Below, one piece after another: positions 1 through 64,000 of a stretch of 64,000 nucleotides of DNA. The notes under the pieces are model-generated. The model was given only the letters and a program-made list of their open reading frames with translations, was not told the origin of the DNA and did not search any database. Every line of letters begins with the position of its first letter. Positions within the stretch are counted from its first letter, which is position 1. The stretch covers positions 3,199,501-3,263,500 of the forward strand of contig NZ_JYNQ01000001.1 in NCBI RefSeq assembly GCF_000934685.1, in the 5' to 3' direction. The position numbers were made by a program, and so were the translations under genes. The DNA comes from Lacinutrix sp. Hel_I_90 (lineage in GTDB: Bacteria; Bacteroidota; Bacteroidia; Flavobacteriales; Flavobacteriaceae).

Positions 1-1
1 T

Positions 2-1873
2 AAGGAAAAAGATACCTTACGAATTATTATAGCCTACAATAACATTGGGGTTAATTATAGAGCTTATGGTGACTTGGAGAAATCCAGTGCTTTTTTTAAA
101 AAGTCATTGGAGCTAGCACAAAAGAGCCAATCGCCAGTACAATCTGTTTATCCGCTTTACAATATTGGTTTCAATCTAGTAAGTCATGCGGACGATGAAG
201 ATAACGATTATAAAGAAAGTCTTATTTATCTTTCTGAGGCAGAGGATCTTGCTGAACAGTATTACGAAAGTGAAGCTATTAAAGGCGAAATCTTTTCAGT
301 TTTAATATATGTTTATCACAAGTTAGGTAATACAAAGCAATCTATTGTGTATTACAATAAGACCATAGCGTTTACTAAAAAGTATAATTATTTAGATGTT
401 TTAGCAGAAGCACATTCTAATATCGCTTATGTAAACGCTGAAGATAAAAACTTTGAAAAAGCGTATGCTGCTCTAGATGAATATATTGCTGTAAAAGATT
501 CTGTCTATTCTTTAGAACAATATGAAAAAGCAAAGCAAGTAGAGGCAGATAATTTTCTAAGGGAAAATGATATAAAACTAAAACTTAAAGAAAAGGAAAA
601 CGCCATACAAGAATCTGTTATTTCAGAAACCAGAGGCTATAATATTATTTTGGTATTATTTATTTCAGCATTATTAGTACTCGCTTTTTTATTGTATAAC
701 AAGAATAAAGAATTAAAACGCGCTAAAGACAGAGCTGAAAATTTGTCCAAAACCAAAAGTGAATTTTACTCTGAAATTAGCCACGAATTAAGGACGCCAT
801 TATACGCAGTAATAGAGTTGTCAGGGCTTTTATTGAAAGAAAATATAAATGCCACACACAAAGAATACTTGGAGTCTCTTAAGTTTTCTGGCAATCATCT
901 CATGTCTTTGATCAACAATGTTCTCGAATTAAATAAAGTTGAATCTGGAAAACTAAAGATTCAGCTATCGGAGTTTGATTTAAAACACCTTATTTCTAAT
1001 ATTATCGATAGCTTAGAATATGCCTTGCGCGATAGTAATAATACCATTAATTTAAATTTTGACAGTAGTATTCCAGACGTATTGGTTGGAGATTCATTGA
1101 AGTTATCACAAGTATTAATTAATTTAATATCAAACGCTATAAAATTCACTAATGACGGTCATATAGATGTTGTTATTAATAAAGTAGAAGAGTTTGATGA
1201 AAAGGTAACTGTATATTTTAAGGTTTCAGATAACGGACTAGGAATTTCTCAAGAAAAACAAGGTCAAGTGTTTGAAGATTTCTATCAAGAACATTCTAAG
1301 AACTCGAAATCTTATAAAGGCACAGGTTTAGGGTTGTCTATAGTAAAACGTATGCTTACAGCGATGAATAGCGATATCGCTGTAATAAGTAATGAAAACG
1401 AAGGGGCTACTTTTTATTTTGAACTTGATTTTGGAAAAAGCAAAAAAGCGGACTTGTCAACAGTCATCTACGAAGATCACCTACAACAGATTAAAGACTT
1501 TAATATTTTGATTGTAGATGATAATAAGGTTAATCAATTAGTCACTCGGAAAGTATTAGATCAATTAAATATAAAAGCTAAAGCTGTAGCTTCTGGAGCA
1601 GAAGCTGTTGAAATTATTAAGATAGAACATTTTGATTGTATTTTAATGGATTTACATATGCCAGAATTAGATGGTTATGAAACAGCCAAGCAGATTAGAT
1701 TATTTAATCAAGACATAGCCATCGTCGCATTAACGGCGGCATCTACTGAAGAAGTAGAAAGTAAAATAAATGATTATGATATGGATGGTTATATTATGAA
1801 GCCATTTTTTACCGTAGATTTTGTTGAAACTATTAACAAGGCAAAACAAAACAGAAATGAAATTACAACTTAA
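2..1873 (+). CDS. Hybrid sensor histidine kinase with TPR sensor region (5' end outside window)
   Basis: Inner-membrane sensor kinase that would autophosphorylate on His and pass phosphate to its own receiver domain. The frame is open from base 2 and matches the downstream paralogue from the first codon, so the true start lies outside the window; an internal start at 74 would cut through the TPR region. Counting from the first visible codon, TPR-like helices fill about 1-150, a charged linker follows, one membrane segment lies near 212-230, and the H-box SHELRTP has its His near 261. The N-box NLISNAIKFT, G-boxes DNGLGIS and GTGLGLSIVKR, and a C-terminal receiver (ILIVDDN, phospho-acceptor Asp near 550 in LMDLHMP, Lys in MKPF) follow. 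No DNA-binding output domain is present. The family role is certain; the signal is unknown. Confidence 0.93.
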   Translation, partial: KEKDTLRIIIAYNNIGVNYRAYGDLEKSSAFFKKSLELAQKSQSPVQSVYPLYNIGFNLVSHADDEDNDYKESLIYLSEAEDLAEQYYESEAIKGEIFSVLIYVYHKLGNTKQSIVYYNKTIAFTKKYNYLDVLAEAHSNIAYVNAEDKNFEKAYAALDEYIAVKDSVYSLEQYEKAKQVEADNFLRENDIKLKLKEKENAIQESVISETRGYNIILVLFISALLVLAFLLYNKNKELKRAKDRAENLSKTKSEFYSEISHELRTPLYAVIELSGLLLKENINATHKEYLESLKFSGNHLMSLINNVLELNKVESGKLKIQLSEFDLKHLISNIIDSLEYALRDSNNTINLNFDSSIPDVLVGDSLKLSQVLINLISNAIKFTNDGHIDVVINKVEEFDEKVTVYFKVSDNGLGISQEKQGQVFEDFYQEHSKNSKSYKGTGLGLSIVKRMLTAMNSDIAVISNENEGATFYFELDFGKSKKADLSTVIYEDHLQQIKDFNILIVDDNKVNQLVTRKVLDQLNIKAKAVASGAEAVEIIKIEHFDCILMDLHMPELDGYETAKQIRLFNQDIAIVALTAASTEEVESKINDYDMDGYIMKPFFTVDFVETINKAKQNRNEITT

Positions 1874-2400
1874 CGCATGTCCTTTTTCGCTGTTATGTAG
1901 TGTAATTACCATTATGTCTAATGACAGCTCTTCCTTTTAATAGAGCAAGAAGCCTTCGCGAAGTTGGTGTTTTTGTGTTTATGATAGTAATTGTAACCTT
2001 TTCGAGGTCTCGTTTTAGAGTTAGGTCTAAAATTTCAGAAACGGATGCGATTGCAGTTTTTAAAGAGCAATTATTTCTGCAATAAATACTATTTTCAAGG
2101 GTATTAAAAGAGATGAATCCAAAATCATAACCAAGAAATTAAAACCTTTAAGGGTTAATTTTAAGGAAATACTTTATAGGGTAAGTCCGAAATTTAGAGA
2201 AGTCATCATCCAAGATATTCATGATTTATGATACCCTTTAGCGTAGGTCTAGAGGTTTGCTAATTTTTTTTCGGGTAACATAATGCAACTAAAAAGTAAG
2301 GTTAAAACCGTAAAAACTCGATAAAAGTGTGTTTTTTTTCGATGAAATACATTTTGTGTTGTTTTTTTTAGTACATTACACTCAAGAAATTGTATCTCAT
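1874..2400. other. Gene-poor spacer between the two kinases, with an unrecognised coding-like remnant
   Basis: About 530 bases without a convincing gene. A plus-strand frame from about 2094 to 2231 (ending TGA) reads as a basic, protein-like stretch (for example KKLKPLRVNFKE) but has no ATG and is closed by a stop just upstream. It may be the decayed end of a gene. I cannot assign it to a family. The rest is low-complexity AT-rich DNA. Confidence 0.35.
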
Positions 2401-4578
2401 ATGAAGAAGATTTACTATAACTTGGTTTTTTTATTGATTTCTATTGTTACAACTCATGCACAACAGGAGTCAGAAACTTCTATTGATCCAATGTACAAGG
2501 AAATAGAAAGCGCATTTGAACTTTGCCAACGAAATAAATATGGAGAAGCTATAGAAATAAGTACCAAAGTGCTTGAATATTCTATTGAGGTCAATGATGA
2601 TAATCTAAGAGCACGAGCTTATAATGTTCTCGGTAATGCCCATTACTTTGTTAATAATGATTCTTTGAGTTTTCATTATTTATTTAAGGCGAAGGATTTA
2701 TATATAAAACTAAAAGATACCTCTAAAATTATTCTAGCCTATAGTAATCTAGGTGTTAATTACAGAGTTTATGATGACTTCTCTACATCAAGTTCATTTT
2801 TTAAAAAATCATTAGAATTAGCAGAAAAGAGCAATTCTCCCAAACAATCGGTCTACCCGCTATTCAATATAGGCTTAAATTTTGTAGGACAGGATGACGA
2901 CAAAGATAATGATTATGAACAGAGTCTAATATATCTTTCTAAGGCAGAGGGTCTTGCAGAACGTTATTATGAAGGAGAAGCCATTATCGGTGAAATTTCT
3001 CAAATTCTTATTTTTGTTCACTATAAGTTAGGGAATTACAAAAAATCTACTGAATATTACAATAAGACTATAGCGTTTTCTAAAAAATATAATTATTTAA
3101 ATGTTTTAGCAGGTGCACATTCTACGGTCTCAATTATAAACGCTGAAGATAAAAATTTCGAAAAAGCATATGCCGCTTTAAATGAGTATGTCACAGTAAA
3201 GGACTCTGTATCTTCTATAGAGCAATATGAAAAGGCAAAACAAGTAGAGGCAGATAATTTTCTAAAAGAAAATGGTTTAAAATTAAAACTTAAAGAAAAG
3301 GAAAACGCAATACAAGAAGCAGTTATTACAGAAACTAGAGGCTATAATATTATTTTGGGCTTATTTGTTTTAGTATTATTATTGTTGGCTTTTTTGTTAT
3401 ATATAAAGGTTAAAGAATTAAAACGGGCGAAAGAGAGAGCCGAGAACTTATCTAAAGTCAAAAGTGATTTTTATTCAGAAATTAGTCACGAATTACGTAC
3501 GCCATTATATGCTGTTATTGAGTTGTCTAACTTACTTCTTAGAGAAGATGTAAATGTAAGACATAGAGAATATTTAGAGTCGTTGCAATTCTCTGGAAAT
3601 CATTTACTATCACTAGTAAACAATGTGCTAGAACTTAATAAAGTGGAGTCGGGAACAATGAAAATACAACAGTTAGATTTCGATTTAAAAAACATACTAG
3701 CTAATATTATTGAAAGCTTAGAGTTTGCTTTACGGGATAGTAATAATACAATTCATCTCGTTTATGATAATTCTATTCCAGATGTACTGGTTGGAGATTC
3801 TTTAAAAATCTCTCAAATTTTCATAAACTTAATTTCCAATGCTGTAAAATTTACTAATAATGGACGCATAACAGTCACTATAAAAAAACTAGAGGAATTA
3901 GAAGACGATATAAAGCTTTATTTCGAAGTCGCAGATACTGGTGTTGGGATTCCTAAAGAGAAGCAACATCAAGTGTTTGAGGATTTTTATCAAGAGCATG
4001 CAAAAGTAGAGAAGTCTTATAAAGGAACAGGTTTAGGGCTTTCTATAGTAAAGCGTGTAGTTACGGCTATGGGTAGTAAAGTGCAATTAGAAAGTGAAGA
4101 AGGAAAAGGAAGTACTTTCTTTTTTGAATTATCATTTAAGAAAAGTCAAAAAAACAATAATGTAGTTGAATTGTATTCTCTTCTACAAAAGGAAATTGAA
4201 GGCAGTAACATTTTAATTGTTGATGACAATAGAATTAATAGATTGGTTACAAAACGTGTGTTAGGCCACTTAAATATAGAGTCGGAAGCAGTTGAGTCTG
4301 GTAGAAAGGCAATAGATTTAGTGAAAGTTAAAGCCTTCGATTGTATCTTAATGGATTTACATATGCCGGGATTAAATGGTTATGAAACAACAGAGCAGAT
4401 TCGGGAGTTTAATAAAGATATCCCTATTGTGGCTTTAACCGCAGCTTCTTCAGAAGAAGTTGAATTTAAAATCGAGAAATATGAACTTGACGGTTATGTT
4501 TTAAAACCGTTTATAACTTCAGATTTTGTAGAGGCTTTAAATAAAGCCATAAAAAAACATAGGCGCGCTACTGCTTAA
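2401..4578 (+). CDS. Hybrid sensor histidine kinase with periplasmic TPR region (tandem paralogue)
   Basis: Complete 725-residue paralogue of the kinase just upstream. The start at 2401 gives a clean signal peptide (MKKIYYNLVFLLISI...THAQ); an upstream in-frame ATG at 2329 would add a less plausible extension. TPR-like helices occupy about 45-290, the membrane helix about 314-334, the H-box SHELRTP has His near 363, then a HATPase_c domain (NLISNAVKFT, DTGVGIP, GTGLGLSIVKR). The receiver has its phospho-acceptor Asp near 652 and its conserved Lys in LKPF. The two kinases share long near-identical blocks in the linker and H-box, pointing to recent tandem duplication. The 3' end overlaps the convergent coaD gene by 11 bases. 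Output partner and signal cannot be read from the sequence. Confidence 0.93.
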   Translation: MKKIYYNLVFLLISIVTTHAQQESETSIDPMYKEIESAFELCQRNKYGEAIEISTKVLEYSIEVNDDNLRARAYNVLGNAHYFVNNDSLSFHYLFKAKDLYIKLKDTSKIILAYSNLGVNYRVYDDFSTSSSFFKKSLELAEKSNSPKQSVYPLFNIGLNFVGQDDDKDNDYEQSLIYLSKAEGLAERYYEGEAIIGEISQILIFVHYKLGNYKKSTEYYNKTIAFSKKYNYLNVLAGAHSTVSIINAEDKNFEKAYAALNEYVTVKDSVSSIEQYEKAKQVEADNFLKENGLKLKLKEKENAIQEAVITETRGYNIILGLFVLVLLLLAFLLYIKVKELKRAKERAENLSKVKSDFYSEISHELRTPLYAVIELSNLLLREDVNVRHREYLESLQFSGNHLLSLVNNVLELNKVESGTMKIQQLDFDLKNILANIIESLEFALRDSNNTIHLVYDNSIPDVLVGDSLKISQIFINLISNAVKFTNNGRITVTIKKLEELEDDIKLYFEVADTGVGIPKEKQHQVFEDFYQEHAKVEKSYKGTGLGLSIVKRVVTAMGSKVQLESEEGKGSTFFFELSFKKSQKNNNVVELYSLLQKEIEGSNILIVDDNRINRLVTKRVLGHLNIESEAVESGRKAIDLVKVKAFDCILMDLHMPGLNGYETTEQIREFNKDIPIVALTAASSEEVEFKIEKYELDGYVLKPFITSDFVEALNKAIKKHRRATA

Positions 4579-5026
4579 TTCTTACACTTTTAGGAACTAG
4601 TTTGGTGTAATCTCCATTATTTCTAATAACGTCTCTAACAATAGAGGAGGCAATATAAGATGTTTTTGCGGCTGTTAATAAAAAAACAGTTTCAATAGGA
4701 GCCAAATCCCGATTGGTGTGTGCAATAGCTTTTTCAAACTCAAAATCGGCAGGATTCCTTAAACCTCTTAATATAAAAGGGACATCATTTTTTAGACAAA
4801 AATCAACAGTTAACCCTTTGTAGTTAACGACTTTTATTCTAGGCTCATCTTTAAAAGCTTCTTTTATAAACGCCATGCGTTCTTGAAGAGAAAACATATA
4901 ATTTTTTTCAGAATTTACGCCTATAGCAACAATAATTTCATCAAAAAGTGTCACCCCTCGTTTTATAATGTCATAATGGCCAAGAGTAATGGGATCAAAC
5001 GATCCAGGGAAAATTGCACGTTTCAT
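4568..5026 (-). CDS. coaD: Phosphopantetheine adenylyltransferase
   Basis: Cytosolic enzyme of coenzyme A synthesis that joins ATP and 4'-phosphopantetheine to give dephospho-CoA. At 152 residues it has the family's usual length. The nucleotidyltransferase signature GSFDPITLGHYD is at residues 8-19 (the T/HxGH-type motif), and RGLRNPADFEFE and the C-terminal SSxVRD motif (SSIVRD) are present. It lies downstream of ddl on the same strand with a gap of about 55 bases, so co-transcription is likely. Its stop TAG lies inside the 3' end of the convergent kinase gene. Confidence 0.97.
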   Translation of the reverse strand: MKRAIFPGSFDPITLGHYDIIKRGVTLFDEIIVAIGVNSEKNYMFSLQERMAFIKEAFKDEPRIKVVNYKGLTVDFCLKNDVPFILRGLRNPADFEFEKAIAHTNRDLAPIETVFLLTAAKTSYIASSIVRDVIRNNGDYTKLVPKSVRIKQ

Positions 5027-5081
5027 TGCTGTTATTTTATTTTTCTCACTAAGAGGAGAACCGTATTAATTTTAGCTAAAG

Positions 5082-6065
5082 TTAGGTATTATTTTTTAAA
5101 GCCTCTTCAATAGCACTGTCAAATAGTTCTTGCATTGACAGGCCAGCTTCTGCAGCTTGTTGCGGTAAAATACTTTCGTTAGTTAAACCTGGTACGGTAT
5201 TCATTTCCAGCAAGTGTGGTTCTCCATCTTTAAAGATAAATTCACTACGGGAATAGCCTTTCATTTTTAAGACTTCATATACTTTTTTAGCAACGGTAGT
5301 TACTTTTGCTTCTTGATCTTTCGTCAATCTTGCTGGTGTAATTTCCTGAGATTTCCCCAAGTATTTAGCTTCGTAATCAAAGAAGTCATTCTCACTCACA
5401 ATTTCTGTAATAGGCAAGACTTTAGTTTTTCCTTTATAAGTAATAACACCTACAGAAACTTCAGTGCCATCCAGAAAAGATTCAATAATAATCTCATCGT
5501 CTTCTTTAAATGCAATGTCTATTGCTTGCTTTAAATCTTCGGTTTTATAGACTTTGGTAATTCCAAAACTACTCCCTGCTTTATTTGCTTTTACAAAACA
5601 AGGTAAGCCAACTTTAGCTGTAATTTCAGTTTCATTAATGGTATCACCTAGATTTAGGTAATAACTTTCAGCAGTTAAAATACCATAAGGTTTTAAAACG
5701 CTTAAGCAATCTCTCTTATTAAAAGTAAGGGCAGCTTGATAGGCATCACAACTTGTTTGTGGCATACCTATGAGTTTAAAATAGGCTTGCATGAAACCAT
5801 CCTCTCCTGGTGAACCATGAATTGCATTAAATACACAATCGAAAGTGATTTTAGTGTCATTAAGAGGTACTGAAAAATCATTTCTGTCGATGGGAAACTC
5901 TCTATTATAAGGATCAACAAATACCCATTTATCTTTAAAGATATGAACGCGATAGACGTTATACTTATCTTTGTCTAAAGATTTATAAACGACATTTCCG
6001 CTCTTTAAAGAAATTTGGTATTCGCTAGAATACCCCCCCATGATTATTGCAATATTTTTTTTCAT
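5082..6065 (-). CDS. ddl: D-alanine--D-alanine ligase
   Basis: ATP-grasp ligase that makes the D-Ala-D-Ala dipeptide for peptidoglycan. The 327-residue protein begins MKKNIAIIMGGYSSEYQISL, the N-terminal GG.SSE substrate loop of Ddl. The ATP-grasp core shows PCFVKANKAGSSFG (ATP-binding Lys and glycine-rich loop), the EVSVGV strand and the C-terminal LLEMNTVPGLT metal-binding motif (E..N). It is followed by coaD and is divergent from the PASTA-protein gene, an arrangement that looks typical of this bacterial family. Confidence 0.97.
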   Translation of the reverse strand: MKKNIAIIMGGYSSEYQISLKSGNVVYKSLDKDKYNVYRVHIFKDKWVFVDPYNREFPIDRNDFSVPLNDTKITFDCVFNAIHGSPGEDGFMQAYFKLIGMPQTSCDAYQAALTFNKRDCLSVLKPYGILTAESYYLNLGDTINETEITAKVGLPCFVKANKAGSSFGITKVYKTEDLKQAIDIAFKEDDEIIIESFLDGTEVSVGVITYKGKTKVLPITEIVSENDFFDYEAKYLGKSQEITPARLTKDQEAKVTTVAKKVYEVLKMKGYSRSEFIFKDGEPHLLEMNTVPGLTNESILPQQAAEAGLSMQELFDSAIEEALKNNT

Positions 6066-6220
6066 CTTTATGGTTGCCTTTCAACTGCGCCAAAGGTAAA
6101 CTTTAACGGTAATTTCATAAAATTAGACTTAAATGTTACTAAAGTCGAAAAGTATACAATAATACTCACTTCTATTAGTTTAGCTAAAATATAATTTATA
6201 CCTGTTGCATTTTAAAAATG

Positions 6221-6248
6221 CTGATAAATAATTCAAATTATTTATCAG
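6221..6248. repeat. Perfect 12-bp-arm palindrome between ddl and the PASTA gene
   Basis: CTGATAAATAAT, a 4-base loop, then its exact reverse complement. It lies in the intergenic region between two divergent genes and lacks a following T-run on either strand, so it is not an ordinary terminator. It could be a regulator site or a cruciform. Confidence 0.6.
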
Positions 6249-6304
6249 CCAATAATGTTTCATACGTATTATTTCATTTCAAACGAAAAACCTTTTAGTT
6301 TTTA

Positions 6305-6312
6305 TATATTTG
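6305..6312 (+). promoter_or_regulatory. Putative -7 promoter box (TATATTTG)
   Basis: Matches the Bacteroidota sigma-A -7 consensus TAnnTTTG and sits 16-28 bases before the two candidate starts of the PASTA-domain gene. No clear TTTG -33 box is seen at the usual spacing, so confidence is moderate. Confidence 0.5.
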
Positions 6313-6340
6313 TCGAACTATTTTTAACATGAATTTGTAT

Positions 6341-6892
6341 ATGAGTATTATAAAATTTTTAACTAGTAAAGTATTCTTTAAGCAGTTAGCATTAGCTGTT
6401 GTAGCTATAGTTGTTTTATGTTTTATAATGCTAAAATGGTTGAATATTACAACTAATCATGGCGATTTTGAAACGGTTCCAGATTTAAAAGGAAAGTCTA
6501 TTGATGTTGCTAAAATCGAATTAAATGATAATAATCTGGTTATGGAAATTCAGGACTCGGCTAATTTCAATCCAGATTACCCAAAGTACTCTGTTATAGA
6601 TCAAAACCCTGAGTCAGGAGAAAAAGTAAAAGAGAATCGAAAAATATACATTACCCTTAATCCATCAGGTTACAGAAAAATAGCTGTACCCAATTTAGTG
6701 GGTAGAACCTTTCGCCAGGCTAAACCAACTTTGGAATCTTTAGGTTTTCAAATTGGTAAAATAACGTACGTGGATGATTTAGGAAAAGATGAAGTGGTAA
6801 GCATGCGCTACCAAAACCGAAAAATAAAAAAAGACGAATTACTCCCAAAAATGACAACGATTGATATCGTTTTAGGAAATGGGAATCGTTAA
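6341..6892 (+). CDS. PASTA-domain membrane protein
   Basis: A single-pass inner-membrane protein with an extracytoplasmic tail of two PASTA modules, folds that in other bacteria bind peptidoglycan or muropeptides. From the start used here, a membrane helix covers about residues 12-32, PASTA 1 (VPDLKGKSIDVAKIEL) begins near 48 and PASTA 2 (VPNLVGRTFRQAKPTLESLG) near 112. There is no kinase domain, unlike the PASTA Ser/Thr kinases of Gram-positives. ATG codons at 6329 and 6341 are both possible; I chose 6341 (MSIIKF). It runs straight into rluD and is divergent from ddl, consistent with a cell-wall link, but the specific role is inference. Confidence 0.88.
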   Translation: MSIIKFLTSKVFFKQLALAVVAIVVLCFIMLKWLNITTNHGDFETVPDLKGKSIDVAKIELNDNNLVMEIQDSANFNPDYPKYSVIDQNPESGEKVKENRKIYITLNPSGYRKIAVPNLVGRTFRQAKPTLESLGFQIGKITYVDDLGKDEVVSMRYQNRKIKKDELLPKMTTIDIVLGNGNR

Positions 6893-6896
6893 AATA

Positions 6897-7934
6897 ATGG
6901 AAGACTATACACCACAATTGCCAGAAGATGATAATGAATTATACGAGCATCACGCTTTTACGGTAGACAAAGGTCAAGCGCCTTTACGTATCGATAAATA
7001 TTTGATGAACCGTATTGAGAACGCGATTCGTAATAAAATTCAAACAGCAGCTAAGAACGGGAATATTTATGTTAATGACGTTCCTGTAAAATCCAATTAC
7101 AAGGTTAAGCCTTTCGATACCATTCGCGTGTTGTTTGAGCATCCACCATTCGAAAATTTGCTCGTTGGCGAAGATTTACCACTAGACATTGTTTATGAAG
7201 ACGATACCCTTTTGGTGATCAATAAACCAGCAGGTATGGTTGTGCATCCAGGACATGGTAACTATTCTGGCACCTTAATAAACGCCTTGATTTTTCATTT
7301 CGATAATTTACCTAATAACTCTAGCGATCGACCAGGCTTAGTACATAGAATAGATAAAGATACCACAGGCCTTTTAGTCGTGGCCAAGACAGAGCATGCC
7401 ATGGCACATTTGTCGAAGCAGTTTAAAGACAAAACCAGCGAGCGCGAATACGTTGCTATTGTTTGGGGAAACATGGAAGCAGACGAGGGCACGATTGAAG
7501 GAAACATAGGGCGTCACCCCAAAAACAGGCTCCAAAATACAGTATATAGCGATGATGAGGCTGAAAACGGAAAACCGGCTGTTACGCACTATACAGTTTT
7601 AGAGCGTTTAACTTATGTGACCTTAGTGGCTTGCAAGCTTGAAACGGGTAGAACACACCAAATTCGTGTCCATATGAAACACATAGGTCATACGCTTTTT
7701 AATGATGAACGCTACGGTGGAGAACGCATTTTAAAAGGGACGACGTTTACCAAATACAAACAATTTGTAGATAATTGTTTTAAAGTGTTGCCACGTCAAG
7801 CACTACATGCTAAAACATTAGGCTTTAAGCATCCTGAGACAGGAGAAATGATGCAGTTTAGTACCCCCATTCCAGACGACATGCAGCAATGTATCGCCAA
7901 ATGGAGAAGCTATGCTTTGCATATCGATAATTAG
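6897..7934 (+). CDS. rluD: RluD-family 23S rRNA pseudouridine synthase
   Basis: Isomerises specific uridines of 23S rRNA (helix 69 in the RluD family) to pseudouridine. The 345-residue protein has an N-terminal S4-like RNA-binding domain (LRIDKYL ... about 20-85) and a catalytic core with the hallmark HRIDKDTTGLLVVAKT, where the Asp is the nucleophile. The C-terminal motif ETGRTHQIRVHM is also present. An ATG at 6879 overlaps the upstream gene; I prefer 6897 (MEDYTPQ), four bases after the PASTA gene stop, implying translational coupling. The exact target uridines are assumed from the family. Confidence 0.92.
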   Translation: MEDYTPQLPEDDNELYEHHAFTVDKGQAPLRIDKYLMNRIENAIRNKIQTAAKNGNIYVNDVPVKSNYKVKPFDTIRVLFEHPPFENLLVGEDLPLDIVYEDDTLLVINKPAGMVVHPGHGNYSGTLINALIFHFDNLPNNSSDRPGLVHRIDKDTTGLLVVAKTEHAMAHLSKQFKDKTSEREYVAIVWGNMEADEGTIEGNIGRHPKNRLQNTVYSDDEAENGKPAVTHYTVLERLTYVTLVACKLETGRTHQIRVHMKHIGHTLFNDERYGGERILKGTTFTKYKQFVDNCFKVLPRQALHAKTLGFKHPETGEMMQFSTPIPDDMQQCIAKWRSYALHIDN

Positions 7935-8135
7935 GAGACTTGAGTTGCGATAGAGGAAAGGTTACCTAAAGGTCACGTTTTTCACTAATTCTTTTTTTGT
8001 TATTTCGGCAGTAAACAAAGGCTATTACAGCCGCTTACGCAAGCCCTTAGTTTTTATAATTAAAAGCTATTTTTAAATAGAATAATTCATTATTGAACTT
8101 GCTTTATTTACAGATTTCTACCGTATTTTTAGGGT

Positions 8136-8789
8136 ATGATAATTGAGGAAGTCACACTTTTTACGAATATAATTCAAAAGCAAAAGCAGTTTTATGAGTC
8201 GGTTTTAGGTTTCGAGATCGTAGAAGATTCTAAAGACCGGATTTCTTTTAAAACAGGAGAAAGTCATTTAGTATTTGAATATAAAAAAGAGACCAATCCA
8301 GCACATATCGCTTTTAATATTCCTGTTAAAACAATCCATACCGCTTTAAAATGGTTAAAGGAGAGAATAAAAGTGCTTTCCTACGAAGGTGAAGAAATCA
8401 CCAATTTCCATGCCTGGAACGCTAGGGCGATTTACTTTTATGATGTAGATCATAATATTTTGGAGTTTATCGCCAGAGAAAGATTAGGTATAGCAAGTGA
8501 AGCGGCGTTTACACCAGACACTATTATCTCTATAAGTGAAATGGCAATAGCAACAGACAATATAGCATCTATTTACAGCCAAATAAACAGAATAAAACCA
8601 ATTCCGATTTTCGATGGTAGTTTTGATCGTTTTTGTGCTTTAGGAAATGACGAAGGCTTATTTATAGTTATTGATAAAAATAAGAAGAAATGGTACCCTA
8701 CAATGGCGGCTGTTTTGACTTCAGATTTTATAATTAAAGGCGATTACAACTTTAGTTTTACCAACGGAGAAATTAAAGAATTGTCGTAA
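8136..8789 (+). CDS. VOC (glyoxalase/bleomycin-resistance fold) family protein
   Basis: A 217-residue cytosolic protein whose first 125 residues form a VOC module: LFTNIIQKQKQFYESVLGFE at the start, HIAFNIP for the first metal-ligand strand and DVDHNILEFIARE for the second. The remaining 90 residues look like a second, weaker half-module. VOC enzymes are metal-dependent dioxygenases, isomerases or resistance proteins, and the substrate here cannot be told. The 200 bases upstream (7935-8135) contain no gene. Confidence 0.8.
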   Translation: MIIEEVTLFTNIIQKQKQFYESVLGFEIVEDSKDRISFKTGESHLVFEYKKETNPAHIAFNIPVKTIHTALKWLKERIKVLSYEGEEITNFHAWNARAIYFYDVDHNILEFIARERLGIASEAAFTPDTIISISEMAIATDNIASIYSQINRIKPIPIFDGSFDRFCALGNDEGLFIVIDKNKKKWYPTMAAVLTSDFIIKGDYNFSFTNGEIKELS

Positions 8790-8875
8790 TTTAGTAACTT
8801 AAAAAAAATCAAATTTCCGTTTTCGCGGAACTGAATGAGATTCCCGGCTTCCTTGGGAATAAAAATAAAACAACT

Positions 8876-9634
8876 ATGAAATTAGTATTATCACCAGCAA
8901 AGTCTCTCAATTTCGAAAGCAAATTACCAACCACTAAGATTTCTGAATCTGAGTTTCTAGAGCAATCTGAAAAGCTGAATAAAGTCCTGAAAAAGAAATC
9001 GGTTAAAGGACTTTCTGAACTCATGCATATTAGTGAATCTCTAGGTCAGCTTAACTACGAGCGTAATCAAGATTGGAAATTGCCGTTTACCAAAGACAAT
9101 GCCAGACCCGCCATTTATGCTTTTAATGGTGATGTGTATAGAGGTTTGGATGCCTATACTATTCCAACACAACAAATAGAGAAACTTCAGGATACAGTAA
9201 GAATTTTATCGGGTTTATATGGTGTGTTGAAGCCATTAGATTTAATACAGGCGTACCGTTTAGAAATGGGTACAAAACTGCCGGTAGGCACAAAGAAGAA
9301 CCTCTATGAGTTTTGGAAAAAAGACATCGTAAAAAGTTTAAATAATGAGTTAAAAGACGATGAGGTTTTTGTTAACTTAGCCAGTAACGAGTATTTTAAG
9401 GCGGTAGATACAAAGGCATTAAAAGTGCCAGTAGTTACCGTTGATTTTAAAGAATATAAAGACGGTAAGTATAAAATTGTTGCCATTTATGCTAAAGTAG
9501 CCCGAGGGTTAATGGCCAGATATATTGTAGATACAAACGCAAAAACCATAGACGACTTAAAAGGGTTTAGAAAAGAAGGCTATGGTTTTAGCGATGAATT
9601 ATCAAGTGAAAACAACTTGGTGTTTACGAGATAA
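8876..9634 (+). CDS. yaaA: Peroxide stress protein YaaA (DUF328)
   Basis: A 252-residue protein that matches YaaA along its length: LVLSPAKSL at the start, NYERNQDW, AFNGDVYRGLDA, LSGLYGVLKPLDLIQAYRLE and VNLASNEYFKAV. In E. coli the protein lowers free iron during peroxide stress and has a DNA-binding fold. The start at 8876 is the first codon giving the conserved MKLVLSPAK. The stop TAA is immediately adjacent to the end of the convergent bTHX gene, with no bases between them. Confidence 0.93.
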   Translation: MKLVLSPAKSLNFESKLPTTKISESEFLEQSEKLNKVLKKKSVKGLSELMHISESLGQLNYERNQDWKLPFTKDNARPAIYAFNGDVYRGLDAYTIPTQQIEKLQDTVRILSGLYGVLKPLDLIQAYRLEMGTKLPVGTKKNLYEFWKKDIVKSLNNELKDDEVFVNLASNEYFKAVDTKALKVPVVTVDFKEYKDGKYKIVAIYAKVARGLMARYIVDTNAKTIDDLKGFRKEGYGFSDELSSENNLVFTR

Positions 9635-9766
9635 CTATGGTTTTACTTTTTTATCGATTTGTATTTTAGTCTCAGGACGTACGCGTTTCTTAATGCGAGG
9701 TCTTTTTACACCATAAGTGCCTCTGCTAATTTTTCCGCGTTTCGTTTTTTTATCACCTCTACCCAT
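9635..9766 (-). CDS. 30S ribosomal protein THX (bTHX), 43 aa
   Basis: A short gene on the minus strand starting MGRGDKKTKRGKISRGTYG and ending with a Lys-rich tail. It is extremely basic, with the GKxxRGxYG core of bTHX-type ribosomal proteins that stabilise the head of the 30S subunit. The ATG is at 9764-9766 and the stop TAG at 9635-9637, giving 43 residues. It is convergent with yaaA and sits alone. It is easily overlooked because of its size, but the sequence is characteristic of Bacteroidota. Confidence 0.88.
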   Translation of the reverse strand: MGRGDKKTKRGKISRGTYGVKRPRIKKRVRPETKIQIDKKVKP

Positions 9767-9848
9767 AGTTTATATTTGTTTACCTAAATGTACTAAATAA
9801 CTTCCAAGTTTCTTTTATTATCTTTAGACTTTAATCTTAATTTAACGA

Positions 9849-10571
9849 ATGACTTATTATCTTATTTTAGCTTTTCAAGCGTTTTGTGTTTATCATTTAA
9901 TCAAAAACAAAAACCCATACTACTGGCTTTTTCTTATTATTTTTCTGCCAGTCATAGGTTGCGTGATCTATCTGCTAACGCAAGTTTATAATAAACGTGA
10001 TGCGACTAAAATTCAAGAAAGGGTAACTAATATATTGGTGCCAACAAAAAAAGTAAAAGACCTAGAAAAGCAATTGGCGTTTTTAGATACTTATCAAAAC
10101 CGAGTAAATTTAGCCGATGCCTACTTCGAGATGAAAGATTTCAGCAAAGCCATAGAACAGTACGAAAATGCTGCAAAAGATGAAAATCAAAACAACTACT
10201 ATATAAAGTCGCAGTTGGTTATAGCGCATTATAAAGCAGGAAATTATGAGCAGTCCATTATGTATGCCGAAGACTTGAAGGAAGACTCAGAATTTGAAAA
10301 ATCAAAAACGCAATTCACCTACGGCCTGGCCTTAGAAAAAATGGGAAACTTAGAAGCAGCCGAGGCGCAACTTAAACCTATAGACCTACGTTACGACAAT
10401 TATGAAGAGCGTTTAGTTTTGGCTAAATTTCTTTTAGATAGAGAGAAAACAGAAGAAGGCAAAGAAATACTCAGTGACATCTCAGAAGAGTCAAAGCACA
10501 TGACGAAAATGAATAAGCAGAAATTTAGGGCTACAGTTGCAGAGGTTGAAAAGTTGCTTAAGAGTCTTTAG
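9849..10571 (+). CDS. Membrane-anchored TPR protein with PLDc_N-like N-terminus
   Basis: The 240-residue protein has two N-terminal membrane helices (about 2-14 and 24-44). The motif NPYYWLFLIIFLPVIGCVIY resembles the N-terminal membrane segment of cardiolipin synthases (PLDc_N). A charged linker and TPR-like helices follow (about 75-225; NRVNLADAYFEMKDFSKAIE and similar). No phospholipase HKD motif is present, so it is not a cardiolipin synthase. It probably acts as an inner-membrane scaffold; partners are unknown. Confidence 0.75.
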   Translation: MTYYLILAFQAFCVYHLIKNKNPYYWLFLIIFLPVIGCVIYLLTQVYNKRDATKIQERVTNILVPTKKVKDLEKQLAFLDTYQNRVNLADAYFEMKDFSKAIEQYENAAKDENQNNYYIKSQLVIAHYKAGNYEQSIMYAEDLKEDSEFEKSKTQFTYGLALEKMGNLEAAEAQLKPIDLRYDNYEERLVLAKFLLDREKTEEGKEILSDISEESKHMTKMNKQKFRATVAEVEKLLKSL

Positions 10572-10674
10572 GTTTTAAAAGCAGTCGCATCGTTTTTTGG
10601 TTTTGCTGTTTTTTGAGACTAAGGATGCATTTCGCGAGTAGTCGTGATCTAGAAATTTCAGCAGTATACGAAAC

Positions 10675-11355
10675 ATGTTTAAACACCGCCATCCATACGA
10701 GCCCTTTATTAAAAGCGATACTAAAAAGTTAATCGTAGGTACTTTACCGCCACCAAGATTCACCACAGGAGATCTGTTGGAAAAGGATGTCGATTTCTGT
10801 TATGGCAGTTACTATAATTCGCTATGGTTGTTTATAGATAAAATTCACAATCTCAATTTGCGGTACGATAATTCTGAATTAGCTGTAGTACAGCGAAAAA
10901 ACTTTTTGATACAACATAAAATTGGTATTTGCGATGTTGTAGAAAGTTGTGAAAGAGAAAAGATTGATGCTTCAGATCTGGGAATGATAAATGTGGAACT
11001 GCGGGACATTATAGGTTATTTAAAAAAATACCCAGCGATAGAGACACTTTTATTTACTGGTGGAAACTCTAAAAACGGACCAGAATATTTCTTCAGAAAG
11101 CATCTAAAGGCGTATAATTTAAAACTAGAACAGGTTTCAAAGGAGACACCGCGAATACATCAGTTTATCATTCCGAGTGAAGCGTGGGAATCTAACAAAA
11201 AAGAGCGTTTAGTTAAAACAGTTTCACTAACGTCGTCCTCAGGAGCTGCCAATATTTCTATTGGGAGTAATCCTTTGTATAAACAGTTAAAAGCAAGTAA
11301 TAGCGATTTTACAACCTTCGATTTTCGGGTGCTGCAGTATCGTGAGTTCCTATAG
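10675..11355 (+). CDS. Uracil-DNA-glycosylase-superfamily-like protein
   Basis: A 226-residue protein with the N-terminal pattern HPYEPFIKSDTKKLIVGTLP followed by PP. This recalls the GTxPPP-type active-site strand of hypoxanthine/uracil DNA glycosylases, followed by DFCYGSYYNSLW and the later strand TLLFTGGNSKNG. The C-terminal TSSSGAAN would be the position of the usual H(S)P-type motif but is altered. A DNA-repair role (excision of deaminated bases) is plausible from the fold, but the substrate and activity are uncertain. Confidence 0.65.
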   Translation: MFKHRHPYEPFIKSDTKKLIVGTLPPPRFTTGDLLEKDVDFCYGSYYNSLWLFIDKIHNLNLRYDNSELAVVQRKNFLIQHKIGICDVVESCEREKIDASDLGMINVELRDIIGYLKKYPAIETLLFTGGNSKNGPEYFFRKHLKAYNLKLEQVSKETPRIHQFIIPSEAWESNKKERLVKTVSLTSSSGAANISIGSNPLYKQLKASNSDFTTFDFRVLQYREFL

Positions 11356-11409
11356 CCCATTTTTATCTTAAAAGAATGTAATAAGGATTGAAATACGTAA
11401 ATTTATAAT

Positions 11410-12207
11410 ATGAAAAAAACACTGCAAATAACAAACGGAATAGCGCTAGTTTCCACTATTATAATTAATTATCTTTCTAATACAGGTTTGCTTAATAATA
11501 CGACTATTGGTGAGGTGTCTGGTGGGTTAAGAACCCTATTTACGCCAGCAGGATATGCTTTCTCCATTTGGGGACTCATTTATGTCATGTTATTAAGTTT
11601 TGCTATTTATCAAGGGCGTTCATTGTTTGTAAAAGTTAGAGATGATGCTTTTGTGCTGAAAGTAGGTTGGTGGTTTGTTTTATCATGTTTCGCTAATAGT
11701 TTGTGGGTCTTTAGCTGGATTTATGGCTACACGGGATGGTCCTGCTTTTTTATAGTACTATTGTTATTGTCATTACTTAAAATAGTATGGAATAATCGCA
11801 TGGAACTTTGGGATGCACCGCTTTCAGTCATCGTTTTTTTATGGTGGCCTTTTGTTATCTATAGTGGTTGGGTTACGGTAGCAAGTATCGCTAATATTTC
11901 TGCTTATTTGGTTAAAATAGGTTGGGATGGATTTGGAGTTTCTCCAGTGATTTGGACGGTTATTATGATCGCTATTGCGACTATTATTAATCTTACAATC
12001 ACTTGGACACGTAACCTACGCGAATTCGCCATGGTTGGCGCCTGGGCCCTTATTGCTATAGGGGTTGCTAATGAAAACGGAGCAGATTTGATCGTTTATA
12101 CTGCTTATGGAGCGGCGATAGTTTTAATTATCAGCAGCGGCATTCACGGCTTTATAAACCGAGAAACAAATCCCTTTGTTAAGTTTTTAGCCTTTAGAAA
12201 CAAGTAG
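11410..12207 (+). CDS. TspO/MBR-related tryptophan-rich membrane protein
   Basis: A 265-residue integral membrane protein with seven to eight predicted helices and many Trp residues. It carries the TspO-like motif TPAGYAFSIWGLIY near residues 45-60 and a second Trp-rich block NSLWVFSWIYGYTGWS. TspO relatives bind porphyrins and lipids and affect stress responses. This is the longer Bacteroidota-type branch (typical TspO is about 160 aa), so the role is inferred only from family. A bidirectional terminator follows at 12341-12376. Confidence 0.75.
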   Translation: MKKTLQITNGIALVSTIIINYLSNTGLLNNTTIGEVSGGLRTLFTPAGYAFSIWGLIYVMLLSFAIYQGRSLFVKVRDDAFVLKVGWWFVLSCFANSLWVFSWIYGYTGWSCFFIVLLLLSLLKIVWNNRMELWDAPLSVIVFLWWPFVIYSGWVTVASIANISAYLVKIGWDGFGVSPVIWTVIMIAIATIINLTITWTRNLREFAMVGAWALIAIGVANENGADLIVYTAYGAAIVLIISSGIHGFINRETNPFVKFLAFRNK

Positions 12208-12340
12208 TTGTATGAAATTTTGCGGATGTAGTATCGGGTGTTATTTTAAATAAAGCAGTAAAACCCATAATCTAGAGTGTTGTTTACCGATTTATAGTGA
12301 CCTAGAAGGACTCTAGTTTTTTGTATGGAAGACAGGTAAC

Positions 12341-12376
12341 AAAAAAGCACAAGTTATTTAACTTGTGCTTTTTTTT
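12341..12376. terminator. Bidirectional intrinsic terminator
   Basis: AAAAAAGCACAAGTT, a short loop, then AACTTGTGCTTTTTTTT. The A-run and T-run flank a strong stem, so it can stop transcription from the TspO-like gene on one side and from yceI on the other. Confidence 0.85.
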
Positions 12377-12444
12377 ATATCTTTTTTAGGGTAAAGGCTA
12401 GTCTTTGCCCTTGATTAAAGAATAGCTTACTCTTAAGCTTTTTG

Positions 12445-13023
12445 TTAAAATTCTAAATCGGCAACTAGGTCAAAATCATCATAAATGGCTTTATCTTTTA
12501 GGCCATCAAAGAAATTAGCCGAACCATATCTTATATCAAAAAGTGTTCTATCTATTTTTAAGGATGCATTAGCTTTATTTCCATAAATAGAAAGATCTAA
12601 TGTAATTGGGTTGGTTTTTCCTTTAATAGTAATGTCTCCTGTTACTTCGTATGAATTTTTGCCAGTCGCTTTTACTTGTGTGAAAACTAAAGTGGCCTTT
12701 GGGTGTTTTTCAACACCAAAGAAATCGTCAGACTTTAGATGTCCTTCTAATTTTCCTTTAGAACCTCCTTCTAAATCGGTGCAATCAATAGTTGACATAT
12801 CCATAATAAATTCACCACCAATTAATTTGTTTTCATTAAAGTTTAGGTGTCCAGATTTTATTGCAATGGTTCCTTCATGAGACCCTGTAACTTTGTAACC
12901 TTTCCAAATCACTTTGCTGTTTTCTGTTTTAATTTCTTTCTTGTCTCCGTCTACCGTTGTGAAAGAAAAAGTAATGAGCGCAACTAAGGCAATAGTGGCT
13001 AAGTTTTTAATCGAATTTTTCAT
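12445..13023 (-). CDS. YceI-family periplasmic lipid-binding-like protein
   Basis: A 192-residue protein with a signal peptide (MKNSIKNLATIALVALITFS) and a YceI beta-barrel. Recognisable parts are VIWKGYKVTGSHEGTIAIKS near residue 38, a middle FFGVEKHPKATLVFT, and GDITIKGKTNPITLDL in the C-terminal half. YceI proteins bind isoprenoid or other amphiphilic ligands in an eight-stranded lipocalin-like barrel. It is preceded on the same strand by the SnoaL-like gene with a gap of about 30 bases, so they may form an operon. Confidence 0.9.
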   Translation of the reverse strand: MKNSIKNLATIALVALITFSFTTVDGDKKEIKTENSKVIWKGYKVTGSHEGTIAIKSGHLNFNENKLIGGEFIMDMSTIDCTDLEGGSKGKLEGHLKSDDFFGVEKHPKATLVFTQVKATGKNSYEVTGDITIKGKTNPITLDLSIYGNKANASLKIDRTLFDIRYGSANFFDGLKDKAIYDDFDLVADLEF

Positions 13024-13054
13024 TGTTATTGTTTTAAATAGTTATTGTTATAAA

Positions 13055-13408
13055 TTATGCTCCGTAGTAAAATTTCTCCTTTATTATTTTTCCGTCCTTC
13101 CAGTCTTGTACAGCAACTTGAGTGTAATTTTTAATTCCCCAATCTTTATGAGTGTAATCAAAATGCCATTCGACCATTGTCGTATTTTCGCCAACACTTA
13201 CTTTTAAGGGGTGAGCGCCTCTAAATTCTGTTATCGCTCCAAAAAAATCTTCTTCACGTTGTCTATTGGCAACTTTTCCCTCAACTATAGGGTTGTCATT
13301 TTCTTGCATGACTACATCGTCATGATAGAATTGATCAAATGCATCTAAAGCTTTTCCTTCAATGATCAAATCATTAATTGTGCCAATTTTCTCTAAAAGT
13401 GTATTCAT
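13055..13408 (-). CDS. SnoaL/NTF2-like small protein
   Basis: A 117-residue protein with the NTF2-like cone fold pattern: a first helix INDLIIEGKALDAFDQFYHD, then VMQEND, a second helix and strands ending MVEWHFDYTHKDWG and GKIIKEKFYYG. Relatives are polyketide cyclases or ligand-binding proteins of unknown function. It likely shares a transcript with the yceI-like gene, and a Crp/Fnr-type regulator lies directly upstream on the same strand and might control the pair. That last point is inference from position. Confidence 0.8.
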   Translation of the reverse strand: MNTLLEKIGTINDLIIEGKALDAFDQFYHDDVVMQENDNPIVEGKVANRQREEDFFGAITEFRGAHPLKVSVGENTTMVEWHFDYTHKDWGIKNYTQVAVQDWKDGKIIKEKFYYGA

Positions 13409-13504
13409 TTTTTATAGTTTTAATTATTACAAAACAAAGGTCTAAAGAAATACCCCTCTAGAAAATGAAATAGATTATGTAATGATGTTAATCTAGATTA
13501 ACCG

Positions 13505-14089
13505 CTATTGCATTTTAATAATTTGACTTTTAATCTTACTTAAAAACTCTTTGGTAATTCCTAGATAAGAAGCAATCATGTATTGCGGTACACGTTGTTC
13601 AATTTTAGGGTAAGTCTCCTTGAAAATAAGATAGCGCTCTTTGGCTGTGAGGCTAAAATTTCTAATAATTCTTTTTTGTGAAGCTACAAAAGCCCGTTCT
13701 ACAATCTTTCTAAAAAGGCGCTCAAGTTTAGGAATCTCTGTATATAAAACTTCTAGATTTTCGTAGGTGAATTGAATAAGTTCTGTATTCTCTATACATT
13801 GAACGTTAAAGTCGGCAGGAGTTTGAGTTATGAAACTTCCCAAATCGGAGGTCCACCAATCTTCAATGGAGAACATGACAATATGTTCTTGACCTTCCAG
13901 ATCCATATAAAATGTTTTCGTAGTTCCTGAAATGGTAAAATTGGCACTGTTACAAATATCTCCTTGTTGCACAATGTATTGATCTTTGAGATAATGTCTG
14001 TGAACTATCCTAGAAAGTAGAATGGTTTCTTCTTCAGCAGTTAAGTTGATGTATTTGTTTATATACTCTAATAGTGGTTTGTGATTCAT
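13505..14089 (-). CDS. Crp/Fnr-family transcriptional regulator
   Basis: A 194-residue protein with an N-terminal cyclic-nucleotide-binding-type beta-roll (about 25-115; QYIVQQGDICNSANFTISG) and a C-terminal helix-turn-helix PQYMIASYLGITKEFLSKIK (about 168-187). The effector residues of true CRP are not conserved, as is usual for this Bacteroidota branch, so a cAMP response should not be assumed. It lies upstream of and co-oriented with the SnoaL-like and YceI genes, about 95 bases away. Confidence 0.88.
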   Translation of the reverse strand: MNHKPLLEYINKYINLTAEEETILLSRIVHRHYLKDQYIVQQGDICNSANFTISGTTKTFYMDLEGQEHIVMFSIEDWWTSDLGSFITQTPADFNVQCIENTELIQFTYENLEVLYTEIPKLERLFRKIVERAFVASQKRIIRNFSLTAKERYLIFKETYPKIEQRVPQYMIASYLGITKEFLSKIKSQIIKMQ

Positions 14090-14205
14090 TTATAGTTTCA
14101 GCTTATGCCTTATGTTCTCTAAACGAAGTTCGGCATTTATTTTACAAAGTCAAACCTGAAAACACAAACATTTCCTAATTATAACACCAAACTATAAATT
14201 AACAC

Positions 14206-14213
14206 TACCTTTG
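14206..14213 (+). promoter_or_regulatory. Putative -7 promoter box (TACCTTTG) of the DEAD-box gene
   Basis: Exact TAnnTTTG match 58 bases before the helicase ATG. The long 5' leader that follows is common for cold-responsive RNA helicases. No perfect -33 TTTG is present at the usual distance. Confidence 0.5.
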
Positions 14214-14270
14214 CACCTTAATTAAAAGAGGTAGCCTACAAGAATAGAGTTTATCTCACAAACTTTATTT

Positions 14271-15566
14271 ATGACATTTAAATTATTAGGCCTTTCTGAG
14301 CCGTTACTAAAAGCAATTAGTAAAAAAGGATACGATACACCATCTCCTATACAAGCAAAAGCCATTCCGCCCATTTTAGAGGGGCATGATGTTTTAGCTT
14401 CTGCACAAACAGGTACAGGAAAAACAGCAGGTTTTACTTTGCCGTTATTACATATATTATCTGAAACACCAAAAGAAAAGTACAGACCTATTCGTGCATT
14501 GGTATTAACACCAACCCGTGAATTGGCGGCACAAGTGTATGCTAATGTTAAAGAGTACGGTGAGTTTTTAGACTTGCGTAGTGCTGTGATTTTTGGTGGC
14601 GTAAACCAGAAGCCACAAGTGGCGAATATTAGACAAGGCATAGACGTTTTAGTGGCTACACCGGGTCGTTTATTAGATTTAATTAATCAGAATTTAATCT
14701 CTATTAAGCGGGTTGAAATCTTTGTTTTAGATGAAGCAGACCGTATGTTGGATATGGGCTTTTTAAGAGATATCGAACGGGTTATGAAGATGATGCCAGA
14801 AAAGCGCCAGAACTTAATGTTCTCAGCAACCTTTTCAGGTGATATTAGAAAACTAGCAAATGGGATTTTAAATAATCCTGTTAAAGTTGAAGCTACACCA
14901 GAGAATACTACAGTAGAGGCGATTTCACAAAAAGTGTTCAGAGTTGCGAAAGGCAAAAAGACCGATTTAATAATTAAATTAATTTCTGATGGGAATTGGA
15001 AACAGGTTTTAGTCTTTACACGTACTAAGCATGGTGCGAATAAACTCTGTGAGAAAATGGGTAAAGCTGGTATTAAAGCGGCTGCTATTCATGGTAATAA
15101 AAGTCAAGGCGCACGTACAAAGGCACTAGCAGGGTTTAAAAGCGGAAGTGTAAGCGTTTTAGTCGCTACAGATATTGCAGCACGTGGATTAGATATACCA
15201 TTGTTACCACATGTTGTTAATTTTGAACTCCCAAATATTTCAGAAGATTACGTACATAGAATTGGGAGAACGGGTAGAGCAGGAGCAAATGGAGAAGCCA
15301 TTTCATTAGTAAGTGCAGATGAAACTACTTTTTTAAGAGATATAGAAAAACTCATCGGAAAAAAATTACCAGTTGACATTTTAGAAGGTTTTGAACCTGA
15401 TCCGAATGCCTCTACTGAACCCATAAAACAAGGTCAAGGCAAACAAAATCGTGGTGGCCAATCGCGTACCTCTAAACCTAAAACGGCTAAGGCAAATGCC
15501 GATGGGAATTCTAGTAGAAGCGGTAACAGAAATAAGGGTCGCTCGCGAAATAAAAACAGAAATTAA
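14271..15566 (+). CDS. DEAD-box RNA helicase (RhlE-like)
   Basis: ATP-dependent RNA helicase of 431 residues. All motifs are visible in order: the Q region (SPIQAKAIP), motif I AQTGTGKT near 44-51, Ia PTRELA, II DEAD, III SAT, the C-terminal RecA domain with [28 protein letters not shown] and motif [12 protein letters not shown]. The last 60 residues are a basic, Gly/Asn/Arg-rich tail typical of RhlE-type helicases that work on rRNA or mRNA. Two short conserved genes follow closely and may be co-transcribed. Confidence 0.95.
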
Positions 15567-15583
15567 AATAATTAACGGTAAAC

Positions 15584-15793
15584 ATGACGCCGAGTTTAAG
15601 AGTTAAAATCATTGCAGTTTGTAATAAGAAAATAGCCCAAAAAGGTGAGGCCGTAGGGCTGTCTTTTTATGCTTTTTTTAAAAACAAAAATGAGAACCCA
15701 GAGTTATTAATGGAAGCTGCTACTTGGTGGATTAAAACACAGCAATTAGACCACTTTGAAAAAGCACTGAAAATTAAAAAAATGGTTGAATAG
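15584..15793 (+). CDS. Small conserved protein, DUF6500-like
   Basis: A 69-residue basic protein ([20 protein letters not shown]...) that I associate from memory with the DUF6500 group; that label was not checked. It is helical, has no signal peptide, begins 18 bases after the helicase stop, and is followed after 2 bases by the VF530-like gene. The spacing suggests an operon. Function unknown. Confidence 0.7.
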
Positions 15794-15795
15794 TT

Positions 15796-16017
15796 ATGTC
15801 GCAACCAAACAATCCCCTTCACGGTATAAAATTAGAACAAATCATTACCGATTTACAAGCACATTACGGCTGGGAATATTTGGGGTATAACATAAAGATT
15901 AAATGTTTTACTGATAATCCTTCAATAAAATCCAGTTTAAAGTTTTTACGCCGCACGCCCTGGGCGCGAAAAAAGATAGAAGATTTTTATTTAGAGTATT
16001 TAAAAAAGAATCAATAA
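15796..16017 (+). CDS. VF530-family (DUF2132) DNA-binding-like protein
   Basis: A 73-residue protein carrying the VF530 signature: [49 protein letters not shown] and [12 protein letters not shown]. The fold of the family member VF530 suggests DNA binding; a cellular role is not established. It is closely spaced with the upstream small gene and convergent with the cupin/HEAT gene (1 base apart). Confidence 0.88.
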
Positions 16018-16018
16018 A

Positions 16019-16915
16019 TTAGTTTACAAGCGTGGCACTATCAATCAGTGATTTGGCACTCATTTGTACTATTGGACTTTTATCGCATAATGCTTTTTGT
16101 AAGAGTTTCTCATCTTTATTAACATCCCATAAAACTTCATAACTCTTAGCGCGAACATGGGGCATATTATGAGAAGTGGCGATTTGCTCTAATAAACGTT
16201 CTGTTTTTGTATCTCCAAGTCTTTTAGCAAGGTCTAGTAAAAACAGACGGCCTGTCCCAACGCCGGGAGCGATACTGGTGATCGTTTTATTTTGAAGATC
16301 GAAATGAAATTGTTCCTTCTCTAAAAATGAATTACCCCGTGGCATGATATTTAGTGATATAGAGTAATCTTCAGGAGGAATCTGTGTATGAATATCTTTT
16401 GAAGCTCTGTAATACATAACCTTTCCTTTTGGAAGTGATGTGCGTTCCAGATAATTTAATTCAACCTTTTCACCAACATAACCAATGACCTTATCGTAGT
16501 CATATTCCCAAATTTCGGTTTCATAGCCTTTACCATGACATCCAACGGTAATAAATGGAAAGTTGTGATCGTGTGCTCGAACGTGATGGTATAACTCTTT
16601 TTGCCAAATATTAACGTCTTTATGTTCTGAAATTGCGGGCCAGGTATTAATACGCACATAAAAAAGCGTATCAATATGTAAAAGCGTAGTTTGTATGCCA
16701 TAGGCATTGCTGCGTTGAAAGGTTGCCATATCTTGAAGTTGATTATTAATCTGATCAGAAAGAAACTGGCCGTTGTTCGAGAGCATTTTAAGATGCTTAG
16801 CGCATTCCAAAAGCGAGTCATTGTCGTTTTTTTTAATAGCTTCTTTTGAAAATGAAATAAATTCTTCAAAAGAAATAGACGCTTTTATATTGGGTTGATT
16901 TATGGTAATAGCCAT
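16019..16915 (-). CDS. Cupin-like plus HEAT-repeat protein (candidate peptide-modifying enzyme)
   Basis: I do not recognise a named family. The 298 residues begin with helices (about 15-70). A cupin-like core follows with AHDHNFPF (His115 and His117), GCHGKGYETEIWEYD (Glu132/134) and a second motif with DIHTQIPPED (His176). This HxH...E...H set would bind a metal as in cupin dioxygenases. A C-terminal stretch (about 224-292) looks like one or two HEAT-type helical repeats (RAKSYEVLWDV, VQMSAKSL). It begins 2 bases after its paralogue, and a 41-residue peptide gene lies just upstream. A role in oxidising that peptide is inference. Confidence 0.6.
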   Translation of the reverse strand: MAITINQPNIKASISFEEFISFSKEAIKKNDNDSLLECAKHLKMLSNNGQFLSDQINNQLQDMATFQRSNAYGIQTTLLHIDTLFYVRINTWPAISEHKDVNIWQKELYHHVRAHDHNFPFITVGCHGKGYETEIWEYDYDKVIGYVGEKVELNYLERTSLPKGKVMYYRASKDIHTQIPPEDYSISLNIMPRGNSFLEKEQFHFDLQNKTITSIAPGVGTGRLFLLDLAKRLGDTKTERLLEQIATSHNMPHVRAKSYEVLWDVNKDEKLLQKALCDKSPIVQMSAKSLIDSATLVN

Positions 16916-16917
16916 GA

Positions 16918-17745
16918 TTAATCGATGTTTAATGTTGAAATTTGATGTAGCCCGTTTTTGACAGATTCTACAATTTCTGGATGCGTGTCGTGTTCCAGTA
17001 GATGCAGGGCTTCAATGCCTTTATTAAAATTTATAGTCATAATGGCGCTCGCCGCTGCCCATCTCACATTATGGTGTGAATTATTTAGAAGATGAAATAA
17101 ATTAGGAAGAGAAGAAATATGACCAAGCGCTCCTAGTAGTTTACAGGTATGCTCTAGCCTAGCAGATTGTTTTGAGTTGCTTACTAGCCTCAAAGGATGC
17201 AATGTTTTCGCATCGTATTCCCAACCGTACGACGAGGTGTTCTTACAAGAAAAAGAAAGTATCATCACATCATCATTAAGCGCCCCTTGGTATGAAAAAA
17301 CCGATTCATATTTTTTTATCATTAAAGGGGTATTCTTGGTTAGAACCTTTTTTGTTTCTACTGGTATAAGTCTTTTGCTTTTATCCAGAATATTTTCTGG
17401 ATAGGGATTGATTTGTTTATAGCTATTATAAAGTATATCTCCAGTTATTGGTACTATGATTTTATCGAAAGAATAGGAGTTTATGTATTTTGTTTGGTGC
17501 TCTTTCTTCATTTTAATAATCGTTAAACTAAAGGCATTAGTATTTAAAATATGCCAATGATTTAATGAAGCGTGAGTTGGATAATAATTAGGATCTAGAT
17601 TTAATTTAGATAACGAATCGTGTATTAAGTCTTCTAAATAAGATGTTTTTAACAGCGCTTTTAAGTGTTGCATGCCTAATACCTCTAGATCACAGTCTTT
17701 AAGGCCTTCAACAGCTTTATAAAATTTTTCAAGATACGTATTCAT
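16918..17745 (-). CDS. HEAT-repeat protein with degenerate cupin-like core (paralogue)
   Basis: Unrecognised 275-residue protein that shares the layout of the next gene: N-terminal helices, a beta-rich middle (about 60-180) and HEAT-like repeats at the C-terminus (HHNVRWAAASAIMTI, HPEIVESVKNGL). The beta-rich part lacks the HxH...E...H ligand set of its neighbour, so it is probably a non-catalytic partner, perhaps for binding a substrate peptide. It starts 62 bases after the stop of the small peptide gene, with a terminator hairpin between them. Shared transcription through a leaky terminator is inferred. Confidence 0.55.
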   Translation of the reverse strand: MNTYLEKFYKAVEGLKDCDLEVLGMQHLKALLKTSYLEDLIHDSLSKLNLDPNYYPTHASLNHWHILNTNAFSLTIIKMKKEHQTKYINSYSFDKIIVPITGDILYNSYKQINPYPENILDKSKRLIPVETKKVLTKNTPLMIKKYESVFSYQGALNDDVMILSFSCKNTSSYGWEYDAKTLHPLRLVSNSKQSARLEHTCKLLGALGHISSLPNLFHLLNNSHHNVRWAAASAIMTINFNKGIEALHLLEHDTHPEIVESVKNGLHQISTLNID

Positions 17746-17758
17746 AATTATGGAAATT

Positions 17759-17796
17759 AAAAAAGCCTTTCAAATAGCTGTTATTTGAAAGGCTTT
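17759..17796 (-). terminator. Intrinsic terminator hairpin between peptide gene and cupin/HEAT genes
   Basis: Read on the minus strand: AAAGCCTTTCAAATAAC, a short loop, GTTATTTGAAAGGCTTT-type arm, then a run of T residues. The stem is about 15 bp. Its position after a small peptide gene and before large genes is the arrangement that lets the peptide be made in excess over the enzymes. Confidence 0.8.
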
Positions 17797-17806
17797 AATG
17801 TGTTGA

Positions 17807-17932
17807 TTAAAGAACTAACCCTAAAAGTAAAGTTGTTAAATCGATGATGGACATAGATGAGCTTTCTGCAGACACTTGCGGGCTTACAGGATTTCTTAAT
17901 TCATCTAACTGAAATTTGTGTTCGTTTTGCAT
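17807..17932 (-). CDS. 41-residue peptide with leader-like N-terminus (candidate RiPP-type precursor)
   Basis: Start ATG at 17930-17932, stop TAA at 17807-17809. The N-terminal half is polar and charged (KFQLDELRNPVSPQV), then a Ser-rich hinge (SAESSSMS), and the C-terminus is hydrophobic (IIDLTTLLLGLVL) with no Cys. This two-part layout resembles leader plus core of ribosomally made, modified peptides, with FxLDELRNP as the likely recognition stretch. It is the first gene of a set with a terminator hairpin and two cupin/HEAT proteins. It is too short for default gene finders. Alternative: a small membrane-active or toxin-like peptide, or a chance ORF. Confidence 0.6.
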   Translation of the reverse strand: MQNEHKFQLDELRNPVSPQVSAESSSMSIIDLTTLLLGLVL

Positions 17933-18206
17933 TTTACTGTATTTTAACGATTATTAATACTGTAAATGTATGGGCAAAACGAAGGTTAAAAAAGTTAAAG
18001 CACCCGTTTTTTATAAAACAAGGAGGACTTGTTGTGTTTTAAGTGTCTGAAAAACAATTAGTTGTTAAAACTCACGTTGTTTATAGCCTTTGTTCTTAAT
18101 AAGTCGTTTTCTATGTAGTTTTAACTGTTAGAAACTAAATGAACACGGCTTTTACTTTATTCGGATAGGAGATGATAACGCTACTCCATGTATTTAAATA
18201 CAGGTC

Positions 18207-18869
18207 TTAATCTTCATCGTCTTCCTCAAACTCGGTAACAGTAGCATCAAATTCGGCATCTTTAAATTCATCACGACTCATCCAGTACTCAGACGTTTTT
18301 AAAAGGTATGAATTTTCACCGTTTGGTTTTAAATCCCAAATAATGGCTTCAGCTTCTTCAAACGCTTCTTTTCCAGCTAATTGATCTGAAAACAAACGTT
18401 TTATAACATTACTTGGTGCCAGTGTTTTGTCTAATATTTTAAGGATAATTTCTTTTGAAATCTCTTTATTAGGGCTAATCTCAAGTTCAATCACCGTTGC
18501 TTTTGCATTCGGAAAGGTTCCATTATAGGCGTTATGAAGGAGTTGATTGATATTAAATAACTCATGATGTAATGAGATATCTGGATATTCTTCAGATATC
18601 TTGTCTAAAAGCATTTCATGAGAAAGTTGTTCAATTTGATTTTCATTAAGGGCATTGTCCAACTTATAATCTAAAACAATAACTGCTGCTTCGTTAGGTT
18701 CGAAATCTGAAATAGCCATAAACAGTAAGTCTTTCAGTTCATTTGGGTTAGCGGTGCTGCCCTCCTGAAAACCAAACCGACTTAATAATTCAATATAGTC
18801 TTCATTAGTCCAGGCATCATCAAAGGCTTCAACAGTTTTTACTTTATTGATAATAATATGATATTTCAT
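18207..18869 (-). CDS. Acidic protein of unknown function
   Basis: A 220-residue soluble, very acidic protein ending in an Asp/Glu-rich tail (TEFEEDDED). No signal peptide, membrane segment or known catalytic motif is visible. The spacing of 10 bases after the GNAT-nitrilase gene on the same strand implies co-transcription and perhaps a linked role. I cannot assign a family. Confidence 0.7.
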   Translation of the reverse strand: MKYHIIINKVKTVEAFDDAWTNEDYIELLSRFGFQEGSTANPNELKDLLFMAISDFEPNEAAVIVLDYKLDNALNENQIEQLSHEMLLDKISEEYPDISLHHELFNINQLLHNAYNGTFPNAKATVIELEISPNKEISKEIILKILDKTLAPSNVIKRLFSDQLAGKEAFEEAEAIIWDLKPNGENSYLLKTSEYWMSRDEFKDAEFDATVTEFEEDDED

Positions 18870-18879
18870 AATCTAAATT

Positions 18880-20400
18880 TTATTTCTTTTTTAATTCAAA
18901 AAGGTCAGTTCTTCTGTCCTTTAAATTTCTAACACTACCAAACTGATTCAGTTCTCTTAACAAATCAATATCGACGTCTGCAATAAGAATCATCTCGGTA
19001 TTTTGAGTCGCTTCTGCTTTTACGCCGTTGGTAGGAAAGGCGAAGTCACAAGGGGTAAACACCATCGATTGAGCAAACTGGATATCCATATTCTGAACCT
19101 TTGGAAGGTTACCTACGCTACCTGCAATAGCGACATAACACTCATTTTCAATAGCTCTTGCTTGCGCACAATGTCTTACTCTTGAAAAACCATTTTGAGT
19201 GTCTGTTAAAAACGGAACAAATAAAATGTCCATCCCTTCATCTGCGAGCAGTCGACTTAATTCTGGAAACTCAGAATCATAACAGATTAGGATACCTATC
19301 TTCCCACAATCGGTATCGAAAGCTTGTAATTTGTTGCCGCCAACCATGCCCCAAACTTTAGCTTCATCAGGCGTGACATGTAATTTTTCGTAACGTTCCA
19401 TCGTTCCATCTCGTCGACACAAATAACCAACGTTATAAAGTTTGTCGCCTACCATTTCTGGCATACTACCAGTAATAATATTAATGTTATATGAGATGGC
19501 TAATTTAGAAAAACGTTGTACAATTTCTGCCGTATGTTTTGCTAACTCACGTATGGCCTCAGGGGTTGACATATGGTTGTTAGGGGCCATTAATGGCGCA
19601 TTAAAGAATTCTGGAAATAAAGCAAAATCACTCCTGTATCCAGAGACTGCATCTACAAAGAATTCAGCCTGATACATTAATTCGTCTAAATTTTTATAAG
19701 GTCGCATTTGCCATTGCACAAGACCAAGGCGTACTATTTTTTTTATAGTCGTCGCTTTTTTGTTTTTCTTTTCGTAATAGATATTATCCCACTCTAATAA
19801 AACAGCATAATCGTGCGAAGAGGCATCTCCTTTTAGATAATTTTTTAAAATTCGTGTTGGGTGAAAATCATTTGAGATTTGAAAATTCAAAACAGGATCG
19901 TGAATCTCTTTAGTTTTTACTTTGTCTATGTATTCCTTTGCCGTAAGCTTATCTGAGTATTTATGGAAATTTGGAATACGACCACCAAAAGCTAAGCCTT
20001 TTAGATTTAAACGTTCGCAAAGTTCTTTTCTGTAGTCATATAAACGGCGTCCTAAACGAAGGCCTCTAAATTCGGGTTTAATAAAAACATCTATACCGTA
20101 AATAATGTCTCCATCTTTGGTATGTGTATTAAAGGTGTAATTTCCAGTAATCTGTTCATAAGTGTGAAAATCTTCATACTTGTCGTAGTCTACTATAATA
20201 CATAAAGCACAACCTGCAATTTGATTGTTTATTTTTATAACAACTTGTCCTTCAGGAAACTCATCGATCAGTTTTTTTATTTGATGTTCCTCCCAAATGG
20301 AGTCCGGCATTGTTGAGTATGATGCTACCATGGCTGCTTTAAGCTCTTGGTAATCATCAAGCGTTAAGTAAGCCAGTTCTATATTTTCTATATTTTTCAT
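18880..20400 (-). CDS. GNAT acetyltransferase fused to carbon-nitrogen hydrolase (nitrilase superfamily)
   Basis: A 506-residue fusion. The N-terminal 190 residues are a GNAT domain (GIDVFIKPEFRGLRLGRRLY, acetyl-CoA loop near 115-125). Residues about 225-500 are a nitrilase-type amidase with the Glu-Lys-Cys triad: FPEFF, EKLHVTP and ILICYDSEFPE. The domain pair is known in bacteria as a bifunctional protein; the substrate is unspecified. The protein would acylate an amine and hydrolyse an amide in linked steps, but that is inference. A small acidic protein gene follows. Confidence 0.92.
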   Translation of the reverse strand: MKNIENIELAYLTLDDYQELKAAMVASYSTMPDSIWEEHQIKKLIDEFPEGQVVIKINNQIAGCALCIIVDYDKYEDFHTYEQITGNYTFNTHTKDGDIIYGIDVFIKPEFRGLRLGRRLYDYRKELCERLNLKGLAFGGRIPNFHKYSDKLTAKEYIDKVKTKEIHDPVLNFQISNDFHPTRILKNYLKGDASSHDYAVLLEWDNIYYEKKNKKATTIKKIVRLGLVQWQMRPYKNLDELMYQAEFFVDAVSGYRSDFALFPEFFNAPLMAPNNHMSTPEAIRELAKHTAEIVQRFSKLAISYNINIITGSMPEMVGDKLYNVGYLCRRDGTMERYEKLHVTPDEAKVWGMVGGNKLQAFDTDCGKIGILICYDSEFPELSRLLADEGMDILFVPFLTDTQNGFSRVRHCAQARAIENECYVAIAGSVGNLPKVQNMDIQFAQSMVFTPCDFAFPTNGVKAEATQNTEMILIADVDIDLLRELNQFGSVRNLKDRRTDLFELKKK

Positions 20401-20547
20401 TAAATTATTTTATGGTGAAAAGTCTAAAATAAGACTCTCATTTTTTTCGCGAATGTAATATTTAATCTCATACAAATTTAAAAGCTTAAAAATTACTCAT
20501 TGTTATTGTTTTTAAGCGAGTAGCTTAACGTCTTTTTTGCGTGTTGT

Positions 20548-21003
20548 TTACGCGTTTAATTTCCTTAATCCTTCATACACCACTATGCTTACTGCATTGG
20601 CCAAGTTTAAACTGCGTATGTGGTTGCTAAATAATGGAATTTTATAAACGGAATTTGAATGCTTTTCAGTTATTAAGTTTGATAAGCCAGCAGATTCTTT
20701 ACCAAAAATAAGAAATAAATTGTCTTCAAAGGGAATGTCCCAATGGTTTTCAGTACCCTTACTAGACAGAAAGGCCATTTTAGCATTTTTGTTTTCGTTG
20801 AAAAATGCTTCAGTCGATTCATAGTAAGTCACCTCTAAATGTTGCCAATAATCTAAACCAGCACGCTTTAAACGTGAGTCGGTTATTTCAAAACCAAAGG
20901 GTTTTACTAAATGTAATCGAGAGCCAGAGGCTAATGCCAGTCGCCCAATATTGCCTGTATTATTTGGGATTTCGGGTTCTATTAAAACAATGTTTAATGG
21001 CAT
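20548..21003 (-). CDS. trmL: tRNA (cytidine/uridine-34-2'-O)-methyltransferase
   Basis: SPOUT-family methylase of 151 residues, which methylates the wobble base of tRNA-Leu in E. coli. It matches the family in length and motifs: the start MPLNIVLIEPEIPNNTGNIG, the motif-2 strand IFGKESAGL, and the knot motif SLNLANAVSIVVYE near the C-terminus. It is preceded on the same strand by the disrupted GNAT gene with a gap of 10 bases. Confidence 0.95.
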   Translation of the reverse strand: MPLNIVLIEPEIPNNTGNIGRLALASGSRLHLVKPFGFEITDSRLKRAGLDYWQHLEVTYYESTEAFFNENKNAKMAFLSSKGTENHWDIPFEDNLFLIFGKESAGLSNLITEKHSNSVYKIPLFSNHIRSLNLANAVSIVVYEGLRKLNA

Positions 21004-21013
21004 AATTTTGTTT

Positions 21014-21481
21014 TTAATCGAAGTGTAATTTCATTTCTAACATGTGCTTTTTAAAGCCGCTTTTTTCATAAGCTTTAATGGCCCCCGTATTCTCATTATA
21101 AACCATTAATCTTGCTTCTATCACGTTTTTAGTTTTAGCCCAGTTTTTAAGGGTTTCAATTATATTTTGAATGATGCCCTGACCTCTGTACTTGGGGTCA
21201 ATAAACATAAAACCCATATACGCATAAGTCTGATTAATATGATAGGGTTTAGTATTTACAATTTTAGCGTAACCAGACCCCACTAGTTTATTTTCATGTT
21301 GGGCAACTATTATTTCTGTATTTGGTGATTGAAAAAGACTGTAAAAATCATAATAAACACAGGGGTTTTTTAAGTTCATATCAAAGTCCCGTCAAAAGCA
21401 ATAATAGCTTGTTCAAATTCTAGTAAGATTGGTAAATCCTTGATTGTGGCTTTTCTATAGGTGACATCTGCTATGATTTTT
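21014..21481 (-). pseudogene. GNAT acetyltransferase, frameshifted near its N-terminus
   Basis: The intact part (21379-21014) encodes 121 residues with the acetyl-CoA motif DPKYRGQGIIQNIIETLKN. It is too short at the N-terminus for a GNAT fold. Just upstream, in another frame of the same strand, lies the missing first strand and helix (YRKATIKDLPILLEFEQAII). The two parts would join as ...IIAFDRDFDMNLKNP if one base were restored around 21384. No ATG is found in frame at the 5' end. This is either a genuine decay event or a single-base sequence error; the truncated ATG at 21379 alone is unlikely to make a functional enzyme. Confidence 0.7.
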
Positions 21482-21513
21482 GAATTTGACGATTTGTTAA
21501 TTTAATATGCAAA

Positions 21514-21541
21514 GCCTAAATAATGTATTATTTAGGCTTTG
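21514..21541 (-). terminator. Hairpin following the small ORF at 21564 (AAAGCCTAAATAA stem)
   Basis: The plus-strand sequence AAAGCCTAAATAA, 3-base loop, TTATTTAGGCTTT is a perfect 13-bp stem. It lies just downstream of the minus-strand small ORF and ahead of the disrupted GNAT gene. The 3' T-run on the minus strand is weak, so termination is probable but not certain. Confidence 0.6.
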
Positions 21542-21563
21542 AAATGTAATAATTGTTATGCAA

Positions 21564-21785
21564 TTATTTCTTTTTTTGTTGCTCTTTTATTGTGGACTCG
21601 TCGATATCAAATTTATTAGTTTTGATGTTTGTATTTCCTGTTGGATTAGTAGGATTCGTTTGAGTCTTCGTCGTTTTAAACTTTTTTTTATCTTCTGTAA
21701 CTCCCATGATATGTATGTTTTTTTGGTTCACATCTAATTTACGAATCATAGTAAACAATTTCTCATAAGGCTTCGTTAAAACCAC
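21564..21785 (-). CDS. Small basic, Thr/Asn/Lys-rich protein of unknown function
   Basis: A 73-residue frame at the end of the trp operon, 17 bases past the trpA stop. Composition is low-complexity (KTTKTQTNPTNPTGNTNIKTN) and disordered. A start at 21749 (MIRKLDVNQ) or 21644-proximal MGVTEDKKK is as likely as the first ATG. I do not recognise it. A terminator hairpin follows at 21514-21541. Confidence 0.4.
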   Translation of the reverse strand: MVLTKPYEKLFTMIRKLDVNQKNIHIMGVTEDKKKFKTTKTQTNPTNPTGNTNIKTNKFDIDESTIKEQQKKK

Positions 21786-21802
21786 CCTCTTAATCTGTTA
21801 AA

Positions 21803-22567
21803 CTATCTTAAAATGCTTGAAACAAATGTTGGTATGGCAGAAACACCATCATTTGTAAGGCGCTTTATAAACGCACTTCCAATAATAGCTCCTTTTGTAT
21901 ATTGTGTTGCCTGTGTAAAGGTTTCATTATCTGAAATTCCAAAGCCCACAATTTGTGGGTTTTTTAAATTTAGGTCTGCAATACGTTTAAAATAAGCGGT
22001 TTGCTCATCGCCAAAACCAGAACTGCTACCGGTAACACTAGCACTACTCACCATATAAATAAAACCGTTTGAAATAGCGTCTATAAAATGAATACGTTCT
22101 ACAGAGGTTTGAGGTGTAATTAAGAAAACATTAATTAAGCCATATTTTTCAAAAGTCGCTTTGTATTGTTCGTTGTAAACGTCAACGGGCAGATCTGGAA
22201 TGATGAGACCGTCAATACCCATGTCCTGACATTTTTTACAAAAGGCGTCAACACCATATTGTAGCATTGGGTTAAAATACCCCATAATAATTAGAGGGAT
22301 TGAAACCGTTTTTCTAATGTCTTTTAATTGGTTAAAAAGCACATCAGTGGTCATGCCGTTTTTTAAAGCCTGAGTTGAGCTCGCTTGAATGGTTGGGCCG
22401 TCCGCTAAAGGATCGCTAAAGGGCATTCCTATTTCAATCATATCGACACCACTTGCTTCTAGGTTTTGGATGATGCTTACTGTATCATTTAAACTAGGGT
22501 AGCCGGCAGTAAAATAGATTGACAAAAGGGTTTTGTCTTCTTTTAGTTTTTTATTTATTCTGTTCAT
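21803..22567 (-). CDS. trpA: Tryptophan synthase alpha subunit
   Basis: TIM-barrel subunit (254 aa) that cleaves indole-3-glycerol phosphate to indole and glyceraldehyde-3-phosphate, passing indole through the tunnel to TrpB. The catalytic Glu lies in GVDMIEIGMPFSDPLADGPT near residue 47 and the catalytic Asp in DGLIIPDLPVDVY near residue 58 onward in the following strand. The phosphate site shows GFGISD near 215. It is the last enzyme gene of the trp operon, 14 bases after trpB. Confidence 0.97.
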   Translation of the reverse strand: MNRINKKLKEDKTLLSIYFTAGYPSLNDTVSIIQNLEASGVDMIEIGMPFSDPLADGPTIQASSTQALKNGMTTDVLFNQLKDIRKTVSIPLIIMGYFNPMLQYGVDAFCKKCQDMGIDGLIIPDLPVDVYNEQYKATFEKYGLINVFLITPQTSVERIHFIDAISNGFIYMVSSASVTGSSSGFGDEQTAYFKRIADLNLKNPQIVGFGISDNETFTQATQYTKGAIIGSAFIKRLTNDGVSAIPTFVSSILR

Positions 22568-22581
22568 TGAAAATGATAACC

Positions 22582-23763
22582 TTATAATTTAAAATAATCT
22601 ATATAATTCTGTAAATCCTTATCGCCTCTTCCTGATAAATTAATCACTATAACATCATCAGCTTTAAATTTTTTACCATTAAAAATGGCTAAAGAATGTG
22701 AGGTTTCTATAGCGGGAATGATGCCTTCTAACTGACTCAATTCTAAACCAGCTGTCATAGCTTCGTCATCTGTAATGGAGATAAATTCTGCACGCCCCGT
22801 TTTATACAAGTGCGCATGCATTGGTCCAACTCCAGGATAATCTAACCCTGCAGAAATAGAATACGGCTCGGTAATTTGCCCGTCTTTAGTTTGCATTAAA
22901 AGCGTCTTACTGCCATGAATAATGCCTTCTTTTCCTAATATTGAGGTAGCCGCACTTTCACCAGAATGAATGCCTTTTCCCGCGGCTTCCACAGCTATTA
23001 ATTTTACATTGGTATCTTCTAAATAATGGTAAAATGCACCAGCAGCATTACTGCCGCCACCTACGCAGGCTACCACATAATCAGGAGTTTCACGACCTTC
23101 TTTCTCTTTTAATTGCCATTTGATTTCTTCAGAAACAACAGATTGAAAACGCGCCACCATATCTGGATACGGATGTGGGCCAACAACACTTCCAATAATA
23201 TAATGTGTGTCTACAGGATTATTAATCCAATCGCGAATCGCTTCATTTGTAGCATCTTTTAATGTGCGACTTCCTGATAACGCGGGCACAACTTTGGCAC
23301 CAAGCATTTTCATTCTTGCGACATTGGGTGCTTGTCTGGCAATATCAATTTCGCCCATGTAAACAATGCATTCCATGCCCATTAAAGCACAAACCGTTGC
23401 CGTAGCCACACCGTGTTGCCCTGCTCCAGTTTCAGCAATAATACGTGTTTTACCTAAGCGTTGTGCCATTAAGATCTGACCGATAGTATTGTTGATTTTG
23501 TGCGCCCCGGTATGGTTTAAGTCTTCTCTTTTTAAGTAGATTTTTGTACCATACTTTTCTGAAAGCCGTTTCGCAAAATAGAGAGGCGAAGGACGCCCCA
23601 CATAATCCTTTAATAATTGATCGAATGCTTCTTTAAAAGAAGGCTCAGCCATTATTTTTAAATAATTTTGACGTAACTCTTCAACGTTGGGATAAAGCAT
23701 TTCTGGGATGTAAGCACCTCCAAATTCGCCGTAATAGCCTTTTTCATTTATATTATACTCCAT
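22582..23763 (-). CDS. trpB: Tryptophan synthase beta subunit
   Basis: PLP enzyme (393 aa) that condenses indole with serine to give tryptophan. The PLP lysine lies in [11 protein letters not shown] (HK), and the Gly-rich phosphate loop is in [26 protein letters not shown] is the conserved loop with Glu. The gene overlaps the 3' end of trpF by 11 bases, implying translational coupling, and trpA follows. Confidence 0.98.
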
Positions 23764-24388
23764 AACCGTTAATTGTTAATTGGTATTGAAAATCTTTTAT
23801 TTTTTTAATGTCTTTAAATCCTGAAATTGTTTCAAACTTGCTGTTTATGTCTAGAGTACAGCATAAATCTGATTCGGGACGTTTTAAGAAAAGTAATAGC
23901 GCATCTATGGTTTCTGGACCAATACCACCACTTAAGAAATAGGATTTATTTGATGGATATTTTTTGAAAATGTTCCAATTAAAAGTATAGCCATTTCCGC
24001 CAGGTTCTTTGCCTTTGGTGTCAAACAAATAGTAGTCACAAACCGATTCATAAGGTTCTAAAACACTGAAGTCAAATTGGTTTTTAACAGAAAACACTTT
24101 GATTATTTTAACATCGTAGGCGCGTAACTGTTCGCAAAATTCAGGAGATTCATCCCCATGTAACTGAACACCTTGTAACTGATGCGTTTCAATTTTATCG
24201 ACTATAAAATCTAAGCTTGCATTTACAAAAACACCAACTTTTTCAATGGTATCAGGTAATTCTGGAATCGTTTCTTTGAAATAGCGTGGTGATTTTTCAT
24301 AAAAGATAAAACCCATATAACTAGGGTGCAAATCTGCAACATCTAAGATGTTGTTCTCGACTTTCATTCCACATACTTTTAGTTTCAT
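23753..24388 (-). CDS. trpF: Phosphoribosylanthranilate isomerase
   Basis: A 211-residue TIM-barrel enzyme that performs the Amadori rearrangement of phosphoribosylanthranilate to CdRP. The start [10 protein letters not shown] contains the catalytic Cys (KxCG). The general-acid Asp lies in YYLFDTKG, and the phosphate-binding loop is [11 protein letters not shown]. It is a stand-alone gene here, not fused to trpC, and overlaps trpB by 11 bases. Confidence 0.96.
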
Positions 24389-24500
24389 TGCAAATTGTTT
24401 TTTATTTCCCTGATCCCGAAGCTTCGTGAGGGGAACTTATTAATGTAATTTTATGTTTTGTCCTTCGCATTCCCAAAACTACGGGAGCGAAAGACAACTT

Positions 24501-25286
24501 TTATATCTTTAATTTTTCTATAAATTCTTGGGCACTTTTACCTGCATGACCTGTTTTCATAAAGTGTTCTCCAATAAGAAAACCTTTATAGTCATAGTGT
24601 TGTAGTGTTTTGATAGCTTCAATACTGCTAATACCACTTTCAGATACTTTAATAAAATCGTTGGGAATCAATGTACTTAATCGTTTACTGGTTTCTAAAC
24701 TGACTTCAAACGTTTTTAAATTCCGGTTATTCACTCCGAGCATGTCTAAACTAGGCATTATAGATTTGTTTAACTCTTCTTCGTTATGAACCTCTAAAAG
24801 GACGTCCAGGTTTAAACTTTTAGCCAGTTCTGAAAATTGTTTTATTTCTTCTCTTGTTAATAGTGCAGCAATTAATAAAATCACATCGGCGCCATAGGCT
24901 TTTGCCTCAATAATTTGGTAGCCGTCTATAATGAACTCCTTTCTTAACAACGGTAAGTTGCAACTTGCTCTCGCCGTTAGTAAATCGTCTAAACTTCCAC
25001 CAAAATATTTTGCATCTGTTAACACAGACATGCCACAAACGCCTGCTGCTTCATAGCCTTTAGCCACATCAAAAACATTGAAACTCTGATTAATCACGGC
25101 TTTTGATGGTGACCGCCGTTTGTGCTCAGCAATAATCCCTGTATTACTTTCTTTAAGCTTTTTAGCTAATGAAATGGTTTCACGCTCAAATAAAACAGAG
25201 CGCTCTAATTGGCTTACAGGTATAAGTTGTTTTCGAAGCTTAACTTCTATGCGTTTATCGTTTACTATTTTGGTTAATATATCCAT
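24501..25286 (-). CDS. trpC: Indole-3-glycerol phosphate synthase
   Basis: Closes the indole ring from CdRP. I take the start at 25286 (MDILTKIVNDKRIEV), which matches the family N-terminus; a longer frame to 25340 adds an unlikely basic extension. The substrate-binding Lys is in IIAEHKRRSPSK, LLRKEFIIDGYQI holds the catalytic Lys, LGVNNRNLKTF the Asn/Arg and SESGISS the phosphate site. Length is 261 residues, close to normal. trpD lies upstream with a gap of 92 bases and trpF downstream with a gap of 112 bases. Confidence 0.97.
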   Translation of the reverse strand: MDILTKIVNDKRIEVKLRKQLIPVSQLERSVLFERETISLAKKLKESNTGIIAEHKRRSPSKAVINQSFNVFDVAKGYEAAGVCGMSVLTDAKYFGGSLDDLLTARASCNLPLLRKEFIIDGYQIIEAKAYGADVILLIAALLTREEIKQFSELAKSLNLDVLLEVHNEEELNKSIMPSLDMLGVNNRNLKTFEVSLETSKRLSTLIPNDFIKVSESGISSIEAIKTLQHYDYKGFLIGEHFMKTGHAGKSAQEFIEKLKI

Positions 25287-25378
25287 TTTTTTCTTCCTAA
25301 CCCTTTCCATAGAAAAGGGAATTTTTATGTTTTCCATCATTTAAAAGTCCTTGCTATTAGGAAGGATTTAGGACGGGG

Positions 25379-26371
25379 TTATTTACTTAATGCTATCAAC
25401 GTATTTAAACTCGCTTTTGCTTTACCACTCAATAGTGATTCTTTGGCTAATTCAAACCCTTGTTTGTGGTCTATTTGTTTTACGGTAGCAATGGCTAATC
25501 CCGCGTTGGCATAGACGACGTTATTTTGTGCTTCGGTACCTTTTCCGTTAATGACATTTAAAAATATTTTAGCAGACGCATTTACAGTCTCACCGCCAAA
25601 AATAGCACTTTGATCAATCTGTTCTACTTCTAAATCTTTTGGCGTGAGCATGGTTTCAGACGTGTTTGAAATAATCTTCGTATTTCCAGTCAGGGAAATT
25701 TCATCGTAACCATCTAGCGCATGAACAATACTGTAATTTTTATCGGTATTTTGGTATATGTAGCTATACAAGCGTTGTAATTCTAAATTAAAAACACCCA
25801 CCATTTGATTTTTAGGGAACGACGGATTTACCATTGGGCCTAACATGTTAAAAAAGGTTTTTACGCCTAAGTCTTTACGAATAGGCGCTACATTTTTCAT
25901 GGCTGGGTGAAATAAGGGCGCATGTAAAACACAGATACCAGCAGCATCAATACTTTTTTGTAAAAAGCTTTTATCGGTAGTAAATTTAATTCCTAATTTT
26001 TCCATAACATTAGAAGAGCCACACGCCGAAGAGACACCGTAATTTCCATGCTTCGCTACTTTTACGCCTGCACCTGCCGTTACAAAAGACGATAAGGTAG
26101 AAATATTAAAGGTGTCTTTGCCGTCACCGCCAGTGCCACATAAATCAATCGCATTAAACTCTGATAGATCCACAGGAATACATAATTCTAAAAGCGCATC
26201 ACGAAAGCCTTGTAATTCTTCTAGTGTGATACTACGCATCATAAAAACGGTAAGAAAAGAAGCGATTTGACTTTGATTATAGTGACCTTTAGAAATATTT
26301 ACCAACACGGCTTTAGCTTCTTTACTATTAATGTTTTCCTGATTTATGAGTCTATTTAATAAGTGTTTCAT
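25379..26371 (-). CDS. trpD: Anthranilate phosphoribosyltransferase
   Basis: Transfers phosphoribose from PRPP to anthranilate. I use the ATG at 26371 (MKHLLNRLI), which fits the family; 26392 would add seven residues. The PRPP motif DLCGTGGDGKDTFNIST is near 80-96, with VAKHGNYGVSS(A)CGS near 107-120. The C-terminal half has the conserved metal-binding DGYDEIS. At 330 residues it is the expected length. It sits between trpG and trpC. Confidence 0.97.
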   Translation of the reverse strand: MKHLLNRLINQENINSKEAKAVLVNISKGHYNQSQIASFLTVFMMRSITLEELQGFRDALLELCIPVDLSEFNAIDLCGTGGDGKDTFNISTLSSFVTAGAGVKVAKHGNYGVSSACGSSNVMEKLGIKFTTDKSFLQKSIDAAGICVLHAPLFHPAMKNVAPIRKDLGVKTFFNMLGPMVNPSFPKNQMVGVFNLELQRLYSYIYQNTDKNYSIVHALDGYDEISLTGNTKIISNTSETMLTPKDLEVEQIDQSAIFGGETVNASAKIFLNVINGKGTEAQNNVVYANAGLAIATVKQIDHKQGFELAKESLLSGKAKASLNTLIALSK

Positions 26372-26474
26372 CCTGTGTATAACTCTTTCCAAAGGAAAGA
26401 GACCTGTTATTTGTTTATCTGTTTTTTATTCCTGCATATAAGTACTACTTACTAATACTAACGGTAAGTTCCTA

Positions 26475-27044
26475 CTAGCTTTTGCTATTTACCCAGTTTT
26501 CTAAAATACGTTTGCCGTTTGGTGTTAATACAGACTCTGGATGGTATTGCACACCCTTAACATCATAAACCTTATGGCGTAAAGACATAATTTGTCCGTT
26601 GTCATCAAAAGAGGTCGCTTCTAAGCGTTCCGGTAAATCTGGGTCGACAACCCAAGAATGATAGCGGCCCACGTTAAATGTTTTATCGAGGCCGTTAAAA
26701 AGCGATTCATCATCCACAGTGACTTTAACTTGAGTGGCCACACCATGAAAAACGTTATCTAGATTAATAATTTTACCGCCAAAAACTTCGGCTATAGCCT
26801 GCTGCCCTAAGCACACGCCCAATATGCTTTTGGTGGGCGCATATTGCTTTATTATCGCTTTTAATAATCCCGCTTCATCGGGGATTCCAGGTCCTGGTGA
26901 GAGAACGATTTTGTCGAAAGCGTCAACTTCATCTAAAGTTAATTTATCGTTTCTTTTAACCGTAACCTCACAATTTAAGTCTTCTAAATAGTGGACTAAA
27001 TTGTATGTAAAACTGTCGTAGTTATCTATTACTAATACTCTCAT
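26475..27044 (-). CDS. trpG: Anthranilate synthase component II (glutamine amidotransferase)
   Basis: A 189-residue class-I amidotransferase that supplies ammonia to TrpE. The nucleophile Cys is in ILGVCLGQQAIAE near residue 80, the oxyanion loop is LSPGPGIP, and the catalytic His-x-Glu is in GVQYHPESVLT near 171. The gene follows trpE with a gap of 64 bases. It could serve p-aminobenzoate synthesis too, as in PabA/TrpG dual enzymes, but its place in the trp operon favours tryptophan. Confidence 0.96.
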   Translation of the reverse strand: MRVLVIDNYDSFTYNLVHYLEDLNCEVTVKRNDKLTLDEVDAFDKIVLSPGPGIPDEAGLLKAIIKQYAPTKSILGVCLGQQAIAEVFGGKIINLDNVFHGVATQVKVTVDDESLFNGLDKTFNVGRYHSWVVDPDLPERLEATSFDDNGQIMSLRHKVYDVKGVQYHPESVLTPNGKRILENWVNSKS

Positions 27045-27108
27045 AGTATTTTTTTTATTTACTTGACCCGAAGCTTCGGGAACGGAAATCTATATTATTT
27101 TCTTAACT

Positions 27109-28503
27109 TTATATATCCTTGGCTAATTCAATTGCTTTTGTTAGTGCGCCTAGTTTATTATAGACTTCTTGCAGCTCACTCTCTGGGACAGATTTTGAGA
27201 CGATACCTGCACCAGCCTGCCAATGGAGTTGGTGGTTTTTGCTTAAAAAGGTTCTAATCATTATGGCTTGATTATAATTGCCATTAAAATCCATAAACCC
27301 AATAGCACCACCGTAAAATGCACGACTTGTTTTTTCATATTTCTCAATAAGCTGCATCGCTCTATGTTTTGGTGCACCACTTAAGGTTCCTGCAGGAAAC
27401 GTATCGGCTACGACTTGCATGGTTGGCGTGCCTTTGTGTACTTTTCCTGTGACTTTGCTTACTAAGTGAATTACGTGAGAGAAAAATTGTGCTTCTCTAT
27501 AGGTTTCTACTTTTACGTCGCTTCCATGGCGGCTTAAATCGTTTCTTGCTAAATCGACCAACATCACATGTTCGGCATTTTCCTTTTCGTCTGAAGCCAG
27601 TAGCTTGGCAAGCTCGGCATCTTTTTCATCATTACCTGTACGCTTAAAGGTGCCCGCGATGGGGTGAATTTCTGCCAGACCATCAGTGACCACGAGTTGT
27701 GCTTCCGGAGAACTTCCGAAGATTTTAAAATCACCATAATCGAAATAAAATAAATAAGGAGACGGATTAATGCTTCGTAACGCTCTGTAGACGTTAAATT
27801 CATCGCCTTTAAAATCCTGAAAGAATTTTTTAGACAATACGAGTTGAAACACATCGCCACGTGCACAATGTTGTTTGGCTAAGACCACCTGGTCTTTATA
27901 CTCTTCATCTGTTAAATTGGATTTAATTTCAGACTGCGTTGAAAATTCATAAGAGGCAAAGTTTTTCGACTTTATAAGGTGTAGAATATCGTCTATGTTA
28001 TTTTCTGTATTATGACAGTGCGCAAAAATATAAGCTTCGTTTTTAAAGTGATTTATAGCAATTATATTTTGATAAACGGCATAGTAAATATCAGGAATAT
28101 CTAAAGAATCTGGCTTTTTTGAGATCTCAATGTCTTCGAAATATTTTACGGCATCGTAGGCTGTATAACCAAAAATACCATTGTTTATGAATTTAAATTG
28201 TTCTTCAGAATTCACCTTAAAGCGTTTGGTGAATTTATGAATGGTTTTCGCCACATCAGTAGTTTTGTTTCTTAATACGCTACCGTCTGGAAAGGTTTGA
28301 TAAATCGTGTTCCCTTTTACTTTTATAGACGCAATAGGATTAAAGCAGATGTACGAAAAACTGTTATCACTAGCATGATAATCGCTACTCTCTAATAAAA
28401 TGCTATTAGGGAATTTGTCGCGTATTTTAAGATAAATACTTACAGGTGTAATCGTGTCTGCAAGAATTTTTTTGTAATGTGTGTATAGACTGAATGTTTT
28501 CAT
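27109..28503 (-). CDS. trpE: Anthranilate synthase component I
   Basis: First enzyme of the tryptophan branch: chorismate plus ammonia to anthranilate. The 464-residue protein has the chorismate-binding domain with HPIAGTFKRTG, EHVMLVDLARNDL and FPAGTLSGAPKHRAMQ, the C-terminal GAGIVSKSVPE motif and an N-terminal region whose LLESSD is the usual feedback-inhibition site for Trp. Directly upstream is an attenuator hairpin, then a short leader peptide with three Trp codons. The ATG at 28503 follows the hairpin by about 10 bases. Confidence 0.97.
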   Translation of the reverse strand: MKTFSLYTHYKKILADTITPVSIYLKIRDKFPNSILLESSDYHASDNSFSYICFNPIASIKVKGNTIYQTFPDGSVLRNKTTDVAKTIHKFTKRFKVNSEEQFKFINNGIFGYTAYDAVKYFEDIEISKKPDSLDIPDIYYAVYQNIIAINHFKNEAYIFAHCHNTENNIDDILHLIKSKNFASYEFSTQSEIKSNLTDEEYKDQVVLAKQHCARGDVFQLVLSKKFFQDFKGDEFNVYRALRSINPSPYLFYFDYGDFKIFGSSPEAQLVVTDGLAEIHPIAGTFKRTGNDEKDAELAKLLASDEKENAEHVMLVDLARNDLSRHGSDVKVETYREAQFFSHVIHLVSKVTGKVHKGTPTMQVVADTFPAGTLSGAPKHRAMQLIEKYEKTSRAFYGGAIGFMDFNGNYNQAIMIRTFLSKNHQLHWQAGAGIVSKSVPESELQEVYNKLGALTKAIELAKDI

Positions 28504-28512
28504 TAATTTAAA

Positions 28513-28546
28513 TAAAAAAAAGGCTTGTCGTGAATGACAAGCCTTT
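28513..28546 (-). terminator. trp operon attenuator (leader terminator)
   Basis: On the minus strand, AAGGCTTGTC, loop ATTCAC, then GACAAGCCTT followed by a run of T, a strong intrinsic terminator placed between the trp leader peptide and trpE. The loop/3'-arm segment TTCACGA is the exact complement of TCGTGAA at the end of the leader ORF (about 28580-28586), which could form an antiterminator. This is the expected attenuation architecture. Confidence 0.88.
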
Positions 28547-28578
28547 TGTATGTTAATTAAATATACGTAGGAGTTTGT

Positions 28579-28635
28579 TCACGAATTGTTTTTCCGAGAA
28601 TTCCACCACCAGGTATGATTTAAGTTTGTGTTCAT
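28579..28635 (-). CDS. trpL: trp operon leader peptide, 18 aa, with three consecutive Trp codons
   Basis: A short ORF with ATG at 28635 and TGA at 28579-28581, encoding 18 residues. Codons 9-11 are TGG-TGG-TGG (complement of 28603-28611). A stretch of tandem Trp codons just upstream of a terminator hairpin and trpE is the signature of ribosome-mediated attenuation: ribosome stalling at low Trp-tRNA would favour antitermination. The short distance from the predicted start site, about nine bases, suggests a near-leaderless mRNA. The ORF is only recognisable by its position and Trp run, which is strong here. Confidence 0.85.
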   Translation of the reverse strand: MNTNLNHTWWWNSRKNNS

Positions 28636-28649
28636 AATTTTTTACATTC

Positions 28650-28680
28650 CAAAGATAGTAATGAAATTTTATTTGGCAAA
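28650..28680 (-). promoter_or_regulatory. trp operon promoter (TTTG-N19-TATCTTTG)
   Basis: On the minus strand, TTTG at 28680-28677, then a 19-base spacer, then TATCTTTG at 28657-28650. This is an exact match to the Bacteroidota sigma-A promoter form (TTTG, 19-21 bases, TAnnTTTG). It lies just upstream of the trp leader ORF, and the plus-strand redoxin gene at 28746 starts divergently about 65 bases away. Confidence 0.85.
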
Positions 28681-28745
28681 TTAAATTTAACGTAATTATT
28701 TGTTAAAAATAATTTTAAAGGTTATTCGCTTACTATTTTTATGGC

Positions 28746-29264
28746 ATGAAGCGATTAACCATTATTTTGATGATTCTTTTTGTGTCTTGTAAAGGAGAGG
28801 GAAAAAAGGGCACTACCGTTAAAAATACAGAGACCGATAAAACCTTGGTTTTAGATATTTATGATTATGAAGGGTTAGCACCTCTCTTGAATATAAAGGA
28901 CGACAAAATACATGTCATTAACTTTTGGGCCACCTGGTGCGCACCTTGCGTTAAAGAGTTGCCCGCTTTTGAGAAACTAAATGCCGAGTACCATTCTAAA
29001 AATGTAGAAGTCGTTTTGGTAAGTTTAGATTTTCCTAATCAATATGAAAATAGGCTCAAGCCATTTATTATAGAACAGGGATTAGCATCTAAAATTGTTG
29101 TTTTAGATGATGTAGATTCTAATGCTTGGATTCCGAAGATATCTGAAGATTGGTCTGGCGCTATTCCCGCCACCTTGATTTATAGTAAAAATAAGCGTCA
29201 ATTTTATGAGCAATCCTTTACTTATAACGAATTAAAAACAGAAGTAGATAAATTTTTAAATTAA
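28746..29264 (+). CDS. TlpA-like thioredoxin-fold lipoprotein
   Basis: Envelope thiol-disulphide oxidoreductase, 172 residues. It has a lipoprotein signal (MKRLTIILMILFVSC, lipobox Cys15) and a thioredoxin fold with the active site FWATWCAPCVKELP near residues 60-73 and a cis-Pro loop (IPATLIY). Typical roles are reducing or oxidising periplasmic proteins or cytochrome c maturation. A second redoxin gene follows after 5 bases, so they are probably one operon. Confidence 0.92.
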   Translation: MKRLTIILMILFVSCKGEGKKGTTVKNTETDKTLVLDIYDYEGLAPLLNIKDDKIHVINFWATWCAPCVKELPAFEKLNAEYHSKNVEVVLVSLDFPNQYENRLKPFIIEQGLASKIVVLDDVDSNAWIPKISEDWSGAIPATLIYSKNKRQFYEQSFTYNELKTEVDKFLN

Positions 29265-29269
29265 AAACG

Positions 29270-29890
29270 ATGAAAAAATTAGTAAAATTAGCATTTGTAG
29301 CTCTTGTAATCGCTGGTGTTAGCGCATTTACAGTGGGCGAAAAAGAAGTCCTTGAGGGGTACAGTATTGGTGATGTGGCTACCGATTTTAAATTACAGAA
29401 TATTGATGGAAAAATGGTATCCTTATCAGATTTTAAAGCAGCCAAAGGTTTTATTATCACCTTTACTTGCAATACCTGCCCTTACGCAGTAGCTTATGAA
29501 GATAGAGTAGAAGCCTTAAATAAAAAATATGCGCCAAAAGGCTATCCAGTAATAGCGATTATGCCTAATAATGTTAAAGTAAAGCCAGGAGATAGCATAG
29601 AAGCCATGAAAACGCGGGCTGAGGAAAAAGGATTTACTTTTCCTTATTTAATGGATAGCAATCAAAAAGTGTATCCGCAATATGGCGCCACTAAAACCCC
29701 ACATATTTATGTTTTAGAGAAAACAGCTAATGGAAATATCGTTAGGTATATTGGGGCAATTGATGATAATTATCAAGATGCGAGTAAAGTGGAAACGAAG
29801 TATGTTGAGGATGCCGTGAATGCGCTTTTAGCAGGTGAAGCAATCAAAACAGAGGAAACCAGAGCGATAGGTTGTTCTATAAAAGTATAA
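29270..29890 (+). CDS. Peroxiredoxin/thioredoxin-like secreted protein with CNTCPY motif
   Basis: A 206-residue protein with a signal peptide (MKKLVKLAFVALVIAGVSAF). It has an AhpC/TSA-like fold: ATDFKLQNIDGKMVSL, then ITFTCNTCPYAVAYEDR with a CxxC pair near residues 66-69, and TPHIYVLEK. The CNTCPYA variant defines a distinct redoxin subgroup common in Bacteroidota. It is 5 bases downstream of the TlpA-like gene. A terminator follows at 29923-29962. Confidence 0.88.
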   Translation: MKKLVKLAFVALVIAGVSAFTVGEKEVLEGYSIGDVATDFKLQNIDGKMVSLSDFKAAKGFIITFTCNTCPYAVAYEDRVEALNKKYAPKGYPVIAIMPNNVKVKPGDSIEAMKTRAEEKGFTFPYLMDSNQKVYPQYGATKTPHIYVLEKTANGNIVRYIGAIDDNYQDASKVETKYVEDAVNALLAGEAIKTEETRAIGCSIKV

Positions 29891-29922
29891 AAAACACGTG
29901 TTGCGTATAAAACAACGTGCTT

Positions 29923-29962
29923 AAAAAAAACCTGAAGTTTGTAACACTTCAGGTTTTTTTTT
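29923..29962. terminator. Bidirectional intrinsic terminator
   Basis: A-run, CCTGAAGT, loop TTGTAAC, ACTTCAGG, T-run. A strong stem with U-tract after the redoxin operon. Confidence 0.9.
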
Positions 29963-29993
29963 CGTCTAGCTCTTAACGAAACGTTAAATTGTT

Positions 29994-30001
29994 TAACTTT
30001 G
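29994..30001 (+). promoter_or_regulatory. Putative -7 promoter box (TAACTTTG)
   Basis: Exact TAnnTTTG match 18 bases before the rhodanese gene ATG, after the terminator of the previous unit. No clear -33 box. Confidence 0.5.
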
Positions 30002-30019
30002 TAATTATAAAAAAAAGCA

Positions 30020-30331
30020 ATGGCAGATTTATCTCAAGAGCAATGGGCGCAACAACTGAAAGCAGACGAAAACGCTGTTATTCTAGATGTTAGAACAGAA
30101 GAAGAAGTAGAAGAGGGGTACATTCCTAATGCAAAGAACCTTAATATTTTTAAAGGGCAAGCCTTTGTTTACGAATTAGAGGCTTTAGACAAAACTAAAA
30201 ACTATTATGTGTATTGCAGATCTGGAGGAAGAAGTGGCCAGGCTTGCGGTATCATGAATCAAATGGGATTTGAAAATGCTTATAATTTAGTGGGCGGATT
30301 TCAAGAATGGAAAGGAGAAGTAAAGCAGTAG
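30020..30331 (+). CDS. Rhodanese-domain protein (cytosolic)
   Basis: A single-domain rhodanese of 103 residues. Key features are ILDVRTEEEVEEGYIPNAKN and the active-site loop YVYCRSGGRSGQAC with the catalytic Cys near residue 72. Rhodaneses carry persulphide sulphur between proteins; a specific role is not indicated. No signal peptide. The paralogous secreted rhodanese follows 29 bases downstream. Confidence 0.93.
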   Translation: MADLSQEQWAQQLKADENAVILDVRTEEEVEEGYIPNAKNLNIFKGQAFVYELEALDKTKNYYVYCRSGGRSGQACGIMNQMGFENAYNLVGGFQEWKGEVKQ

Positions 30332-30360
30332 AAAACAATTAGTAATCAAAATTATCAATC

Positions 30361-30759
30361 ATGAAAAAATCAACACTACTCTTTTTGTGTCTCATCGCTT
30401 TTAGCCTCGTAGGGTGTTCAAAAAAATATCAAGAAGAGATTACAGTGGTTTCAACAGAAGAGATGAAAACACTTCGAAATTTGGAAGATGTACAACTTAT
30501 AGACGTAAGAACGAAAGCAGAATACGATTCAGGACATTTAGTAAACTCACAAAACATTGATTATAATTCACCAACTTTCGATGATGACATTGCGGGCTTA
30601 GATAAAGAAAAGCCTGTGGTTTTATATTGTCAAAAAGGAGGAAGAAGTGCTAAGTGCGCACAGAAAATGCATGACGCTGGTTTCAAAAAAGTCTATGATT
30701 TAAAAGGTGGGTTCTCAAAATGGCAGTTCCAAAAATTAGAACTGGATTTAAATTTATAA
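30361..30759 (+). CDS. Rhodanese-domain lipoprotein
   Basis: A 132-residue secreted version of the preceding gene with a lipoprotein signal (MKKSTLLFLCLIAFSLVGC, Cys19). The rhodanese loop VVLYCQKGGRSAKCAQK carries the active-site Cys, and IDVRTKAEYDSGHLVNSQNI is the N-terminal motif. It lies downstream of the cytosolic rhodanese and convergent with galE (3 bases apart). Confidence 0.93.
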   Translation: MKKSTLLFLCLIAFSLVGCSKKYQEEITVVSTEEMKTLRNLEDVQLIDVRTKAEYDSGHLVNSQNIDYNSPTFDDDIAGLDKEKPVVLYCQKGGRSAKCAQKMHDAGFKKVYDLKGGFSKWQFQKLELDLNL

Positions 30760-30762
30760 TCT

Positions 30763-31779
30763 TTAAGATCTTATTTTTTGTTCCCATTTCCAGGCTGAGC
30801 GTAAAGCGTCTTTTAAGCTGAGCTTCGTCTCCCAACCCAAACTATTTTTAGCTTTTGTTGTATCGGCATAAGCGGCAATAACGTCACCTTGACGTCTAGC
30901 TACAATTTTATAATTTAGTTTTTCACCAGTAACGGCTTCAAAAGCAGCAATAACTTCTAACACCGAAGACCCTTTACCTGTTCCAATATTAAAGACTTCA
31001 AAAGGAGTAGTATTCTTATTTTTTATAAGGCGTTTAAGCGCAGTAACGTGGGCTTTAGCCAAGTCAACCACGTGAATGTAATCCCTAATACAGGTGCCAT
31101 CTTTAGTTGGATAATCCTTGCCGAAAACAGACAGTTGTTGCCTTAAGCCTATTGCCGTTTGTGTAATAAATGGCACCAAATTTTGAGGAGTCCCTGTTGG
31201 TAACTCACCAATATTTGCCGTTTCATGCGCACCAATAGGATTAAAATAACGCAGGGCAATGGCGTTTAAATTTGGGCTGACCTTGCAGGTGTCTTTTATG
31301 ATTTCTTCGCCTATCTGTTTGGTATTACCATAAGGTGATTCGGCAGGTTTCATAGGTGCGTTTTCAGTAATAGGCAGCTCATCTGCCTGACCGTAAACCG
31401 TACACGATGAGCTAAAAATGAAGTGGGCACCCGCTTTTTTTTGTAGTTCCTGTAAAATATATAGTAACGGATTCAGGTTGTTTTCATAGTAGAGTAGTGG
31501 TAACTCCACACTTTCTCCAACCGCTTTTGAGGCCGCGAAATGAATAACTCCAGTGATATCTTGATGCTTTTTAAAAAAAGCAGTCACCAGCGGTTTATCT
31601 CTTAAATCAATATTTTCAAATGTAGGTTGCTTATTAGTGATTGCTGTAATGCCATCTAGCACCTCTAGAGAAGCGTTCGACAGGTTGTCTATAATGACCA
31701 CTTCAAAACCTTCGTTTTGGAGTTCTACAACTACGTGCGATCCAATATAGCCTAATCCTCCTGTTACCAGTATTTTCAT
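30763..31779 (-). CDS. galE: UDP-glucose 4-epimerase
   Basis: NAD-dependent epimerase of UDP-glucose/UDP-galactose, 338 residues. N-terminal Rossmann motif TGGLGYIGSH, HFAASKAVGES, catalytic Ser/Tyr/Lys in FSSSCTVYG and SPYGNTKQ, and the substrate loop ALRYFNPIGAH. It provides UDP-galactose for surface polysaccharides. The predicted promoter box CAAAAGTA (TACTTTTG on the minus strand) at 31800-31807 lies just upstream. Confidence 0.97.
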   Translation of the reverse strand: MKILVTGGLGYIGSHVVVELQNEGFEVVIIDNLSNASLEVLDGITAITNKQPTFENIDLRDKPLVTAFFKKHQDITGVIHFAASKAVGESVELPLLYYENNLNPLLYILQELQKKAGAHFIFSSSCTVYGQADELPITENAPMKPAESPYGNTKQIGEEIIKDTCKVSPNLNAIALRYFNPIGAHETANIGELPTGTPQNLVPFITQTAIGLRQQLSVFGKDYPTKDGTCIRDYIHVVDLAKAHVTALKRLIKNKNTTPFEVFNIGTGKGSSVLEVIAAFEAVTGEKLNYKIVARRQGDVIAAYADTTKAKNSLGWETKLSLKDALRSAWKWEQKIRS

Positions 31780-31799
31780 TACAATTGTTTTGATGTGTT

Positions 31800-31807
31800 C
31801 AAAAGTA
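31800..31807 (-). promoter_or_regulatory. Putative -7 promoter box (TACTTTTG) of galE
   Basis: Exact TAnnTTTG on the minus strand, 21 bases before the galE ATG. A -33 TTTG at canonical spacing is not seen. Confidence 0.5.
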
Positions 31808-31956
31808 AAAAATATAATACGTCTAAATTACTGTTTTTTGTACTCGGTTAATTCTGTTTTATAAGATTTTATTCCTGATACCAAATGACTATTAAGAACT
31901 ATGCGTCTTTAAGCTTTTGGTAATGCGTTGTTATAGGGGCGTTTTTCTCTTATGCT

Positions 31957-32685
31957 TTACACCTCAAAATATACGGTTTCAAAAGGCACTCTAAACCGTG
32001 GGCCATAAATACCTTCAGGATTTCTAATGCCGCAACCAATTACCATATTAATTTCTGCACCACTTGGTAACCCTAAAATTTGCTTCACTCTTAAGGTATC
32101 ACTACCTTCCATAGGGCAAGTGTCGTAACCTATTTCTGCCATGCTAAGCATAAAATTTTCAGCCGCTAATGCGGCGCTTTTATGCGCTACAATGCGTATA
32201 TCGCTGGCTCTCGCTTGTCGGTAAATGGGTCTGAAAAGACCAATGATTTGAAAGATAAAAAATTTGAGATAGCCAAAGATGCCTAGGAAATCAATATAAA
32301 TGGTAGGGATTATTTTGCCATAGTAATCGGTAGCCATTTTTTTGCGTTTTAATTCGCGTGCTGTTAGGTCGGGCTTGCTGTATACTTTATTTAAAAACGA
32401 AATATTAGCCTTGGCACGTTTACGCCAAAGGTCTTTTCTGGTCACGACAACCACTAACTGCTTAGCCGTTTTAGCTGCATTCTGCTTAAAACAAGCACCA
32501 GCTAATTGTGCTAGCGTGTCTTTGTCTGTAACATGATAAAATTCCCAAAGCTGTAAATTACTACTTGTAGGTGCTAAGGTCGCATTATAAATACAGTGTT
32601 TTACCTTTTCGGTATCTATTTCAGTGTCAAGATAGACGCGGGTAGAGCGCCTGTAGGCTATGGCTTCGGAAACGGTTTTAGTCAT
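31957..32685 (-). CDS. Nitroreductase-family flavoprotein
   Basis: FMN-dependent oxidoreductase of 242 residues. The N-terminus has the nitroreductase RRSTRVY and APTSSNLQLWEFY, and the C-terminus has GYDTCPMEGSDTLRVKQILG and NMVIGCGIR. A hydrophobic insert (about 105-140) lies between the halves, longer than in the shortest family members. Substrate unknown. Isolated on the minus strand. Confidence 0.9.
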   Translation of the reverse strand: MTKTVSEAIAYRRSTRVYLDTEIDTEKVKHCIYNATLAPTSSNLQLWEFYHVTDKDTLAQLAGACFKQNAAKTAKQLVVVVTRKDLWRKRAKANISFLNKVYSKPDLTARELKRKKMATDYYGKIIPTIYIDFLGIFGYLKFFIFQIIGLFRPIYRQARASDIRIVAHKSAALAAENFMLSMAEIGYDTCPMEGSDTLRVKQILGLPSGAEINMVIGCGIRNPEGIYGPRFRVPFETVYFEV

Positions 32686-32727
32686 GCTGTAAATTTATAT
32701 AAATATAGAATAAAAGCGTTGAACTCT

Positions 32728-32895
32728 ATGCGTAGATTATACGCTATTTTGCCTTCATGGTTTTCTAAAACCTTCAATAAAAAAGGTTTATTTTCGCAGG
32801 AATATTCATTAAAGTTAGCCTTTTCATTTTTTTTAGGGCTAATAATTTTAGCAAATCCATCAAGCTTTTTTAGGTATCGTGATTATATTAATTGA
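32728..32895 (+). CDS. Possible small membrane protein (55 aa)
   Basis: An ATG frame beginning MRRLYAILPSWFSKT with a hydrophobic stretch (LKLAFSFFLGLIILA) and a basic end. It lies in the intergenic space between the nitroreductase gene and the next plus-strand gene. No family is recognised, and a chance ORF in AT-rich DNA is possible. Confidence 0.3.
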   Translation: MRRLYAILPSWFSKTFNKKGLFSQEYSLKLAFSFFLGLIILANPSSFFRYRDYIN

Positions 32896-32919
32896 TGAAT
32901 ACTCTAAAAAACAAATCAC

Positions 32920-33153
32920 ATGACTAAAGAAAAAAAACACGCAGACTTTCAAAGTCCCTATAGAAAATCGATGAATTTTAATAAAGAGACTAAAAACGAA
33001 GATTTTGAGCCAGATGGTAAAGGCAATATAAAAGTTGAGAAAAAATCAACAACGCTTAGCGCTTCAGAAAAAGAAAAAATAGCAAAGGCGATGGATAATA
33101 TGCAGCGCAATATTGAGATGATTCCCGGAGATGAGCGCGATGGCGAAGAATAA
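32920..33153 (+). CDS. Small charged protein of unknown function
   Basis: A 77-residue, highly charged, probably disordered then helical protein (KKSTTLSASEKEKIAKAMDN). No signal peptide or known domain. The start ATG has a plausible upstream A-rich region. A terminator follows at 33203-33238. Unrecognised, but coding-like in composition. Confidence 0.6.
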   Translation: MTKEKKHADFQSPYRKSMNFNKETKNEDFEPDGKGNIKVEKKSTTLSASEKEKIAKAMDNMQRNIEMIPGDERDGEE

Positions 33154-33202
33154 GAATTAAAAACATGTTTAGTTCTATTTTGATTTATTCATTATAGAAA
33201 TT

Positions 33203-33238
33203 AAAAATCCCATTTACAATTTGTGAATGGGATTTTTA
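33203..33238. terminator. Bidirectional intrinsic terminator
   Basis: AAAAATCCCATT, loop, AATGGGATTTTT with a further T on each strand; follows the small charged-protein gene. Confidence 0.85.
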
Positions 33239-33400
33239 TAGCCGATACTGTAATCTAATGCTTCTACTAATTTGCAACTTTTTTTTTGATACTTCCTAGT
33301 TTCAAAAAGTTGAAATCTTTAAAGTATTACTAATATTTGCTTATAAGCACTATTTATAAGATTTAATTTAAGAAATTTGAAACTCAAGACAATACTATAT

Positions 33401-36400
33401 ATGATAAACCAGAAATTCTCAAGTAAAAGACATAATTCTTTATGTTTGATAACAATACTTTTAATATTTACATTCAGCTTACAACTAAATGCTCAGGAAA
33501 ATAATAAAGAGATTTCAAAAAGTGTTTATTTGACATCGAATATCGGACTGGCAAAAAAGAAAAACTCTACGGCGATTTTAAAAGCTATAGTAAGTGCCTC
33601 GCAACAAGATAAAAACGCAGCCTTTTTAGCATTAGGAAATAGTACCACTCGCAAAGGTTACGTAAAAGATAAATCGGGAAGAGAGAAGCAAGAAGCTTTT
33701 TTAAAGTCACAGATTTTAGAACCACTTTCTAATTTTAATGGGGAGCTTATTTTTATACCTGGACAATACGAGTGGAACAAAGGTGGGCATAAAAACCTTG
33801 ACGATTTAGAGTCTTTTTTACAAGATAATAGTGACGCCGAGTTTTGGCCTAATGATGGTTGTCCCATAGAACGTGAAACCTTAAGTGATGAGGTAGAACT
33901 CGTGATGGTAGACACACAATGGTATTTAGAAGACTGGGATAATCACCCTTATATAAACAACGACTGCGAAATAAAAACCAGAGAGCAATTTTTTCTTGCC
34001 TTCAAAGATGAGCTTAAAGACGAACAAAATAAGACTATCATCGTGGCCTTACACCATCCTATATTAACCGCTACACGACATGGTCTTGTTGAGCGAATGG
34101 GCGGACTTTCTAAGCAAGCACACTACCATAATGACATGCAATACTTAGTGGGGCGTTTAGAAACGCTGGCAAGTCAATTTCAAGATGTCATCTTTGTATC
34201 CGGTAGTGAAAGTAATTTACAGTTTTTAATGAATGATGGAATTCCGCAAATTATTAGTGGCGCATTAGGAAACACGACTAAAACAAAACCTAACAAAAAG
34301 AAAGGGTATTTTGGCACGAATGAACACGGTTATGCCAAACTCAATGTTTTTAAAGATGGAAGCTCTGAGGTTGAAATGTATACCGTTAAAGAGGATCAAG
34401 TGACTAAGGTTTTTACTTCTACAATCAAATTAAAAAAAGGAAGTTTAGAAGATTTTGACTACCATAGTAAAGAAGATTTCGGGGATTCTTATAAGGCCTC
34501 TATTTATACCCAGGAAGAAGTCAATAAATCTGATTTTTACAAATGGTTTTGGGGCGACCACTATAGAGCTATTTATGGACGTGAGATTGAAGCGCCCGTT
34601 TTATTTTTAGAGGCGTTACCAGATAGTGTACGGGCAATCACAGAAGGAGGCGGAAACCAATCCAGAAGTTTGCGCTTAATTGATACTAATGAAAATGAAT
34701 ATACGGTTAGAGAGTTGCGTAAAAGTGGGCTGCGTTTTATACAGTCTAAAATTAAAGATCATTATGTGTTAGACTATATGAATAATACGGTGGCAGAAGA
34801 CATTGTTCAAGACTATTATACAACGGCTCAACCTTACGCACAATTTGCAATTAATGAACTTTTAGAGGCTATTAATATACCTCACGCGAATCCTAGGATT
34901 GTTTACCTGCCAAAACAAAAACGATTGGGTAGATTTAATGAAAATTACGGCGATAAACTATACATGTTCGAAGAGCATGTAGGAGATGAAAATAAGGCAT
35001 TTGATACGTTTGGAAATGCAGACGATATTATAAGTACCAAAGACATGTTGCTAGAACTTCAAAATGATAAAGATGCAAAAATTGATGAAGATAGTTATTT
35101 AAGAGCACGCTTGTTCGATTTGCTTATAGGTGATTGGGATAGGCATGAAGACCAGTGGCGCTGGGGCTTACACAAAAAGGAGGATGGCACCAAGTTATAT
35201 AAACCCATTCCAAGAGACCGAGATCAAGCTTTTCCAAAATATGATGGTGTATTTCCAGCCATTCTTAAAGCGGTGTCCCCATTAGCAAGAAACATGCAAA
35301 CCTATGCTCCCGAAATTAAAAATATTAAAAGTTTCAATAATGCGGTATACTATTTAGATAAAAGCTTTATAAACCGAGCCCATTGGGGAGATTGGAAAAA
35401 ACAAGCTCAAACTATTCAAAACCAACTTAGTGATGCGGTTATCGATAAGGCTTTTGCCAATCTTTTAGAAGACACTAAAGGTGAAAGTATAGACCAAATT
35501 AAATCTATCTTAAAGCAGAGGCGCGAAAACTTGGTTGACATCGCTAAAGACTATTATGATTATTTTAAAGCCCACGAAATTATTGCTGCAACAAATAAAG
35601 ACAATACTATTTCTGTTTTAAGACAGGCAAAAGGCATTACAAAAGTGACTATTACACAACAAGACCTTACTATTTTTGAAAACACCTATGATTCAGAAGA
35701 CACTAAAGAATTATGGATTTACGCCTTAGATGGAGACGATACTATTACAGTATCTGGAGAAGGAAGTCATTACATTACGCTTAAAATTTTTGGGGGTGAA
35801 GACAATGATATTTATAACGTAGAGAACAACAGAAATGTTACCGTATACGACTATAAAACAAAGAAAAACACCTTTAATGGTAGGGTCAGTAAAAAACTTA
35901 CCGATTCATACGCGATTAATAATTACGATCCTCAAAAACGTAAATATGCTAACAATGTTTTATTACCCACCGTTGGTTTTGATCCCGATGCAGGGTTTAG
36001 TGCAGGATTAACAAATACCTATACTACGTATGCCTTACTGAGAAATCCATTTACCACACAACATAAAGTTAATGCTTCTTATTATTCAGCCACACAAGGG
36101 TTTGAGTTTTCATACAATGGGGAGTTTGCTCATGTTTTTCAAGACTGGAATTTGGGTTTAGACGCCCGTATTACAAGTGCTAATTATGCGATAAATTTTT
36201 TCGGCATAGGTAATGAAACCACTTACGATCCAGACGCGGTGGATATGGATTTTAACCGCACAAAAATTAGTCAGTGGCATTTTCAACCGTCTTTGACGTA
36301 TAAAACAAGCGGAAATGTGTCTGCACATATCGCGGCACGAGTAGAAGCGCACACCTTGACAAATGATGAAAACGGTTTTGCAGAAATATTCTTTGATGCC

Positions 36401-36997
36401 AATAATGATTTGTTTGAGAATCAAGTGTATGCAGGAGCAGAAGTAGGGCTGGCGTTTAATAATAAAAAGGGCTTACTAAGTTTGCCAAGGCGCGGTATGG
36501 CTTTGGGTGTAGTAACTGGTTACAAACAAGCCATAAATTCAGATTATGACAATGCTTTTGCCTACGTAAAACCAACGATATCCTTTATTTATCCTCTTCA
36601 TGAAAGCGGTTTGGCAACATTGGCAACAAAAGCACAAGCTAATTTCATTCTTGGAGATAATTATGAGTTTTATCACGCGGCGACTGTAGGTGGAAATACC
36701 AGTTTACGAGGATATAGAAATGATCGTTTTTTAGGAGAGACCTCCTTTTTTCAAACCACTGATTTAAGAGTGTGTTTTATAGAGAAGCATACAGGTTTTA
36801 TACCCCTTAGAATAGGCGTTTCAGGGGGCTACGATTTAGGACGTGTTTGGAATAAAAATGAAAATTCTAATACATGGCACAACAGTTATGGAGGTTCCGT
36901 TTTTATTAATGGTTTCCAGGCTTTTACAGCCAATATAGGGTATTACACTAGTACCGAAGATAGTCGGATCATTTTTACCGCAGGCTTTCGTTTTTAA
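33401..36997 (+). CDS. Large outer-membrane protein: degenerate phosphoesterase-like domain plus Omp85-like barrel
   Basis: From the chosen start (33401, MINQKFSSK) the product has 1,198 residues with a signal peptide (ICLLIFTFSLQLNAQ region near 14-33). The N-terminal 350 residues look like a calcineurin-type phosphoesterase, but motifs are altered: the usual GDN and GNHD blocks read LGNST and PGQYEW, while the later ALHHPILTATRHG is kept. The middle (about 500-700) has RARLFDLLIGDWDRHEDQWR and PRDRDQAF, resembling a kinase-like fold. The C-terminal 330 residues are a 16-stranded-type barrel (SLRGYRNDRFLGETSFFQTT, GVSGGYDLGRVW) as in Omp85 proteins. Probably an outer-membrane assembly or surface protein; enzyme activity is doubtful. 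Confidence 0.8.
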   Translation: MINQKFSSKRHNSLCLITILLIFTFSLQLNAQENNKEISKSVYLTSNIGLAKKKNSTAILKAIVSASQQDKNAAFLALGNSTTRKGYVKDKSGREKQEAFLKSQILEPLSNFNGELIFIPGQYEWNKGGHKNLDDLESFLQDNSDAEFWPNDGCPIERETLSDEVELVMVDTQWYLEDWDNHPYINNDCEIKTREQFFLAFKDELKDEQNKTIIVALHHPILTATRHGLVERMGGLSKQAHYHNDMQYLVGRLETLASQFQDVIFVSGSESNLQFLMNDGIPQIISGALGNTTKTKPNKKKGYFGTNEHGYAKLNVFKDGSSEVEMYTVKEDQVTKVFTSTIKLKKGSLEDFDYHSKEDFGDSYKASIYTQEEVNKSDFYKWFWGDHYRAIYGREIEAPVLFLEALPDSVRAITEGGGNQSRSLRLIDTNENEYTVRELRKSGLRFIQSKIKDHYVLDYMNNTVAEDIVQDYYTTAQPYAQFAINELLEAINIPHANPRIVYLPKQKRLGRFNENYGDKLYMFEEHVGDENKAFDTFGNADDIISTKDMLLELQNDKDAKIDEDSYLRARLFDLLIGDWDRHEDQWRWGLHKKEDGTKLYKPIPRDRDQAFPKYDGVFPAILKAVSPLARNMQTYAPEIKNIKSFNNAVYYLDKSFINRAHWGDWKKQAQTIQNQLSDAVIDKAFANLLEDTKGESIDQIKSILKQRRENLVDIAKDYYDYFKAHEIIAATNKDNTISVLRQAKGITKVTITQQDLTIFENTYDSEDTKELWIYALDGDDTITVSGEGSHYITLKIFGGEDNDIYNVENNRNVTVYDYKTKKNTFNGRVSKKLTDSYAINNYDPQKRKYANNVLLPTVGFDPDAGFSAGLTNTYTTYALLRNPFTTQHKVNASYYSATQGFEFSYNGEFAHVFQDWNLGLDARITSANYAINFFGIGNETTYDPDAVDMDFNRTKISQWHFQPSLTYKTSGNVSAHIAARVEAHTLTNDENGFAEIFFDANNDLFENQVYAGAEVGLAFNNKKGLLSLPRRGMALGVVTGYKQAINSDYDNAFAYVKPTISFIYPLHESGLATLATKAQANFILGDNYEFYHAATVGGNTSLRGYRNDRFLGETSFFQTTDLRVCFIEKHTGFIPLRIGVSGGYDLGRVWNKNENSNTWHNSYGGSVFINGFQAFTANIGYYTSTEDSRIIFTAGFRF

Positions 36998-37209
36998 AGG
37001 AATATATCGTTTAAATAAGGTTAGGTTTTTATAGGATTGGATAGTCAAGGTTTTTTTTAACTATAATTAAATTAAGCCGGTTAGAAAAGACAATCTTATT
37101 ATTTTTAAGATATTCATGTTTAAAACATCAGATTTTATCTCATTTTATTTTTTAGTACATTGTGTAGTATTAGTTATTAGTGAGCAGATGTATTAAACCC
37201 AATTTACCT

Positions 37210-38265
37210 ATGAAAAATGTAGTATTTGTATTGTACCTAGTCATAAGTAGTGTCTTATATTCACAAGATATTAAAGAGGAACTCCCTGGTTTTCCAAATT
37301 ATTTTCAGCAGGTGGCAGATACGCTTCATTATTATACTACTGGTGCGAGTGCTGCTACTAACATTAAATACATCAAAAAAGAAACGGTATATGGTGAAGA
37401 AAGCTATACGGATTACGAAAAATATTTTAATGTTGCCGGGGTTGAGCTTACTAAATCTGGCAAACCTATAACTAAAGTAGAAACCGTTAACGATTCTGTA
37501 AAAATAAAAAAGCTGTTTGTTTTAGACGGTTACCCAGAGGCAGATACGAGAGCTTTGGATGACCAGGATTATTATTTGTCACAGCTCATAACCTACACTC
37601 CTAATAGTGCTATTCAATCGGTAACTAAGTATAATGGTAATGGGACTAAAGAAGTAAAACACTATACCTACGATAACAAAAATAGGCTTGTTGAAATACA
37701 GGAAGAACTCTTTTTGGGGGTCTCGGAAGACCATTTAGACACTGAAACCGCTGTGGTTTATTTTCAAGTAGAACCTACAATACGTATCGTAACTACCGCC
37801 AGTTATAGCAATAATCACCTGGCTAAAATTAGTAGTACAAAAGAATCTAAAGATTTTAATATTGGGTTTTACACGACGCGTTCAGAGCAGGAATTTTATT
37901 ATGGGGAGGCCTTGACTCCTGTAAAGGTTATTGAGACCGCTATAGAAATTAGCACAGACTCTGGAATAAAAAAGGAAACATCAAAGGACTTGGAAATCAC
38001 TTATAATTCAGACGGTCAAATGAGTGAAAGTCTTATAAAACTGAGAGAAAATGAGCAAGAATTAGAACGTATAAATACTTATTATTCCTACGGAGACTAT
38101 GGTTTAAGTCGCATAAATCGGTTACGGTTTAGAGGCAGTGAAGAGCAGCAAAACCATAGCCTTAGCTATAATGCCTCTGGCACTGTTGTAGCTCTAGTAA
38201 GCATAAAGGAAGCGGCAGATGAAAACGTTAAAGAGAAAGAAATATACACTTTTGAATACTATTAA
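37210..38265 (+). CDS. Secreted protein of unknown function, YD-like strands
   Basis: A 351-residue protein whose start at 37210 (MKNVVFVLYLVISSVLYSQ) gives a clean signal peptide; a start ten codons earlier is unlikely. The body has many beta strands of the kind Y(T)Y(D)NKNRLVEI and ITYNSDGQM, resembling the RHS/YD-type repeat pattern. It is followed by a related gene. No enzyme motif is visible. Confidence 0.75.
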   Translation: MKNVVFVLYLVISSVLYSQDIKEELPGFPNYFQQVADTLHYYTTGASAATNIKYIKKETVYGEESYTDYEKYFNVAGVELTKSGKPITKVETVNDSVKIKKLFVLDGYPEADTRALDDQDYYLSQLITYTPNSAIQSVTKYNGNGTKEVKHYTYDNKNRLVEIQEELFLGVSEDHLDTETAVVYFQVEPTIRIVTTASYSNNHLAKISSTKESKDFNIGFYTTRSEQEFYYGEALTPVKVIETAIEISTDSGIKKETSKDLEITYNSDGQMSESLIKLRENEQELERINTYYSYGDYGLSRINRLRFRGSEEQQNHSLSYNASGTVVALVSIKEAADENVKEKEIYTFEYY

Positions 38266-38361
38266 AAAAATAGTAAAACCAAGCCTATCATTATCAAAAC
38301 GCGTCAGACCTGTTTTAGTAATACCACTAGCTTTTAGACTTCAAAAACCCCACGAGATCGT

Positions 38362-39408
38362 ATGCGCATTAATTTAAACCCTTGGCTAAACATAGCTATT
38401 TTTACAATTGCGCTTCAGCTTACCGCGCAAGAGGTCGTATTTAAAACCCCCAGCTTTCCTGCTCCAGAACAGGAGCTTCTCTATTTTTTGTCTGAAGACC
38501 ATTTTTTTAACCCTGATAATTATAACGGCGCATTACAAGCCTTAGAAAAGCATTTTACAGAATACAGTGCAACAGGGCAAGTGCTACGTGCAGATACCAT
38601 GATTACACAGCCCTTCAAAAACTATAAAACATTTAAAAAAATTAGTAAGCAGCCCATTTTAGATTATTTAGGCATTCATGAGATAAAAAAAGCAGGTAGA
38701 AACACCTTTGAATTATTTCAGTATGACTCATTACACATTTACAATGTGGTGTATACCTTAAAGAATAATAAAATCACGACCGTAACAGAAGACACTTCGG
38801 TTTATGTAAATGACATTAAGTATGGTTATAACGCGCAAGACCAGCTCGTAAAGAAAAGCTATTTTAATGAGTATGGTAGTGGTGTTATTATTGAAGCAAA
38901 ATACAACAGTAAGGGTCAAATTATAAGTCAGTCCAGTTTTGATAATACCGATGGCCTCTATGTTATTCTAAAGACCTACACCTATAATAACGAGCAGTTA
39001 CTTACCCATTTTAAAGAAAAGAAAGCACTCTATTTTGTGCCTTTTGAGGAAGAAGAAGAGAATCTCGGGATTAACGAAGTCCATTATGAAAAGTATGTTA
39101 GGGAAGACACGTATTTTAATATCAAGAACATCCATTTTTCATATGGTTCAGACCAAAAACTAACAGAGGTCAGCCAGACACATCGCGGGTTTAGTAAGGA
39201 ATTAGGCGAACAGCTTAACACAAACTTTAATTACAACTTAAGCTACCTTCCCAACCAACTGAGTATAGTGGCAAGCTTACCAGAAAAGCGCAACTACGTT
39301 TACCAGTTTGACAACCAAAACAATCCGATAACCATACGCTCCTATGTGGTGACCGACGCAGGTACCTGGTTACAGAAAAAAACAAGGTTTACAATTACCT
39401 ACCACTAA
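38362..39408 (+). CDS. Secreted YD-like protein (relative of the preceding gene)
   Basis: A 348-residue protein with signal peptide (MRINLNPWLNIAIFTIALQL) and repeated short strands (YGYNAQDQLVKKSYFNEYG, AKYNSKGQIISQS, FSYGSDQKLTEVS). It is similar in layout to the preceding gene, likely a tandem duplication. Function unknown. The next gene starts 17 bases later. Confidence 0.75.
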   Translation: MRINLNPWLNIAIFTIALQLTAQEVVFKTPSFPAPEQELLYFLSEDHFFNPDNYNGALQALEKHFTEYSATGQVLRADTMITQPFKNYKTFKKISKQPILDYLGIHEIKKAGRNTFELFQYDSLHIYNVVYTLKNNKITTVTEDTSVYVNDIKYGYNAQDQLVKKSYFNEYGSGVIIEAKYNSKGQIISQSSFDNTDGLYVILKTYTYNNEQLLTHFKEKKALYFVPFEEEEENLGINEVHYEKYVREDTYFNIKNIHFSYGSDQKLTEVSQTHRGFSKELGEQLNTNFNYNLSYLPNQLSIVASLPEKRNYVYQFDNQNNPITIRSYVVTDAGTWLQKKTRFTITYH

Positions 39409-39425
39409 TTATTTTTAAGCTATAA

Positions 39426-40070
39426 ATGAATCATCCAAAAATTAAAGGACACCAACGCATCTGGAAGGAAATAGACGAATGGGTTGCGTATAACCAAGAC
39501 TTAGATATAGACTATTTACTACGCACGCACAGGTCTCATGTAAAAGTATGGGTAAGCCCGTATAGCGATTTAAGCTCGGGTAGAAAATCAGCAGTACTAA
39601 AAGGAAAAACCCGAAAAAAAGTATTAGCAGGACTGCTGGATATCTTTAACCAGTGGGAAAAGCAACTAAAAACCTTAGAGACCCCTTATTATTTAGCCTT
39701 ATGGCTTTATGAGCCCCACCTTCACAAATCGCAGGTGGTCTGTAGTATTGGCAGTTGCTTAGATTTTTATGATAAAACCTTCTATAAGCCTGAGCTACAA
39801 AAGCAAATACCGGTAACTAATTACGGGCACTTTTCTGAAGCCTTGAGCGAATTTAACTGGACACACGCCTTAGACGAAACCTTCTACACCCCAGAAGATT
39901 TTGAGGCGACGCCAGACGAATTTTATTCCCTTAAGGAGTATAGAAAGCATAAGAAGTGGGCAAAACGCAAACTCAAAGAAAACCCAAGAACGGTAGTAGA
40001 CCCTATTAGCCACACAACTTATTATTTTGTGCCGCATGGTCGGGTTTGGATTGGGCAGAAGAATGGGTAG
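39426..40070 (+). CDS. Protein of unknown function (214 aa)
   Basis: A cytosolic protein without signal peptide, with Trp/Tyr-rich segments (WVSPYSDLSSGRKSAVLKG, PYYLALWLYEPHLHKS) and a basic tail. No family recognised. It follows two secreted YD-like proteins closely, so the three may be co-transcribed. Confidence 0.7.
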   Translation: MNHPKIKGHQRIWKEIDEWVAYNQDLDIDYLLRTHRSHVKVWVSPYSDLSSGRKSAVLKGKTRKKVLAGLLDIFNQWEKQLKTLETPYYLALWLYEPHLHKSQVVCSIGSCLDFYDKTFYKPELQKQIPVTNYGHFSEALSEFNWTHALDETFYTPEDFEATPDEFYSLKEYRKHKKWAKRKLKENPRTVVDPISHTTYYFVPHGRVWIGQKNG

Positions 40071-40468
40071 ATGGACGGTGTAGGTTTAATTGGAGACAGC
40101 TGCGTTTGTGTTTTTATAAACCGTGAGTTGTAAAATAAAAATACCGACTAGAGTATTACTCATTTTTACTGTTTTTGAATTGGTAATATCAAGTTTGTTA
40201 ATATCTGTCATTCCAGTGTTATGGACTAATCGTGAAAATAAACACCTATTTTAAAGGTTTCCATAATGCGGTGTTTAAAAAGGAGTTTATATTTAGGCTC
40301 TCCTAATTAATTGATTAATTAGTCCAGGACAAGTACTAATTGTTGTTTTGGAGTATTAGTCTGTTACATTACTAAAATCAACCCTTTTACATGTTTTATG
40401 TGAGAAATGGCATTATATAAAAAAAGCGTTAAGATTTCACTTAACGCTTTTTTTGTGTTGTGACAGTT
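40071..40468. other. Gene-free spacer with terminator
   Basis: About 400 bases of AT-rich DNA. A clear intrinsic terminator at 40419-40454 (AAAAAGCGTTAAG, loop, CTTAACGCTTTTTTT) serves the minus-strand secreted protein and possibly the upstream plus-strand gene. Nothing else is recognised. Confidence 0.8.
40419..40454. terminator. Bidirectional intrinsic terminator
   Basis: A-run, AAGCGTTAAG, loop ATTT, C-CTTAACGCTT, T-run. It lies 14 bases past the stop of the large minus-strand gene at 40469. Confidence 0.88.
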
Positions 40469-43400
40469 TTATTTATTGACTGCTAATTTTAAAGTTTTAA
40501 TAAATCCATGAGTAGTAATTCGTGCCAAATAGATGCCAGTATTTAACTTTCCTGATAATTTTAGAGTAAAACTATTATTTCCTGGAATAATATTTAAAGT
40601 TTGAGACGAGAGTCTTTTACCTTGTAAATTATAAAGTTCTAATTTTGCATTTTGGTCTGAAGAATTAGAGTTTATATAAAGAGTTACATTACCTGTATTT
40701 ACAGGGTTTGGGTATAATTTTAAACCAATAGCGTTTAAGTTATTGCTGTCAACACTTAATGTAGCAATATCAATTTTTATTATTGAACTATAAGTAAATC
40801 CACCAGAGGTATTAATCATTTTAAGACGGTAAAAAATGATTTCATTAGAACCAAAAGAAGCATCTACATAGTTAAAAGCTTCAGGATTTGAATTGGTGCC
40901 ATTTCCTGGTTGTTGATTTACTGCTGTGAAATTGTCAGGTGTATTATAGCTGGTTTCTAAAACAAATGTTTGGTTATCATACTCGCGTAATGTATTCCAT
41001 ACTACATTAATACTAGAATTATTAGTTGCTAATTCGCCATAAAAATCAGTTAATATGGTTTGGAATAAAGCAGGGTTTTCTTCAATAGTTACCAGAATGG
41101 TATCTTCTAACCCATTTACAGATGCCGTTAATAGTGTTGATCCAGAACGTTCAGCTTTAATTGTTCTTGTGTCCAGCTGAGAAATAAGGGCATTATCTTC
41201 AATGGTTAATATCAGGCCGTCCATGTCATTAATAACTCTATCAATACCGTCACTAAATTGTCCTATTACTGTATATGAGTAGTTTTCCTGATTAAGAATA
41301 TTGGGATCTCTTTGTGAAAATTGAATACTTTGTAATGTAGCGTTACTAGATAATTCAACATTAAAAGTTACCGTATTTGACGCATAACCCCAAACGCCTT
41401 GTTTATATCCATTGGCAGTAATTGTTGTTTCTCCATAAAAGTGTTCAGGAATTACAAAATTAAAATCGTTTTCAAACGCTAGTTCACCTGCGATTCTCGT
41501 TTCATAAATGAATTGTTCTTTATCATTTTCATTTTCATAAAACACGATAATTTTGTCTGTATTTTCTGCATACACTTTAAAATTCAATACATCTCCAGGA
41601 CTTCTATTATCAAAAACTTGAGGGTCTCTATTAATCAGAATTTTGGAGGACAAACTTTGTCTCAAGAGATTACCAGAAAAATTAGGTAATACATTATATC
41701 TTAAGGGAGATGGGTTTATACCGTTTTTAGTAAATTGCCCGCTATTTGTTTCATCATTAACATTAGATTTTAGTAACTCTATAATTTTTTCATGAACTTG
41801 TGGTGCCTCTGTAACTCCGGGAGTTCCAGGAATTAAATTACTGTGTGTAATGCCAGTAAACTCAGAGTTAAAGCGTGTGCCTCCTAACCCAGCTTGCATA
41901 CTTGTTAAAGGGACAATAGCATCACTTTCTTGCCCATCGTAAATATGTTTTAAAACATTATCTATACCATTTGGCAAATCGTTAGTGACCATAATTGCGA
42001 GATTATATAAATAGATCCCAGCTTTATATGCCTTAGGGATATAAGTTGTTAGTCCGCCATTAATTCCTTCCAAATCATTACATAGAATAGGATGAAGATC
42101 GCAAGGGTCAAACGTTGTACTAACGACATGAATAGGAACGCCTTCCAGTTGACTTACATTAGAAGACCTGTTAAGATTTTTAATAAATTCTGTATTTTCT
42201 GGTGGTGTTACTTGAGAAAGGTTATCTAGCTCTACCATTAAATTACGGGCTCCCCAATTTTCTATTCTATCTAATTCTGGTACAGAGGCTATGCTAGCAA
42301 GGTTTCCAATGGTCAATCCTTCACTCGATACGGGCACATTAGCTAGATCTTCTATATTATCATTTATAAACGTGTTTATTTGAGTCTCATTGTTTAACAC
42401 AACCCTTTTGTCTAGGTTTAAATTTCCTCCTTGAGCACCAAAATGGGGGGTGTTTAGTGTAATTAATGAATTGATATTGTCTTTATAAGCATATCTGGGA
42501 TCAATACCTTCTATATAGGCTCTGGTGTATAATCCACCTCGGCTGTGAACAATAACGTTTACTTTACCAGCAGAAAGTAGATTGCTTGCGGCTATTTCTT
42601 TTAACGAATTTATATAATTAGGGATTACCCATGAATCTGTTGATTTATCAATAAAAGAACCATCATTATAATTAAACTTAGCAAAAGGGTGTTCTGCCGC
42701 TTTGCCGTCAGACCTCCAGGCTTTTAATGTTTGTCCTATATAGCCATTATCTTTCAAATAATTTTCTAATACTTGTACAGAACTGACATCAGACCATACT
42801 CCATGTCCTAATAATACTGGGGGTACATTAATTTTTATATTATGTTTATAAATTTCAATAGGATTAGATGGGTTTGAAACGACATCCACAATTTTAAAAC
42901 TGTAGATTTTATAAATTTTACCTGTTTCGTATTCATCAATATACTCTGGATGCTTATAGATGTATTCTACATATTCTAAATCATCTGGAGAAGTAGGTTC
43001 TCCATCATAACTACTTAAGTTTTTAAGATAGAAATAGCCGTACTGTTTAATATACTCAGGTTGAAATATTTCACTAACGGGTCCAGGTCCAACATATAAC
43101 CTGTAGGAAGGACTACCAATATTATAGTGCCCTGCAGGATCACTTGTATTAAATCGGAAAAGAGTTGCAAGAGAACCATCGGCAGCTACTCCAGGTGTTT
43201 CAGACTCTAAAGCAAAGCCATCAGTAAGTTCGTTTTTCAAAACAGTAAGTAGTTTTGTGTTTTCATCGGTATCTTTGCTTAATGTCGAATAGGTGTAAGT
43301 GAAATCTCCTCTAATATTATAAAGTTTCATGCCTTCAATAGGAATAAACAATTTCATAATTCCATTGGGAGTTGCAATCCAGCTTCTGTAGGGGTTTTCT

Positions 43401-44623
43401 GGATCTGAGCTTCCTCCTGAAATGTTACTAGATAGCATGGTGCTATCAAAAATGTTTTGACTACCTCCAAAGTCGTAATTGGTATATATATTATAAGACA
43501 AAGGGTCGGTCACCTCTCCAAAACCATTATACACGATCAGGCCTTGGTCTGTACCCATATAAACACGTCCTAGTTTATCTTTCCAAATAGCATTATCATT
43601 AAATCGAGCACCTTCAGGTATAATTTGGAAAAAGGTCGATGCCGGTTCATTTAAATTACTGCTTAAATACGTCCATTCATTATTTTTGTACACAGCAAAA
43701 CCTTTACCAGGAATAGAGGTTGTTACCCATGTTCCTTTAGAACCGTTAGCACATATACCATTTATAACTCCTCCTGGAGAAAAATTCATTTCAGCATAAG
43801 TATGTTGCTCTAAAAACGTACCGTTAAGATCATATTTTAAAACTCTATTAGGTAATAGTTGCTCATTATCTTTTCTAACATATTGCCAAGAACCAACCCA
43901 AACACTTTCATCATCAGCAGAAATAGCTTGCATGTTTCTGTTTTGAGGCGTTTCTGAAGGGCCTGGATTATAAGTAAATGCAGGATAGGGTAATTCAGTA
44001 GGCTTTATAGCAATACTTCCACTGCTATTAAACCAAGCCCCTTTGGTGGTGAATTTTATTTGATTGGCATCTTTAAATGAAATATCTCCGGGAGTTAAAA
44101 TAAAGGTACTTTCAACGGTTAAATTATGGTTCCTGTTTACAGTCCAGACTCTATTGTTTTTGTCGACAGTAACAGAGTTTAAACGCGCACCTCCTAAACC
44201 ATCTCTACCAAAAAATTCAAAGCCTAAGGCATTTCTATCTGGAGAATAATGTTTTATATTACCAGTACTGCTAATTCTTTCTAGACCACCTTGTCCGCCA
44301 TTAAAATTTGTGCCTTGGTGGGCAATCCATATGTTACCAGACAAATCTGCTGAGATGTCTTTTATTTTAATTATTGCTAAATCGGGGTTCGCTCCAGCTG
44401 CGTTAAATGAAGAGAAATCATTTGGATAGGTGTCTCCGCTGGTATCGATATTAAATATGCCAACTTGGTCTGCTGCTGCCCATACTTTTTGGTTAGCGGC
44501 ATCTACTGTTATAGCCGTAAAAGGCTGGTTGATATTAAAAGAGGTAAACCTGGATTCTACTTCTTGAGCATAACTATAAACTCCGAGAAATAGAGTAAAA
44601 AGTATAAGTAATCGTTTTTTCAT
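40469..44623 (-). CDS. Type IX secreted protein with beta-propeller and lipase-like domains
   Basis: A 1,384-residue secreted protein. The signal peptide is MKKRLLILFTLFLGVYSYAQ. The N-terminal 400 residues have beta-propeller blade patterns (ITVDAANQKVWAAAD, SADLSGNIWIAHQG, WLGRVYMGTDQGL-type turns). A middle alpha/beta-hydrolase-like region has VIVHSRGGLYTRAYIEG with a candidate nucleophile Ser near residue 693 (normally GHSxGG; here VHSRGG), resembling PGAP1/lipase-type esterases. A C-terminal type A sorting signal (LYPNPVNTGNVTLYI...GIYLARI) ends the protein. Likely a surface or secreted esterase; substrate unknown. Confidence 0.85.
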   Translation of the reverse strand: MKKRLLILFTLFLGVYSYAQEVESRFTSFNINQPFTAITVDAANQKVWAAADQVGIFNIDTSGDTYPNDFSSFNAAGANPDLAIIKIKDISADLSGNIWIAHQGTNFNGGQGGLERISSTGNIKHYSPDRNALGFEFFGRDGLGGARLNSVTVDKNNRVWTVNRNHNLTVESTFILTPGDISFKDANQIKFTTKGAWFNSSGSIAIKPTELPYPAFTYNPGPSETPQNRNMQAISADDESVWVGSWQYVRKDNEQLLPNRVLKYDLNGTFLEQHTYAEMNFSPGGVINGICANGSKGTWVTTSIPGKGFAVYKNNEWTYLSSNLNEPASTFFQIIPEGARFNDNAIWKDKLGRVYMGTDQGLIVYNGFGEVTDPLSYNIYTNYDFGGSQNIFDSTMLSSNISGGSSDPENPYRSWIATPNGIMKLFIPIEGMKLYNIRGDFTYTYSTLSKDTDENTKLLTVLKNELTDGFALESETPGVAADGSLATLFRFNTSDPAGHYNIGSPSYRLYVGPGPVSEIFQPEYIKQYGYFYLKNLSSYDGEPTSPDDLEYVEYIYKHPEYIDEYETGKIYKIYSFKIVDVVSNPSNPIEIYKHNIKINVPPVLLGHGVWSDVSSVQVLENYLKDNGYIGQTLKAWRSDGKAAEHPFAKFNYNDGSFIDKSTDSWVIPNYINSLKEIAASNLLSAGKVNVIVHSRGGLYTRAYIEGIDPRYAYKDNINSLITLNTPHFGAQGGNLNLDKRVVLNNETQINTFINDNIEDLANVPVSSEGLTIGNLASIASVPELDRIENWGARNLMVELDNLSQVTPPENTEFIKNLNRSSNVSQLEGVPIHVVSTTFDPCDLHPILCNDLEGINGGLTTYIPKAYKAGIYLYNLAIMVTNDLPNGIDNVLKHIYDGQESDAIVPLTSMQAGLGGTRFNSEFTGITHSNLIPGTPGVTEAPQVHEKIIELLKSNVNDETNSGQFTKNGINPSPLRYNVLPNFSGNLLRQSLSSKILINRDPQVFDNRSPGDVLNFKVYAENTDKIIVFYENENDKEQFIYETRIAGELAFENDFNFVIPEHFYGETTITANGYKQGVWGYASNTVTFNVELSSNATLQSIQFSQRDPNILNQENYSYTVIGQFSDGIDRVINDMDGLILTIEDNALISQLDTRTIKAERSGSTLLTASVNGLEDTILVTIEENPALFQTILTDFYGELATNNSSINVVWNTLREYDNQTFVLETSYNTPDNFTAVNQQPGNGTNSNPEAFNYVDASFGSNEIIFYRLKMINTSGGFTYSSIIKIDIATLSVDSNNLNAIGLKLYPNPVNTGNVTLYINSNSSDQNAKLELYNLQGKRLSSQTLNIIPGNNSFTLKLSGKLNTGIYLARITTHGFIKTLKLAVNK

Positions 44624-44662
44624 AATAAGGGTTTTAAATTAATTAATCTGTTTTGGTTGCTA

Positions 44663-47600
44663 TTATCGTTTTAAGGTAAAGTGTCCTCTTAAGTGTCTTT
44701 GGTTGCCGCTAAAGTTTTCTGTAAATTCAACCGTGTACCAATAATCTGATGTTGGCATTATAATGCCATTAAAGGTGCCATCCCAACCCCTGCCATAAGG
44801 ATTTAACTGCTTTAGTAATTTTCCATAGCGATCATAAATAGCGATATATACATGACTCTGAAATTCTTTAGATAAGCCTTTTGGTATCCAATAATCATGA
44901 TAAGTATCGCTATTAGGCGTAAAGTAGTTTGGTATACTAATAACCGAAATAACGTCACTAGCACTACCGCAACCATTTTTATCTCTAACATAAACAGTAT
45001 GTAAACCGCCTTGAACATTTGTAAAAATGTTACTGTCCTGGTAAGGTCCAGAGGCTTCTAAAGCATATTCGTAATCACCTTGGCCACTGGCATAAATAGT
45101 AAGTGTATTAATCGTTGTAGCGTCTTCAATATCTACTCGATCTATAGTTGGAGCACTTGAAGGGCTAACTAGTATTGTTCTGGACTTCGAACATCCAGCA
45201 TTGCTTGTAATAGTTACTGTATAGGTTCCAATTTCATTGACCTGTATTGTGGGAGTCGTTTCATTTGTGCTCCATAGAAAGGTATAGTTTGCAATAGCAT
45301 TATCAATAAGACCAGATTCTAGTGCTATAGTCTCTGGATAAGCATTAAGACAATATATGGCGTCTGCATCTTCTTCAAGATTTGGAAGGTCGTTTACGAT
45401 TAACAATACGTCATCAATACCAAAACATCCATCAGCATTTTCAACGCGTGCATAAATGGTTTGAGAATAGGGGTTTGTATTTGTGTAATTAGAATTCAAA
45501 GCGTTTTGTTGCAATTCTGCATCTTCATAAGTTTCATAGTAAACGACTTGCGTTGTGGCTGGTAAACCAACAATGACCTCACTATCTGCTAATGTCAAAT
45601 CGAAAGCATTCATGCCGTCTTCAGAATCTAATTCATCACAAAGTTCTAGCATCGCAGGACTAGGGTCTATAAAACTAGCCTCTAATTTTAGCTGTGCAAC
45701 ACTAAAACATTGTGTGCTGTTATCTATAACTTTTACAAATAGAATCTGTGGGTTAGACGTATTATTGAACGTTGTATTTTGCACATTAATATCTGCCTCT
45801 AAATCTGCTTGTGATAAGAAGAATTGCGTCGTGACGTTACTATTGTTATTTGTTAATTGACCGTGATAGTCATTTAAATTATAGTGCATAAAACCATCTG
45901 CAGTATTATAATAATCACATTCTAAAACCTCTTGATTAAATGCTTCTGGAAGCGGAAGCTCTGTAACAATTACATCGAAGGTGCCTGTACACCCGTTGTT
46001 GTCGACTAAAGTCACGCTGTAAGTTCCAGCAACCGAAACTTCAATGGTTTGTGTCGTTTCTAGCGTGCTCCAAGTATAGGTGGCGTAATTAGCTCCAGCA
46101 TCTAAAACTACAGAGGTGCCTTCACAAAAAGTAGCTTGTGTTAAAGATGGTGGCATTATATTTATAGTTTGTATGTCAAACTCGGTTATATTATCACATT
46201 TGTCAGGTACTGAAACTCTAACGTAAACGGTTTGCGTATTTGGATTTATATTTTCATGTACTGTTGGATTTAATAGTGCATTCTGCTCTAAATTCGCATC
46301 TATCTCTGTATTGTAATATCTAAAAGTGGCTCCGGTTTCTGAAGTGAAGAGACTTTCAAAAGTAGTTAAATCGAAAAGTGCAAAGCCGTTTAAATCATTA
46401 TCGCAAGATTCTAATATATCTGTAACGCCTTCAACTGTTGCAGAACTTCTTATAGTAATAGTTACTGTTGCAATCGAATAACAACCAAACTGATTTATAA
46501 CATGAATGTAAAGGGTATGATTATCGTTTGGAATCGCATAATTAGTAGTAGTTGTTATTGCGTTTGTTTGGCTTTCTGCATCAATTAAATTAAGGTAGTA
46601 GGTAAAGACTAAATTGTTTTGATCTTGAATTATTAACGGATTTAAATCATTTAAATCTAAGGTGTAAGCGCCGTCAAAATCAGTATCGCAAATTTCATAG
46701 CTACTATCAATCAATTTAGGGGTTGCTAAAGCTTTTAAAACTATGCTTCCTATTGAAAAACAACCTGTTGCTAGAGCATCAAATCTTACAAAAATAGTAT
46801 CTGTTTCTGAAGCTGTATTATGGTTTTGAGGTGTTAAAATAAGGAAGGCAGGGTTTGCCGTTTGCGCCCCAATTTCATCTGAATAATAGCTAATTGTAAG
46901 TCCAGTTGTATCTGCCAACATATCTGGAATTGCAGTTGTTAAGTCAAACTCTTCCGAAAGATTAAAATCATCATCACACGCTGTTAATTCTGTATCTTGT
47001 ATGGCAACAGGAACTGTAAATGCTAAAACCATTTCTGCAATAGAATAGCATCCCGTTGCAAAGTTTGTAACTCTAACATAAATATTTTGAGGCACAGCTG
47101 TTATTAAATAAGTGGAAGAAATTGCTCCTGTGTCATTTATGGCATTCGTTTCTGAAGTATAATACTGGAAACTGTGGTTTGCAGTATCTGAAATTAAATC
47201 GGGATTACTTAATGTTAAATCGTAATTTTCTTGTCCATCTGTAAAGTTATCACAGACAGTTACCGTAATGTCATTAACTATTGGAGCGGGCTGTAAATTG
47301 AAAGTTATAGCGCCAACAGTTTTACAATTATCAGGAGCTTCTAGACTTACATATAGTATGGATGCATTCGTGATTGTTGTCGTTGTGATTGGGTTTAACA
47401 AACTGTTTGCGTCACTTAAAGAATTATGATAGGTTAGGTTTATGCCTGTTTGAGCACCTAATATTTGGGTATTAAATTGTGTTAAAGCTACGGCGTTTTC
47501 TATGGCATCATTTTCAAAATCGCAAAGGGTTATTGCATTTGAAATTAGTTCTGGAACGGATACAATGGTTAACGCTATTTCAGCAGTAACATAACAAGTG

Positions 47601-50524
47601 GTTGTTGCATTATAAAGACGTACAAAAACCGAGGTGTCTGTTGTTACTAAATAGGCTGTGGGATTTGTGATTTCTGTAACAGGATCACCAGCCTGCGCTT
47701 CCAGCACTGTAAGATAATAGCTTGCGGTGTACGTTGTAAAGTTGGTATTTACAGCTGGTAAAGCCTCATTTAAATTGAATAATTCTTCATTATTGTTGTC
47801 TGTATCACAAGCTTCAAGTGTGGTATTGGTAGTTGTGATTTCTGGGTGAAATGTGATAGTTATCGTGGTATCTGTAGTACAACCATCGGGCGTAGTTACA
47901 AACACATTTATAATTTGTGTAGGGCCAACGACATTAAATATCATTGGGGTGCTAATGTTAGTACCAGAGCTATATTCGTAAGCAAAAGTAGCACCAGGTG
48001 CTGTGGTTATTTGTGTTTCATATTGTGTGATATCATGTACCTCTTGATTGTTTGCAAATTCATCACAAATAACATCTGTAACGGCGTTAAGAAGTATGGT
48101 GGGTTGAAAATCTAAAGTCACTTCTACTGTTGTGAAATCTAGTTCTGTACCTTCAAAAACTAATGCAATTCTTGCATAAATAGTAGTGGGTGCTGTAATA
48201 TTAATTTGAGTGATTGGATTGGTGTAGGCATTAGCTTCTGTTAGTAGCATATGGTAGGTGACTTGCATGTATTGCGCGTTGTCATAACCGGTAATTAAAC
48301 CAGAATCGTAGTTGCTTAAAATAACCAATTCTTCTAAATCGTTTGCGCTATCACAAATTTGAAAATCACCATTTCCGCCGCCACCACCAAAACCAACGGC
48401 GTCTAAAGCGATATCCCCAATGGTAATACAACCTGAAGCGGTGTTTGTAAAAACCACAAATACTTCGGTTTCTGGATTGGTAGTCGCAAAATTTGCGGGG
48501 TCTGTAATTAAACTTCCAGGGTCTTGGGTTTGAGCACCAATTAGCGAGTCGTAAAACTGATAGGTTATTCCTGTTAAATCGGCAACCATATCTGTAATAG
48601 AAGCTGTTAAATCGAAAATAGTACCAGAACTCACTTGCATGTCATTTTGTACAGTAACACCCGCTATATAAGTAAAATTAATAGGAAAAACGGTCACACA
48701 CCCTGAACCTGTAAAACTTCTCACCCAAATTTGTGCAATCCCATTTAAAACATAAAACTCAGGATCTATTGGGTTTGTTGCGCTCATAGGGTCAAACGGA
48801 TTCGTATTATTTAGGGCCCAACTTTCAAATAAATGATAGGAGAAGTTTAGTGTTTCGGTATTATTTGTTTGAACCTCTGATTCATGTTGTGTTAAATCGT
48901 AAATAGCAATATTAGAGCATAAAGTAACTTCAATAGGTGCTACTATAGGAACTGGTAAAAGATTAATATTAATTTCTACAATATTAGGGCAGGTTGCATC
49001 TGGTTGTAACGTGAATCTAATAAAAACGGAATCACCATTGGCGGCTGTTAAATCTGTTATCGGATTTATATTATTATCGGCGTCATTTTGGGTTGCATGA
49101 TAAGATAGGTTTACGCCAGTTTGAGCGCCAATAATTTGTGTGGTGTAATTTGAAAGTGTAATTAACTCAGCATTATCATTTGCAATATCACATAAGGCAA
49201 TTTCTGCTAGTTGAGAGGTTGCTAATGCTTCTAAATTAATGGTTAATGTGCCAACATCAAAACAACCAATACCTCTTTGAAGTCTAACATAAATTATTTC
49301 GGTAGGGTTGTTTACTATATAGCCATTTGGATTAGCAATTGGATTGGTTTCTGTTTGAGCATCTGCTAAAGTGTTATAATACGATAGCATTAATCCTGTT
49401 TGTGAACCAACCATTAACGGATCGTAAGTTGTTAAATCTATAGTCTCGGTTCCTATAATATCAATGTCACAAAAAATGATGTCATTGTCTATTGCTACAG
49501 GATATAGTAAATCAATTGCGATATTTATGGTGTCTTGAAGAACAATATTTGGTCCAATACACAAGTCGTAGATCACAGATGCCGTATAGCTTGTAGTTTC
49601 TTCTGGACAGATGGTAATTTGGTCTCCAGTAGTGATTAGCATGTTGTTTTCATCTCGCCATTCTACAGTCGTTACAGGAATTCCGTTTGGTATAAATCGC
49701 CATGCTTCGTTTGTCGTTGCCCAAATGCTTGTGTTTCTATCTGGTGGAGTAGTGGCACTGGTTCCATCACTGTTTTGAATACCAATAAGGGCATTTTTTC
49801 TGTATAATGCAGAGGTGCTTGTTTCGCAGTTTATTGGCTTTTTTTCAACATAAACTTCAATAACATTTGAACCTTCATAAAGCACAATTTGAGAAGTAGA
49901 TCTGCTAATTTCACAATTAAAATGATTTAAGTTTTCATAGCTTATAACAAACGATCGTGTTGGCGCTGAACCAGTTATGTAGGTTTTAATTTCCCCACAT
50001 TCGTTTTCTATTGTACTTGGATCGTTAGTACAACCAAAAACATTATTATCGTTTGTTAAATCATGAAAAACACCAAAAATGGCATTAGTTGGCATTGAGG
50101 CATTGGGAATTGTACCAGCAAAATAAGGACTATCTGCTAATGCTAACGCTGAATTGAAACTAATGATTCCGTTATCACCAATAAGTAACTGATTATAGCC
50201 TTCGGTATAAAAACAAAAATCAAATGGGATTGGTAAAACGGCGCTCCATTTGTCGTCTCCAGAAATGTTTACCAGTGTTTCGTTGGTTAAGCCTGTTAAA
50301 TTATTAAAAGGTATCTGGCTGACTTCATAAGATGTGGTTTCGTTTATGATAGTATAGTTTGCTTCTAGAACAAAGCATCTATTGCCATCTACTGGATAGT
50401 CACAATCTACTAAAATGTCATCAAGCCCTTGGCTGTCTGTTATTTCAATAAATGGAGAATTATTTTGTGCAAGTAATGCTAAAGGAAAGAATAACAAAAA
50501 AAAGAGAGGGAACTTTGATTGCAT
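44663..50524 (-). CDS. Giant type IX secreted repeat protein with CHU_C-type C-terminus
   Basis: A 1,953-residue protein with a signal peptide (MQSKFPLFFLLFFPLALLAQ). A series of roughly 85-90-residue repeats from about 330 to 1,650 each contain a CD..ND.E..DLT-like start, a SYY-type strand and a C(F/Y)(S/T)...I segment. The two last modules look like Ig-like beta-sandwiches (CSKSRTILV, GTYTVTITSNAGC). The C-terminal 80 residues form a type B sorting domain (NYFTPNSDTYHDYWIPKGL, YDRYGKLLKQLNPYGRGWDG). Such proteins are adhesin-like and associated with gliding motility in this family. The role in this strain is inferred. Confidence 0.88.
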   Translation of the reverse strand: MQSKFPLFFLLFFPLALLAQNNSPFIEITDSQGLDDILVDCDYPVDGNRCFVLEANYTIINETTSYEVSQIPFNNLTGLTNETLVNISGDDKWSAVLPIPFDFCFYTEGYNQLLIGDNGIISFNSALALADSPYFAGTIPNASMPTNAIFGVFHDLTNDNNVFGCTNDPSTIENECGEIKTYITGSAPTRSFVISYENLNHFNCEISRSTSQIVLYEGSNVIEVYVEKKPINCETSTSALYRKNALIGIQNSDGTSATTPPDRNTSIWATTNEAWRFIPNGIPVTTVEWRDENNMLITTGDQITICPEETTSYTASVIYDLCIGPNIVLQDTINIAIDLLYPVAIDNDIIFCDIDIIGTETIDLTTYDPLMVGSQTGLMLSYYNTLADAQTETNPIANPNGYIVNNPTEIIYVRLQRGIGCFDVGTLTINLEALATSQLAEIALCDIANDNAELITLSNYTTQIIGAQTGVNLSYHATQNDADNNINPITDLTAANGDSVFIRFTLQPDATCPNIVEININLLPVPIVAPIEVTLCSNIAIYDLTQHESEVQTNNTETLNFSYHLFESWALNNTNPFDPMSATNPIDPEFYVLNGIAQIWVRSFTGSGCVTVFPINFTYIAGVTVQNDMQVSSGTIFDLTASITDMVADLTGITYQFYDSLIGAQTQDPGSLITDPANFATTNPETEVFVVFTNTASGCITIGDIALDAVGFGGGGGNGDFQICDSANDLEELVILSNYDSGLITGYDNAQYMQVTYHMLLTEANAYTNPITQINITAPTTIYARIALVFEGTELDFTTVEVTLDFQPTILLNAVTDVICDEFANNQEVHDITQYETQITTAPGATFAYEYSSGTNISTPMIFNVVGPTQIINVFVTTPDGCTTDTTITITFHPEITTTNTTLEACDTDNNNEELFNLNEALPAVNTNFTTYTASYYLTVLEAQAGDPVTEITNPTAYLVTTDTSVFVRLYNATTTCYVTAEIALTIVSVPELISNAITLCDFENDAIENAVALTQFNTQILGAQTGINLTYHNSLSDANSLLNPITTTTITNASILYVSLEAPDNCKTVGAITFNLQPAPIVNDITVTVCDNFTDGQENYDLTLSNPDLISDTANHSFQYYTSETNAINDTGAISSTYLITAVPQNIYVRVTNFATGCYSIAEMVLAFTVPVAIQDTELTACDDDFNLSEEFDLTTAIPDMLADTTGLTISYYSDEIGAQTANPAFLILTPQNHNTASETDTIFVRFDALATGCFSIGSIVLKALATPKLIDSSYEICDTDFDGAYTLDLNDLNPLIIQDQNNLVFTYYLNLIDAESQTNAITTTTNYAIPNDNHTLYIHVINQFGCYSIATVTITIRSSATVEGVTDILESCDNDLNGFALFDLTTFESLFTSETGATFRYYNTEIDANLEQNALLNPTVHENINPNTQTVYVRVSVPDKCDNITEFDIQTINIMPPSLTQATFCEGTSVVLDAGANYATYTWSTLETTQTIEVSVAGTYSVTLVDNNGCTGTFDVIVTELPLPEAFNQEVLECDYYNTADGFMHYNLNDYHGQLTNNNSNVTTQFFLSQADLEADINVQNTTFNNTSNPQILFVKVIDNSTQCFSVAQLKLEASFIDPSPAMLELCDELDSEDGMNAFDLTLADSEVIVGLPATTQVVYYETYEDAELQQNALNSNYTNTNPYSQTIYARVENADGCFGIDDVLLIVNDLPNLEEDADAIYCLNAYPETIALESGLIDNAIANYTFLWSTNETTPTIQVNEIGTYTVTITSNAGCSKSRTILVSPSSAPTIDRVDIEDATTINTLTIYASGQGDYEYALEASGPYQDSNIFTNVQGGLHTVYVRDKNGCGSASDVISVISIPNYFTPNSDTYHDYWIPKGLSKEFQSHVYIAIYDRYGKLLKQLNPYGRGWDGTFNGIIMPTSDYWYTVEFTENFSGNQRHLRGHFTLKR

Positions 50525-51509
50525 ATTATCTATTAAAATTTGAAAGACGAATGTAATAAAAAGTGTTTTATGAGCAGTGAATTTTTCTGTACAAATAGGG
50601 AGGCCGAAAATAATAACAATATCAAAAGAGGGAACCTTGAGTACATGTGAATTATTGAAATTTAAGGTTTAAAATATCCAAACAGTAAAAAGTAAAATTT
50701 TTATTAGCTTCTCTGGGTTTTTAAGAGTCTCAGTTTTCCATTATATTTATTGGAAGGCAACAGGTTTGAAAACACTTAATTCAGTTCAAATGTAGAAATG
50801 AAATAATGATAAAAAAAAGAAAAGGTAGTGCATTTTATAAAATAGGTAAAGCTTAATTACTCCTAAAGCATTTGTTTTTAGTTAGTTATAATAGTATTCA
50901 AGTTTAACGCTAAAACGGATATTAAGGGGGTTATTTAGCTTTTAAAAAAAATGCATATTTAAAAGTTTTTGCGCTGTTCAATTTTTTAGAAAAAACAATT
51001 TACAGTTTTGTTTTTAAGTCATTTTAAATGTCAACTAAAATAAAAGTCTTCTAAAACAAATGCTTTAGCGGACGAAAAGAAGAATGATGGCGGTTTGTTT
51101 GCAGCCCAACGCCTTTAAACAACAAAGGGCAATCAAGTAAAACTTGTTGCCCTTTTTATGCTTAAAACCGCAACAAAGTTGCGCTTAATTGTGGAGTCGG
51201 AGAGATTAGCTGCGCTGTTCTCTGTCACTCCCATCCTGTAAATGCAACTTGCTGTGCTTTCAGCCCAGGCACTTGTAAACAACAAAGGGCAATCAAGTAA
51301 AACTTGTTGCCCTTTTTATGCTTAAAACCGCAACAAAGTTGCGCTTAATTGTGGAGTCGGAGAGATTAGCTGCGCTGTTCTCTGTCACTCCCATCCTGTA
51401 AATGCAACTTGCTGTGCTTTCAGTCCAGGCACTTATAAATAAAAAAGAGCAATCAAGTAAAACTTGGTGCTCTTTTTATGTTTAAAACCGCAACAAAGTT
51501 GCGCTTAAT
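50525..51509. other. Gene-free region with inverted-repeat segment and tandem terminator array
   Basis: About 1 kb without a gene. It holds a segment bounded by 18-19-base inverted repeats (50863-50881 and 51051-51068), then a tandem array of 160-base units (51121-51524). No ORF with a family match is found. Confidence 0.75.
50863..51068. repeat. 206-bp segment bounded by 18-base inverted repeats
   Basis: Left arm CTAAAGCATTTGTTTT(T)AG, right arm CTAAAACAAATGCTTTAG, which is the reverse complement apart from one extra T. The segment between is AT-rich and non-coding. The size and ends fit a MITE-like or decayed insertion remnant, but no target duplication is obvious. Confidence 0.5.
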
Positions 51510-51524
51510 TGTGGAGTCGGAGAG
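51121..51524. repeat. Tandem 160-bp repeat (about 2.5 copies), each with a terminator hairpin
   Basis: Copies start at 51121, 51281 and 51441; the first two differ at about three bases in their last 20. Each carries a hairpin AAAGGGCA...TGCCCTTT with T-run, then ACCGCAACAAAGTTGCG and GTGGAGTCGGAGAGA. In the third copy the hairpin has compensating changes (GGGC to GAGC with GCCC to GCTC), so the stem is kept. The third copy is cut at 51525 by the start of the element. Confidence 0.85.
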
Positions 51525-51545
51525 AATCGAATTCTATAATAACCA
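51509..51545 (-). other. Putative left attachment site: fragment resembling a tRNA/tmRNA 3' end
   Basis: Read on the minus strand, TTCGATTCTCTCCGACTCC followed by A looks like a T-loop, T-stem 3' arm and 3' acceptor arm. The 5' T-arm pairs poorly and no cloverleaf is present, so it is a fragment. Prophage-like genes begin just to the right. The intact RNA gene is expected at the other end of the element, beyond the window. Which RNA it is cannot be determined here. Confidence 0.55.
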
Positions 51546-51674
51546 TTTTACAACAATTTAAAGCCTGTTTATAGGCTTTTACAGCGTTTAATTATATGTG
51601 TGTGACGTGTTTTTGACACGCTCCATTAGCTATTTTCATCAATAACACTAATGGTTTACACGGTTTTAAAATAT

Positions 51675-51938
51675 TTAGTCTTTAAGTTTTTTACCTTCAC
51701 CAAGCAAAAGCCAGTTCATATTTATAGGTAAATGGCTCCCAATCGCAACAATAATATCGGTGCTAACTGTAGGATAACTATTAAATCTTTTATCGAGGTG
51801 AAACAACCGGTTAACTTTTTGCGGTTTATCTATATTAATAATGGAGACAAACTTGGTAATGTTTCCTTTGGCATAGTCGGTAATGATTTCTTGCACACGT
51901 TTTGTGAGTTCTGGAAGTTTTTGTCTATTTTCTTTCAT
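51675..51938 (-). CDS. Small HTH repressor-like protein (element)
   Basis: An 87-residue protein with a XRE/CI-type N-terminal pattern: LTKRVQEIITDYAKGNITKF, a recognition region FVSIINIDKPQKVNRLF, and the characteristic end NMNWLLLGEGKKL seen in phage repressor N-termini. It lies at the left end of the element on the minus strand. It likely controls element genes; target unknown. Confidence 0.7.
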   Translation of the reverse strand: MKENRQKLPELTKRVQEIITDYAKGNITKFVSIINIDKPQKVNRLFHLDKRFNSYPTVSTDIIVAIGSHLPINMNWLLLGEGKKLKD

Positions 51939-52121
51939 TATTTAATTAAGTATAATTACTTTTTGATTATTTAATATTTAGGTCGTATGTTTACGATGTA
52001 TTAAGTATTCTCCCGCTTAATAAATTATGGATTGAACCCCAAGCTCGATTGTGTAATTTTTATCAACCATTGTAATGATGTACATTTAGCGTTAATGTTT
52101 AACGTTTAAATTTATATCAAA

Positions 52122-52265
52122 ATGAAAAAATTATTAAAAGCTACATTTACATTAGCAATCATCGCTTTATCGTTCTCTTCATGTACAGAAACTGAACTAA
52201 ACGAAAATGAAAACCTACAAACAACGACCATCGGAGACGGCGAAATCACAGACGACGACATATAA
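52122..52265 (+). CDS. Small lipoprotein (47 aa)
   Basis: A short gene starting MKKLLKATFTLAIIALSFSSC with a clear lipobox (SFSSC), then an acidic tail (TETELNENEN...GDGEITDDDI). Stop TAA at 52263-52265. It overlaps the start of the next gene by 59 bases in another frame. Such small lipoproteins are common accessory products of elements; no known function. Confidence 0.6.
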   Translation: MKKLLKATFTLAIIALSFSSCTETELNENENLQTTTIGDGEITDDDI

Positions 52266-52608
52266 AATTGTCATTTTTTTAATTACTGTAACCTTACTAA
52301 TTTATATTCACGACGCGTTCGATAAAAACTACGGCAAAATTGGTTTGTCTACAGTAAGAGTTTATCTCTACACAGTACTGTCTGAAATTCGTTTTCTGGC
52401 AGTACTTTTATTTTCTTATTACTTGGCCAAAGGCAAACCCTGGCGTTTTGTTTTATGGCTTCCTATTATAATGACAACTTATCAAACCGTTATAAGGATC
52501 TTCTCTTTGCAAAAAACGGGTTACAATGAGTTCGATTTAAAACTAACGTTAACCGTTATACTATTCATCTTTTTAATAATCTACTACTTTAGCAAGAAGA
52601 AGAAATGA
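52207..52608 (+). CDS. Small integral membrane protein (element)
   Basis: A 133-residue protein with an N-terminal polar region and about four membrane helices (IVIFLITVTLLIYI; FLAVLLFSYYLA; FVLWLPIIMTTY; LTVILFIFLIIYYF). It starts inside the lipoprotein gene in a different frame and ends with an ATGA overlap into the next ORF, so the three form one coupled set. Phage-exclusion-like function is possible but only a guess. Confidence 0.65.
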   Translation: MKTYKQRPSETAKSQTTTYKIVIFLITVTLLIYIHDAFDKNYGKIGLSTVRVYLYTVLSEIRFLAVLLFSYYLAKGKPWRFVLWLPIIMTTYQTVIRIFSLQKTGYNEFDLKLTLTVILFIFLIIYYFSKKKK

Positions 52609-52781
52609 GTTATTACAAACTATTAGTCCAGATAATGGATTATAATAGCCAAAAAAGCAATTACTCTATAGAAGAACAAACCAACCTAGAGCGTGATTTT
52701 TTGGAAGCCTTTGGCCAATTAAAAGGAAAAAACATTAGTGCATCCATAATTAAATTTATAGACGACATTAACGAGGGTTAA
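52605..52781 (+). CDS. Small acidic protein of unknown function (58 aa)
   Basis: ATG at 52605 shares ATGA with the stop of the preceding gene; stop at 52779-52781. The product is helical and charged (EEQTNLERDFLEAFGQLKGK). It converges with the repressor gene, overlapping its end by 4 bases. Coding probability is supported by the tight packing, not by homology. Confidence 0.55.
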   Translation: MSYYKLLVQIMDYNSQKSNYSIEEQTNLERDFLEAFGQLKGKNISASIIKFIDDINEG

Positions 52782-53218
52782 TCCTGCTTCTTCTTTTTAT
52801 CTTCAAACCCTATTTTCACGGCCAACTCAATTACAGATCGGGCTACACCTTCCACTTTATCATCTAGCGGCTTAAATTGTTCGTTAAACTTTTTATCTAC
52901 TATTTTCTTTATTATAAGTTCTAAAGCTTTACCAATATCTTCTGTTTTGTTGTAAACCTTATTCGCTTCATTTGCGGTATTTTCCTTACTCTCATTTTCG
53001 TATTTCTTCTCACCAGTGATCAACCAGTGTAAATCTATCTCAGGATAATCAGATACAATTCTATCTATTGAGTTAGAATTTATGCCTGTTAATTTCTGTT
53101 TTCCTTTGAAATTAACATAATTTAAGTCTAAGTCACTCAAAAACTTTTCATAGCTAATCCCTTTGTTTTTAGCGATTAACAATATTCTTTCCTTTATGGT
53201 GGTGTTTTTTTTATCCAT
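52778..53218 (-). CDS. Phage-type repressor (CI-like) of the element
   Basis: A 146-residue protein with an N-terminal HTH-like part (KERILLIAKNKGISYEKFLS, DLDLNYVNFKG) and the repressor signature DLHWLITGEKKY near residue 65, as in XRE/CI repressors of Bacteroidota prophages. The C-terminal half is a charged helical tail, not a peptidase, so LexA-like self-cleavage is not indicated. It is divergent from a Cro-like gene across an operator-bearing 96-base intergenic region, the usual immunity-switch layout. Confidence 0.75.
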   Translation of the reverse strand: MDKKNTTIKERILLIAKNKGISYEKFLSDLDLNYVNFKGKQKLTGINSNSIDRIVSDYPEIDLHWLITGEKKYENESKENTANEANKVYNKTEDIGKALELIIKKIVDKKFNEQFKPLDDKVEGVARSVIELAVKIGFEDKKKKQD

Positions 53219-53221
53219 TAA

Positions 53222-53254
53222 TTTGGTTTATAGATAAAATTGTATCTATATTTG
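53222..53254 (+). promoter_or_regulatory. Promoter of the Cro-like gene (TTTG-N21-TATATTTG)
   Basis: TTTG at 53222-53225, spacer of 21, then TATATTTG at 53247-53254, a full Bacteroidota promoter. The -7 box overlaps the right arm of the inverted repeat at 53230-53249. Confidence 0.7.
53230..53249. promoter_or_regulatory. Putative repressor operator (ATAGATA-N6-TATCTAT)
   Basis: Perfect 7-bp arms separated by 6 bases, located between the divergent repressor and Cro-like genes and overlapping the rightward promoter. Binding here would block the promoter, as expected for a CI-type operator. Confidence 0.65.
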
Positions 53255-53314
53255 TATAAGTAATATAACAGTAAAGTAACAGAAAAATAGTTAATAAAAA
53301 AATAGGGCATTTAC

Positions 53315-53584
53315 ATGATAACAGATATTGAAAAGCAGGCCATAAAAAAACTAATTGGACATAGATATGTTTCTCTTATTCAAACTGAACTAAATGACAG
53401 TGATGAGTTTAACAAATCAGGTGGGTCTTATTCTTCTGGTCATATAACAAACGTTATGAATGGCGAAAAACATGATGTTATAGAAGCTGCTATATATAGA
53501 GTGGTGGAAAAAAAGCACAAAGAAATTGAAGCTAGAAAAAGCTTAATAAACAAAAAATCCGCAGCGGTAACTGCGGACTCTTAA
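53315..53584 (+). CDS. Cro-like/HTH small protein (element)
   Basis: An 89-residue protein; residues 1-75 have a helical pattern with SLIQTELN...SYSSGHITNVMNGE, reminiscent of a phage Cro or antirepressor DNA-binding domain (recognition segment SSGHITNVMNG). It is the first gene of the rightward operon, under the operator-promoter at 53222-53254. The 3' end of the gene itself contains a hairpin (TCCGCAG/CTGCGGA, about 53560-53578). Confidence 0.6.
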   Translation: MITDIEKQAIKKLIGHRYVSLIQTELNDSDEFNKSGGSYSSGHITNVMNGEKHDVIEAAIYRVVEKKHKEIEARKSLINKKSAAVTADS

Positions 53585-53612
53585 TAATAATTAATCACTA
53601 AATCTTAAAGCA

Positions 53613-54212
53613 ATGATTAACACAGGCAAATTTACAACATTAAATCAAACAGCGCAAATAGCAGGCGTAATGCCAAGCGACAACAATATAGAATTTATTG
53701 GTGTTCGCAAAACTAAAGAGGTCCTTTGGTTGCAAAATGGTACCAATCACTATTTTTCGGATTTACCATTACAATATTTTCAACTACTAAAATCTGCTTA
53801 TTTAAAAGATCATAAAGCGATTAGGTTTTTAAGCTCTATTACAGAGTGTTTAAAAAGACAGATTGAATTGTATACCTATTACATGTATGGCGATGTAGAT
53901 ACTACTCCAGATATTTCTGAAGGCCGTTTATCACCATCTGAAAACTTTAGAGATACCAAAAACTGCCCAAGTTTATTATGGAACTCTAAAAACATAAACA
54001 TAGCCACTCATGTTCTTACTCCAAGACAGCTAGTAATTGTAGACCTTATAGGCAAAGATCTTCCAGATAAAGCCATTGCCGCAACATTAGGCATCTCTCA
54101 TAAAACATTAGACTTCCACAAGTGTAATTTATACAAGGCCGTTGGTGTAAACACTAAAACCGCATTGTTAAAAATGTCTATACAGTATAAAGTAATAAGT
54201 TTTTCCTGCTAA
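53613..54212 (+). CDS. LuxR-type HTH protein (element)
   Basis: A 199-residue protein. The last 60 residues are a LuxR/GerE helix-turn-helix: LTPRQLVIVDLIGKDLPDKA, then AATLGISHKTLDFHKCNLYK and a TKTALL end. The N-terminal 130 residues have no known sensor. It likely acts as a regulator of element genes. A short inverted repeat (AAGCTCCC ... GGGGAGCTT, 54211-54258) follows the stop. Confidence 0.8.
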   Translation: MINTGKFTTLNQTAQIAGVMPSDNNIEFIGVRKTKEVLWLQNGTNHYFSDLPLQYFQLLKSAYLKDHKAIRFLSSITECLKRQIELYTYYMYGDVDTTPDISEGRLSPSENFRDTKNCPSLLWNSKNINIATHVLTPRQLVIVDLIGKDLPDKAIAATLGISHKTLDFHKCNLYKAVGVNTKTALLKMSIQYKVISFSC

Positions 54213-54284
54213 GCTCCCAGAGAAATAAATATAAATACTAATAGCGCTTGGGGAGCTTGGCGAAAAACTTTAAAACAGAGAATT

Positions 54285-54476
54285 ATGTCAATACGAATAG
54301 AACCAACAATCAACGGAAAATTTATAGTTAACAACAAACAAGTTTGTCAAGACTAATTAGGAAACTGGAGTTGTGAAATAGAGTTTACCACTGCAGAAAA
54401 AGAGGCATGGGCTTTTTATAAAAAAGCAATAATCGATCAAGAGAGAAAGCTACCAATAATGACAATAAAATACTAA
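54285..54476 (+). pseudogene. Small element ORF interrupted by a nonsense TAA at codon 24
   Basis: The frame from ATG 54285 to TAA 54474-54476 reads as a continuous protein-like stretch with a single internal TAA at 54354-54356. The downstream part (GNWSCEIEFTTAEKEAWAFY) is coherent in the same frame, and the terminal TAA overlaps the ATG of the next gene. A single base change would restore 63 residues. Either a disabled gene or a sequencing error; readthrough is a less likely alternative. Confidence 0.6.
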
Positions 54477-54853
54477 TGTACTACTCCATTTATAGCAAAG
54501 TGCTTGAGCAAAGCGTAATAAAAACCCAAAAGGAAGTAAGAATTTTTGAGGCTTTTTTAAAAGGTATGAAAATAGACTACACCTTGGTTTATCCAAGTGG
54601 TAATGAGATGGAAGTAAAGTTTAACAATTTAGATATGGCAACAATTGAAGAATTACACTTAAAAATAGATCAAGTAAATAAGCAATTAGGGTTTTTAGAG
54701 AATAATAAAAGCATTTCGGTTTCAGATAAAAAAGACCTCACAAACCATTATAGCCAACAGCTTAAAATTTTTAATAAAGCTCTGCAAAAGCTAATAAACA
54801 ATATCGAGGTAGTAGAAGAAACCAATAACACTAAACCAATAAGCCATGATTAA
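54476..54853 (+). CDS. Protein of unknown function with coiled-coil tail (element)
   Basis: A 125-residue protein; the N-terminal part has a short alpha/beta pattern (RIFEAFLKGMKIDYTLVYPS), the rest is helical coiled-coil-like (EELHLKIDQVNKQLGFLEN). Starts with the overlap TAATG and overlaps the next gene by 8 bases, so it is co-translated. No family recognised. Confidence 0.6.
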   Translation: MYYSIYSKVLEQSVIKTQKEVRIFEAFLKGMKIDYTLVYPSGNEMEVKFNNLDMATIEELHLKIDQVNKQLGFLENNKSISVSDKKDLTNHYSQQLKIFNKALQKLINNIEVVEETNNTKPISHD

Positions 54854-55085
54854 AATAGCAGCAAAGTTAATAGAATTTGGTATGGATTATCAATATGAGC
54901 ATAACGGTAGTGAGGGTGAGTCTATAGTTTGTTTTCAACTAGATATTGAGATATACACGCACCAGGGCACACTTTATTTTAAGCACGAAAACCAGAAAGA
55001 CGAATTTAAAGACGAGGATAAATCATTTAGATATTTAACTGCAAAACTTCACGATTTAATTGTAGCCGAAACAAGTTCATTTTAA
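54846..55085 (+). CDS. Small protein of unknown function (79 aa, element)
   Basis: Acidic protein with probable beta structure (YQYEHNGSEGESIVCFQLDI). Overlaps the preceding gene by 8 bases. No recognisable family or signal peptide. Confidence 0.55.
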   Translation: MIKIAAKLIEFGMDYQYEHNGSEGESIVCFQLDIEIYTHQGTLYFKHENQKDEFKDEDKSFRYLTAKLHDLIVAETSSF

Positions 55086-55097
55086 ACAACAAGCACT

Positions 55098-55364
55098 ATG
55101 AGAAAAAGACAATATTATATGCAAGAAGGTGCAAGGGTTTTAGCCCTAGGAAGAAAAGGAACCATCACGAAGATAATAGGTGCTCCCAAACCAATGCAAG
55201 AATATTTAACAGCGGTACATGTGCTTATAGATGATAATGAGAAAGCTTCAAAATACAATCCTTTTGATATTGAACCCTACGATCCCAACTGCCCAGCACA
55301 AGTGTATTTAGCAGACCAAATCTCTAAGAAAAATTACCACAACCAACTAACAAAGCCTAACTAA
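55098..55364 (+). CDS. Small protein of unknown function (88 aa, element)
   Basis: A basic N-terminus (MRKRQYYMQEGARVLALGRK) and a central beta region (GTITKIIGAP, VHVLIDDNE) suggest a small beta-barrel-like fold, possibly nucleic-acid binding. Followed by the P-loop gene after 2 bases. Function unknown. Confidence 0.55.
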   Translation: MRKRQYYMQEGARVLALGRKGTITKIIGAPKPMQEYLTAVHVLIDDNEKASKYNPFDIEPYDPNCPAQVYLADQISKKNYHNQLTKPN

Positions 55365-55366
55365 TT

Positions 55367-55720
55367 ATGAAGCCAATTATTTTATACGGAAATAGAGCGT
55401 CTGGAAAAACGTTTACAACAAAATTACTTACTTCTACACTTACAGAAGATGAATTCTACACTGTTAGCCGAAATGAAGAAGATTATCTGACTTATATAAC
55501 AATGCCATTATTAGAAGAGTCTCGAAACCCTAGATTAAGACTTATTATTATTTCAGACTGTGGAAACTTTACAAGCATTTTAAGGATTATAAAGTTGATA
55601 CAAAAGCTTAATAAAGACATTCAAATTGTTTTTGATAGCCAAATCAGTAGTAAGCAGGTTTTAGAAATGGAAAAAAAATATATAGCTAATATAAATCTAT
55701 TTAAATGCAACTATAATTAA
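55367..55720 (+). CDS. Small P-loop NTPase-like protein (element)
   Basis: A 117-residue protein with a Walker A loop GNRASGKTF near residues 6-14 and a hydrophobic strand with Asp (RLIIISDCGN) that could be Walker B. It is shorter than typical helicase-loader ATPases. It lies directly before the primase (0 bases between its stop and the ATG), consistent with a role in loading or regulating replication, but that is inference. Confidence 0.6.
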   Translation: MKPIILYGNRASGKTFTTKLLTSTLTEDEFYTVSRNEEDYLTYITMPLLEESRNPRLRLIIISDCGNFTSILRIIKLIQKLNKDIQIVFDSQISSKQVLEMEKKYIANINLFKCNYN

Positions 55721-58700
55721 ATGAGATATACAGCATCATCAATAGACATTGTTCGCGAAGCAGACATCGTAAAGACTATCGAGAACTTTGTTTCCTTAAA
55801 AAAAGTAGCAGCTAATTACAAATGCAACTCACCATTTACTAACGAAAAAACACCATCGTTTACCGTATCTCCGGTTAAACAAATTTTTAAGTGTTTCTCT
55901 TCTGGATTGGGTGGCGATGGTATCAAGTTTGTCATGCAACATGAAAGAGTGGAGTTTGTTGGTGCCGTAGAGATTATTGCCAAAATTCATAACATACACC
56001 TAGAAAAAGAAGAAGTTACGCCAGATGTTCAACGTAAAATGGACCAGAAGTCTGAGATGTATAACGTTACAGAAAAGGCCGCACGCAGTTTCTTTAATGC
56101 TTACAAGAAACTTCCAGACAACCACTGGGCTAAAGTGTTAATTGCAGATCGTGAATTTAATGAAGAGAGCATACTAGCCTTTCAAATTGGGTTTAATGGC
56201 GATGATAACAAGTTAACAAAATGGTCTATAGAACACGGCTCGCTTGCTGTTTCAAAAGAGTTGGGTTTATCTAAAACTAAAGACAATTCTAGTTACGATA
56301 TTTTTAGAAACCGCATCATGTTTCCTATTCATAACGAAAAAGGTACTGTGGTTGGTTTTGGCGGCAGGCAGTCTAACGACCCCAAGTTAGACAAGTCGTT
56401 TAAATACATCAATTCTAAAGAAAGTTTAATATACGATAAGTCGTCTGTGCTTTATGGTTTGTTTCAAGCCAAACATATTATTGCAAAAATGGGTACCGCC
56501 ATTTTAACAGAAGGCTATACAGATGTTATTGCCATGCATAAAAATGGTTGTGAGAACACCATAGCATCTTGTGGTACCGCTTTAACAGAACGTCACGCAC
56601 AGCTAATTAATAAGTATGCACAAGAAGTCGTTTTACTTCGTGATGGCGATAAAGCAGGCTTAAAAACCATGCTTAAAAAAGGGGGTGATATAGACATTTG
56701 TTTGTCTCACGGCTTAAATGTTTCTATATGTATACTTCCAGATGGAGAAGACCCAGACACGTTTTCTAGAGCACAACTAGATATGGGTACCTGGATAGAT
56801 AATAATAAGCATGATGCAGTGCTTTACAAAGTCTCTCAATTCGATTTAATTAGAGATCGTTATGAAACCGATGTTGAAGACATTAAGAAAACTTCGAAAC
56901 TTCAAATTAAAGCGGTAGAAGATTTAATTGTTGACACAAAAGACCTTGAGGGCAAAGAATTAACAGATGCTAAAGCGTTTAATAAAGGCTTATCTGGTGA
57001 AATTTCAGACATAAAAAAAGAAACCACAAACGAGTTAAGAGAAATACAGCAAATAGATCCTACCAAAAAGGCTCTTGCTGTAAATGAAATTGCCGATATG
57101 CTTTTTAAAATTAAGCACGAGGTTAAAAGAGAGGAGTATATAAAGCAAATTGCTAAAACTTTAAAAGTGAGCACCGCTGCTATAAAAGCCGAAATTGGCA
57201 AGTTTGAGGTTAAGGCCACAGAAGAAAAAGACAAAGACAAAGACTCTGGCAAATTATCTATGCGAGGCATACAGCTTCCAGAAGGTGCAAATAAAGAAGA
57301 ATACTTAGAAGGCCATGGGTTTGTAACCGTGGGTAACTCATACCATTTTCAACGCCTAAATACAAACACGTTTTTCCAGGGTACCACTTTTAAATTAGAA
57401 CCGCTATTTCATATTCTAGGCGATAAAGAAAACACAAGACTTTGCGAATTAACAAACATTAAAAATCAAAAACGATTAATAGATTTTGATACAGACATGC
57501 TGGCTTCGTTTAACGATTTCAGAAAGTACATTTTTAAGCTTCAAGGGTTGTTTATGTTCTTAACACATAATGGTTTTCGTACAGAGCACTTTGATAAGTT
57601 TGTATACCGTTTTGAAGAGCAATTCGAACCTGCCCTAGAGCTTTTAACAATGGGTTGGAACACTAAAGGCTTTTATGCTTTTGCAAATGGCGTGTATTGG
57701 GAAGGTAAATTTCGAGGTGTAAACAAATATGGCATCATGAATTTGGAAGGTATCGATAAAACCGAAAGCGATTACAACCAGAAAATTGACAATTACTATT
57801 CACCTGCCTTTTCTGTAATGCATATTGACAACCAAGAAGGGGATGATAAGTACGAGAATGACAGGTATTTTGTTTACAAAGAATCGTCAATAACGCTTAA
57901 CGATTGGATGCAACAAATGATTGTTGTTTTTAAAGAAAAAGGTATTGTAGGAACGCTGTTTAATTTTGGGGCCATCTTTAGAGATTTGTTTTTAAAGCAT
58001 TACGATTCATTTCCATTAATGGGCGGTTTTGGCGAAAAAGATTCTGGTAAATCTGGTTTTGGTAAAATACTTCAAAACTTCTTTTACTACCGGTTACCAC
58101 CAGTAGATTTAACACAGGTAACACACGTAGGTTTGTCTAGACGTTTAAGCCGTAATACAAACACGGTGCAGTTTGGCGATGAGTACCAGGATAGAACGGT
58201 TAAAGAAGAAGTAGGAAACCTATTAATGGGTGCATGGAATGGTATTGGTAGAGAAAAAGGTAACGGTGTAGGAAGTACAAGAACCAGTTTAGATAAAATA
58301 AACTCTGCAGTATATTATGCCGGGCAGTTTATGCCAACATTTAAAGAGAATGCCCTTGCAACAAGAACGATATCTAACTTCTTTATAACTAGAAACTTCT
58401 CCCCACAAGAAAAAACAGACTTCAATAAATTATTAAACTGGACAAACGCAGGAATTAGCAGTTTGGTTGTTGATGTAGTGCAGCATAGAACATACTTTGA
58501 AAAAAGGTTGCCTTTGGTTCATGCCGAGACAGAACGAGAATTAAAACAACTTCTGGGCAACGAGCAATACCAAGAACGAATTTTCGGTAATGTCTCTATG
58601 CTGTATACTACTTATGCCATTTTAAAAGATAAACTAGACTTTCCGTTTACAGAAAAAGAGGTTCAAAAACTGTGTATTGAATTAATAATTAATAACAGTG

Positions 58701-59167
58701 AGCAAATTGCAGACAGTAATGGATTAACCGAGTTCTGGAACATTATAACCTTCCTTTTCGAGCAGGGTAGAATTAAGCTTGATAACGATTTTGCTATACG
58801 CAGAGATATAGACTTCAAAATACTAGGAGAGAAACGTAAAGAGATCGTTCATAAAAATGAAAAAGGCGACCAAATACTTTACTTAAGACTAAAATCTGTA
58901 TACCAATTCTACAACAAAGAAGCCTCTACTAGAGAAGGTGTAGATGTTATTGGCCAGACTACAATACGTCATTATTTTAAATCAAGACCAGAGTTTATTG
59001 GTTTGGTAAAAGGGCACAGGTTTGGCAAAGCTGGCACGCAAAGCTGCTATGCTTTTAATTACACAATGATGGTTAAAAAAGGATTAGTAACGCTAGAGGA
59101 AGATCTATCTGAAGAGGATTTATTTACACCGGCAGAAGAAGAAACTACAGAAGTAGTCGATTTCTAA
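55721..59167 (+). CDS. Primase-helicase-like replication protein (DnaG-type N-terminus, TOPRIM, P-loop C-terminus)
   Basis: A 1,148-residue element replication protein. Residues 1-100 match the primase zinc domain (SPFTNEKTPSFTVSP, KCFSSGLGGDGIKFV), but of the usual CxxH...CxxC ligands only one Cys clearly remains. The catalytic core follows at 100-330, with TOPRIM motif LTEGYTDVIAMH (Glu near 264) and LLRDGDKAG (acidic pair near 308-310). A coiled helical region spans about 340-520. A C-terminal ATPase-like domain has GGFGEKDSGKSGFGK near 768-782 and VQFGDEYQDR near 820, as in phage/plasmid primases. It probably both primes and helps unwind element DNA. Confidence 0.82.
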   Translation: MRYTASSIDIVREADIVKTIENFVSLKKVAANYKCNSPFTNEKTPSFTVSPVKQIFKCFSSGLGGDGIKFVMQHERVEFVGAVEIIAKIHNIHLEKEEVTPDVQRKMDQKSEMYNVTEKAARSFFNAYKKLPDNHWAKVLIADREFNEESILAFQIGFNGDDNKLTKWSIEHGSLAVSKELGLSKTKDNSSYDIFRNRIMFPIHNEKGTVVGFGGRQSNDPKLDKSFKYINSKESLIYDKSSVLYGLFQAKHIIAKMGTAILTEGYTDVIAMHKNGCENTIASCGTALTERHAQLINKYAQEVVLLRDGDKAGLKTMLKKGGDIDICLSHGLNVSICILPDGEDPDTFSRAQLDMGTWIDNNKHDAVLYKVSQFDLIRDRYETDVEDIKKTSKLQIKAVEDLIVDTKDLEGKELTDAKAFNKGLSGEISDIKKETTNELREIQQIDPTKKALAVNEIADMLFKIKHEVKREEYIKQIAKTLKVSTAAIKAEIGKFEVKATEEKDKDKDSGKLSMRGIQLPEGANKEEYLEGHGFVTVGNSYHFQRLNTNTFFQGTTFKLEPLFHILGDKENTRLCELTNIKNQKRLIDFDTDMLASFNDFRKYIFKLQGLFMFLTHNGFRTEHFDKFVYRFEEQFEPALELLTMGWNTKGFYAFANGVYWEGKFRGVNKYGIMNLEGIDKTESDYNQKIDNYYSPAFSVMHIDNQEGDDKYENDRYFVYKESSITLNDWMQQMIVVFKEKGIVGTLFNFGAIFRDLFLKHYDSFPLMGGFGEKDSGKSGFGKILQNFFYYRLPPVDLTQVTHVGLSRRLSRNTNTVQFGDEYQDRTVKEEVGNLLMGAWNGIGREKGNGVGSTRTSLDKINSAVYYAGQFMPTFKENALATRTISNFFITRNFSPQEKTDFNKLLNWTNAGISSLVVDVVQHRTYFEKRLPLVHAETERELKQLLGNEQYQERIFGNVSMLYTTYAILKDKLDFPFTEKEVQKLCIELIINNSEQIADSNGLTEFWNIITFLFEQGRIKLDNDFAIRRDIDFKILGEKRKEIVHKNEKGDQILYLRLKSVYQFYNKEASTREGVDVIGQTTIRHYFKSRPEFIGLVKGHRFGKAGTQSCYAFNYTMMVKKGLVTLEEDLSEEDLFTPAEEETTEVVDF

Positions 59168-59178
59168 AACACAAAACT

Positions 59179-59460
59179 ATGGAAGGAAATATATCATTTA
59201 ATCAAAGCTTAAGGTTAGCAACTAAAACAGACCTATTGGTAGGTAAAGGGTTGTTAAAAATCGGGCAACCCATATATGTTAAACACTTTAAAGACAATAA
59301 AATTTATGGTGTGTATATAATAGATGCTTTTACCAGGGCAAAAAAACTAGAAGAGTATTTTAATCACGATAGAATTTTTGTTCCAGACTTGGAATATATC
59401 AATGACATTAACAACCAACTGCTTCAACACGATTATAGAAGCCGTTTACAAAACCTATAA
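59179..59460 (+). CDS. Small protein of unknown function (93 aa, element)
   Basis: A mixed alpha/beta protein (GQPIYVKHFKDNKIYGVYII) starting 11 bases after the primase stop. No known motif. The tight spacing places it in the same operon. Confidence 0.5.
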   Translation: MEGNISFNQSLRLATKTDLLVGKGLLKIGQPIYVKHFKDNKIYGVYIIDAFTRAKKLEEYFNHDRIFVPDLEYINDINNQLLQHDYRSRLQNL

Positions 59461-59463
59461 ATC

Positions 59464-59712
59464 ATGCAAACACCAATATCCACATTAGAAGATTATAAAA
59501 AAGGCATAGAGCAGCAATTGGTAATCTGCAGAGAAAACAACTGTGATGTTGAAGCTTTAGAAATAGAGCTGCTAAAATACCAACACGCCATTAAAATATT
59601 AAAAGAGTTTGGATTTAGACAAGGTGATGCCGAGAAGCATGTTAAGAAAATGAACGCTTTAAAGCGTAGACGCTATGTAAATAAAATAAACAATATAATG
59701 CAATCCGCTTAG
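59464..59712 (+). CDS. Small coiled-coil protein (82 aa, element)
   Basis: Mostly alpha-helical, charged protein (CDVEALEIELLKYQHAIKIL) with a basic C-terminus. Follows the previous gene by 3 bases. A hairpin (AATAGGGTAA...TTACCCTATT, 59739-59772) lies downstream. Function unknown. Confidence 0.5.
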   Translation: MQTPISTLEDYKKGIEQQLVICRENNCDVEALEIELLKYQHAIKILKEFGFRQGDAEKHVKKMNALKRRRYVNKINNIMQSA

Positions 59713-59798
59713 AGTAGTTGTGAATGCCTATAAAAACAAATAGGGTAAAATCTACCAAATCCTTACCCTATTCTAATAATCCATTAAAAACAATTAAA

Positions 59799-60293
59799 AT
59801 GAAAAACTTAAACAAAAGTACAAAAATTGTATTGCTAACCATTGCAATATTACTATCAAGCTATTACGCAATAGCACAAGACAAGAGATTTACAATCGCC
59901 ATGTATGCAGACCCTGTGGCCACAACAAAAAACGGTTTTAATATCGGGGCCTCTATAGATTACCAAATGCAGCTAATGTATTTCAAAGCTCAAGTATTTA
60001 CATTCCCAAATCTAAACGGAACCAATTACACAGAGTTTACCGGTACACCATTAGGTTTTAATTACCATTCAAAATTTGATGACTTGCGAATATACTCAGG
60101 GCTTAAACTAGGGGTGATTTATAGAGATGGTCCAAACCCAACTTATGGCGTTGAAGCAGGTATCGAATATTATTTCAGAGACTTCTTCATCGGTCTAATG
60201 GTTAGTAGAGATAGAAGAACAGATTCTATAATATGGAAAACAGAACCCTACTGGCGCAACTCTGGTTTCATAAAAATAGGGATAGAGCTGTAA
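59799..60293 (+). CDS. Small outer-membrane-like secreted protein (element)
   Basis: The start at 59799 (MKNLNKSTKIVLLTIAILLS) gives a signal peptide; a longer frame from 59724 would add an implausible extension and crosses a hairpin. The mature part has beta strands typical of a small outer-membrane or periplasmic barrel (FNIGASIDYQMQLMYFKAQV, YSGLKLGVIYRDG, GVEAGIEYYFRDFFIGLMVS). About 165 residues. It may be a cargo gene of the element. Confidence 0.6.
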   Translation: MKNLNKSTKIVLLTIAILLSSYYAIAQDKRFTIAMYADPVATTKNGFNIGASIDYQMQLMYFKAQVFTFPNLNGTNYTEFTGTPLGFNYHSKFDDLRIYSGLKLGVIYRDGPNPTYGVEAGIEYYFRDFFIGLMVSRDRRTDSIIWKTEPYWRNSGFIKIGIEL

Positions 60294-60347
60294 AAGGATT
60301 TTAAAACATTTTTCACAAAACCAATTCACGAAACTAAAACTAATAAA

Positions 60348-60587
60348 ATGTTATTCGCATACGCTAGAGTCAGTACAGAAAATCAAAATTTAGCATCTCA
60401 AATTGATGCAATAAAATTATTCGGAGTAGAAGATGAAAATATTTATTGCGATAAGGATTCTGGAAAGAAAACAGATCGTAAAGGACTTACGGATATGTTA
60501 GGAAGATTAAGGAAAGGTGATACCGTTTATTTTTATGATCTAACCAGAATAGGGAGAAACTTCAAACATTTAATAACTGTAGAATAA
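60348..60587 (+). pseudogene. Truncated serine recombinase (resolvase N-terminal part)
   Basis: A 79-residue frame matching the start of resolvase/invertase enzymes: AYARVSTENQNLASQIDAI with the nucleophile Ser9, DKDSGKKTDRKGL and YFYDLTRIGRNFKHLI. Complete family members are about 180-200 residues, with a long helix and HTH DNA-binding domain that are absent here. The stop overlaps nothing but is directly followed by the methyltransferase ATG. Catalytic recombination without a DNA-binding domain is unlikely. Confidence 0.75.
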
Positions 60588-61658
60588 ATGCAATTAGCAC
60601 AGGGATCAATTTTTTCGGGAATAGGTGGACCAGATTTAGCAGCTCATTGGATGGGTTGGAAAAACGTGTTTCATTGCGAGTGGAATAAATTTGGACAAAG
60701 ATTATTAAAATATTACTGGCCAAACTCAAAAAGCTATGAAGATATTACAAAAACAGACTTCTCTATTCACAGAGGAACAATTGACGTTCTCACAGGTGGA
60801 TTCCCTTGCCAGCCATTCTCCGTTGCTGGTCAGCAAAAAGGTATTGACGACGACCGCTATCTCTGGCCAGAGATGTTGCGTGCCGCTGTTGAAACAGAAT
60901 CGCCTTGGGTTATTTGCGAAAATGTTACTGGAATCTTCAGTATGGAAGGTAAACAAGAATTACCAGGAGAAGTATTTTTTAGAGTGGACAGCCGAAAACT
61001 TACCAGATTTGACACGAGTGACCACTATGAGGCAATATACACACGACAATCAAAAATGCTCGTCGGAAATATTATTAAAGACCTTGAAGAAAACAGTTAC
61101 ACCGTCCAAACATTTGTTGTTCCGGCTGCGGCTGCGCAAGCTCCCCACAGGAGAGACAGAGTGTGGATTGTTGCTCACTCCGACAACTATAGAAAGAGCA
61201 GAGCATCCCGACAAAATGAGAGCCAGAGCCAAAAAGAACGGTTACAAAAATGGGACGAAGTTCAACAGTCTATCCAGTCAGATAATTTACGGGAACTTTC
61301 TTCCGACACCAAAAGCAAGAGAGGCCCCAGATTGCAAAGCGGAAAGGAAAAGGAACACTCCGAGTTTGGAAAGTCAAGCATTGATGGGAATGTTACCAAC
61401 ACCACAAGCACAAGAGGGCGGAAAGATAACAGGAAAGGAGAACCAGGACAGTATAACCAAAAGAGTTCGTCAAGAAACTGGGAAAATTTCCCAACTCAAT
61501 CCCCGATTTATAATGGAGATGATGGGATTTCCTCCAAACTGGACGGAATTACCTTTTCTAAGTGGAGAAAAGAAACAATAAAAGGCGGAGGTAACGCAAT
61601 TGTGCCACAAGTTATTTATGAATTTTTTAAATCAATTGAAAGTATAGAGCTTTCATAA
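60588..61658 (+). CDS. C5 cytosine-specific DNA methyltransferase (element)
   Basis: A 356-residue enzyme that methylates cytosine at C5. Motif I is SIFSGIGGPDLAA near residues 7-19; motif IV GGFPCQPFS holds the catalytic Cys74; motif VI is ENVTG; motif VIII is QAPHRRDRVWIVAHS near 180; motif X is GGGNAIVPQV near 335. A segment of about 45 residues between motifs VI and VIII is longer than usual. A second long frame (+1) overlaps most of the gene. Likely a protective or regulatory methylase of the element, with no restriction partner seen. Confidence 0.88.
   Translation: MQLAQGSIFSGIGGPDLAAHWMGWKNVFHCEWNKFGQRLLKYYWPNSKSYEDITKTDFSIHRGTIDVLTGGFPCQPFSVAGQQKGIDDDRYLWPEMLRAAVETESPWVICENVTGIFSMEGKQELPGEVFFRVDSRKLTRFDTSDHYEAIYTRQSKMLVGNIIKDLEENSYTVQTFVVPAAAAQAPHRRDRVWIVAHSDNYRKSRASRQNESQSQKERLQKWDEVQQSIQSDNLRELSSDTKSKRGPRLQSGKEKEHSEFGKSSIDGNVTNTTSTRGRKDNRKGEPGQYNQKSSSRNWENFPTQSPIYNGDDGISSKLDGITFSKWRKETIKGGGNAIVPQVIYEFFKSIESIELS
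60736..61581 (+). CDS. Candidate overprinted ORF inside the methyltransferase gene (+1 frame)
   Basis: An 846-base frame, 281 codons, offset +1 to the methyltransferase. Its C-terminal part has QLNPRFIMEMMGFPPNWTEL, a pattern I associate from memory with phage methyltransferase-related proteins, and repeated LLTPT / LPTPKAREAP / LPTPQAQEGG segments that look like real protein. In AT-rich DNA such a long stop-free second frame is unlikely by chance. The real start may be an internal Met (for example near 61020). Whether it is translated cannot be shown here. Confidence 0.5.
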   Translation: MKILQKQTSLFTEEQLTFSQVDSLASHSPLLVSKKVLTTTAISGQRCCVPLLKQNRLGLFAKMLLESSVWKVNKNYQEKYFLEWTAENLPDLTRVTTMRQYTHDNQKCSSEILLKTLKKTVTPSKHLLFRLRLRKLPTGETECGLLLTPTTIERAEHPDKMRARAKKNGYKNGTKFNSLSSQIIYGNFLPTPKAREAPDCKAERKRNTPSLESQALMGMLPTPQAQEGGKITGKENQDSITKRVRQETGKISQLNPRFIMEMMGFPPNWTELPFLSGEKKQ

Positions 61659-61669
61659 AACCTGTAGTC

Positions 61670-61990
61670 ATGCCAACATTACACCTGAACCTAAAAAAGA
61701 AGTGGTTTGATATGATTGCTTCTGGAGAAAAAAAAGAAGAGTATAGAGAAATTAAAACTTACTGGAGTAGAATTTTTGGACCAGGAATAAAAGTTAAAGG
61801 GAAAGTGTATTATCCTTCAGATGTAATTATTTGTTTTTCTAATGGATATGCTGCAAATAGAAGTCAAATGTTAGTTGAGTGTAAATATTTATCAACCAAA
61901 ACAGGTAACCCAAAATGGGGAGCAATAGAAAATCAATGTTATTACGTGCTTACATTAGGTAAAGTAGAAATGATAACACCAAAACAGTAG
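61670..61990 (+). CDS. ASCH-like domain protein (element)
   Basis: A 106-residue protein with the ASCH/PUA-like pattern: LHLNLKKKWFDMIASGEKKE, EYREIKTYW and the Cys-containing VIICFSNGY strand. ASCH proteins bind RNA or modified nucleosides and are common in phages. The stop coincides with an ACAGTAG motif repeated after nearby genes. Confidence 0.72.
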   Translation: MPTLHLNLKKKWFDMIASGEKKEEYREIKTYWSRIFGPGIKVKGKVYYPSDVIICFSNGYAANRSQMLVECKYLSTKTGNPKWGAIENQCYYVLTLGKVEMITPKQ

Positions 61991-61991
61991 T

Positions 61992-62147
61992 ATGAAAAGA
62001 ACTTGGTATTTTAAAAACGACATTAGGTTGATGGTATCAATTTATAAAGAGCGACCAATTAAATTTAGCTTTAAATATTACAGCTTTTTTAGTTGGGATT
62101 TAAGAATCGGTAAGCTACGGATTGACATAGACGAATTACCATTTTAA
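61992..62147 (+). CDS. Small basic protein of unknown function (51 aa, element)
   Basis: ATG 61992 to TAA 62145-62147. Aromatic and basic (RTWYFKNDIRLMVSIYKERP, FSFKYYSFFSWDLR). It starts 1 base after the ASCH gene. No family recognised. Confidence 0.5.
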   Translation: MKRTWYFKNDIRLMVSIYKERPIKFSFKYYSFFSWDLRIGKLRIDIDELPF

Positions 62148-62155
62148 CAGTAGTT

Positions 62156-62344
62156 ATGAGTATAAAATCAGCAATTAAACAAATCAATAAAGAAATTAAG
62201 TCTTTAGAAGATGAGCGCACGAATTTGCAAAATCAATGCAACCACAAAAAATATTCTAATGTTGAATTTATGTGGAGAGTTGGAGCAACTGTAAAAGTTG
62301 ATATGTGCAAGGATTGTAATAAAGTATTAGAGCCAATAATTTAA
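62156..62344 (+). CDS. Small zinc-ribbon-like protein (62 aa, element)
   Basis: An N-terminal helix (SAIKQINKEIKSLEDERTNL) then Cys/His pairs (QCNHK ... MCKDC) that could bind one zinc ion. Coding supported by this pattern. Function unknown. Confidence 0.6.
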   Translation: MSIKSAIKQINKEIKSLEDERTNLQNQCNHKKYSNVEFMWRVGATVKVDMCKDCNKVLEPII

Positions 62345-62405
62345 TAACAGTAGATAAACCAACTACTCTAATTTCTCGAGTAGTTCAAATAAATAGTCAA
62401 TAAAA

Positions 62406-62606
62406 ATGGATGGAAATATAATCGTTACAAAGACAAATTTTAAAGCCTTTGAAAAAGTTTGCGAAGATAGATTCAATGGAGATTATGAAGTTTTTGAAGA
62501 GCATGAATTAGCATATATAGTTAATGTTGTATTTACAGATATTCAAGACATATTTTCTTTAGGACAAATATTCGAACAAGAGAAGTTTAACAACCTTAAA
62601 CAGTAG
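62406..62606 (+). CDS. Small acidic protein of unknown function (66 aa, element)
   Basis: Acidic alpha/beta protein (FEKVCEDRFNGDYEVFEEHE). No family recognised. Its stop TAG lies inside a CAGTAG motif. Confidence 0.5.
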   Translation: MDGNIIVTKTNFKAFEKVCEDRFNGDYEVFEEHELAYIVNVVFTDIQDIFSLGQIFEQEKFNNLKQ

Positions 62607-62611
62607 ATAAC

Positions 62612-62818
62612 ATGCAAACGAAAAAACAATCATTTACTGAAGCACTATCAAATACTGCAGTTGGATTTATTATAAGTTATATATCAACTTTTTTAATATT
62701 TCCATTGGTTGGATTTGAAAGCAGCCCAAGTAATAATTTAATAATAACCATATATTTTACCATCATATCAATTATAAGAAGCTATGTAATAAGAAGATGG
62801 TTTAATAAAAATCAGTAA
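62612..62818 (+). CDS. DUF7220-like phage membrane protein (element)
   Basis: A 68-residue protein with two hydrophobic helices (GFIISYISTFLIFPLVGF; IITIYFTIISIIRSYVIRRW). The pattern matches, from memory, small phage membrane proteins of the DUF7220 type. Function unknown. Confidence 0.65.
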   Translation: MQTKKQSFTEALSNTAVGFIISYISTFLIFPLVGFESSPSNNLIITIYFTIISIIRSYVIRRWFNKNQ

Positions 62819-62831
62819 ATAAAAAACAATT

Positions 62832-62990
62832 ATGACAAAAGAAGTAATAATAACAGTAACAGCTCCATGTGAATGTACAGACGAACAATTTACAGAATGG
62901 ATTTATTACTCTACAGGATATTTGGGTTCAATAAGTATAGATAATCCATTACATGAGTATGATATGGATGCAGATGATGTAACAGTTTAA
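62832..62990 (+). CDS. Small acidic protein of unknown function (52 aa, element)
   Basis: ATG 62832 to TAA 62988-62990. Begins MTKEVIITVTAPCECTDEQF. Too short for a family call; coding supported by position between two genes. Confidence 0.45.
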   Translation: MTKEVIITVTAPCECTDEQFTEWIYYSTGYLGSISIDNPLHEYDMDADDVTV

Positions 62991-63029
62991 AACATTAGTT
63001 AACGAATAACTACACAAAAACTTAAAAAC

Positions 63030-63596
63030 ATGAAAATAGGAACAAAATCAGTATTATTTGGAGCGCATTGCTTCTTTTTACATCCATTCTTTGTAGCAAG
63101 GGCATGGACAAAATTATATGGTTTTCCATTAGACCCAAGATTATGGATAGCATTTTTTGTGCATGATTTAGGTTATTTAGGAAAACCAAATATGGATGGT
63201 GAAGAAGGTGAAACGCACGTAGAATTAGGCGCAAAAATAATGCGAATATTTGGTAAAAAATGGGCAGATTTTTCAATGTATCATTCCAGATATTATGCAA
63301 AAAAACATGGCGCTAAACCTTCAAAACTTTGTTTCGCAGATAAATTATCTTTTTGTTACACACCAATGTGGTTATATCTGCCGATGGTTAATGCGACTGG
63401 TGAAATTAAAGAATATTTGAAAAACGCAAAAAAAGCCGAAACCGAACACTGGAAGCCAGTAGAAGGTCAAAAGATTTGGCATGCTCAATTATGCGAGTAT
63501 ATGCAAAAATGGGTTGAAGAACACAAAGATGGCAGTGAAGATACTTGGACTAATTCAGATAGACACGCTATAACAGATAGCGGTGTTACTTCTTAA
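63030..63596 (+). CDS. HD-like domain protein (element)
   Basis: A 188-residue protein with a His/Asp arrangement of the HD phosphohydrolase type: FGAHCFFLHPFFVARAWTKL, then IAFFVHDLGYLG (HD) and ETHVELGAKIM plus MYHSRYYAK. Such phage proteins may hydrolyse nucleotides. The metal-ligand set is incomplete by eye, so enzymatic activity is tentative. Confidence 0.6.
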   Translation: MKIGTKSVLFGAHCFFLHPFFVARAWTKLYGFPLDPRLWIAFFVHDLGYLGKPNMDGEEGETHVELGAKIMRIFGKKWADFSMYHSRYYAKKHGAKPSKLCFADKLSFCYTPMWLYLPMVNATGEIKEYLKNAKKAETEHWKPVEGQKIWHAQLCEYMQKWVEEHKDGSEDTWTNSDRHAITDSGVTS

Positions 63597-63639
63597 CTAA
63601 TAACAGTAGTTACTCTATAAATACATAAAACTTAAAATC

Positions 63640-63855
63640 ATGGATAAGCAAAAAGATGATAAAACCGCAGGTAATAAGCCTGAATTATATACCGTTTTAG
63701 AAAAGTATGTTAGGTATGTGAAGGATGTAGAAGGAACTGACTATATAAGCATCCAAGACAGTAGGCGGCACATGAGCTATGTTAAATTCACAAAAAAAGC
63801 CTGGGAAATATTAGAAAAAATATCTGAAAAGGTAAATAACCCAAATGCCACATAA
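63640..63855 (+). CDS. Small protein of unknown function (71 aa, element)
   Basis: A soluble protein with a helix-strand pattern (PELYTVLEKYVRYVKDVEGT, YVKFTKKAWEILEKISE). No family recognised. Confidence 0.5.
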   Translation: MDKQKDDKTAGNKPELYTVLEKYVRYVKDVEGTDYISIQDSRRHMSYVKFTKKAWEILEKISEKVNNPNAT

Positions 63856-63866
63856 AACTCAAAATC

Positions 63867-64000
63867 ATGGAATTAAAAGAAGCTCTTATTATATTAGGTA
63901 TAGAAGAATTTTCAGATCGCATAATTAATAGCAATTCTCAAGGAGAACTATTTCACTTAGTACAATATTTTGTAATAGCAGAAGCTCTAGGCGAAACAGA
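63867..64000 (+). CDS. Partial ORF at the window end (element)
   Basis: ATG at 63867, frame open to the edge (44 codons), beginning MELKEALIILGIEEFSDRII. Helical, possibly small accessory protein; cut by the window. No assignment. Confidence 0.4.
   Translation, partial: MELKEALIILGIEEFSDRIINSNSQGELFHLVQYFVIAEALGET

What the first reader, a model, noticed from the sequence alone, without database searches (positions are those of the whole stretch)
16019..17932. Possible undescribed peptide-modification cassette: 41-aa precursor-like peptide, terminator hairpin, two cupin/HEAT proteins
A short peptide with a charged leader-like N-terminus (KFQLDELRNPVSPQV), Ser-rich hinge and hydrophobic tail is followed on the same strand by an intrinsic terminator and then two related proteins. 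This is the transcript design of RiPP operons (peptide in excess, enzymes by readthrough), yet none of the known RiPP enzymes (radical SAM, YcaO, LanM/LanB, ATP-grasp, peptidase/ABC transporter) is present. The proposed modifying protein has a cupin-type metal site, suggesting an oxidation such as hydroxylation. I know no family with this combination. The sequence shows the layout; the function is inference.
Basis: partly seen in the sequence, partly recalled or inferred. Interest (0 to 1): 0.85.

Follow-up and report, generated by a model that had tools for sequence, protein, structure and literature searches.

The report
New peptide-modifying enzyme pair with precursors
A tiny gene encoding a 41-residue peptide sits just upstream of two related cupin/HEAT proteins, and many other bacteria keep the same peptide-plus-pair layout, which looks like an undescribed way of making a chemically modified peptide.

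Summary
The 41-aa peptide, hairpin, protein B (275 aa) and protein A (298 aa) are at the stated places, and the peptide evolves as a coding gene. A scan of one genome collection found 410 relatives of A; the best 80 were fetched, from five phyla. B lies directly upstream of A in 81 of 85 A genes examined. A short peptide with leader L-x-x-L-x-x-x-V and a Val/Ile-rich tail lies upstream in most: score >=15 in 49 of 78 windows against 1 of 1184 control windows. A motif trained on other loci recovers it independently. Predicted structures make A and B paralogues, each a cupin of thiol-dioxygenase-like fold plus C-terminal HEAT helices. A has an invariant three-histidine site (85 of 85); B has lost it. 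No Pfam, NCBIfam, PADLOC or PHROGs model describes A or the peptides tested, and ten paper searches found no description. Best reading: a new RiPP-type system in which B (perhaps with A's HEAT part) holds the leader and A oxidises the hydrophobic core. Substrate status and chemistry are inferred. The hairpin is conserved only in close relatives, and the window has no adjacent exporter or peptidase.

The parts
17807..17932 (-). 41-aa precursor-like peptide MQNEHKFQLDELRNPVSPQVSAESSSMSIIDLTTLLLGLVL
   Evidence: Coding pattern against three relatives; homologous small ORFs upstream of B in other genomes
17885..17917 (-). leader motif KFQLDELRNPV (L-x-x-L-x-x-x-V) of the peptide
   Evidence: Motif shared across phyla and recovered in loci not used for training; 49 of 78 windows at score >=15 against 1 of 1184 controls
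17762..17796 (-). 15-bp stem hairpin with U-run, intrinsic-terminator-like, between peptide and B
   Evidence: -18.0 kcal/mol, z -5.3; kept with compensatory changes in L011, L012, L013, T-run only in window and L012
16918..17745 (-). protein B, 275 aa: metal-less cupin barrel (about residues 63-189) plus HEAT helices (192-271); proposed leader-binding partner
   Evidence: Model pLDDT 92.6; Foldseek best hits thiol dioxygenases, E 4e-7; HEAT_2 E 3.7e-6, 27.6 bits against cut-off 27.7; HxH in only 3 of 45 B rows
16019..16915 (-). protein A, 298 aa: proposed catalytic cupin plus C-terminal HEAT helices (219-297); starts 2 nt after the B stop codon
   Evidence: Model pLDDT 93.3, pTM 0.86; Foldseek best hit mercaptosuccinate dioxygenase, E 1.2e-7; no Pfam cupin match in any of 83 members
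16565..16573 (-). H115-D116-H117, first part of the three-histidine site of A
   Evidence: H115 and H117 in 85 of 85 rows
16382..16390 (-). H176-T177-Q178, third histidine and invariant Gln of A
   Evidence: H176 and Q178 in 85 of 85 rows

Best explanation
A RiPP-type system of a kind not described in the libraries and papers searched. The 41-aa peptide is a precursor: its N-terminal leader (L-x-x-L-x-x-x-V) is held by the HEAT/pseudo-cupin protein B and perhaps by the HEAT part of A, and its hydrophobic, Val/Ile-rich C-terminal core is presented to A. A is a mononuclear metal (probably Fe(II)) three-histidine cupin of thiol-dioxygenase-like fold that performs an O2-dependent oxidation of a core residue. 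Since the window peptide has no cysteine, the reaction here is not thiol dioxygenation of the peptide; hydroxylation or desaturation of an aliphatic side chain is my guess. Shown: gene order, coding nature and conservation of the peptide, shared leader, paralogy of A and B, predicted fold, invariant three histidines. Inferred: binding, substrate status, the metal, the chemistry, the fate of the product.
For: Peptide coding and under purifying selection. B-A pair with peptide upstream in loci of Bacteroidota, Pseudomonadota, Acidobacteriota, Actinomycetota and Planctomycetota. Leader motif trained on 11 leaders and tested on L025-L090, none of them used in training: 12 of the 37 short ORFs scoring >=8 (in 11 loci) lie just upstream of B on its strand, where 225 of 10109 ORFs lie (Mann-Whitney p 2e-12; related loci are not independent). 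Broad motif: 49 of 78 windows against 1 of 1184 controls at score >=15 (23 training leaders come from these loci). Cores are 22% Val+Ile against 9% in short ORFs generally. Several loci carry two or three different peptides (L005, L026, L029, L030), and one Mucilaginibacter contig has two B-A pairs with different peptides (L014, L020). ABC-transporter ATPase on the same strand between -4.0 and +4.5 kb of A in 15 of 82 loci, one with a C39 peptidase domain (L014). A: H115, H117, H176, Q178, R88, W92 in 85 of 85 rows; structure search ranks thiol dioxygenases first for A and B. In 299 family genomes the window-type peptide is found convincingly in 2, both of which have A.
Against: No product, binding or activity data. 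No peptidase or exporter adjoins the window genes, and in 67 of 82 loci no ABC ATPase was found on the same strand within that distance (15 of the 82 loci do not hold the full stretch). In 16 of 78 windows the motif scores below 8; by eye I recognise a peptide in 9 of these, none in L006, L022, L027, L028 and L032, and in the two Legionella loci only a different small ORF on the opposite strand. In Erythrobacteraceae the peptide is conserved over its whole length, which fits a fixed partner or signal as well as a variable natural product. The third family genome with A (39% identical) has a peptide alike only in the leader, and the peptide search missed it. Fold matches are modest (TM-score by target 0.65 for A, 0.55 for B), and the list for A also holds JmjC-type hydroxylases at lower TM. 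hhalign of A against bacterial CDO is not significant (prob 0.3, E 0.2); B against CDO gives E 8.5e-5, prob 60.
Confidence: 0.6

Rival explanations
1. The peptide is not a substrate but a small third subunit: the leader motif docks on B/A and the hydrophobic tail anchors a cupin complex, acting on some small molecule, in the membrane.
For: Hydrophobic tails in most peptides; in Erythrobacteraceae the peptide is conserved end to end; in 67 of 82 loci no nearby same-strand ABC ATPase was found.
Against: Two or three divergent peptides in one operon (L005, L026, L029, L030); many tails carry charges, Pro, or GG/Cys motifs unlike a plain anchor; nearby exporters in a minority of loci.
Confidence: 0.2
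2. The pair makes a modified signalling or regulatory peptide that acts inside the cell or in the membrane, rather than an exported antibiotic-like product.
For: No exporter adjoins the window genes, and few were found near Sphingomonadales pairs; recurrent neighbours are housekeeping-like (argH- and lysA-like families fam3 and fam9 within 8 kb in 14 and 10 loci; names recalled from sequence).
Against: No receptor or regulator family recurs nearby except ECF-sigma-like genes in 4 loci (fam30); exporters in 15 of 82 loci.
Confidence: 0.15
3. The small ORF is a regulatory leader (attenuator-like) whose peptide product does not matter; the hairpin is the functional part.
For: Hairpin kept with compensatory changes in the window and 3 close relatives.
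Against: Amino-acid conservation with third-position change, leader shared across phyla, copies with no room for a hairpin (L015, L024), multiple peptides per operon.
Confidence: 0.03
4. Toxin-antitoxin-like pair: a hydrophobic peptide toxin with A/B as neutralising enzyme or chaperone.
For: Short hydrophobic peptide; patchy distribution (A in 3 of 299 family genomes; B in 0 of 12 other same-genus genomes).
Against: Only weak HEAT hits in PADLOC; invariant histidine site in A implies catalysis.
Confidence: 0.03

Closest known systems
Cysteine / 3-mercaptopropionate / mercaptosuccinate dioxygenases and plant cysteine oxidases (thiol dioxygenases, three-His cupins)
   Same: Fold (Foldseek best E 1.2e-7 for A, 4.0e-7 for B) and three histidines; 'SISLNIM' of A lies where bacterial CDO has 'SLTLHLY' in the hhalign alignment (itself not significant)
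   Different: No CDO_I Pfam match; His and Tyr of the Ser-His-Tyr triad (recalled) are Asn189 and Met191 in A; added N-terminal helices and C-terminal HEAT helices; paralogous partner; the window peptide has no Cys
RiPP cupin/JmjC hydroxylases such as PbsQ/BpmG of biphenomycin-like pathways (PMC12257519, passages seen)
   Same: A cupin-type enzyme coded beside a precursor peptide
   Different: PbsQ (JmjC-related) works in a pathway with an MNIO, an arginase and a B12 radical SAM; here the cupin pair is the only candidate enzyme
MNIO (DUF692) plus partner-protein RiPP systems
   Same: Metal oxidase plus dedicated partner protein acting on a short precursor
   Different: MNIO is not a cupin (recalled); no MNIO among the 17 window ORFs scanned; partner here is a paralogue of the enzyme
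Cyanobacterial HEAT-repeat proteins CpcE/CpcF/NblB
   Same: Weak HEAT match of B-type proteins (best E 4.5e-4)
   Different: Scores of 13-20 bits against cut-offs of 220-330

Membership tests
RiPP biosynthetic system | Ribosomal precursor peptide genetically linked to the proteins | tested here: met
RiPP biosynthetic system | Conserved leader with more variable core | tested here: met
   Leader L-x-x-L-x-x-x-V shared across phyla; cores differ between clades, but are conserved within Erythrobacteraceae
RiPP biosynthetic system | Post-translational modification of the peptide | not testable with these tools
   Needs mass spectrometry
RiPP biosynthetic system | Leader peptidase / exporter in the cluster | tested here: not met
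   None among the 17 window ORFs scanned; same-strand ABC ATPase from -4.0 to +4.5 kb of A in 15 of 82 loci. Not an obligatory feature of RiPPs (recalled)
Thiol dioxygenase (CDO) family | Cupin fold of this type | tested here: met
   Searches (A; B), on predicted models, TM-scores modest
Thiol dioxygenase (CDO) family | Three-His metal site | tested here: met
   H115, H117, H176 in 85 of 85 A rows; metal binding itself not tested
Thiol dioxygenase (CDO) family | Ser-His-Tyr triad (recalled) | tested here: not met
   S187, N189, M191 in A; N189 in 83 of 85, no row has His there
Thiol dioxygenase (CDO) family | Sequence match to CDO_I | tested here: not met
   No Pfam cupin/CDO match in 83 members; hhalign E 0.2; B E 8.5e-5
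Known lanthipeptide, YcaO, radical SAM, graspetide systems | Class-defining enzyme nearby | tested here: not met
   None in Pfam among A, B, the peptide and 14 neighbouring ORFs between 10675 and 23763; shorter ORFs not scanned

The most novel reading that the evidence does not exclude
A new, widespread RiPP class whose class-defining machinery is a heterodimer of a catalytic and a dead cupin, both of thiol-dioxygenase-like fold with HEAT leader-binding tails, that oxidises aliphatic residues in hydrophobic cores without any thiol: a repurposed thiol-dioxygenase scaffold with dedicated precursor peptides in Bacteroidota, Sphingomonadales and beyond.
Probability: 0.45. Interest if true: 0.9.

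Novelty: new variant of a known kind. Interest (0 to 1): 0.78.

Why it matters
Genome-mining tools find RiPPs by known enzymes (established practice, recalled), so a class built on an unlisted enzyme pair would be invisible to them. 410 loci in one species-level genome set encode relatives of A, many of the 80 fetched in Sphingomonadales, with no model for A in Pfam or NCBIfam. If A modifies the peptides it would be a new use of the thiol-dioxygenase fold and a simple three-gene system to reconstitute.

Tried and rejected
Rejected: a defence or phage origin (no match to A or the peptide in PADLOC or PHROGs, only weak HEAT hits for B in PADLOC; no relatives of the Alteromonas A protein in phages; none of the window's A in viral contigs by pattern scan). 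Rejected: peptide as pure regulatory leader (codon pattern). Checked and dropped: a B-A fusion in L068; B is a separate ORF in another frame. The automatic rule called 8 of 85 A genes without B. On inspection B is there in L027, L045 (second pair), L050 and L068; L043 and L016 show a B C-terminal fragment; L077 and L082 start at a contig end. Hence 81 of 85.

A first count left L042, L070 and the first pair of L073 without a peptide; reading stop to stop showed one in each, so the start and length rules had hidden them. They stay among the 16 low scorers.

Led nowhere: PDB sequence searches gave mainly designed HEAT repeats or nothing relevant; VIA-align library absent. Papers: searches listed no paper that describes the system, as far as listings and the passages read show; only open-licence PMC papers were searched.

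Rows dropped before counts: duplicate loci of the window, L005, L006, L012 and L023 (L001-L004, L007, L009, L010) and the weak hit L008; a B-like stretch of L087 from the A set; A stretches under 200 aa and B stretches under 150 aa. The B alignment used 45 hand-picked rows of the 85 pairs; A6 used 83 rows, the window's A included. One search used 78 of 85 A genes (those with enough upstream DNA). Only the best 80 of 410 loci were held. The score >=8 count (62 of 78) includes chance hits: L016's is probably spurious, and for L036 the top hit (9.3) is not the peptide I recognise (7.3).

Full report
What is there. On the minus strand, in order of transcription: a 41-aa ORF (17807-17932), a stable hairpin with a U-run (17762-17796; -18.0 kcal/mol, z -5.3), protein B (275 aa, 16918-17745) and protein A (298 aa, 16019-16915), with 2 nt between B and A. 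Downstream, on the other strand and convergent, lie VF530 and DUF6500 genes and a DEAD-box helicase. None of the 14 neighbouring ORFs scanned (10675-23763) is a known RiPP enzyme, peptidase or exporter.

The peptide is a gene. Against its homologue in L012, 20 of 30 differences are at third codon positions, with 16 synonymous and 6 changed codons; against L011 15 of 22 and against L013 18 of 25; between L011 and L013 all 5 are synonymous. L012 against L011 (8 of 16) and L013 (5 of 13) is less clear. The hairpin after it is kept in the window and its three relatives with changed stem letters, but a T-run is clear only in the window and L012. In L015 and L024 the peptide-B gap is 3 and 22 nt. 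The hairpin is therefore a local feature, consistent with a partial terminator or mRNA-stabilising element.

How far it reaches. B is absent from the 59 other genomes among 60 relatives, including 12 of the same genus, and A occurs in 3 of 299 family genomes, the own one included. The two others have a peptide too: one 85% identical, one with only the leader alike (MKQKIRLNELETPV...; not found by the peptide search, whose third match, E 0.026, lies inside a 582-codon frame). A scan of genome contigs found 410 relatives of A, of which the best 80 were fetched: by record title 11 Bacteroidota, one each of Acidobacteriota, Actinomycetota and Planctomycetota, and the rest Pseudomonadota, mostly Sphingomonadales. 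With two plasmid records this gave 85 A genes in 82 loci. B lies directly upstream in 81 of 85; two more show a B fragment and two start at a contig end.

The peptides. Upstream of B lie short ORFs with a common leader: LDELRNPV (window), LNELETPV, LNDLEVNV, LDNLENSV, LPGLDTPV, LPELETSV, LPDLNTLTG, then a Val/Ile-rich tail (V+I 22% against 9% in short ORFs generally). A motif made from 11 leaders (nine Bacteroidota, the window's included, one Maricaulis, one Acidobacteria) was tested on loci L025-L090, none used in training: of 10109 short ORFs 225 lie just upstream of B, yet 12 of the 37 scoring at least 8 do, in 11 loci (Mann-Whitney p 2e-12; many test loci are related, so the p-value is too small). 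A broad motif trained on 23 leaders finds scores of at least 15 in 49 of 78 upstream windows against 1 of 1184 control windows; at 8 or more, 62 of 78 against 50 of 1184 (partly circular, so one search is the independent test). Of the 16 below 8, I recognise a peptide by eye in 9: L005, L042, L070, L078, L088, L090 and the first pairs of L045, L054 and L073. Legionella L079 and L081 share a different small ORF on the other strand. None is recognised in L006, L022, L027, L028 or L032.

The proteins. A and B are paralogues (hhalign E 3.3e-19, 272 columns). AlphaFold models (pLDDT 93.3 and 92.6) show N-terminal helices, a cupin barrel and C-terminal HEAT helices in each. Foldseek ranks thiol dioxygenases first for both: mercaptosuccinate dioxygenase for A (E 1.2e-7, TM-score by target 0.65) and Pseudomonas thiol dioxygenase for B (E 4.0e-7, 0.55); JmjC-type hydroxylases also appear for A at lower TM. 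A keeps H115, H117, H176, Q178, R88 and W92 in 85 of 85 rows; B has an HxH in 3 of 45 rows and its three invariant residues (R228, W229, D253) lie in the HEAT part. By sequence A is not significantly like CDO, B weakly so (E 8.5e-5). None of 83 A members matches a cupin or CDO model in Pfam, or a relevant NCBIfam model.

How it most likely works (inference from here). B and perhaps the HEAT part of A hold the leader; A, with a three-His metal, oxidises the core. The window peptide has no cysteine, and only 16 of 57 top candidates scoring 9 or more have one after the leader motif, so the reaction is not, in general, thiol dioxygenation of the peptide. A minority of loci add an ABC exporter (15 of 82 with a same-strand ATPase from -4.0 to +4.5 kb of A; 15 loci do not hold that whole stretch; C39 peptidase domain in L014, though L014 also holds a second GG-type peptide that may own it). 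In the window none was found nearby, so export and leader removal, if they occur, use genes elsewhere. The main rival is that the peptide is a small membrane-anchoring subunit.

Literature. Ten searches listed no paper on this system in open-licence PMC. Passages seen: PMC12257519 (PbsQ, a JmjC-related cupin that hydroxylates Orn in a RiPP), PMC9426513 (cupin-4 with NHLP precursors in sponge metagenomes), PMC10783134. PMC6331615, PMC4550811 and the three papers were seen in the listing only.

Verdict. Observation confirmed; interpretation supported as to layout and conservation, untested as to chemistry. It works like a RiPP system; membership needs proof of modification.

Noticed in passing
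L079 minus strand (about +1641 from A); L081 8824-8991 minus: Two Legionella species share a small peptide near the B-A pair on the opposite strand, ending GFGCDD / GFGCLDS; possibly an alternative substrate type.
   Followed up: no
L014 10953-11990, L015 4316-5347, L016 10846-11844, L053 10873-11727: An undescribed membrane protein (about 330 aa; the L014 and L053 copies have no Pfam match) follows A directly in these loci (fam29); similar-looking genes follow A in L019 and L087.
   Followed up: partly
L045, L054, L073: Tandem pairs: two B-A modules in one locus, with different peptides, and an ABC gene after the second.
   Followed up: partly
L014 8563-8745: A 60-aa peptide with a VLGG motif and Cys-rich tail lies beside the B-A peptide and a C39-ABC gene, as if a second peptide system were mixed in.
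   Followed up: no
L031, L042: Dyella peptides with a long alternating Val/Gly/Ala core (AVAIGVAVGVGVAVGLGVGIAV in L031).
   Followed up: no
window 28536-28655: Bacteroidete trp operon leader RNA RF01692 (60.7 bits).
   Followed up: no
window 15584-16017: DUF6500 and VF530 DNA-binding-protein genes, convergent with A.
   Followed up: no
window 17933-17975: TACATTT-like sequence upstream of the peptide, also in L011 and L013, resembling the Bacteroidota -7 element (consensus recalled; sequences).
   Followed up: no
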